The position numbers were made by a program, and so were the translations under genes. The notes beneath the pieces were generated by a model, which made no database searches, was not told where the DNA came from, and was given only the letters and a program-made list of their open reading frames with translations. A stretch of 38,127 nt of DNA from an uncultured Bacteroidales bacterium (GTDB lineage: Bacteria; Bacteroidota; Bacteroidia; Bacteroidales; Paludibacteraceae), in contig CAMOJP010000008.1 in assembly GCA_946617165.1 (NCBI GenBank), positions 1 through 38,127 of the forward strand, given 5' to 3'. Position 1 is the stretch's first letter. Each line of letters begins with the position of its first letter. This document shows positions 1 through 38,127 of the stretch, piece after piece.

Positions 1-621
1 AGTACTTAAACTCTTTACACAGCCCTCAGGCAATACACGCGCAGCATAGTTTGGCATTAAGGCATAATAGGCTCGGGCGAGTGACGCACTGTCACCCGCA
101 TCGACACCGTACATCTTCCCCTCTGCCCGCAAACTATCCGCCTGCGCTACCACATCCCGTGCCTCTTCGACCGCACGAGACTTACATCCGCTCAGCAGCA
201 CTACTGCCAAAACGACAAACCATATTTTATACCGTCGGGATAGATGCAGTAAAAGCGCAGCGAGCGCGGCAAGGATGAGGGCGATGACGATACAGAAAAA
301 TGTGACCATATACGCGAACGAGAAGCCCGTTGGAGGCTTCGGTGGCACAATAAGGGTCTGATAATCGTCAGACTGCTCGATGGAAGTGATTTCATCCTGC
401 GCATTAACCGCATACAAACTGTCCAAGAGCGCTGTGAGTGAGTCACGCTGCGGTTGGAGTTCGTAATAGGTATCTATACGTTTATAGAACGCATCCGACT
501 CGGTTTTGCCATACCATATACCGGCAATAACGAGTAAGACCGCTGCAATCAAACATAAGAGTCCAAAGACTGCAGCAATCAAAGACAAGAGTCGGGTGAT
601 ATAAGATTTACGATTCGACAA
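1..621 (-). CDS. Membrane protein with internal lipobox-like segment, truncated at the left window edge (207 codons visible, probable TTG start)
   Basis: Translated by hand: LSNRKSYITRLLSLIAAVFGLLCLIAAVLLVIAGIWYGKTESDAFYKRIDTYYELQPQRDSLTALLDSLYAVNAQDEITSIEQSDDYQTLIVPPKPPTGFSFAYMVTFFCIVIALILAALAALLLHLSRRYKIWFVVLAVVLLSGCKSRAVEEARDVVAQADSLRAEGK... No stop between 621 and 1. Absent from the ORF track, probably because it runs off the window. Strongest coding frame in the interval and co-oriented with neighbours. Confidence 0.7.
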   Translation of the reverse strand, partial: MSNRKSYITRLLSLIAAVFGLLCLIAAVLLVIAGIWYGKTESDAFYKRIDTYYELQPQRDSLTALLDSLYAVNAQDEITSIEQSDDYQTLIVPPKPPTGFSFAYMVTFFCIVIALILAALAALLLHLSRRYKIWFVVLAVVLLSGCKSRAVEEARDVVAQADSLRAEGKMYGVDAGDSASLARAYYALMPNYAARVLPEGCVKSLST

Positions 622-628
622 TTTACAA

Positions 629-907
629 TTACAAGGTGCAAGCGATAGCAGCGATGATATAGGGCATAGCACCAATAAGTACACCTTTACTCAACCGCCA
701 CGTATCAGTCGTATAAAAGACAAAGACAAGTGCCAAATTCGGGAAAACACTGACCTGCAGAAGTTTGCTGAACGTATCACTCAACAGCCAGCCGAAGGTA
801 TGGAATGTGTACCAGAGGTTAAAATGGCTCACATAGACTACAATAAAAATCGCGGGCATTAACAGCCCTAAGACAATACCAATCCAATATTTATCAAAGC
901 GCTGCAT
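629..907 (-). CDS. Small integral membrane protein, hypothetical (92 aa)
   Basis: Hydrophobic segments; overlaps the 3' end of surE by 14 nt; same strand and tight spacing. Confidence 0.75.
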   Translation of the reverse strand: MQRFDKYWIGIVLGLLMPAIFIVVYVSHFNLWYTFHTFGWLLSDTFSKLLQVSVFPNLALVFVFYTTDTWRLSKGVLIGAMPYIIAAIACTL

Positions 908-1673
908 ACTCGGTCATATCGACAGTACATGGCTGGACGGAAATAAAACCGTGGTGAACAGCCCACTCGTCCGTATCCTCGGCTTCCGGCTCTTCGTTGA
1001 CAAAATTACCTTTCATCCAATACTCCGTTTTTCCCTCGCCGTTGATTTTCGGTACGATTTCTTTCTCCCAGTGTCCGCGACATTGGCGGGTCCATTTTAT
1101 ACCGGAAATCTCACCAAGTGGTGCGTTGATATTGTAGCACATACCCCATTTCCAGTCCATATCGTTGAGCAGATGGCGGCATAGTTCGACTACATAAGGT
1201 TCGAACTGCGACAGGTCGGTAGGCTGATTGTTGTCATAGATAGAGAGACCTATACTGCGTATGCCGTGCTCCACGCCTGTGAAGCAAGCTCCCATCGTAC
1301 CGGAATAAACCACATTGACAGAGGCATTAGAACCGTGGTTGATACCGGAAACCAGAAGGTCTATCCGGTTCGGGTCATCGTCAAAAAGCACATTAAGCGC
1401 CAGCTTGACACAATCAGAGGGCATGCCATTCGTCACATAAACATCAATCAGACGCTTCTCCTCCTCTGTGAAATAGTCATTTTGAGCAATATCCACCTTA
1501 TCCATCGTCATCGGTTTGCCCAAAGAGATAGCGTTAGACATACTGCTTCGCGGCCCATCAGGCGCCACGACCGTTACATGACCTAACTGAGTCATAAGCT
1601 TTGTGAGCAGCATGATTCCCTGTGCTCCCCATCCGTCGTCGTTGACAACAACGATATTGATATCTTTATTCAT
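894..1673 (-). CDS. surE: 5'/3'-nucleotidase SurE
   Basis: NDDGWGAQGI near the N terminus, VAPDGPRSSMSNAISLGKP, VSGINHGSNASVNVVYSGTMGACFTGVEHGI; about 259 aa as expected. Confidence 0.95.
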   Translation of the reverse strand: MNKDINIVVVNDDGWGAQGIMLLTKLMTQLGHVTVVAPDGPRSSMSNAISLGKPMTMDKVDIAQNDYFTEEEKRLIDVYVTNGMPSDCVKLALNVLFDDDPNRIDLLVSGINHGSNASVNVVYSGTMGACFTGVEHGIRSIGLSIYDNNQPTDLSQFEPYVVELCRHLLNDMDWKWGMCYNINAPLGEISGIKWTRQCRGHWEKEIVPKINGEGKTEYWMKGNFVNEEPEAEDTDEWAVHHGFISVQPCTVDMTEYAAL

Positions 1674-3050
1674 TTACACCAACTTTATTACCTGTTGTGC
1701 AAGGGCGTTAGCTTCGTCCATAGTAGCCGCTTCGGAATAGACCCTTATAATCGGTTCGGTATTGGATTTGCGCAAGTGTACCCATCCCTGCGGGAAGTCA
1801 ATTTTGACGCCATCTACCGTAGTAATCTGACAGTCTTTCTGCGCGCGAAAGACATTCTCTATACGCGTCAGAACAGCATCGACATTCATTTCGGGCTTGA
1901 GGTCTATGCGATTCTTGGAGATAGCGTAATTGGGGAAAGTGGCACGCAAAGCGCTCACTTTGCATTGTTTCTCGGCAAGACAACTCAGGAAAAGCCCTAT
2001 TCCCACAAGGGCATCACGTCCGTAGTGCGCAGCAGGATAGATTACCCCGCCATTGCCTTCTCCGCCGATAACAGCCTTCGTGCGCTTCATCTCGGCAACC
2101 ACATTGACTTCACCGACGGCAGAGGCACTATATTCTCCGCCGTGAGCACGGGTGACATCCCGCAACGCGCGCGTCGAACTGAGGTTGCTGCATGTATTGC
2201 CCGGAGTATGAGACAGAACATAATCCGCCACGCTGACAAGCGTGTATTCCTCGCCGAACATATCTCCGTTCTCGCAGATAATAGCCAGTCGGTCCACATC
2301 CGGGTCCACTACAAATCCCACATCGGCCTTTCCACTCTTGAGCAGGTCGCTAATCTGGGTGAGATGCTGTGGAAGCGGCTCGGGGTTATGTGCAAAATGT
2401 CCGGTCGGCTCACAGTTGAGTTCGATGATATGCTTCACACCTAATGCCTTGAGCACCGCCGGAATAGCCAATCCCCCTACGGAATTAACACAATCCACCG
2501 CTACGGTGAAGTCCTGCTCCGCAATAGCCTGCGGATGAACCAAATCGAGGTTAAGAACCTGTTGGATATGATACGGCAGATAGTCCTTACTCGTCATATG
2601 CCCGAGTTCATCAACCTGCGAGAAAGTGAAGTCCTCACGTTCGGCAATCGCCAGCACCTCTTTTCCCTCCGCGTCGTTCAGAAACTCGCCGTGCTCGTTG
2701 AGCAGTTTGAGGGCATTCCACTGTTTGGGGTTATGGCTCGCCGTAAGAATGATACCTCCGGCTGCTTTCTCACCTGTAACAGCCAACTCGGTAGTAGGCG
2801 TTGTAGCCAAGCCGATATTAACGACATCATACCCCATACCCATAAGCGTTCCGCAAACAATATGGTCCACCATCTGTCCGCTCAGGCGCGCATCGCGCCC
2901 TACTACTATCGTGTTGTTATTCGGCATAGCCGCCCTGCGCTGTGTAGCGTAAGCAGCCGTAAAACGTACTATATCAACCGGGTTAAGCCCCTCACCAACT
3001 CTACCGCCAATCGTACCACGAATGCCGGAAATACTCTTAACTAAACTCAT
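1674..3050 (-). CDS. glmM: Phosphoglucosamine mutase
   Basis: Phosphoserine loop TASHNPKQWNALK, metal loop DPDVDRL, sugar loop GGEGNGGVIYPAAHYGRDA, phosphate loop RKSNTEPIIRVYSE. TAA directly abuts the surE ATG. Confidence 0.92.
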   Translation of the reverse strand: MSLVKSISGIRGTIGGRVGEGLNPVDIVRFTAAYATQRRAAMPNNNTIVVGRDARLSGQMVDHIVCGTLMGMGYDVVNIGLATTPTTELAVTGEKAAGGIILTASHNPKQWNALKLLNEHGEFLNDAEGKEVLAIAEREDFTFSQVDELGHMTSKDYLPYHIQQVLNLDLVHPQAIAEQDFTVAVDCVNSVGGLAIPAVLKALGVKHIIELNCEPTGHFAHNPEPLPQHLTQISDLLKSGKADVGFVVDPDVDRLAIICENGDMFGEEYTLVSVADYVLSHTPGNTCSNLSSTRALRDVTRAHGGEYSASAVGEVNVVAEMKRTKAVIGGEGNGGVIYPAAHYGRDALVGIGLFLSCLAEKQCKVSALRATFPNYAISKNRIDLKPEMNVDAVLTRIENVFRAQKDCQITTVDGVKIDFPQGWVHLRKSNTEPIIRVYSEAATMDEANALAQQVIKLV

Positions 3051-3051
3051 A

Positions 3052-3618
3052 TTATCGTTTGATTTTCATTTTCATGTGATAGCCGTAGGGCGTAACTGTC
3101 GTCTGGTCATCAGTAAACCCTAATCGGCTGGGGCAGATAATCTTACACTCCGAATCGCTGTATTTCATCAGCCCTACCGCAGCATGCCATGCCGTGGGAG
3201 CCGTGGTGTAATCGGTGAGATAAGTGAACTCCAAAGGATAAGCACTGTTAAGCGTTGTCCAGTAGTCGGCGGTATCTGCATTGACGTTGAGCGTATATTG
3301 CTTAAAGCGCATAACGACCGTTTCCGTAGCCATTATAGGGTCTGTCTTAGGACCACGCCTAACAAGATGATAGTAGAAATAATCGTAACCGCTGACTTGA
3401 TAGTAGTCTTTTTCACCCCAATCGGCATCGTCCTCGGGCAACTCCTTAATGACGTTTATCTTCTCACGGGCAATATAATCCTCAATAAGTTTCTTCTCCG
3501 CCTTGAGGTCAGAGGAGTAACTGTTGGAACTGCAGGAGGGCAGTATAAAGACCGCTGCACCCAAACATAAAAAACAACAATAGAACGACAAAGGTAGAAA
3601 GACTGATATTTTCTTCAT
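3052..3618 (-). CDS. Lipoprotein, DUF4827-like
   Basis: Lipobox-like ILPSCSSN; position immediately upstream of glmM matches the arrangement recalled for Bacteroides DUF4827 proteins (established knowledge, not searched). Confidence 0.7.
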   Translation of the reverse strand: MKKISVFLPLSFYCCFLCLGAAVFILPSCSSNSYSSDLKAEKKLIEDYIAREKINVIKELPEDDADWGEKDYYQVSGYDYFYYHLVRRGPKTDPIMATETVVMRFKQYTLNVNADTADYWTTLNSAYPLEFTYLTDYTTAPTAWHAAVGLMKYSDSECKIICPSRLGFTDDQTTVTPYGYHMKMKIKR

Positions 3619-3620
3619 AA

Positions 3621-4178
3621 TTATAACTCTTTAGATTTCAACGTAACCTCAAAGCGTACGTTCGTATAAGGTTTAACTATATCGGTTCCATGTACGCCAT
3701 AAGCGGTGTACCACGGAGCATAGACGACAGCCGTTTCACCCTCGCACATGTCTTCCACCGCCTCTTCCAAGACCAAGGGCATCTTGTAATGTTTGATGGT
3801 ATAGTCCCCCTCCACATCCTGCAGCATATCGCCATCCAGAGTATAAGTCCGGAAATGCACGCGCCATTTCTCGTTCATTTGGGGGGTATCAGCATACAAA
3901 GCTGCCTGCCGTTCGGCTTCATCACGCCGTTTCTTCCACGCTCCGCAAGGCAACTGGACAAACTCCGCGCCGTCCGCCTTACGCAGGCTGTCAACCATGG
4001 CAAAGATATCGGCATCCGCCCGCTCCGCCATACGCTGGTTTATTTCCATAAGCGACAGAACAGTCGAATCAGCTTTATCGGCACTACCACTCCTTCTGCT
4101 CGGACTTTGAGGAGCCGTACGGTGACACGCCGACAAAACAACAACCAAAACACATCCTATAATCCAATATCCTTTCAC
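3621..4178 (-). CDS. Lipoprotein with degenerate FKBP-type peptidyl-prolyl isomerase-like C terminus
   Basis: Signal plus lipobox VVVLSACHR; C-terminal YAPWYTAYGVHGTDIVKPYTNVRFEVTLKS resembles the FKBP fold ending. Confidence 0.65.
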   Translation of the reverse strand: MKGYWIIGCVLVVVLSACHRTAPQSPSRRSGSADKADSTVLSLMEINQRMAERADADIFAMVDSLRKADGAEFVQLPCGAWKKRRDEAERQAALYADTPQMNEKWRVHFRTYTLDGDMLQDVEGDYTIKHYKMPLVLEEAVEDMCEGETAVVYAPWYTAYGVHGTDIVKPYTNVRFEVTLKSKEL

Positions 4179-4202
4179 CCTTTAACCTTTCACCCTACAT
4201 CT

Positions 4203-5066
<864 letters not shown>

Positions 5067-5090
5067 TAGTGATTATATTAATAAAAGACC

Positions 5091-5732
5091 TTAGAAATTC
5101 TCACTAAAATCAATAGAGCCGGATACTTCTTTACAACCTACAGGAACGGTGAACTCATCATCATATCCCTGTTTCCAGCGGGTGGCAGTAAACTCCATAG
5201 ATCCGCTCGTTTTCTTATACATATAAATACGGTTGTAACCGGCTACTTTATAATTGTCTTCCGTAAAGGTAATACACTTTTTACCGGTGATATACTCCGT
5301 TCCCTCTGCCTTATTAACATTATCACTGACCATCGTATCCGCAAACTTATCCCAACGGAACCATTCTACAGGAAAGACCATGGACAGGTCGGAATAATAG
5401 TATTCACCGTTTTTTTGCGTTTTGTGCACGTAAGTACCGTCGTAGATATTACCATGATAAACATCCTTTGGCGTAATAATAGTAAAAGTACCGTCATATT
5501 TATCTGTACGGATATATTTTCCATTTTCCTTAAAAGTCAGTTTCAGACCTTCTGTACGGCCATTGTAAGAATAATAAACCGTACCTGAAGACTCGGTAAA
5601 CACCTTACCACCGATAATTTCGTTTTTCTCATCAACCGCCCATTTGGTCATCAAAACCGTTGCCGTAATACAGCCGCTTAACAGAGTTGCCACTACCGAG
5701 AGTGCTGCAACCATCTTTAAAGTTTTTTTCAT
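5091..5732 (-). CDS. Hypothetical lipoprotein (213 aa)
   Basis: N terminus MKKTLKMVAALSVVATLLSGC with lipobox; own upstream promoter (5774..5805). Confidence 0.8.
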   Translation of the reverse strand: MKKTLKMVAALSVVATLLSGCITATVLMTKWAVDEKNEIIGGKVFTESSGTVYYSYNGRTEGLKLTFKENGKYIRTDKYDGTFTIITPKDVYHGNIYDGTYVHKTQKNGEYYYSDLSMVFPVEWFRWDKFADTMVSDNVNKAEGTEYITGKKCITFTEDNYKVAGYNRIYMYKKTSGSMEFTATRWKQGYDDEFTVPVGCKEVSGSIDFSENF

Positions 5733-5773
5733 AATTTAATTATTTATTGATTATTTGGGATTAATAACGACGG

Positions 5774-5805
5774 CAAAAGTACTGCTTTTTTTCCATATAC
5801 GCAAA
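5774..5805 (-). promoter_or_regulatory. Bacteroidetes sigma-ABfr-type promoter for 5091..5732 and downstream genes
   Basis: Minus strand: TTTG (5805..5802) - 20 nt - TACTTTTG (5781..5774); matches TTTG-N19-21-TAnnTTTG. Confidence 0.8.
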
Positions 5806-5821
5806 TAAAAGTATTACTTTT

Positions 5822-5853
5822 TTTGTGCAATCAAAAAAAAAGTTGTAATTTTG
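5822..5853 (+). promoter_or_regulatory. Bacteroidetes-type promoter for sppA-lpxK-ABC run
   Basis: TTTG (5822..5825) - 20 nt - TAATTTTG (5846..5853), about 50 nt upstream of the sppA ATG. Confidence 0.8.
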
Positions 5854-5904
5854 CGGCAAATATGCTAATTAAAGTTTGTAAATCAATTTTCAATATCAAT
5901 CATT

Positions 5905-7656
5905 ATGGCTATTCGCATTAAATCCTCCGAGGGCGGAACTCGTAAAAACCGCGGTTGTTTGTGGACAATTATCGTCTGCGCAGTATTATACTTATGTTCC
6001 TGTGTAGGCTTTGCCATGTTAGTAGGCAATGCTTTTGGCAACTCTAAACTTGGAGACAAAACAGTCTATCGTATTGACATGAAAGGTATAGTTGTCGAGC
6101 AAGCTCAAGAAGACAATCCTTTCGCTGCCTTATCAGGTGCCGTACCTTTCGGTGCGCAGAAACAGGAAACAGTCGGCTTGGACGACCTGTTGAGCAATAT
6201 CAAACTGGCTAAAGAAGATGACCACGTAAAAGGTATCTATCTCAAAGGCGGTTCATTAAGCGTAGCTCCGGCATCCGCTAAGGCTATTCGGGACGCACTG
6301 ATCGACTTCAAAACCTCCGGCAAGTGGATTATCGCTTACGCTGAGAGTTATGGTCAGACAAACTACTATATCGCTTCCGTAGCTGATAAAATTTATCTGG
6401 ACCAAGTAGGTGAAGTCGCATGGCACGGACTAAGCGGCACAAAGATGTATTACAAACGTATTCTTGACAAAATCGGTGTGGAGATGCAAGTGCTCAAAGT
6501 AGGTACATTCAAATCCGCCGTTGAGCCGTATTTCCGGACGTCTATGTCGGAAGCTGACCGTAAACAGACAGAGGTTTATCTGTTCGGTATATGGAACAAC
6601 ATGACCGCTGCCGTAGCAGAATCACGTCACCTGACCGTAGAACAAATGAACCAATATGCAGATGAGTTTATGGACGTTCAACCGCAAGAGAAATATATTC
6701 AATACGGTATGGTTGACAGTCTCGTTTATCGCCAAGATATGGACTCCGTACTCGTACGTTTGATCGGCGATGAGGACTACACCGTTATAACCACTTCCAA
6801 GATGGCATCTATCGAACGCAAGAAAAACAAAGCTAAAGACCGCATTGCCATAGTGTATGCAGAAGGTGAAATCACAGACGAAACCGGTGACGGCATTGTT
6901 GGAACTAAGATGATTAAGACCTTATCAGAGGTAATGAAGGACGACGATATCAAGGCTATGGTATTCCGTGTTAACAGCCCCGGTGGAAGTGCTAACGCCA
7001 GTGAGCAAATCAATCATGCTGTTAAACTGATACAAGAGAAAGGTATCCCTGTTGTAGTATCCATGGGGGACTACGCTGCTTCCGGCGGATATTATATCAG
7101 TTCCGAAGCGGATTATATCTACGCAGAGCCTACAACACTAACCGGTTCGATTGGTATCTTCGGCGTAATACCGAACTACAAAGGCATCCGCGAAAAAGTA
7201 GGATTGGATATCGACGGTGTAGGAACCAACAAACATGCCGCTATGTTGACCAACCTCACGATGAAAGGCATGGACGAGGGCGAACGTGCTCTCATGCAAG
7301 CTATGATTGAGCGCGGTTACGATTTATTTACCCGTCGCTGCGCCGAAGGACGTAATATACCTCAGGATTCTATCAAGGCTATCGGAGAAGGACGTGTCTG
7401 GTTAGGTCAAGACGCGCTGCGTCTGGGCTTGGTAGATGAACTCGGTAATATCGATAACGCTATTGACAAAGCGGCCGAATTAGCCGGTATCGAGGATTAT
7501 GCCCTTGTTTACTATCCGAAACCCAAAGACCCGTTCGAAGAGTTCATGAAGATGCTTGACAACTCAACCGAAGAAGAGCGTTTGATTGCCCGCATCCGCG
7601 AGATGGTGAAAGAGCCACGTATCCTCATGCTCGCTCCGGTCGTTGAGATTCGGTAA
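5905..7656 (+). CDS. sppA: Signal peptide peptidase SppA, 67K type
   Basis: N-terminal TM; catalytic Lys region VLKVGTFKSAVEPYFRTSMS; catalytic Ser region VSMGDYAASGGYYISSEAD. Confidence 0.95.
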   Translation: MAIRIKSSEGGTRKNRGCLWTIIVCAVLYLCSCVGFAMLVGNAFGNSKLGDKTVYRIDMKGIVVEQAQEDNPFAALSGAVPFGAQKQETVGLDDLLSNIKLAKEDDHVKGIYLKGGSLSVAPASAKAIRDALIDFKTSGKWIIAYAESYGQTNYYIASVADKIYLDQVGEVAWHGLSGTKMYYKRILDKIGVEMQVLKVGTFKSAVEPYFRTSMSEADRKQTEVYLFGIWNNMTAAVAESRHLTVEQMNQYADEFMDVQPQEKYIQYGMVDSLVYRQDMDSVLVRLIGDEDYTVITTSKMASIERKKNKAKDRIAIVYAEGEITDETGDGIVGTKMIKTLSEVMKDDDIKAMVFRVNSPGGSANASEQINHAVKLIQEKGIPVVVSMGDYAASGGYYISSEADYIYAEPTTLTGSIGIFGVIPNYKGIREKVGLDIDGVGTNKHAAMLTNLTMKGMDEGERALMQAMIERGYDLFTRRCAEGRNIPQDSIKAIGEGRVWLGQDALRLGLVDELGNIDNAIDKAAELAGIEDYALVYYPKPKDPFEEFMKMLDNSTEEERLIARIREMVKEPRILMLAPVVEIR

Positions 7657-8648
7657 TGTTAGGGCTGTTCTTACATATTAGACACTGGCTATACGACAAG
7701 CAGATATTACCCTCACACAAGGTATCCGTACCGACAATATGTATCGGTAACATAGCTGTCGGAGGTACAGGTAAAACTCCACATACCGAATATCTGATTC
7801 GGATGCTGTCGCCGATGTATAAGGTAGCTGTACTCTCCCGTGGATATAAGCGCAAGACAAGTGGTTTTGTCATGGCGGACCACACCAGTACGGCAGCCAC
7901 TATCGGTGACGAGCCGATGCAGATACACCGCAAGTTTCCGGATATAACCGTGGCGGTATGCGAAAACCGTGTGCGTGGAGTACACCAACTCCAACGAATG
8001 GTTCCCGACTTACAGGTTGTCTTGTTAGACGATGCCATGCAGCATCGGTCGCTCCAATGCGGATTTACCGTTTTACTGACGGCTTTAGACAACCTGTATA
8101 TCACGGACCATTTGATGCCGTGGGGAAGTCTGAGAGACCTGAAACAGCGAAGCTTGGCAGCGCAAGCCGTTATCGTCACCAAATGTCCGGCAGACATGAA
8201 GCCCATAGACCAGCGCGTAATTAATAACCGGTTACGGCTACCTGCCTATCAACAGTTATACTTCTCGCACATAGTCTATGAGCCGATTGAAGTAACCGGC
8301 TCTAATCCTCTGGTAATAAGCGGGATTGCACATCCTGAAGCATTCTATGCGTATATTAGAGAGCAATTCCCTAAAGCGTCGTTTCTTACCTTTGAAGACC
8401 ACCATCGGTTTACAAAAGCGGACGAAAGAAAAATAGAAGCTATTTCTGCCGCACACGACTGCATCCTTACGACTGAGAAAGACTACGAACGGCTGCTACT
8501 CACCCGCCTGCCGGATAGCGTAAAACAGAAAATACAAGCCGTGCCTATTCGGGTTGATTTGGACAAACAAAACGATGACCTGAAACGGCAACTGACAGCC
8601 TACATCGACGAAGATTTAAAACATCTGCAAAAAAACAAAAAAGCATGA
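7656..8648 (+). CDS. lpxK: Tetraacyldisaccharide 4'-kinase
   Basis: VPTICIGNIAVGGTGKTPHTEYLIRML; VLLDDAMQHRSL; TTEKDYERLL; overlaps the sppA stop as TAATG. Confidence 0.94.
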   Translation: MLGLFLHIRHWLYDKQILPSHKVSVPTICIGNIAVGGTGKTPHTEYLIRMLSPMYKVAVLSRGYKRKTSGFVMADHTSTAATIGDEPMQIHRKFPDITVAVCENRVRGVHQLQRMVPDLQVVLLDDAMQHRSLQCGFTVLLTALDNLYITDHLMPWGSLRDLKQRSLAAQAVIVTKCPADMKPIDQRVINNRLRLPAYQQLYFSHIVYEPIEVTGSNPLVISGIAHPEAFYAYIREQFPKASFLTFEDHHRFTKADERKIEAISAAHDCILTTEKDYERLLLTRLPDSVKQKIQAVPIRVDLDKQNDDLKRQLTAYIDEDLKHLQKNKKA

Positions 8649-10504
8649 ATATATTCAAACTGCTCCACCGGTTTATTCCACCGTACAGGGGACAAGTGGC
8701 ACTCAATATCACGTTTAACATCCTATCAACCGTGCTGTCACTTTTCTCCTTTGCGACGATTATACCTATCTTACAACTCTTGTTTGGCATAACAGACATG
8801 AACAGCCAATATACTGAATTGGTATCAAGTATGCCTGTCAAAGAATATGTAGAAGCTGCTCGCGGCAACTTATATTGGTATATGGGGCAGTTAGTAACGC
8901 AACACGGCGCCGGACTGGTGCTGTTCATGTTAGGGTTTTTCTTAGTGATTACAACCGGTTTGAAATGTCTGTGCGCTTGGTTAGCAAACTTTTTCATTGT
9001 CCCAATACGGACAGGAGTACTTCGTGACCTGCGCCAACAGTTATATAATAAGGTGACCCGACTGCCGCTTGGATATTTCACAGAAGAACGTAAAGGAGAT
9101 ATCATGTCCCGTATGACAAATGACGTAAATGAAGTGGAGGGCAGTATCATGTCCACCGTGGATATTCTTTTTAAGAATCCACTCATGATACTAATCTACC
9201 TTGTGATGTTATTTCTCATTTCGTGGCAACTAACGCTTTTTGCACTTATCTTACTACCGGTTGCGGGGTTGCTCATCGGTCGTATCGGGCGGTCTCTCAA
9301 ACGCACTTCTACCAAGGGACAGGAGCAGACTGCCGATATCCTTACACAGATAGAGGAGACATTAGGCGGCCTACGCGTGGTAAAAGCTTTCAATGCCGAA
9401 CAGAAACTACAGGCACGCTTCCTCAAACTGATTAATGAGACCCGCCACACCTTCACTCGCATTAACAGACGTTACTACTTAGCGCATCCCGTTTCCGAAT
9501 TTTTAGGTACCACGCTAATCGCCGTGCTGCTATGGTATGGCGGAGGACTGATTTTAAGCCATAATGCATTAATCGATGCCTCAACGTTTATCTACTACTT
9601 GATATTGTTCTATTCCATCATCAATCCGGCCAAAGACCTGTCTAAAGCCTCCTACGGTATTCGCCGCGGTACAGCAGCTTTAGAGCGCATTGATAAGGTA
9701 TTAAACACCCGGAATAATATCCGGGAAGTCCCCCATCCTATTGCGATCAAGAGTTTTAATGATTGTATCATATATAAGGATGTAAGTTTTGCATACCGCA
9801 ACGATATGGAAGTGCTGCAACATATCAACCTCACTATTCGTAAAGGGGAGATGATTGCTTTGGTAGGTCAGTCCGGAAGTGGTAAAACAACCTTAGCCGA
9901 CCTACTGCCACGATTTTACGACGTGACTCACGGAAGCATCACTATTGACGGCAAAGATATACGCGAAGCCAAGATACACGATCTGCGTGAATTGATGGGC
10001 AACGTAAATCAGGATGCAATTCTATTTAACGACACGTTCTACAATAATATCACTTTCGGTGTAGATACAACCCAACCTGCGCCTAACGGACACAGTTGGC
10101 AGGAAGCGGTTGAGCGGGCAGCCAAGATTGCAAATGCCCATGATTTTATCATGGCCACTCCCGATGGTTACGAAACCACTATCGGCGACCGAGGCAGCCG
10201 TTTGTCCGGCGGTCAGAGACAGCGTATCTCTATCGCACGGGCTATTTTAAAGAACCCGCCTATCCTCATCCTTGACGAGGCTACGTCCGCATTAGATACC
10301 GAGTCGGAGAAACTGGTTCAGGAAGCCCTTGAGCATTTGATGAAAGATCGTACTACATTAGTCGTAGCGCACCGTTTATCCACCATCCGTAATGCCGATA
10401 TGATATGCGTCCTGCACGACGGGCGTATCGTCGAGCAAGGACGCCATGAAGAGCTTATGAAACGTAACGGCTATTACGCCAAGCTAGCTGCTATGCAGCA
10501 ATAG
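8645..10504 (+). CDS. MsbA-like ABC transporter (TM domain fused to ATPase)
   Basis: Walker A GQSGSGKTT, signature LSGGQRQRISIARAIL, Walker B ILILDEATSALD, H-loop VVAHRLSTI; ATGA overlap with lpxK. Confidence 0.93.
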   Translation: MNIFKLLHRFIPPYRGQVALNITFNILSTVLSLFSFATIIPILQLLFGITDMNSQYTELVSSMPVKEYVEAARGNLYWYMGQLVTQHGAGLVLFMLGFFLVITTGLKCLCAWLANFFIVPIRTGVLRDLRQQLYNKVTRLPLGYFTEERKGDIMSRMTNDVNEVEGSIMSTVDILFKNPLMILIYLVMLFLISWQLTLFALILLPVAGLLIGRIGRSLKRTSTKGQEQTADILTQIEETLGGLRVVKAFNAEQKLQARFLKLINETRHTFTRINRRYYLAHPVSEFLGTTLIAVLLWYGGGLILSHNALIDASTFIYYLILFYSIINPAKDLSKASYGIRRGTAALERIDKVLNTRNNIREVPHPIAIKSFNDCIIYKDVSFAYRNDMEVLQHINLTIRKGEMIALVGQSGSGKTTLADLLPRFYDVTHGSITIDGKDIREAKIHDLRELMGNVNQDAILFNDTFYNNITFGVDTTQPAPNGHSWQEAVERAAKIANAHDFIMATPDGYETTIGDRGSRLSGGQRQRISIARAILKNPPILILDEATSALDTESEKLVQEALEHLMKDRTTLVVAHRLSTIRNADMICVLHDGRIVEQGRHEELMKRNGYYAKLAAMQQ

Positions 10505-10505
10505 A

Positions 10506-13094
10506 TTAAAAGAGACTTAGTTGGTCGTCTCCATCCACGGGTTTACTATCCTCCGGGATTTCGTTCGTTATAATCAGCGGGACATCCGCTTGCGGTGTGT
10601 TCTCTGTTGTCTCCTGTTCCGGTTCAGGTTCGGGTTCCGGTTCCGGAGTAACATCCACAATAGACGCTATGTCTAAAGTTGTTATACGTTTCCCCTTTGC
10701 CTTCGGTGATTTTGCTTCTATAAATTCAGACATAACCAAGTCTATCGGCTCACGGAACTCATCCTTAAAGGTCACGCGGAATACAGCCTCCTCGCGGTCG
10801 TTGATAACGATAAGTTTAGAGTCTGCATTATCGCCGAGGAAGTTCTGCGTTTTAGGCGTAGCATCCAATTGGAAACGTTTGCCGTAATAGTAGCCTAACT
10901 CCGCATTCCATAGTGCAACAGACCAAATCTTATCAGGATCAAACTTTTCAATTCTAAGCCACCCTTGTTCGAAATGTGCTGTTTCCTCGAAAGTATTGAG
11001 GAAATAATCGCCGTTCTGCATAATCACCAGAACGCGATCGTCGTCTTGGAACTCGCCTATATAGAAGCCTTGTGCGTCGTAATTAATACGCAGTACATCC
11101 GGATCAAACCACACTTTTCTTCCCCCAAGGGTAGAATGTCCTTTTTGTTTAAGCGTGACGGATTTAACGTCGTATTTAGTTAACAAATTACCCCTCGCAC
11201 TACGGCTCTTAACAGCCAGTTCGCTTAAGTCCTTGCACACCTCCAACTTCTTAAGATGCAGAGCAGGTTTCAACGTAACTTTTATTACCTCCGCTTCGCC
11301 ATTTGGATTTGCAGTGAAATATACGACACGACTGCCAGGTTTTCCTTGCGTGATGTCATACTCCTTATCTCTTGCTACTCCGGTAACGAAGAAACGCTTC
11401 ATATAATAGACCCCACCTCTACCGTCGCGATAAACGACATTATAGATAGTACGGGTATCATTCTTCTTAAAAATATCAATATGCAGGATATCGGTGCCGA
11501 TAAATATCTTCTCCGCTACGCGGACAATTTTATATTTACCGTCTCGATGGAAGACAATTATATCATCCAAATCCGAGCAATTGCACAAGAACTCGTCTTT
11601 TTTAAGTCCCGTTCCTATAAACCCTTCCTCACGATTGATATAGAGTTTCTCATTTGCCTCTACCACCGTCTTGACATTGATATTTGCGAAATTGCGCACC
11701 TCTGTCCTACGAGGATACTTGTCCCCGTACTTAGCCTTGAGGTTTTCAAACCAACGAATCGTATAATCTGTCAGATGGTGCAGGTCTTTCTCGGTCTGTT
11801 TGATTTTCTTCTCTAAATCCCGCATCAATTCATCTGCTTTTTTAGAGTCGAATTTAGTGATACGAATCATTCTTATCTCAAACAGTTTCTCTATATCCTC
11901 ACGCTTTACTTCGCGGATAAGCTTCGCTTTAAACGGCTCTAAGGCTTTATCCACGAACGCAATCAATTTTTCTTTATCTGCAGCCGTTTCGTATCCTTCC
12001 TCTTTATAGATGCGGTTCTCAATAAAGATTCGCTCCAAAGAGGTATAGAAATATTGTTCCTCCAACTCGGCTTTTTGAATTTCCAACTCCCATTTGAGCA
12101 GGGCCATCGTATTATCCGTGGACTTACGAAGCAACGTGCTGACGTTTGTAAAGATTGGTTTCCGATTCTCAATCACGCAACAGTTGGGAGATATACTCAC
12201 CTCGCAATCGGTAAAGGCATAGAGTGCATCTATTGTTTTGTCAGACGAACTTCCCGGAGCTAATTGAACAACGATTTTTGCTTCCTCAGAAGTGAAGTCA
12301 TCCACCTTACGAATCTTAATTTTACCACGATCTTGAGCACGGAGTATTGTTTCAATAATCTTAGAAGTGGTCGTGCCATATGGTACTTGCGAGATGATAA
12401 GCGTCTTATTATCGTCCGTTTTGGTAATCTTGGAACGAATACGGACCACTCCACCCCGTTCGCCGTCATTATATCGACTTACATCTATTTCACCTCCGGT
12501 CGGAAAATCCGGGTAGAGCTGAAAACTTTCTCCTTTAAGATAAGCCAAGGAGGCGTCGCATAAGTCGTTAAAGTTATGAGGTAATATTTTGGAATTCAAT
12601 CCGACTGCGATACCTTCAACACCTTGTGCCAGAAGCAGCGGGAACTTAATTGGCAAATGAATCGGCTCTTTCTTACGTCCGTCATAACTGAGCATCCACT
12701 CGGTAGTTTTAGGATTAAAAACCGTCTCCAAGGCAAATTTACTCAGTCGGGCTTCAATATAACGGGGAGCGGCGGCACCATCACCGGTAAGGATGTTTCC
12801 CCAGTTTCCTTGACAGTCGATAAGCAGGTCTTTCTGTCCCAACTGAACAAGTGCGTCTCCGATACTGGCGTCACCATGAGGATGGTACTGCATGGTCTGG
12901 CCAACGATATTTGCGACCTTGTTCATTTTACCGTCGTCAACACACTTCATAGCATGTAGAATACGGCGTTGAACAGGCTTCAAACCGTCCTCGATAGCCG
13001 GCACTGCACGTTCAAGAATAACGTAAGAGGCATAGTCCAGAAACCAGTCCTGGTACATGCCGGTCAGATGGTATGTAATCTTATCTTCCGCCAC
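10506..13094 (-). CDS. parC: DNA topoisomerase IV subunit A (GyrA/ParC family)
   Basis: YASYVILERAVPAIEDGLKPVQRRILHAM; VGQTMQYHPHGDASIGDALVQL; catalytic Tyr region AAPRYIEARLS; GTG start (cac at 13092..13094); acidic EPEPEP C terminus. Confidence 0.92.
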   Translation of the reverse strand: MAEDKITYHLTGMYQDWFLDYASYVILERAVPAIEDGLKPVQRRILHAMKCVDDGKMNKVANIVGQTMQYHPHGDASIGDALVQLGQKDLLIDCQGNWGNILTGDGAAAPRYIEARLSKFALETVFNPKTTEWMLSYDGRKKEPIHLPIKFPLLLAQGVEGIAVGLNSKILPHNFNDLCDASLAYLKGESFQLYPDFPTGGEIDVSRYNDGERGGVVRIRSKITKTDDNKTLIISQVPYGTTTSKIIETILRAQDRGKIKIRKVDDFTSEEAKIVVQLAPGSSSDKTIDALYAFTDCEVSISPNCCVIENRKPIFTNVSTLLRKSTDNTMALLKWELEIQKAELEEQYFYTSLERIFIENRIYKEEGYETAADKEKLIAFVDKALEPFKAKLIREVKREDIEKLFEIRMIRITKFDSKKADELMRDLEKKIKQTEKDLHHLTDYTIRWFENLKAKYGDKYPRRTEVRNFANINVKTVVEANEKLYINREEGFIGTGLKKDEFLCNCSDLDDIIVFHRDGKYKIVRVAEKIFIGTDILHIDIFKKNDTRTIYNVVYRDGRGGVYYMKRFFVTGVARDKEYDITQGKPGSRVVYFTANPNGEAEVIKVTLKPALHLKKLEVCKDLSELAVKSRSARGNLLTKYDVKSVTLKQKGHSTLGGRKVWFDPDVLRINYDAQGFYIGEFQDDDRVLVIMQNGDYFLNTFEETAHFEQGWLRIEKFDPDKIWSVALWNAELGYYYGKRFQLDATPKTQNFLGDNADSKLIVINDREEAVFRVTFKDEFREPIDLVMSEFIEAKSPKAKGKRITTLDIASIVDVTPEPEPEPEPEQETTENTPQADVPLIITNEIPEDSKPVDGDDQLSLF

Positions 13095-13261
13095 TATTCA
13101 GCTCGTTTGTTGATGAAGATATACGCTAAGATACCTGCTACTTCGAGAACGAGACTGGTAGCCAATAAAAAGTTTGTCTGTACGCCACAGAAATACACTA
13201 CCAGGCATACAACGCCCAGCAAAACGAGGATAATACCCAGATTGTTCAATAAATTTTTCAT
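13094..13261 (-). CDS. 55-aa small membrane protein (not in the supplied ORF track)
   Basis: Translated by hand: MKNLLNNLGIILVLLGVVCLVVYFCGVQTNFLLATSLVLEVAGILAYIFINKRAE*; two TM segments; stop TAG overlaps the parC GTG by one base; start about 22 nt downstream of the dprA stop. Confidence 0.85.
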   Translation of the reverse strand: MKNLLNNLGIILVLLGVVCLVVYFCGVQTNFLLATSLVLEVAGILAYIFINKRAE

Positions 13262-13283
13262 ATTATTTGATTTTTAAAAGTTA

Positions 13284-14348
13284 CTATTTTAGTGCCCGGC
13301 ACATATTTCCGGGCAACATTTTAATAAATCCGCTCATCTCCAGCACCATCAAAGAAGAGGCTACTTGGGCATAAGGTAAAGCCGTCAGTTCGGCTATTCT
13401 ATCCACATGAATACCGTCTTCCGCTCCTCGTACAATTTTAATCAGTTGTTTTTCCACCCCATCCATGTCTGCAAAAAGGTCTTCGATCTCGGTCTGAACA
13501 GGTTGCACAGCCGATTTCCACTGCATATCGTTTATCAAGTCCTCTGCATTATTAATGAGCATAGCGCGTTGTGTACGGATGAGCGTATTGCAGCCCTGAG
13601 AATTAACATCGCGAGGACGTCCGGGAAAGGCATATAAATTACGGTCATAATCGTTTGCATCATATGCTGTTATCAAAGAACCACCTTTTAGTTTCGACTC
13701 TGCTACTACGACTGCATCGGCCAAGCCTGCTACGATACGATTTCGCGCTACAAAATTCACTTTATCCGGTACCGTCTCACTTGGATATTCGGTGAGTAAT
13801 CCTCCTTTTGCCAATGCGTCAACAGCCACTTGGCGGTGAAGAGAGGGATAGATTCTGTCCAGTCCATGGGCAGGAATAATAATAGTCGGCACTCCTGCTT
13901 CCAGCGCAGCCCGATGAGCGGTTACATCTATGCCATATGCCAATCCGCTGATTATCGTCACATCCGGCACCATTTTAGCCAAATCCAGAACAAGTTGCCG
14001 AGTCTGTTCTTTTCCATTTTCCGATGCGGAACGCGTTCCTACGATGGAGACAAATTTTCCTTTATCAAGTTGCAAATTTCCTTTGCCGAATAATAATATC
14101 GGTGCATCGGGACATTGCTTGAGACGATACGGATAATCCTCGTTTTGGTAATAGTAAGTTTTTATATCATGCCGGGCAATAAATTCCAGTTCTCTTTCCG
14201 CATGCCTCATAGCCTCCACTTGGCGGTCACTATCCGCACGCTCCCATGCCTCTTGAACTGTAGCACTATTGTCAAGCAGCATCCTAACACGATGTACATT
14301 ATTAGGATACAGGCACGTTAGGGCAATCAAATATTTCAATGTTTCCAT
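13284..14348 (-). CDS. dprA: DNA-processing protein DprA
   Basis: SIVGTRSASENGKEQT, ISGLAYGIDVTAHRAAL, IIIPAHGLDRIYPS, NRIVAGLADAVVVAESKLKGGSLITA. ORF track start 14504 would overlap vanZ heavily; METLKYLIALTCL start at 14348 (or 14354) preferred. Confidence 0.93.
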   Translation of the reverse strand: METLKYLIALTCLYPNNVHRVRMLLDNSATVQEAWERADSDRQVEAMRHAERELEFIARHDIKTYYYQNEDYPYRLKQCPDAPILLFGKGNLQLDKGKFVSIVGTRSASENGKEQTRQLVLDLAKMVPDVTIISGLAYGIDVTAHRAALEAGVPTIIIPAHGLDRIYPSLHRQVAVDALAKGGLLTEYPSETVPDKVNFVARNRIVAGLADAVVVAESKLKGGSLITAYDANDYDRNLYAFPGRPRDVNSQGCNTLIRTQRAMLINNAEDLINDMQWKSAVQPVQTEIEDLFADMDGVEKQLIKIVRGAEDGIHVDRIAELTALPYAQVASSLMVLEMSGFIKMLPGNMCRALK

Positions 14349-14710
14349 TTCCATACTCCGGCAACGAGACAAACTCCAACTATTGTTCCTGCTATATCGG
14401 CTAACCAATCCCACCAGCTCGCCGTGCGCGGATAGCAATATAGTCCTTGTATTAGTTCCAATACGCCTCCATAGAGGATAGGAATTGTCAACGCGATAAT
14501 CCACAATAGCGGCTTAGCAACATTATCTTTAACAAGGTTCCACAACAGCATTCCACCAAGTAGGATATAAGCCAGCATATGTCCCCATTTATCGGCAAAA
14601 GCAACAGTATCAGGCAATCGGAATGCAGGCTCTTTAACCAAACTCAAATAGGCTATCAGCAGTCCGATGACGACGGTTTCTTTATATATTAAAGCTTTTC
14701 GCCAAAACAT
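14336..14710 (-). CDS. VanZ-like family membrane protein
   Basis: DKWGHMLAYILLGGMLLW motif and several TM segments. Confidence 0.8.
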   Translation of the reverse strand: MFWRKALIYKETVVIGLLIAYLSLVKEPAFRLPDTVAFADKWGHMLAYILLGGMLLWNLVKDNVAKPLLWIIALTIPILYGGVLELIQGLYCYPRTASWWDWLADIAGTIVGVCLVAGVWKWKH

Positions 14711-15339
14711 AAGTCTCCTGCATCCCCCAATCCCGGTACAATATATTTCTTCTCATTGAGGACGGGGTCAATCGCGGCGCACCATAGTGTTACATTCTCA
14801 GGCATAACCGGTTGGAGATAGTCAACGGCCTTAGGAGTACCTATCACACAGCACAGATGTATATGTTTAGGTTGTCCATGCGTCAGAAGCGCCTTATAAG
14901 CAGCCTCCATTGACATCCCGGTCGCAAGCATCGGGTCCACAAGCAGAAGCGTTTTTCCGTCCAATTGAGGAGCAGCCAGATACTCGGAAACAATTTCCAA
15001 TTCCCCTTTCTCATTCATGCGTCTGTAAGCACTTAAAAAAGCATTCTCCGCATGGTCATACATATTGAGAAAACCGGCATGCAAGGGCAGTCCCGCACGC
15101 ATCACGCTTGCTACTACAACTTGGTCTTGAGCAATTGGCATAGACGCCACTCCCAAGGGAGTACGCACATCCTCTGTCTGATAATCTAAAGCACGGCTTA
15201 CTTCTAATGCCATCACTTCGCCTATACGCTCGATATTACGCCGAAAACGCATACTGTCTTTCTGGATATCCACACTACGGATTTCCTTTAAGTACTGATT
15301 AAGCAGCGAGCAATGCTCGGATAGATTGATTACATTCAT
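14689..15339 (-). CDS. upp: Uracil phosphoribosyltransferase
   Basis: VVASVMRAGLPLHAGFLNMYDHAENAFLSAYR; PRPP loop LLVDPMLATGMSMEAA. Confidence 0.9.
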   Translation of the reverse strand: MNVINLSEHCSLLNQYLKEIRSVDIQKDSMRFRRNIERIGEVMALEVSRALDYQTEDVRTPLGVASMPIAQDQVVVASVMRAGLPLHAGFLNMYDHAENAFLSAYRRMNEKGELEIVSEYLAAPQLDGKTLLLVDPMLATGMSMEAAYKALLTHGQPKHIHLCCVIGTPKAVDYLQPVMPENVTLWCAAIDPVLNEKKYIVPGLGDAGDLCFGEKL

Positions 15340-15345
15340 ATTCTA

Positions 15346-16194
15346 TTACATTAACATCGACATTACTTTTTCCCCATAGCCTTTGGATACAGGAATGGAA
15401 GGAATCTTTTCGTCCCCGAAATCGAGCATCACCTCACCGTCTTGCCGGCGGAAGAGTTTCACCATACGAATATTCACCACATAAGAACGGTGGCACCGAA
15501 TCAGCCCTTTCTCACGAAAACGCCACTCTACATTCTTAAGCGAATTACGAATCATCAGTTTTTCCAGTTTGCCGGCATTCATATAATGAATGATGATATA
15601 GTTATCCGCAGCCTCCAAGTAGTAAACCATGTTGGGTTTTACAGACAGTTTGAGGTCACCTTTCTCATCATAAAAGCGATACATTTCCTCCGGCACATCT
15701 TCTACTATATGCTGCTGCCTTGCCTGCAGACGAATTATTTGCTCCCCTCTACTCTTAACTACCATCCATAGTATGACAAAGGCGTACGGTATAAGCAATG
15801 TAAAGGCAGTCGCAAACAGGGACTCCTTAAACAAATAGAAGAGGGTTAGGTTCATTTTGGCCGAGAAACTCCGCATTGCTATCAGCGGGAAAGCCGCATA
15901 GACCCATGCGATAGTAGCAACCTCGACAATAACCCATATTGCGTAATCGAGGTAACTAATTTTATGTCGCTTCGCGTAAAAATACATAATCGTGCGACTC
16001 AAGGCTATCACCAGTACGGCTGTAACGACGACAATCGTCACCCAAAGCAAGAATTTCCAATCACCATCCACCCAAGTACGGCACTGAACAGGCTGGAAAA
16101 AGAGAATAAACAACTCTCCGAATACCGCCGTCACCCAAAGCAGAAGGATGATATTATGCCTGGTGTTAAAATATTGAGGTATATAATTCTTCAT
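15346..16194 (-). CDS. Membrane-anchored LytTR-domain transcriptional regulator
   Basis: Multiple N-terminal TM segments; C-terminal YLEAADNYIIIHYMNAGKLEKLMIRNSLKNVEWRFREKGLIRCHRSYVVNIRMV is LytTR-type. Start placed at MKNYIPQYF (16194) because the promoter lies at 16203..16234. Confidence 0.88.
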   Translation of the reverse strand: MKNYIPQYFNTRHNIILLLWVTAVFGELFILFFQPVQCRTWVDGDWKFLLWVTIVVVTAVLVIALSRTIMYFYAKRHKISYLDYAIWVIVEVATIAWVYAAFPLIAMRSFSAKMNLTLFYLFKESLFATAFTLLIPYAFVILWMVVKSRGEQIIRLQARQQHIVEDVPEEMYRFYDEKGDLKLSVKPNMVYYLEAADNYIIIHYMNAGKLEKLMIRNSLKNVEWRFREKGLIRCHRSYVVNIRMVKLFRRQDGEVMLDFGDEKIPSIPVSKGYGEKVMSMLM

Positions 16195-16202
16195 TTTCGC
16201 GG

Positions 16203-16234
16203 CAAAGTTACAAAATATTTTGTACATATGCAAA
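16203..16234 (-). promoter_or_regulatory. Bacteroidetes-type promoter for the LytTR regulator run
   Basis: Minus strand: TTTG (16234..16231) - 20 nt - TAACTTTG (16210..16203). Confidence 0.8.
16211..16222. promoter_or_regulatory. Perfect 12-bp palindrome CAAAATATTTTG inside two overlapping divergent promoters
   Basis: Reads identically on both strands; lies in the spacer of the minus promoter and contains the -33 TTTG of the plus promoter. Confidence 0.6.
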
Positions 16235-16250
16235 AAAAGCAGTATCTTTG
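16219..16250 (+). promoter_or_regulatory. Bacteroidetes-type promoter for the 3'-5' exonuclease gene
   Basis: TTTG (16219..16222) - 20 nt - TATCTTTG (16243..16250); ATG at 16297. Confidence 0.8.
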
Positions 16251-16296
16251 CGTGATTTTTTTCAAAAAAAAGCGAAAAACAGGCTTTTTTATCACC

Positions 16297-17004
16297 ATGA
16301 AACCCAATCGTTTTGCACATAAAATATCCAAAGACCTCATTCAATGGATGCCTGTAATAGATTTTCGCGGCGAGGTGATTATTGTGGACAAGCGGGATGA
16401 TGTAGCAGATGCTATCGCGTACCTGCGCGCGCAGGATATATTAGGTGTAGATACAGAATCACGTCCGTCCTTCAAGCGTGGAGTCCATTATCCGACTGCT
16501 TTAGTACAGATTGCTACGGAAGAGCGGTGCTATTTATTTCGTCTCTCTCAATTAGGCATGCCTGAAGAGTTAGCGGATATATTTGCGGATAGTGAGATAT
16601 GTAAAGTCGGATTAGCTTTCAAAGATGACATCAACGGACTTAGAAGACTTCGCAATTTCAAGCCTGCCAACTGTATTGACTTACAAGCGATTGCGTGTAA
16701 GTGGGGAATATTGGATATGGGCCTCCAGAAGATGTACGCCATCTGTTTCGGCCGCAAAATCAGTAAGACGCAGCAGTTGACCAACTGGGAGAACGTACAG
16801 TTAACTACGGAACAAGCACGCTATGCATCTACCGACGCATGGGCGACATTACGTATTTATAAAGAACTGATTAATACGGAACCGTTACCAGCAAAAGAGG
16901 TGGCTGCACTCAAACAAGCCGAATTAGAAAAGCAATTACAGCATCAACAAGAAATCCTTGCTGCCAGAGAACAAGCGAACGGCATCAATACTGAGAATAC
17001 ATAA
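16297..17004 (+). CDS. 3'-5' exonuclease, DEDDy (RNase D-like) family
   Basis: ILGVDTESRPSF (ExoI), CKVGLAFKDD (ExoII region), YASTDAWATLRIY (ExoIII, Y-x3-D). Start MKPNRFAHKIS chosen downstream of the promoter instead of the track start 15964. Confidence 0.88.
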   Translation: MKPNRFAHKISKDLIQWMPVIDFRGEVIIVDKRDDVADAIAYLRAQDILGVDTESRPSFKRGVHYPTALVQIATEERCYLFRLSQLGMPEELADIFADSEICKVGLAFKDDINGLRRLRNFKPANCIDLQAIACKWGILDMGLQKMYAICFGRKISKTQQLTNWENVQLTTEQARYASTDAWATLRIYKELINTEPLPAKEVAALKQAELEKQLQHQQEILAAREQANGINTENT

Positions 17005-17008
17005 TGAT

Positions 17009-18217
17009 ATGAATACACCTGTTATTATATTAAAACCGCATAAGGAAGAATCAGTTTTACGATTACACATGTGGGTTTTTAGCGGAGCTATCAGTAAGAT
17101 TGTTTTAGACAAGTCCTACCCATACGATGCCCCTCAGGAAGGAGAACTCGTTCAGGTAGCTGACCATACCGGAAAGATTCTTGCCGTAGGTCATTGGCAA
17201 ATTGGCTCGATAGCTGTCCGTATCTTAGCATTTGGCGTAGATACACTTCCTAACCGTTTCTGGCACGACCGCATCACTGCCGCATGGCAGTTACGCCAAA
17301 CATTGGGGTTAGTAAGGGAAGATAATAATACTTTTAGACTGATTCACGGTGAAGGTGATTTTCTTCCGGGACTTGTTATAGATGTATATGGAGATACTGC
17401 TGTAATGCAGGCGCATTCGATAGGTATGCATAATCATCGTATGGAGATTGCCCAAGCTGTGACAGATTGTGTTCCTATAATAAAGCGCGTATATTATAAA
17501 TCCGATGACACTTTGCCATTTAAGGCTCCTATTGAAGGTGATAAGACCGGTTATCTAATTGGTGAACCCTTAAAAGAGGTTCTCTGGGCTTTAGAGAACG
17601 GATTAGGATTTCGAATTGATTGGCTAACGGGACAAAAAACAGGTTTCTTTGTGGACCAACGCGAGAGCCGTGCATTATTAGAGCACTATGCAAAGGGGCA
17701 TGATGTACTGAATATGTTTTGCTATACGGGAGGTTTCTCTGTCTATGCACTTCGAGGAGGAGCTAAAACCGTCACATCAGTGGACGTAAGCAGTAAAGCG
17801 ATTGAGTTAGTCCAGGATAATGTATCGCATAATTTCCCTCATGCGACGAATCATACGGCAGTTGCAGCAGATGCATTCGATTTTCTCAATGCGGAAGAGA
17901 GAAAGTTCGACCTGATTATCCTTGACCCCCCTGCATTTGCCAAACACCGTGATGCCATTCAGAATGCACTACGCGGCTATAGACGGCTGAACGCCAAGGG
18001 TATAGAAAAGATTCGTCCGGGAGGTATCCTATTTACGTTCTCCTGCTCGCAAGCAATAGACAAAGAGATGTTCCGCTTAGCAGTATTCAGCGCCGCAGCG
18101 CAAGTAGGTCGTAAAGTACGCATCTTACACCAGTTACATCAACCGGCAGACCATCCTATCAACATCTACCATCCCGAGGGGGAGTATCTAAAAGGACTGG
18201 TACTATATGTGGAATAA
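17009..18217 (+). CDS. Class I SAM-dependent 23S rRNA methyltransferase, RlmI-like (PUA + methyltransferase)
   Basis: N-terminal PUA-like domain; MFCYTGGFSVYALRGGAKTVTSVDVSSKAIEL; ILDPPAFAK; TFSCSQAI. Start MNTPVIILKPHKEE at 17009. Confidence 0.9.
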   Translation: MNTPVIILKPHKEESVLRLHMWVFSGAISKIVLDKSYPYDAPQEGELVQVADHTGKILAVGHWQIGSIAVRILAFGVDTLPNRFWHDRITAAWQLRQTLGLVREDNNTFRLIHGEGDFLPGLVIDVYGDTAVMQAHSIGMHNHRMEIAQAVTDCVPIIKRVYYKSDDTLPFKAPIEGDKTGYLIGEPLKEVLWALENGLGFRIDWLTGQKTGFFVDQRESRALLEHYAKGHDVLNMFCYTGGFSVYALRGGAKTVTSVDVSSKAIELVQDNVSHNFPHATNHTAVAADAFDFLNAEERKFDLIILDPPAFAKHRDAIQNALRGYRRLNAKGIEKIRPGGILFTFSCSQAIDKEMFRLAVFSAAAQVGRKVRILHQLHQPADHPINIYHPEGEYLKGLVLYVE

Positions 18218-18251
18218 AAAAAGAGTTCGCATTGCTGCGAACTCTTTTTTT
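18216..18251. terminator. Bidirectional intrinsic terminator
   Basis: AAAAAAAGAGTTCGCA-TTGC-TGCGAACTCTTTTTT: perfect 16-bp stem with 4-nt loop, A-tract and T-tract on opposite sides, between convergent genes. Confidence 0.93.
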
Positions 18252-18261
18252 TGCAGACGGT

Positions 18262-19797
18262 TTATTTCTCTTTCCACCAATTGAAGTGGTAAGCCAGTTT
18301 TACACCGACATCGAAATAACCGACTCCCTTACCATAAGCGTCGGTAGCAGGAATGACTGTTACGACAGCGTTCTTACCGGTAGCAGGAGCTTCGGTAATG
18401 TCAATAATAGACGAAGACTCTTTACCTTTGTAGAGAGAATATACGCTATAGTTACCATATACACCTATACCGAGAGAGTTACGATTTCTAAATGTAAACT
18501 CATAGCCTAACTCAGCACCAAGCATAATATTGATGGTAGAAGCATTCCATTTACCTTTGGAGTCAGCTTGTTCGTCGCTAACGACACCGGTAATCTGAAC
18601 GTTTTTAACCGTGACGCCCTCGTCCGGGAAAGTAGCACTGATCTCAGGGTCGGAAATTTTCTGGTTATAGTTTTCGTAAACCGGTAATGTAAAGCGGGGA
18701 CCTACATTGAAGAAGAAACCGTTTTCATGAATCATACTGAACATAACGGGTACTTCAAGTTGGATTTGGCCGTCATACTCTTTTGCCTTAGACGCTTTAA
18801 CCGTATAATCGAGGTAACCGGCACTCTCCTCTGTAGAAGGAACTTTAAAGCTTTCATCCACTTCACCGGAGACGTGTGAGCGAGCATAACCTGCACCTAA
18901 ACCGACAAGAAGACCGTATTGCATCTTCTTACCGAATTTCTTCCAGTAGTGAGCATATTGCAAGTCCAACATTACGTCAAATCCGACATTCCATTTTCCG
19001 TCTTTGAATGCGTCATCCATATTCTGGAGCAGAGAAGCTGCACCTCCACGCAGACCGATTGTGAAGCGGTCGCATGAGAAGTTTTGTTTCTGCTCGCTCA
19101 TTACTACGAATGCTGCTTCGTTACCGTTAGGATTATTATAGAAAGCCTCGCGTAAGGAGTCGCGGGTAGCCTTAGCCACAGAGTCACGATACTGGCGGTA
19201 AGCGGTTGAGTCTGCTTTAGCTTGCTCAATAGAATCCTGACGAGCTACAGCAGCCAATGAGTCTTGACGTGCAGCCTCTTGCGCAGCAGCTATAGCAGCA
19301 GCGGCAGCAGTAGCTTTGGCGATAGAGTCCTGTCGAGCGGCTTGTTCTTGAGCGGCTTGGATAGAGTCCTGTTCCGCCTTCTTAGCCGCAGCACGACGGG
19401 CTGCTTCCTGCTGTGCTTCCTGTTCGGCTTGCTGTTGAGCTTGCTGTTGAACTTGCTGTTGAGCTTGCTGTTGAGCCTTTTGTTCTTCCTGAGCCTTTTG
19501 AGGGGTAGAAGATTTCTTATAGATATCGTCCGGACCTACCCATGAATAGATACCGCGAATCAATATACCATTCGGCCAACGGCGGCCGCCAATTTGCTGA
19601 ATAGTATGCTCTATGTCATACACCCACTTGGACATTTTCTCACCGGTGAGATAACGCTCATGATTACGTTTAATCATGATGGTGTCACCAACGTTGAAGT
19701 CAGACGATGTCTCAGCAGGAGCAGTCTCTTGAGCTGACACACTCATTGCGAATAATAAACCGGTGGCAACGAATAAATTTCTCATTATTGTTTTCAT
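18262..19797 (-). CDS. Outer-membrane beta-barrel protein with N-terminal SH3-like domain and Gln/Ala-rich coiled-coil linker
   Basis: Signal peptide ending SVSAQ; FNVGDTIMIKRNHERYLTGEKMSKWVYDIEHTIQQIGGRRWPNGILIRGIYSWVGPDDI; (QQQA)n and ARQDS(I/L) linker; barrel-like strands to C-terminal AYHFNWWKEK. Confidence 0.8.
   Translation of the reverse strand: MKTIMRNLFVATGLLFAMSVSAQETAPAETSSDFNVGDTIMIKRNHERYLTGEKMSKWVYDIEHTIQQIGGRRWPNGILIRGIYSWVGPDDIYKKSSTPQKAQEEQKAQQQAQQQVQQQAQQQAEQEAQQEAARRAAAKKAEQDSIQAAQEQAARQDSIAKATAAAAAIAAAQEAARQDSLAAVARQDSIEQAKADSTAYRQYRDSVAKATRDSLREAFYNNPNGNEAAFVVMSEQKQNFSCDRFTIGLRGGAASLLQNMDDAFKDGKWNVGFDVMLDLQYAHYWKKFGKKMQYGLLVGLGAGYARSHVSGEVDESFKVPSTEESAGYLDYTVKASKAKEYDGQIQLEVPVMFSMIHENGFFFNVGPRFTLPVYENYNQKISDPEISATFPDEGVTVKNVQITGVVSDEQADSKGKWNASTINIMLGAELGYEFTFRNRNSLGIGVYGNYSVYSLYKGKESSSIIDITEAPATGKNAVVTVIPATDAYGKGVGYFDVGVKLAYHFNWWKEK
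19427..19474 (-). repeat. Four copies of a 12-nt tandem repeat (coding QQQA/QQQV units)
   Basis: Plus strand: GCTTGCTGTTGA, GCTTGCTGTTGA, ACTTGCTGTTGA, GCTTGCTGTTGA. Confidence 0.9.
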
Positions 19798-19812
19798 GTT
19801 GTTGTCCTCCTA

Positions 19813-22800
19813 TTATTTAACGATGTAACGAAGGGTTAACTTAGTTTCTCCGGTCAACACCTCGACCATATAGAATCCGCTTTCTTTCTGCGCAGGCATT
19901 AAGAAGGTAGATTGGTCATTAACAGTATATTGATTGAGGAGTCTTCCGGCAGTAGAGAATACGCGAACGACGGTTGTTTTCTCTGCATCAAGATTTCTCA
20001 ACTGAATCTGCTCAGCCGGTTGCGCCAATGTAGGAACCAAGTGCGGAGCACCGGTAGGAGCATCACAGTCAACTACAACAGTCGTACCTACTCTTGCACA
20101 GCCGTCTTCTCCGTCTGCGACTTTGATGACAGCATAGTAGGAGCCGGTCAGCGGTTGTCCGGTTGTGTAGTAGAATCCTATAGCAATCGGTTCGTCAGAG
20201 CCCACTTTATACCACGTTACATCTTCTTCCGTATATTCCCATTTGGTCGTAGCGTCAATTTGGTTCTTATTGATCATCACAATCATATTACCATACTTAG
20301 CTACAGCAGGTAATACTTCGTATTGGTCATAAGTAAGATTGAGCGTCAACTTATAAACGGAGTCGCAACCTGCAACGGTATATAAGCTATCGTAATAAAC
20401 ACCACTCTTGATGTAACGTTGGTCACGCCATGTAAATTCGTTACATGCACTCTCGGTATCCTCGAACAGGTAAGAATTGTTCAGTACCAAGTGGAGCATT
20501 GCTAACGAGTCACAGCCTTCGGCATTAGTAAAGAGTTTCTCATAATCACCGGAAGCCGTATAACTATCTCCATTCCATATGTAACTATCAGCGCAGAGAA
20601 CGACCGTCTCCTTGGCTACAGGAGATGAGTAGTTAAGATGCAGTATCAATTCGTAAACGCTATCACCGCAGTACGGAGCAGGCTTAGCCTCATGATAGTA
20701 ATATGTACCACTCGCATCATAGGTTTCACCATTTCTTTCCCATTTGAAGGAGTCGCATGAGATAGTCGGAATTGTAGCCCAAACGGTATCATTGGAGCAA
20801 GACGCCGGTTTAATCTCAAAGAAAACTTCATAGCGTTGGACTTCATTATCGGCACAATAGCCTTTTACAACCAATAGGAGTGTATCAATACCAACTTCCT
20901 TATACGGAGTGACAGTATCCAACTTACCCTCTTGGGTTTCATCCAAATAACCATCCCCATCATATACGGGTTCTGCCCAATAAACAGTGTCAACTCGAAT
21001 GATGGAGTCAGCCGCTTCCGCCGCCGCTTTCATAAGTGCGGTGAGTTGGATGCTAGAAGCATCAACAGACAAGTTCTTATTAACCTCCAAGACAGGAGCC
21101 ATTCCCAAGTTAGTGATGGAGTCAGCATCAAGTGTATCAGGTTTCATGATAGGACGAACGATAAAGAGGGTTATTGAGTCTCTCATCTGTACGCCGTCTC
21201 TCCAACTTACGGTATCACTCCAAACCTGTTTTTCGTTGATGATTTCGTAGGTTTGTCCGGTAATGGTATCTCTATACGTTTCACCATTACAGATAAGCAC
21301 ATTAATTGTATCGCGGTCTATTTGACGCGGCAGCGTATCAATGAGTTCAACCCACATCCAAGTCGGTTGGTCTGCATTGTATTCGATACGCAGGTCTGAC
21401 CAGCCGACAGTAGCTAACAAGTCGCGGTCAGCATCAATAGAGTCGCTAATTGCAATACTCTTCGTCTCAGTTTTGGTAGCATCCTCGCGGCAGTCGAAGT
21501 AGAGTGAAGCAGTGATATTAGCGGTAGTACCGGGCTCTCCCCAGTTCTCAATATGGATACGCAGGTCTTTGTCTTCCGGAATCTTAGTCGAATCAATATC
21601 TACAATATACCAAAGAGTTTCGTTAGCAGGATGTACATTTCCGTGTTCCCAGTCGAATGTGATTGCCTCATCGCAGATGTCCCCATTAGCGCGATCTAAG
21701 GTAATACCCCACTTAACAGGTGCAGTCGGTTTGAACATCACATACATTGTGAGTGAATCTTCGGTAATGAATACGCGTGCCAGACTATCAATATAACTGA
21801 TATCGGTCTCATCGATAGAGAATCCTCCGCCACCACCGATACGGTTATTGAAGCGTCTAATCAAACTGCTGATAGCAGCCTTGAACGGTTTTTCAACCTT
21901 ACGGTTAGCGGTGAGGGTACGTGAGCGTTCCGGAATTTTGTAAGTAAGTGTATCCATCCATGTTGCGGTTGAAGTCACTTTAACATCAAAGTCATTCGGG
22001 TTCTCAACATATATCTTGGCGCTGTCAGTGAGGAGGTAGTTATTACGCATCTGCGGCAGACAAACGGCGAACCAGTTCTCCTCGTTAGCAGTCAAGGTAT
22101 ATACGACATTCGGTGCCGCCGTTTTAGCGATAGACTTGAGGTCTTTTTCAGGAGCGGTATCGTAGTCAGCGATAGAGGTAGCGAAATGAATCTCCTGATT
22201 GGTTTCAATACGGATATAGAGGTCTTTATCAGCCAATCCGTAGATGAAGTAAGCCGGGATATTATGCGTTGTGCTCTTTCCCGCAGGAATCTTACGCTCT
22301 TCACGTCCGTCGAAGAAATCTTCTCCGGCGCAATCCTCATAGACACCTACTTTAACGGTTGTTTTCTGAGTTGGTGAAGAAGCGACATGCACTTTCAAGC
22401 TCTTGCCGTGCAGTGTTTTGTCCTTCTTGAGGTCGGCTACGTTAATACGATACCACATAACGGTATTAGCAGCCTGGCTGATAGTATCTACCAATTGGAT
22501 TGGGCGAGCAGACATACAGTCATTACCCGTTTTCGGATCTTCGATAGAAGCCTTAAACTCAATAGCACCTTGCGCAATAACACGCATATAAACAACATCT
22601 TTGTTCATATACTGCTCAATCGTGGTACGAGCTATTTGTTTAGAAAGCGGCTGATTAGCAGAAAGGCTCTCTTTCTTTCCCATCATAGCTTGTGTAATCG
22701 GGCAAGCGAAAGCTCCCTCTACGAGTACGGTATTGCGAGAGTTGGTAAGGTTCTTAACATATGCCTTAGGTGCCAAGTCATTACCGGCAAACTTCTGCAG

Positions 22801-25146
22801 TTCGGATTTATCCATCTTATACCAGGCTGTATCAACCGTTTGTGTATAGAGACTGTCGAATACGAACTCATGTGCGCCTTCCAGGGCAGAGCATGGAATT
22901 TCGTCAAACGGTTTCGGGTCAATCAATTTAGCCGAAACATGTACTTCTGTTGAAGTAATAAGACGAACATAAAGGCTGTCCGAAGAGAGTTCGCTAAAGG
23001 TACTGTTAACGAAAGTATGTGTTTTCGTTTCATCAGCAGCCAACTTAAAGTCTTGTGTTTGCGGAGTAGCATCATCCGGACAAGAGTAGGATATCCATGC
23101 AGAACCTGTGCATGCGTTTTGAGCATCTTTGTTTTTAATAGTTATTTGCACATCTTTCTTTTCTTTGACAGCTTTTGAAAGATCCACTACATACCAAGAG
23201 TTAGCTCCGGCTTTCTGGTCATTACCGCTAACCCAGTTGAACCGAATAGCAGAAGCGCAGTCGGTACCGGCAGGAACAGCCTGACGACGCACCTCGAACT
23301 TAATGGGTTGTGTTGCTTCAACGCGGATATAAACAGAGTCGTTTTGGATATTCTCAAACATGTTACGTGAGAGTTGTTTCTCATATACGCCACCGGCAGG
23401 GATGGATAATTTTCTCTCTTGGTCAGGTAACGTATCCGGGCACTCGAGTGAAAGACGTCCTTTGATTGTGACAGCAGCGGTCTCACTTAAGTTAGTGATG
23501 ACTACGGTCGGGTAAGATTGTTGGTTACGTACTTTACGCATATCAATCTTATACCAGATAGCGGTATCTGCTTTCTGTTGTCCTCCATCAGTCCAGTCGA
23601 ACATTGTAGCCGTAAGACATGCCTCGTCGCGTGCGGGCAGTTCGGTAGCAAGTGTATCTGCACGGAAGTGTATCGGCTGTGAGGTCTCAAGCCCAACCCA
23701 GATAGTGTCGGTCATCATCGCATAGGTTGCGTAACCTAAAGTTTTAGAAGCGAACTGATTAGCAGCGATAGAAGAAGAGAATTCTTGCAGGTCGATATAA
23801 GGGCAGCTGAAAGCAACCATTGCTTTAAGAGTTGTTCTTGCATCTCCAAGATTAGTGACAGTTACTTTAATATCTCTTATATCTTTTTTAGCCTCGCGTA
23901 CATCAACGGCATACCACTGAGTCGTTTTACCGGCCTGGTCATGACCTTTAACCCAATCGAAGTCAATATTGGTTTTACAAGCCTTACCCTCACGTACGTG
24001 TTTGAAGCGTCCATAGAGGTTAAAAGGAGCATTGTTTTGAATGAAGATATAAACATACTCGTTCGTCAGACCTTCGAGTGTATTTTTCTTAATCACTTCG
24101 ATAGTCTCTTCGTCAGCAGCGAGTGTAAGTTGGTCGCCTTGCGTGCTGTAAGCCGGAAGGGCAAAAGCCATCTTACGGGTCATGGATACCGTTGCCCCCC
24201 CCTCGTTACGGAAGGTAAACTCGGGCTCGTATTTAGTAATACTGTTCATCTCAGCTACGCTGATACGATAGTAGTGTTTACCGGCAGGAATGTTCTTTAT
24301 TGTGTCGGTAACATGCAGTTCTTCCCACGAGTCAGTAACGTCCATAATCGGCGGAACAGGCACTACCGGAGGCTCAAGGAATGAAGCCTTGAGGGCCATA
24401 CGTTGTGTGTTCTCGATGCTAACATAGAGTTCGTCACCGGCAACGGCTTTAATCATGCTGTTCGGCACGGTGTCGTAAATAGTAGCACCTGCAGCGACTT
24501 CAATCACACGTGTAGTCACACCGCTTGACGGGCAGTCGAGAGACTGACCTGCGTAGAGTTTCATTGTGTTAGTCCCTTTGTTTGTGATAGAGACGCACAC
24601 ATCTTTGTCCTGTGCTTTAGCGTTCGTCAGGTCCACTTTGAACCACTCTACGTCGCCTACGCTACGTTCAAATCCATTTGTCCAATCAAGCGGAGTCGCC
24701 TCTTTACAAAGATCGTTAAGGTCAGCGGCTTCAAACACTTTTGCACTCAATTGTACCTTTCTGTTTGTCTTAAGAGTTAAGTAAATCTCTTTTTGTTTCA
24801 TACGTACAAGCGTAGAAGCATTAGCAGACCATTCTTTACACTGCTTAGCACCAATCGTGTACGTTTTCGTTTCTGTTTGACCGGCTACGGTAGCGTTAAG
24901 CGTTACAGTAGCATCTCCATCGCTGTTGACGTTCGTGAGATAGAGTTTGAGCGCCGGGTTCTCCTCCTCATAAAGCGGGGAGAGATCCACCACGTACCAA
25001 ACTGCAGCAGTTCCGCCATCTTGTGTCATAGGCGTTCCCCACGTGAAGTCTTTAGCATCGAGTTTAGTCTTACCAGAGTTGTTACCAATCGCCAATAAAG
25101 GAAGAACCATCATGGTTGCGGCGATTAATGTAAAAATCTTTTTCAT
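19813..25146 (-). CDS. Giant secreted multi-domain surface protein with T9SS-type C-terminal sorting domain (1777 aa)
   Basis: Signal peptide MKKIFTLIAATMMVLPLLAIG; about ten divergent modules of roughly 120 aa; CDS-type repeats; C terminus VVRVFSTAGRLLNQYTVNDQSTFLMPAQKESGFYMVEVLTGETKLTLRYIVK. Confidence 0.9.
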   Translation of the reverse strand: MKKIFTLIAATMMVLPLLAIGNNSGKTKLDAKDFTWGTPMTQDGGTAAVWYVVDLSPLYEEENPALKLYLTNVNSDGDATVTLNATVAGQTETKTYTIGAKQCKEWSANASTLVRMKQKEIYLTLKTNRKVQLSAKVFEAADLNDLCKEATPLDWTNGFERSVGDVEWFKVDLTNAKAQDKDVCVSITNKGTNTMKLYAGQSLDCPSSGVTTRVIEVAAGATIYDTVPNSMIKAVAGDELYVSIENTQRMALKASFLEPPVVPVPPIMDVTDSWEELHVTDTIKNIPAGKHYYRISVAEMNSITKYEPEFTFRNEGGATVSMTRKMAFALPAYSTQGDQLTLAADEETIEVIKKNTLEGLTNEYVYIFIQNNAPFNLYGRFKHVREGKACKTNIDFDWVKGHDQAGKTTQWYAVDVREAKKDIRDIKVTVTNLGDARTTLKAMVAFSCPYIDLQEFSSSIAANQFASKTLGYATYAMMTDTIWVGLETSQPIHFRADTLATELPARDEACLTATMFDWTDGGQQKADTAIWYKIDMRKVRNQQSYPTVVITNLSETAAVTIKGRLSLECPDTLPDQERKLSIPAGGVYEKQLSRNMFENIQNDSVYIRVEATQPIKFEVRRQAVPAGTDCASAIRFNWVSGNDQKAGANSWYVVDLSKAVKEKKDVQITIKNKDAQNACTGSAWISYSCPDDATPQTQDFKLAADETKTHTFVNSTFSELSSDSLYVRLITSTEVHVSAKLIDPKPFDEIPCSALEGAHEFVFDSLYTQTVDTAWYKMDKSELQKFAGNDLAPKAYVKNLTNSRNTVLVEGAFACPITQAMMGKKESLSANQPLSKQIARTTIEQYMNKDVVYMRVIAQGAIEFKASIEDPKTGNDCMSARPIQLVDTISQAANTVMWYRINVADLKKDKTLHGKSLKVHVASSPTQKTTVKVGVYEDCAGEDFFDGREERKIPAGKSTTHNIPAYFIYGLADKDLYIRIETNQEIHFATSIADYDTAPEKDLKSIAKTAAPNVVYTLTANEENWFAVCLPQMRNNYLLTDSAKIYVENPNDFDVKVTSTATWMDTLTYKIPERSRTLTANRKVEKPFKAAISSLIRRFNNRIGGGGGFSIDETDISYIDSLARVFITEDSLTMYVMFKPTAPVKWGITLDRANGDICDEAITFDWEHGNVHPANETLWYIVDIDSTKIPEDKDLRIHIENWGEPGTTANITASLYFDCREDATKTETKSIAISDSIDADRDLLATVGWSDLRIEYNADQPTWMWVELIDTLPRQIDRDTINVLICNGETYRDTITGQTYEIINEKQVWSDTVSWRDGVQMRDSITLFIVRPIMKPDTLDADSITNLGMAPVLEVNKNLSVDASSIQLTALMKAAAEAADSIIRVDTVYWAEPVYDGDGYLDETQEGKLDTVTPYKEVGIDTLLLVVKGYCADNEVQRYEVFFEIKPASCSNDTVWATIPTISCDSFKWERNGETYDASGTYYYHEAKPAPYCGDSVYELILHLNYSSPVAKETVVLCADSYIWNGDSYTASGDYEKLFTNAEGCDSLAMLHLVLNNSYLFEDTESACNEFTWRDQRYIKSGVYYDSLYTVAGCDSVYKLTLNLTYDQYEVLPAVAKYGNMIVMINKNQIDATTKWEYTEEDVTWYKVGSDEPIAIGFYYTTGQPLTGSYYAVIKVADGEDGCARVGTTVVVDCDAPTGAPHLVPTLAQPAEQIQLRNLDAEKTTVVRVFSTAGRLLNQYTVNDQSTFLMPAQKESGFYMVEVLTGETKLTLRYIVK
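21340..25080 (-). repeat. About ten divergent tandem protein modules (WY-VD ... SCP ... YVRIE-T-P pattern)
   Basis: Examples: EWFKVDLTNAKAQDKDVCVSITNKG; QWYAVDVREAKKDIRDIKVTVTNLG; IWYKIDMRKVRNQQSYPTVVITNLS; SWYVVDLSKAVKEKKDVQITIKNKD; LWYIVDIDSTKIPEDKDLRIHIENWG. Boundaries approximate. Confidence 0.8.
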
Positions 25147-25184
25147 ACTAAAACGTTGATTTTTTAATTTGTTTATAAATTAAG

Positions 25185-26750
25185 TTAATTATATTTTCGT
25201 CCGAGTAAATCGTATCGGTTTCCATTTCTAATTATAACTATTTGCCCCTCCTTCAGGTACTTACCTACCGCGGCTGGAGTTAAGATCGGATAGGTCGATG
25301 ACGTAATGATTTCTTCCCCTTTCAGGACAGTGACTAAGATGCGTCGGTCGCATTGTCCTTTTTGGGAAGCGGTAACGAGGGTATCGCCATATTGGTTGAG
25401 CACGATATTATACGGCGCATAAGTATAACCGGCTGTTATCTTGCTTGGAGCGACAATAACGGTATCATACTCCAAATCCGGTTCTTGGATTGTTACTTTA
25501 ATGGTATCAACTGCCCAAATATCGGGGGTTATCCATGCTGAATCGACAGCGGTTGTATCAGTTGAATACAGATTATCACCGAAGGCATAGCCTTTGCCTT
25601 GGCAAATGACGGTATCAATTCTCTCGTGCTGCGTGGTGTAGAGATGTTGAACGTGTATATACCAGAGTTGGTCACAAGTATTCTTTTTACGTATTGTAGA
25701 GGTGTAGTCTCCCCAGCCGTCTTTAGGGATATAGATATTACGATAGGACTTAGGCAGTTGAGATGCTGAGAGGCGCAGTGTATCAAACTGCGGTTCGACC
25801 GGTTCAACCGTCAGTTTGACAGTAGTCCAAGAGAGCGTATCACCACCGGTCCACATGGTGTCTTTGGAATAAACAGTAGTCTCCAGTAATACTGTATCGC
25901 GCAGTTCAAGGCGCTTACCGTGACAGAAAGTGGTATCAATGAGTTGCGCATTACGGATGATATTATTGTGGTAGATAATTCGTCCGACATAATCCTCCGG
26001 ATGTTCGACATGGATATAGAGGTTCTTTCCTGCCTGTTTAGCAGCCTTCACTTCAACAGAGTCCAGAGTCATGACATAGATAGAATCTTTCAGTACAGAG
26101 CGTCCTATTTCGGGACCGTTACATGAATCTTTGGTCACATAGACAGTAGCAGGCATATTTTTCTTCTGCTTCCATACTATAAATCCCCGGCCATAGGATG
26201 ACATACGCTCAGGAGTAAGTACATATACATTACTGGGTGCGGAGCATACATTAGCAGCTTTAGCGAATACAGGTAGAATATCATTGCAAGTTGAAACGGG
26301 TCCTTGGTCATACGGATAGCAGTAGACGGTACCTTTACCTTTGTTATTGGGATAGATACGGATATGCGGTGTAAGGGTTTGCGCCATCATCTGTGCCATT
26401 TCGCCCATTTCTTCAATTTTCTTATTGATTTTCTCCACTTCCATTTCCCTCAACTGGTTAGGTCCCACGGTGAGTGAGAAAGAAGGAATTTTAGAAGTAC
26501 AGAAAGCATACACATCGATTGTCACCGACACATCGGAATACCAGGAAGCGGATACGCCTCTCTTGATATCGTCCAGTGTAGCGGTGTACCAGACGGTGTC
26601 CTTTATCTCACGCTCCAGAGGGAAGGTAAAAGGGATAGAAGCATACCAACAGTCATCGTAGTAATAAGGGTTTTCAGACCACATATAATTTACGCAGGCT
26701 GTCAGCAGGAGCACTATGAACAATGTTTTTTTCATTACTGTTTTCATCAT
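25185..26750 (-). CDS. Secreted surface protein with short C-terminal NG-YDLLGRKYN tail (521 aa)
   Basis: Signal peptide; N-terminal WYTATLDDIKRG... module resembling the 1777-aa protein; two C-x-GK-type modules; tail LKEGQIVIIRNGNRYDLLGRKYN. Confidence 0.82.
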   Translation of the reverse strand: MMKTVMKKTLFIVLLLTACVNYMWSENPYYYDDCWYASIPFTFPLEREIKDTVWYTATLDDIKRGVSASWYSDVSVTIDVYAFCTSKIPSFSLTVGPNQLREMEVEKINKKIEEMGEMAQMMAQTLTPHIRIYPNNKGKGTVYCYPYDQGPVSTCNDILPVFAKAANVCSAPSNVYVLTPERMSSYGRGFIVWKQKKNMPATVYVTKDSCNGPEIGRSVLKDSIYVMTLDSVEVKAAKQAGKNLYIHVEHPEDYVGRIIYHNNIIRNAQLIDTTFCHGKRLELRDTVLLETTVYSKDTMWTGGDTLSWTTVKLTVEPVEPQFDTLRLSASQLPKSYRNIYIPKDGWGDYTSTIRKKNTCDQLWYIHVQHLYTTQHERIDTVICQGKGYAFGDNLYSTDTTAVDSAWITPDIWAVDTIKVTIQEPDLEYDTVIVAPSKITAGYTYAPYNIVLNQYGDTLVTASQKGQCDRRILVTVLKGEEIITSSTYPILTPAAVGKYLKEGQIVIIRNGNRYDLLGRKYN

Positions 26751-26762
26751 CTTAATTGTATT

Positions 26763-27620
26763 TTAATAATTCAGACAGACGCATGTCTTATGCGGTCTGA
26801 TTCCGACTAATAGTGTCAGTTTAGCGCCCACGGCGAGGGTGCGGGAAGTCATATCGCTGTTGCACTTAACGGTAGGCATGACGGTAGCATCGGTATAGGG
26901 AGCCTGCATAGTTGCCGCCGGCTGGTTTTGTCCGGGTCTGTAAGCGTTCAAAATACCGCAGTCCGCCCATATGCCCCATTTGAGCCGCAGGAGGCTTTGG
27001 TTATTTTTGTCAGGCAGGTTAATCGGTCCGCCTATTTCGAGGTGAGCAAGCAGTTGGACTCTCCATTTCAGTTGCTCATATGCCCCGCCGTTAGATTGGA
27101 CTAATATATCGGTTTGCGAGCCGGGTAATACGCCGTAGTAATCAGACCAGGCCTGTACATGCGCTTCGGCTTTGGCATCTCCCCAAACGGCGATAGCGGG
27201 TTTGAGTCCGGCAAGGAAATAAAAAGGTCCGAAGTCGCATCCTGCAGCAACAGGAAGAGCCAGATTAGCCATGCGGTAAGCTTCGCGGCGTTGGTTCATA
27301 ACTCCATATCGCATTATTTCCAGTCCGTTTTGCATCATACGCGTACTATCGCTAAAGGCATTGGCGCGGTTAGTCATATAGCCGAATTGTCCCTCCAAAC
27401 CGACGTGGATAACAAGCAGGCGGTTCACATATCGGTATCCGAGTCCGAGGTTAACGGCGGCTCCTTCACCGGGTTTGAGTTCGTTACCGGTAGTGAGCAG
27501 GGCTTGATATCCGGCACCCACCTCCACCGCAAAGAAATCGCGGAGATTGCGTCTATAGGGAGTAGCAACGACAGACATCGTTGTAGCAAGTACCAATATG
27601 ATAATCAAGCCGCGTTTCAT
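26763..27620 (-). CDS. Outer-membrane beta-barrel protein
   Basis: Signal peptide MKRGLIIILVLATTMSVVA; FAVEVGAGYQALL, AAVNLGLGYRYVNRLLVIHVGLEGQFGY, LAVGAKLTLLVGIRP strand pattern. Start at 27620 overlaps the preceding TAA (TAATG). Confidence 0.75.
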   Translation of the reverse strand: MKRGLIIILVLATTMSVVATPYRRNLRDFFAVEVGAGYQALLTTGNELKPGEGAAVNLGLGYRYVNRLLVIHVGLEGQFGYMTNRANAFSDSTRMMQNGLEIMRYGVMNQRREAYRMANLALPVAAGCDFGPFYFLAGLKPAIAVWGDAKAEAHVQAWSDYYGVLPGSQTDILVQSNGGAYEQLKWRVQLLAHLEIGGPINLPDKNNQSLLRLKWGIWADCGILNAYRPGQNQPAATMQAPYTDATVMPTVKCNSDMTSRTLAVGAKLTLLVGIRPHKTCVCLNY

Positions 27621-29224
27621 TAATAGACGATTAATTTGATTTTTTGCACTACATGCTTCATATTCGTTTCGCCCTCGGGCATACAAATGAGCACATAGAA
27701 TCCGGGCATCGCCGGTACCATTATTTTCTGTTCGCCTGTACTGTCCGTATATTCGCCACGCACTACCACTTTACCAGCAGGACCATAGAGGTAGTATTGT
27801 CCGGCACCGGCAGTAGCGGTAAGGTAGATATAGGGCTGAGCAGCGTCTATATAAGTCGGATGGACTGATACAACCGCACGTTTTTCGCTATCACTGATGG
27901 CACTTTGGTAGGTCGTCGGGCAGAGCCAAGTCGTGTCACAACCGGCGCAGTCGCGCGCAATGAGATAAGCGCTATACTCGCCGTCGGAGCGATTAGCCAT
28001 CCACAAGCGATCCACATCGGTATCGATAGGTGTATCATTGCACATCCACTGAATAGACATATCTTCGAAGTCCTCCACAAGTGCACGGTTGATAATAATC
28101 GCCTCGTCAATTCGGGTCAGAGCTTCGATACAGGTATATTCTTTTGGGAAACATTCGTCCGTAAGCGTGAGATGGAGTTGAATAACGGAGTCGCACCCGT
28201 CCACACTCTTGAGCGAATCGGTATAAACACCGGAAGTCAAGCACTTGTGTCCATGCCATGTATAAGACGAGTCGCATATAGTAACAAACGTGTCCACAGC
28301 AAAGGTAGGATTAACCGTCAGAATCAGTGAATGAAGCGAATCCTGATATACTTTACCCTCCACCGGACCGAGGATGGTATCTGTTGAATATATATCCGAT
28401 CGGGTGTAGGAATGTCCTCTCCATTGGTATGGCAGTTCGGACCGGCAAACCGTTGCACGAACTGTATCCTTCCATAGGTGTCGAATAGTCAGATTGAGCG
28501 TAATGATAGAGTCACAGCCTGCCACATTCTCGGTCGTATAAACAGGGCCGGAAATATTCTTGTAATACGTGATGCCGTTTATCCACTTGAGGCTGTCGTA
28601 TGCTACCACATTATCGGTATATTCGGACGGTTGGAGGATAGTAACAAGTTGTGTAACAACACTATCACAACCAAATGCATTAACAAAATGGCGGGTGTAC
28701 TTACCGGAGTCATAGATGGTGGTATCCCCCCATTGATACGCCACGCAAACGGCAGTATCCGGCAGCGTTTTCTCATCCGGTAGGCACGCAGGAATGATAA
28801 GTGCGGAAGCAGTCTCATGCGTAGCAAAATGGAGATAAAGTTGCTCTACCTCATCGTTTACGGGCTTCACCTCCCATTTCCACGCCATGCGGCAGTCGTC
28901 AAAAGTCATCTCAGAGAGCAGTGTATCACCACTCACGTAGTCAATGAGATACGGCACAGGTCCAAAAGCGGTATCAGGCAGATAGTACACCGTTGTCGGC
29001 AGATAAGCCACAGGCAGGACAAAGAAGTTCTCCTCTCCATCCGTTACCAATGCATCTGTGCGCATAACGATTGTAGGCGCGTTACTGACATTCGTACCGA
29101 GCGCGATTGCCTGCGAGCGCGCATACGAAGAAAAAGCAGGCATAAAGAGTACGCACAGCAAAGCCGTCACCCCGATTAGCCGGGTTGATACAGCGCTCAA
29201 TCCATATGTTTTTTCTGCTCTCAT
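27620..29224 (-). CDS. Secreted protein with CDS-type repeats, Ig-like region and T9SS-type C-terminal domain
   Basis: Repeats FGCDSVVTQLVTIL, AGCDSIITLNLTI, DGCDSVIQLHLTL; tail LYGPAGKVVVRGEYTDSTGEQKIMVPAMPGFYVLICMPEG. Start MRAEKTYGL (29224) fits the upstream promoter. Confidence 0.85.
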   Translation of the reverse strand: MRAEKTYGLSAVSTRLIGVTALLCVLFMPAFSSYARSQAIALGTNVSNAPTIVMRTDALVTDGEENFFVLPVAYLPTTVYYLPDTAFGPVPYLIDYVSGDTLLSEMTFDDCRMAWKWEVKPVNDEVEQLYLHFATHETASALIIPACLPDEKTLPDTAVCVAYQWGDTTIYDSGKYTRHFVNAFGCDSVVTQLVTILQPSEYTDNVVAYDSLKWINGITYYKNISGPVYTTENVAGCDSIITLNLTIRHLWKDTVRATVCRSELPYQWRGHSYTRSDIYSTDTILGPVEGKVYQDSLHSLILTVNPTFAVDTFVTICDSSYTWHGHKCLTSGVYTDSLKSVDGCDSVIQLHLTLTDECFPKEYTCIEALTRIDEAIIINRALVEDFEDMSIQWMCNDTPIDTDVDRLWMANRSDGEYSAYLIARDCAGCDTTWLCPTTYQSAISDSEKRAVVSVHPTYIDAAQPYIYLTATAGAGQYYLYGPAGKVVVRGEYTDSTGEQKIMVPAMPGFYVLICMPEGETNMKHVVQKIKLIVY

Positions 29225-29250
29225 GTATGCACGTGCGCGCAAAAACCGCG

Positions 29251-29282
29251 CAAAGTTACAACTTTTAGTTAAATTATGCAAA
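29251..29282 (-). promoter_or_regulatory. Bacteroidetes-type promoter inside the surface cluster, driving 29224 -> 18262
   Basis: Minus strand: TTTG (29282..29279) - 20 nt - TAACTTTG (29258..29251); ATG at 29224. Confidence 0.8.
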
Positions 29283-29299
29283 TATTTACTTAAAATTTA

Positions 29300-31162
29300 T
29301 CATTTTTTTATTACTATTTCCACTTTTTCGGTCATTCCGACCAGCGTATAATTGCCGGATTGTAGTTTGACGGAGTGCGGTGTATCCGCGGGCGTCTGGT
29401 GCCACGCATCGACCTGATTAGAGGCGGCATCGTATAAGACAAGGTCTTGTTCATTATTCACTTTGACGGATATTGTTTGTGCTCCGGACTGGTCTTTATC
29501 TCCGCAGGCGACATAGAGTGAGGCAGCGGGATATACAGGAGGTAACGGGTCATGTTCTTCGGGTGCGGTAGTAGTAAGAGTGAGGGTACCGCCTCCTGAT
29601 TTATCGGTGTATATGCGCATATAGATAAAGCCGTCTTCATCAATGACACGTGACGACCATGAGTCAATTGTTTCAGCGGTTATCGTTTTGATATTTGTAT
29701 TGCGCAAAACGGTAGTACTAATGACATTAGCAGCAGATGGGTTAGAGGTAATCTTGCAGGTGTCCGCGATAAGGACATAACATGGATTTGTTGAAGTAGC
29801 ACCACTAAACTTAACTGTAATGTTACCATCTCTCCAGAGAGAATAGAGCAATCGGAATATACGATCATCGCGTCGATTGACTTTTAGAGCAGTATCTTTC
29901 GGCGGAAGGTATATTGTAGTTCCGTCTTCTATGCAAGAAGATGGGTACCAACGTAGCGGAGTGATGGTCGTTTTAGCAGTGCACCATATTTTGATATAGA
30001 GATATTGCTCTGTCGTTTTGGTCCAAAGTTGCTGTAACTGAGCGGCATAGAGTCCGAGCCAGTGTCCTTCATTGCCTGGGAAGAACTGGTAGGAAGCAAT
30101 CGCTTGTTGAGGCAAGAAATCAGGGTCTTTACCGACATAGAGTTTAAAGACATGGTCAGTAGGAGTGGTAAATTTAGTATCCGTTGTCCACGTGTACGGA
30201 ATAGCGTATGTTTTAACGAGCGTATCGGACGGCGTAACGTCAGTAGCTCTGTTATAGCGCAGGAGAGTAGCCCCTCCGCGCGGTGGAGCTTGCGGCACGC
30301 GTTCTATCTTGAGTATTCCGGTACCCGTAGTATGCCATTTAGCGAAGAACATACCCGCCTCGGACGAGTAATCGCCTCCATTGACATAGTATTTAAGTTG
30401 TTCACTTGTAAGTTTAAAGGTATCCTTAGGTTGCAATTCCTCAAAGTTAGCGATGCGCGGGTTGGTGTTGTCATCCGGGTCAAAATCGCAATCGGTAGCG
30501 ACTGAGAGTTGGAGCGGTGCTGTACCGTTCCACACATAGCGGATAGAGTCCTCCATCCATTGGATATAGGGGACGATGACATGTCGCGATACATCGTTTG
30601 CGTTGACACGAATGGTGTCTCCGACGTGCATGAACTTACCGCCATCCATACAGTTACCGAAGGCATCGGGCGTCATGGTCATAGTACCGGTGGACTTATA
30701 AGTCACTTTGATATAGACAACTACGTTATAGTCGATACCCATTTGTAGGAGCAGGTCGCGGTATGTTTTACCCATAGCGATATAGTAGGCGAAGGAGCCG
30801 TCATCAAGGGTAGTGACTTTGAGTTCGGGTTTATGGGGCATATCAAATTCGATACCTCCGCTACCTGTTTTTTTGCAGAAGAGCGAGCACAGGATGGAGT
30901 CGGTATAAATACCCGGGGTACAGGTAAAATCCATCTCTACGATAGGTGGCTGATTAGGCGTAGATGTCTTAAAGTACACAGCGAGTGGCAGGTCGAAGGT
31001 ATTGGCAGAGTACCAGACAGTTCCGGTCTTAGAGATAGTAGCGGAATAGTCTTTACCGAGTGGAATCGGGTCATTGCAGGAATCACCTTGTTTGGCGAAA
31101 GCGTGCGTTACCGCCAAGAGCATAGCGGAAACGAGCAGCAGTATGTACGATGTATGTTTCAT
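29300..31162 (-). CDS. Secreted surface protein with WY-type modules and divergent C-terminal beta-domain (620 aa)
   Basis: Signal peptide ending THAFAK; CNDPIPLGKDYSATISKTGTVWYSANTF; ATDCDFDPDD; YLYIKIWCTAKTTITP; tail LVLYDAASNQVDAWHQTPADTPHSVKLQSGNYTLVGMTEKVEIVIKK. Confidence 0.82.
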   Translation of the reverse strand: MKHTSYILLLVSAMLLAVTHAFAKQGDSCNDPIPLGKDYSATISKTGTVWYSANTFDLPLAVYFKTSTPNQPPIVEMDFTCTPGIYTDSILCSLFCKKTGSGGIEFDMPHKPELKVTTLDDGSFAYYIAMGKTYRDLLLQMGIDYNVVVYIKVTYKSTGTMTMTPDAFGNCMDGGKFMHVGDTIRVNANDVSRHVIVPYIQWMEDSIRYVWNGTAPLQLSVATDCDFDPDDNTNPRIANFEELQPKDTFKLTSEQLKYYVNGGDYSSEAGMFFAKWHTTGTGILKIERVPQAPPRGGATLLRYNRATDVTPSDTLVKTYAIPYTWTTDTKFTTPTDHVFKLYVGKDPDFLPQQAIASYQFFPGNEGHWLGLYAAQLQQLWTKTTEQYLYIKIWCTAKTTITPLRWYPSSCIEDGTTIYLPPKDTALKVNRRDDRIFRLLYSLWRDGNITVKFSGATSTNPCYVLIADTCKITSNPSAANVISTTVLRNTNIKTITAETIDSWSSRVIDEDGFIYMRIYTDKSGGGTLTLTTTAPEEHDPLPPVYPAASLYVACGDKDQSGAQTISVKVNNEQDLVLYDAASNQVDAWHQTPADTPHSVKLQSGNYTLVGMTEKVEIVIKK

Positions 31163-31181
31163 AGGTCTACGTTTTTCGATG

Positions 31182-32018
31182 TTATCGGTTTTCTTTCTTC
31201 TTTACAACGCGGCAAGTGCTGTATGTGATTAGAGCTATCAGGAGCATCAACCAAGGGATATCGCCGATAGGAGTGTCGGGATCGGCTTGGTCTTGAACAT
31301 ATACCCAATCCGTTCCATTCTTACGATATACTTTACCACCTTCAATTTTCACTTCGGCGGGAACCCATCCTTCACCATCCCAATACCACCATCCTTCTGA
31401 ATCTTGAACGACTACTTCCTCTGTACCCGGTTCAGAAGGCATGCGTCTCGGTCCCATAGCCAGTCTGTTAGAACCGGTCGAAGCATCAGCGAGGAGTGAG
31501 GACGAAGATGCTGCTATATTTATATTATTGAACGCGAGCGTTTGCGTGCGCACACTTGGGAGCGCAAGCGCAATATGTGGGATGTTATAGGTTGAAGTGG
31601 AAGAAGACGAATAGGACGTTGTTCCTGTTGTTGCGTTTCCTCCGGCTCCAGCTCCTGAACCTAATGAGCGCACATGTTGGTCCGATGTCTGATGGACTCT
31701 ATACGTTGCGTTACTTGTGTGTACTTGTTGTGTTGTCGCTACTGCTGCGCGGTAGGATGGTGCTACACTATGATGGAAGAGTGAGCGTGATGACGTGGAA
31801 GTCATCGGTAGTGTCACAGTTGCCCTCGATCGCTGCGAAGTGGTATAAACGGCGGGGCCGTTATAGCGCGGAAGTGTTATTCCTTCCCAGTCGCCTACGG
31901 CAAAGGTTGTAACCTCGTCAGTGCTACGCACAATATTTCTTACGCCGAAGAAAATACTGGCTCCACACGCAAGTAGGACAATCGTCAAAATGACGTATTG
32001 TTTATGTCGGTTATGCAT
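31182..32018 (-). CDS. Bitopic Ser/Thr-rich surface-cluster protein with C-terminal PxGD-TM-basic tail (278 aa)
   Basis: N-terminal TM YVILTIVLLACGASIFFGV; low-complexity Ser/Thr middle; EGWWYWDGEGWVPAEVKIEGGKVYRKNGTDWVYVQDQADPDTPIGDIPWLMLLIALITYSTCRVVKKKENR. Confidence 0.8.
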   Translation of the reverse strand: MHNRHKQYVILTIVLLACGASIFFGVRNIVRSTDEVTTFAVGDWEGITLPRYNGPAVYTTSQRSRATVTLPMTSTSSRSLFHHSVAPSYRAAVATTQQVHTSNATYRVHQTSDQHVRSLGSGAGAGGNATTGTTSYSSSSTSTYNIPHIALALPSVRTQTLAFNNINIAASSSSLLADASTGSNRLAMGPRRMPSEPGTEEVVVQDSEGWWYWDGEGWVPAEVKIEGGKVYRKNGTDWVYVQDQADPDTPIGDIPWLMLLIALITYSTCRVVKKKENR

Positions 32019-32045
32019 TTTGTACCTTTATTTAATCAGACTTGT

Positions 32046-35000
32046 TTATCGTAGTTCGCACTGACGTCCCGTCATGTCATATACGCGATCTTGATAAATA
32101 ATATATACCTTATTTTTATACATAATCTTTTGCGGAGCATCATCGTTCGACTCTATGCTATTAACACCTGTAGTAACCGCAGGCGCTTCAGCAGCGAATA
32201 CGCATTGGATATAGAATCGTCCGGCATTAGTACCCGCATTGAGTTTAGCGGAATAATCGCGCTCAAGCAAGTCGATAACCAATCCGTTTTGTGTATCATG
32301 CAAAAGGACATGTTGCAGACGTCCGAGATAGTTATTCTCCATTAGCGAGAAGAGGAATTCACCTTCTTCGTTCGCATTAACGGTGATTGGGATTCTATTT
32401 TCCGCCAAGCTATCCGGCACAGCGGCAAAGGCAAGCTTACCGCAAGGCAACTCGGAATAGATTAGGGCTTTTCCGCCTGTGAGCGATTGTTTAGCCACAT
32501 CGTATCCAGTCTCATACTCAGGAGCGAATTTCTCGGGATGCGCATAGATACTTGTCTCATCGAGTTTATCGCCCTTGAGGTTACGAATAGCAAGTTGCAT
32601 CCACTGCGTCGGGATATAGGTATTCCATTCGCGTCGCGGAGCATTGAAGTACATAGCCTTATTAGTGAAATAGATTTTTCCATTATCAGAAGCCTGATAG
32701 TAGAACGGTACAGCCGGATAGATGATATCAGGTGCAGTTTGCTGATAGGAACCGTCTTGCTGAAGTTCACTAATCTTCAGTCGTTCTGAAGGATCGCTTT
32801 GTGGTTGTGAATATCTACCCATTAACGGTGAGCAAAGTGAATTCCAACCTGCATGATTTGGTCCTGCTTCACCAGAGTGGTAAGACACGCCGACTTCAGT
32901 CGTCTCGGTTTTAGGCAACGCTACCGGGAAGTAGTATTCGCGATAATACGGCGTATTAGAGAACATCTCATATCCTACAGAAGGCATGATAGTTGCATGA
33001 CCTTCTCCGTCAGGAGTCAATAAATCCCAGTTAGAACTTGTTTCAGAATTAACAGCTCCATTATTAGCACGAGATTTTTCATTATAACTCTTGAGCATCC
33101 AAGAGGTGTTATAGGTGCACTTGGAGTTATTAGAGAGTCGTACATTCTTGACATCACACTCCAATGGTATTGCAAATTGGAAGTACTTAGAATTATCTGC
33201 GATAATACGTGTGTAATAGGTATTAGTAGCAGTAATTGTACCATTATTAGTCAGAGATGCAGCTTGCCATGGAGTAGTACGCAGAACGAGTTTGTTCACG
33301 TTCAGCGTTACACCTGAATTTACGATTAACTCCGCTTCCGGACGAACGTAGATAGCATCGATAGTCACATTACCAGTAACCTTCAGTGTTCCGCTATTGA
33401 CTACAATAACGCGAGCTGGACTATTTGTCTCAGCCAGTTCTGCCGTTTCGCCATATACGTGCGGGATGGTATAGGTATGAAGGCTATAGATTATATTATC
33501 TTTATCCTTCACGGTTATGGTAAGTTTAGCGTCCGCACTGCCTGAATACGGGATAGTAAGCGTACGGTCTGCAGCACGATCGTTCTTCTCGTATGACGTT
33601 CCGTTGATGGTGTATGGCCATCCGGCAGCTGAGATACCATTCATGTTAATGGTCAATGTGGATGAAGTCCAATCAACAATATCCAATACGGGACCGATAT
33701 CCGTTTTCGGAGTACTATTAAACTGAGCCGTGTACGTAGCCTCACCCGTTACTGCAACAATCTCAGGCGACCATCCGGTAAACGAATAGGTATAACTTGC
33801 ATCCTCGGCCTTGGTCGGAGTTGTGCCGTTATATGCAGGCGTGGTGCCATAGGGTACATTTTCATCTGTCTCTAGCGTTGTGCCGTCTGCGTTCTTCCAT
33901 GTAACGGTATAGGTGTTAGTCATTTGAGTGAAGTGTGCAAAATAGGTAACATCAGCACTTACGTTAGGCGTAGCACCGATTTCATAGACCTTAGCACCAT
34001 TCTCTTCAGTTGCCCAACCATCAAAGGTATAAGTATATTGGGCATCAGCCGCCTTGGAAGGTTCTTCGCCCGAATAAACAGGCATAGTGCCTTTCTTCAC
34101 AGCAGTGCTCTGGAGCACATCGTCACCATTCTTGAAGGTGATGGTGTACGCCTCAGCTACTTCGTACTTGTACGGCGACTGACCGGCGAGGTCAAAGACA
34201 GAGTAGTTGGTAGCACAATAGGTCTCAATATTTGTATCATGAACATAGTAACCACCGCTGATGGAGATGGTTGCTGTTGTTCCTCCTTTATGTACATCCT
34301 TGTCCTGTCCATTAAACTTACCACCTTCAATGGTTATTTTGCTACCTGATTCATTCCTTGTAAAGGCCGCATAACGAGCTGAAGATGATGTTGCGGTAGC
34401 GGTATAGGTGCCGCTATGGATGGTAACGTTCGCATACGCGTAGGTATAGACGGCGATACTATTGTTCCCGGTTGATTTCGTTTCTACCTCGACATCGGTA
34501 AGCGAGACGGTAGCAGTAGAACCGGAAGCACCTCGTACATATATGCCACGTGGATTACCCGAGCCACCGTCTACTATTACAGTTCCTCCCGTCATATTCA
34601 GCGTAGAACCTGCTGCCACGTAGATGCCGAACACACTGGCATTAGCCGTATGATTAATCGTTCCGCCCGCACCGTTTATCGTGACGGTCTTGCCAGAGGC
34701 GCTAATCTTAAATACACCTGTAGAAGCGGTTGCTTGAGTACTTGACACGGTTTTGCCGTTCAAGTCAATCGTCATTGCGGCGGATATGGTTATCTCGCTT
34801 TCTACAGCATCATCTTGCAATATTGTAACCACGGCATCGGTCTTGCCGTTGGCGAACGTGATAGCATCTGCAACAGAGGCATAATAGGTCGTATTGTCGC
34901 TGACAGTGACGGAAGCCACGGTAGGCACGGTGTTATACGTAGCCGTGTAGGTTGCATCGCCGGAGATAGCACCAACAGCCGGTGTCCATGTGTTGAATGT

Positions 35001-38000
35001 ATATACATAACTTGCATCAGCATCCTTGGTCGGTGTTTCGCCGTCGTAGGTAGGTGTAGTGCCGTAGTCTACATTCTCGTCGGTCTCAAGCACCGTACCG
35101 TCTGCGTTTTTCCATGTAACAGTGTAGGTGTTGACTGTGCGAGTGAAGACTGCTTCGATAGTGGATATATTGCCGGTAATAGTAGCCGGTACATTGTTCC
35201 AATGGTCGAAAGTATAGGTGTATTGAGCGTCTGCCACAGTTGGTGTAGCGGTGATGGTAGAACCATTGACAGTCAGTTTATTGCCATCTACTGTTATTTT
35301 TGAGTCAGCCGGTATGCCTGAGAGCGAAGCCGGTGATACACTACCATAACCTGCAGGACTGATGCCTACTGCTGTTATTGAATAAGTCTTAATTGATTGG
35401 TTGTAGTAAGCCGTATAAGTTGCATTGGTTGTGACCGGATTTACCACCGTTGCCGGATTCCAATGGTCGAAGGTGTAAGTGTAGGTTGCATCTTCGTAGT
35501 CCAGCCCGCTTGTCGGGAATGCGGAGTTCTCGCCCCATTTCTTCTTATCACGCAGGATAATCGTTCCTTCCTCACGCTGATAGATTACATCGAACTGCAG
35601 AAGTGTCGGAGTATATTGCGCGGTGAAAGTTATCTCACCCTTGATAGCAGGCAGGGCTTCTCCTAAGCCTACGGAACCGGCTTCCCAACCTTCGCCGGCA
35701 GTCCAAGCCCAACCGCTGAACACATAGGAGTTACGGCTATCGTTGGGTTTCATCGGTGTCACGCCCGTGTATGCGGGTACCGTATTATAATCTATGGTCT
35801 GGTCCACATTGAGCGACACTCCGTTATAGTTGACGAAATGCGCGGTGTACTGACGTGGCGACTCATCGAAGAGGGCAGTATAAACCATCCCGTCTTCTGT
35901 GACAGGCACTAACGTAGCCGGCGACCACTCACGGAAGGTGTAGTCGGTGCTGACCGTTGAAGCCATCGTCGGGTTGGCAGGGAAGGCAGCCGGTGTATCT
36001 TCGTAAGAGAAGAACGGCGCGTCGATAATCGAACCGTCCTGACGCTTGAAGAAGACTTGGTATTTCAGCTCTGTCTGCTCGAAGGTAGCGATATACGATA
36101 TATCACCCTTCACTACCGGCAGGGTAGCAGAGGTGGTATAGGTGGTTGCGCCTTGCTGCCATCCCGTCCAGTTGTATGAGTAAGCGGAGGTGTTCGCACG
36201 GAACGGCGTTACGCCACTGTAAGTCGGGCTGGTGTTATAGTTCACATCGGCTTCGTATAATACCGACACCGCATCGTAGTTATAGAAGGTGACGTGGTAC
36301 TGACGTGTGGAATAACTATACTGAGCGGTGTAGGTAGCCGCAGCGGTGACAGTTGCGAGTGTGGTGTTCCAACCGGTAAAGGTAAATACCTTGTCCACCG
36401 TCGGGGCTTTCTGAGGAACAATACTACCAGTTTTTTCATTATATTTGGTTTCAAACAGAGCTTGTAGTTCATCCCCTGTCGTGCCTGCATCTACCAGACC
36501 TGCCCAAAGATCGGAGTTATCATCGTTCTTAAAGGTAATGGTGTACTGGAACTTTGATGTATTGAAATACGCTGTATAAGTCACATTGCTCGTTGCGCGC
36601 GGAAGGGTCGCGTTCTTATCATAGATATTGCCTTCCGCATCGCGCCATCCAATCCAATCGTGTTTCTCCGTCGCAGAGTTTGCCCATGTCGGATTCGTAC
36701 CAAAGAACTGCGGAGAAGTGTTGAAATTATATTCATCCCCGAATGTACCGTTCGTTATCTTATTTCCATCCTTGTCATTCCATATGACTGTCACTTTCTT
36801 GGGTTTCCAGTAACTTACACTATTATCCCAATAGTAATAGGTTCCGAAGTTATCAAAGTTCTCGTTATTCGCCACATAATATGTAACCGCATCAATTACT
36901 TCTGGCGTCGGATTTACTTCCCACCATACGCAACTTGCATTAGTAGAAGCCGCCTCAGCATTAACGAACATACGTGTTGATGCCAAATTGTGATATGCAT
37001 GATCTCCATTTGCATTCTCTTCAACAGCCACGAAATCAGAGGGATGAATATATTGCTTGGTATCAGCGCCCTTAATCTCGGTAAAGCACCCATTATCTTT
37101 TACACTAAGCCAACGATACACACCATCGGCAGGATCTTCCATATACGCGTAGATTTCTCCTGATGCTGCTCCTGTTGTCGGGGTGTATTCGCCATCTTCA
37201 TTTTTAAGTTTGGCTGATGTTAATGCTTTTCCGACATATTGCACTTTATCATTTGCATACCCCACTATTTGGCATAGAGTTGTATTTTTCGTGCCCGTAA
37301 ACTGCGCAATTGCTTCTGTAGAAGCAGGTGCCACTGCATTGAATTTTATTTTACCGGAGTTTTCACGAGTAGAGAAGATATTACCTCCTCCAGCAGTCGT
37401 ATAGATAGAACCATTAACAGTCAAGGTACCGGCTATCTCGATTTTAGCATCCGGCAATTTCGTAGCAGTACGAGGACATGCCTTCCATGATGGCGAATAG
37501 CCTATTTTATGGTAATATCCACCATACGAACTCCAATCGTCGGAATCATATACAAATACACGTTTCCCACTTGCCACTACCAAATTTGCCTCCTTATTGA
37601 CAATGGCTTCAGAACCAGGGAGGAAACAAATATCATTTGTAATATTAATATCGCCCTCATTGGCCACAATCTTAAAGTTGGTTGCCATTGGCAATACATA
37701 ATCCGATGTATTCATGTCTACATCAATGAATGATGCGCTAATCTTTAGGCGAAAACTGCCAAGGGATGCACCACTATTCAATGTCCACACCAATTGATCC
37801 TTCTCGGAATCATATTCTTTCCTTACCCATGTATTTTCACCGGCAGTAGCTGGCGACATCAGGAACATAGCTCCACTTGTTCCTACCATTGTTACAGGGT
37901 CTGATTTCCCTTGAATATATAGTCCGTAATTTGCTTTCTCCATATAACATCCGCTATATGCAATCGCTTTCGCTCCCGGACGATAAGTAATAGGACACTC

Positions 38001-38127
38001 AACATTCTGGAAATAGTAATCTGTCAGAAGGAACACACCTTTACTCCCCAGACCATTTTTATTTCCATTAATGTCAGAGCTAATAGTTCCTCCTCGCCAG
38101 TCTCCCATTTGGAAGTCCTCATAAATA
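32046..38127 (-). CDS. Giant surface protein with InlB/Listeria-Bacteroides-type B-repeats and beta-helix-like segment; 5' end beyond the window
   Basis: Frame stays open from 38108 to the window edge (...[13 protein letters not shown]), so the listed M at 38108 is not a proven start. Repeats [49 protein letters not shown] etc. C terminus [27 protein letters not shown]. Confidence 0.9.
   Translation of the reverse strand, partial: [2026 protein letters not shown]
33718..36815 (-). repeat. About ten B-repeat-like protein modules of roughly 70-80 aa, interrupted by a beta-helix-like segment (about 34165..34915)
   Basis: Recurring Y-VTF/W-N-DG ... Y-T-P-Y-G--P ... Y-YTF-GW-P ... V-GD-TYTA-Y pattern; eight modules in the N-terminal part, two C-terminal to the beta-helix-like segment. 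Confidence 0.85.

Follow-up and report, generated by a model that had tools for sequence, protein, structure and literature searches.

A Bacteroidales outer-membrane barrel protein with an endolysin-type SH3-like domain, a candidate wall anchor for giant surface proteins

In the Bacteroidales contig studied here, the gene directly downstream of a giant surface protein encodes an outer-membrane (OM) beta-barrel that carries, behind its signal peptide, an SH3-like domain homologous to a domain of phage endolysins. We propose, with a probability of roughly 60%, that this protein is a dedicated OM anchor of the giant protein, with a periplasmic foot that binds the wall. The window, meaning the whole stretch of DNA that was analysed (38,127 nucleotides), is the entire contig C8 of a 1.6-Mb metagenome bin that is about 80% complete. 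Coordinates of the features are collected in Table 1. Ala22 of the signal peptide is conserved (alignment A2), and the signal peptide is followed directly by FNVGDTIMIKRN...SWVGPDDI.

Table 1. Features of the SH3-barrel gene and of its upstream neighbours in the window.
Feature	Position	Strand	Basis
Whole gene, signal peptide - SH3-like domain - helical linker - OM beta-barrel, 511 aa	18262..19797	-	ORF list (ATG start); orthologues
Signal peptide, residues 1-22, of type I appearance, without lipobox Cys	19732..19797	-	read from MKTIMRNLFVATGLLFAMSVSAQ
SH3-like domain of the phage-endolysin kind, residues 31-96	19510..19707	-	tblastn, HMM, hhalign, AlphaFold, BFVD
Ala/Gln-rich helical linker, residues 97-238	19084..19509	-	AlphaFold; composition and length vary among relatives
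8-stranded OM beta-barrel, residues 239-511, PF13568-like	18265..19083	-	Pfam, AlphaFold, Foldseek
Presumed partner, a giant surface protein of 1777 aa with repeated modules of ~100 aa	19813..25146	-	directly upstream, 15-bp gap
Sorting domain at the C terminus of the giant protein, T9SS type A (TIGR04183)	19816..20007	-	25.6 bits, cut-off 23
521-aa protein next upstream, same gene run	25185..26750	-	homologues in the same place in L047, L059, L060, L063

An earlier note on this DNA had pointed to a resemblance between the N-terminal part of the protein and SH3-like domains of Firmicutes and phage amidases, and the resemblance to phage amidase and muramidase domains turned out to be real homology. 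With tblastn against 50,697 phage records, the domain matched 222 of them, the best at E=7e-6 with 37% identity over 60 aa, and among the phage matches listed the annotated rows were lysin/endolysin or other cell-wall hydrolase genes. An HMM made of phage-type domains only (15 domains, one of which comes from a prophage-like contig of a related bin) found the window protein at E=3e-11 and 41 bits; its best match among 4,845 background targets, which were the remaining window ORFs plus 50 shuffled versions per ORF, had an E value of 1.3. Moreover, hhalign of the Bacteroidales profile against the phage profile gave a probability of 98.9 and E=3.7e-17 over 65 columns. The SH3-like domain is homologous to an unnamed domain of Firmicutes-phage endolysins, and the likeness is beyond chance. 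The homology to the endolysins TP901-1, TP712, phiEf11, phiFL4A, Lc-Nu and Lys44 extends over the full ~60 residues, including TGE....WV and I.SW, and tandem copies occur on both sides, as revealed by some Bacteroidales proteins and by the amidase of Enterococcus phage EG103P3, where nothing is recognised but Amidase_2 and a tandem pair of the domain. The context differs, since in the phages the domain is joined to GH25 or Amidase_2 catalytic domains whereas here it is found on OM barrels without an enzyme domain.

In the phage proteins examined, the domain fills the Pfam-blank stretch between or behind GH25/Amidase_2 and LysM. For example, residues 258-319 of LysTP712 carry it, an endolysin whose wall binding was assigned to LysM alone, the part with which it had been assayed (PMC4749879). 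Considering its occurrence in lysins, the domain most likely binds peptidoglycan non-covalently. The SH3-like domain alone gave no Pfam match at E<=10 and has no Pfam model, a PDB sequence search with the domain and with its profile returned nothing convincing, and in IMG/VR its Bacteroidales-type pattern found no viral relative. Likewise, the conserved ~60-aa domain between the catalytic and LysM parts of endolysins such as L032, L158 and L161 has no Pfam or NCBIfam model, and it deserves a family entry of its own.

Structure prediction agreed with the expectation of an SH3-like fold for the N-terminal part. The domain alone was modelled by AlphaFold (51 sequences) as a compact SH3-like fold of five short strands with a pLDDT of 89.5, and the Foldseek search of BFVD with this model gave a best match at E=6e-5 and TM 0.74; lower in the list were a phage lysozyme at TM 0.66 and, at TM 0.71, a CHAP-domain protein. 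Against the PDB, Foldseek returned only weak matches (E>=0.12), many of them generic SH3-like barrels, for instance PsaE, ribosomal L21e and nitrile hydratase beta. By Pfam, the domain is not an SH3b domain of the SH3_3 or SH3_5 type, and the endolysin domain to which it is homologous lies outside the named SH3b families.

The full-length model (50 sequences) had a mean pLDDT of 83.9 and a pTM of 0.53, the latter being expected for parts that are flexibly joined. It contains the domain at residues 30-98, two helices (100-181, 186-220) and, between residues 240 and 509, eight strands, so that the Gln/Ala-rich helical linker and the C-terminal barrel of the earlier note were both predicted at good confidence, the linker helix for a monomer only. 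An obligate coiled coil is argued against by the many relatives with Pro-rich linkers. Hits of coiled-coil and DNA polymerase-like families were rejected as low-complexity matches of the Ala/Gln linker. PF13568 (OMP_b-brl_2) matches the barrel weakly, at E=1.6e-4 and under the curated cut-off, 11 of 50 relatives match it at E<=1e-3, and the full model retrieved generic OM barrels only from the PDB with Foldseek.

OM barrels have short turns on the periplasmic side and long loops outside. In the model, the turns after strands 2, 4 and 6 are short, with 4-6 residues (286-292, 357-361, 435-441), and two loops on the opposite side have about 40 residues (382-423, 454-493), which would place the N-terminal domain and the C terminus in the periplasm. 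This topology was read from the secondary structure of the model rather than from its coordinates, and together with the signal peptide it points to both termini being periplasmic, as had been claimed for the SH3-like domain. Neither outcome by which the earlier note would have been refuted, an N-terminal part lacking an SH3-like fold or a barrel with its N terminus outside the cell, was seen in the models.

We also looked at the genes around the barrel. The earlier note had placed it under a locus of giant surface proteins, and indeed the 1777-aa protein ends 15 bp upstream. The same order recurs among relatives: the main-type SH3-barrel gene lies <=25 bp downstream of the preceding gene in 68 of 69 loci, nearly all of them from one family so that locus counts are not independent. 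Where the upstream protein is complete, its median length is 1,773 aa, and 56 of 64 upstream C termini match TIGR04183, being of type A and not type B, although a whole genome contains only 9-41 such matches. Barrel paralogues that lack the SH3-like domain likewise come after a protein with a T9SS-type C-terminal end, at all 11 of 11 loci, though for several this end was recognised by eye; their partners are smaller, with a median of 265 aa (p=0.003, uncorrected for relatedness). Judged from these sequences, the barrel group is linked to surface proteins of the T9SS, and it seems to be the giant partners that are accompanied by the wall-binding part. The genome has its own T9SS translocon SprA and a true PorP, the latter encoded elsewhere than the window gene. 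A promoter and terminator scan around the SH3-barrel gene gave nothing usable above chance.

The giant protein consists of about ten ~100-aa modules of the form FDW..G......WY.VD that are not recognised by Pfam. Upstream, the run at 25185-38108 (-) also encodes a second giant protein of 2020 aa, another OMP_b-brl-like barrel at 26763-27686 and several large proteins without a Pfam family, and parts of this run recur in related loci. Two SH3-less barrels, L153:9674-11311 (-) and L154:8754-10499 (+), have a Lys/Arg-rich N-terminal extension of 255-294 residues and sit behind T9SS proteins of 2,554 and 2,612 aa.

The dedicated anchor that we favour would work as follows. The 1777-aa protein would be exported by the T9SS and stay at the surface, where the barrel encoded 15 bp downstream of it is probably its OM partner or anchor; that the barrel physically binds the giant protein we infer from gene order. 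The spacer of ~140 residues would cross from the barrel to the wall and the SH3-like domain would hold peptidoglycan non-covalently in the periplasm, so that load on the giant protein could be passed through the barrel to the wall. The partner barrel would thus have gained a wall-binding module of its own. Such a barrel is not required by what is known of the secretion system, because type A CTD proteins normally use PorV and A-LPS: collection by PorV, and fixing to A-LPS in P. gingivalis, have been described for them (PMC9143113, PMC12618676). A dedicated barrel beside a type A protein, as gene order suggests here, would be new.

A function as a general tether between OM and peptidoglycan, like OmpA or OmpM, with the place behind the giant protein only historical, is unlikely in our view but deserves discussion. 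Its domain order is that of OmpM and SlpA (PMC10628300, PMC9388160), and the domain is also found on barrels without an adjoining T9SS giant, namely the asnS-linked TonB-like and the DUF3575 proteins described below. Against it, 3-12 OmpA-domain proteins are present in every genome tested, with or without an SH3 barrel, the gene is patchy, as a search for the domain drew a blank in eight genomes of the same genus that are 92-98% complete, and it is tightly paired with one class of surface protein. The dedicated anchor fits better because the OmpA-domain proteins are kept and the patchy gene travels with one surface-protein class. For the same reasons, the claim of the earlier note that the protein holds the OM to the wall is probably too general as it was worded.

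We consider it improbable, and somewhat more so, that the SH3-like domain has lost peptidoglycan binding and docks on a periplasmic protein, for instance of the T9SS ring or track, which would make the protein an SprF-like T9SS carrier with a different handle. The link of the barrel group to T9SS substrates would suit such a carrier, and SprF, which carries SprB, is bonded to the track protein GldK, SprF-type carriers attaching to it by a periplasmic tail (PMC12635249). However, the residues shared with the phage domains are kept, the domain also occurs on barrels unlinked to T9SS substrates, and the window barrel is not of PF11751. An outward-facing domain that binds the walls of Gram-positive neighbours, on which its only known relatives act, is very hard to sustain, since the N terminus is periplasmic in the model, the domain could not fit through a barrel of only 8 strands, and in the TonB-like relative the domain precedes CarboxypepD_reg, a periplasmic domain. 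An assembly or binning artefact or a chance-fused prophage remnant, conceivable for a metagenome bin of 80% completeness, is excluded for practical purposes by the number of independent genomes, with more than 100 places in separate bins of several genera in the same gene order, and in L046, the sole prophage-like contig of the family with a phage-type domain, the surroundings are of another kind, namely baseplate genes.

The known connectors between OM and wall are few and well defined: Lpp, Pal, OmpA and OmpM/SlpA. OmpM consists of an SLH domain, a stalk and a 16-stranded trimer (PMC10628300) and SlpA of an SLH domain, a coiled coil and a 30-stranded trimer (PMC9388160), and both link the OM to the wall in Terrabacteria. 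The window protein resembles them in the order of signal peptide, presumed wall-binding domain, helical stalk and barrel, with an N-terminal end that the model places in the periplasm. On the other hand, an unrelated endolysin-type SH3-like domain replaces the SLH domain, for which the domain-library searches gave no match in the window protein, the barrel has 8 strands and not the 16 or 30 of their trimers, and the protein belongs to Bacteroidota, while OmpM is reported absent from Gracilicutes such as Bacteroidetes (PMC10628300). The earlier note knew of no described family with this architecture. The protein is not a member of OmpM/SlpA, but the layout itself has a precedent in the SLH-coiled coil-barrel proteins (PMC10628300).

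With the OmpA family the window protein shares an 8-stranded barrel and a presumed periplasmic wall-binding part, which differs in being N-terminal, SH3-like and on a long linker, and PF00691 was not matched in the domain-library searches. PorP interacts with a type B CTD protein as well as with PorE, which attaches to peptidoglycan by its C-terminal domain, and PorP-PorE complexes have been proposed to fix non-moving surface proteins to the wall (PMC9143113). Like PorP or SprF with PorE, the window protein is an OM barrel encoded beside a T9SS-exported surface protein; unlike PorP/SprF, its barrel is PF13568-like without a PF11751 match and its partner carries a type A CTD instead of type B, and unlike in PorP-PorE, barrel and presumed wall-binding part form a single protein, the latter part not being OmpA-like. 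By analogy, the window protein might at most work like OmpM/SlpA and PorP plus PorE, and it belongs to neither family. In the literature covered, which left subscription journals mostly outside, no SH3-barrel connector was found described in Bacteroidota, and the window protein would represent a hitherto undescribed kind of OM anchor.

Among 200 genomes of the family, 35 (one of them being a prophage-like contig), from 7 of 33 genera, matched the profile of the domain, and no match appeared among 388 genomes from elsewhere in the class. When 85,462 species genomes were scanned, 117 places were confirmed, of which 80 were kept, all in Bacteroidales bins. The named relatives are mostly labelled Paludibacteraceae and many come from ruminants, horses and other herbivores. 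Nearly all of them keep the order of signal peptide, one or two SH3-like domains, variable linker and barrel. The linkers have 60 to 183 residues, either Ala-rich and helical or of Pro/Glu repeats. The idea that the linker acts as a ruler predicts shorter extended linkers and was rejected, since helical linkers (P<6%) have a median of 114 aa and Pro-rich ones of 100 aa (p=0.99).

The domain is also present on other kinds of barrels. At 9 loci behind asnS, an N-terminal SH3-like domain is followed by CarboxypepD_reg and a long TonB-receptor-like region. These proteins of 1213-1247 aa (L133, L084, L088, L090, L092, L104, L109, L111 and L142) always come directly behind the same 465-aa gene, which we take from its C-terminal sequence to be asnS, encoding asparaginyl-tRNA synthetase. 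In addition, at L083:7914-9056 (+) the SH3-like domain precedes DUF3575 (PF12099, E=2.8e-43). The genes after it have products that begin like lipoproteins, and by sequence this gene run looks like a fimbria-type locus. The N-terminal position of the domain on three unrelated barrels would be hard to explain if it were not on the periplasmic side.

A wider proposal, which we offer tentatively and would not put at even odds, is that a wall-binding domain of phage lysins has become in Paludibacteraceae a periplasmic anchor that can be moved from protein to protein. It would have been fused to no fewer than three unrelated OM barrels, and each of these would form the base of its own type of surface structure: giant proteins of the T9SS, a TonB-receptor-like protein, or a fimbria-type locus with DUF3575. 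A single polypeptide would then connect surface appendages across the OM with peptidoglycan, a task for which PorP and PorE are proposed to act jointly. If true, Bacteroidota would have arrived independently at the OmpM/SlpA layout, with a connector built from a domain of phage lysins. Such a connector would show how diderm envelopes and the phages of Gram-positive bacteria can have wall-binding parts in common, and would hint at the way in which bacteria of the herbivore gut keep their giant T9SS surface proteins in place under load. Peptidoglycan binding by this small, conserved and unnamed domain would matter for the bacterial proteins and for a large set of endolysins alike.

Two further observations concern the domain itself. 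At L046:5593-6270 (-), where another bin of this family has tail genes of prophage type, a phage-type copy is C-terminal in a 225-aa protein similar to PHROG 15956, encoded between the GPD hub and baseplate J genes; LysM occurs on comparable tail proteins of other phages. Moreover, the window copy has no cysteines, and at least two cysteines are present in 28 of 85 domain copies, typically as REC...WxCxxC and in many same-genus relatives (e.g., L009, L014 and L020), where such pairs could form a disulfide or bind a metal.
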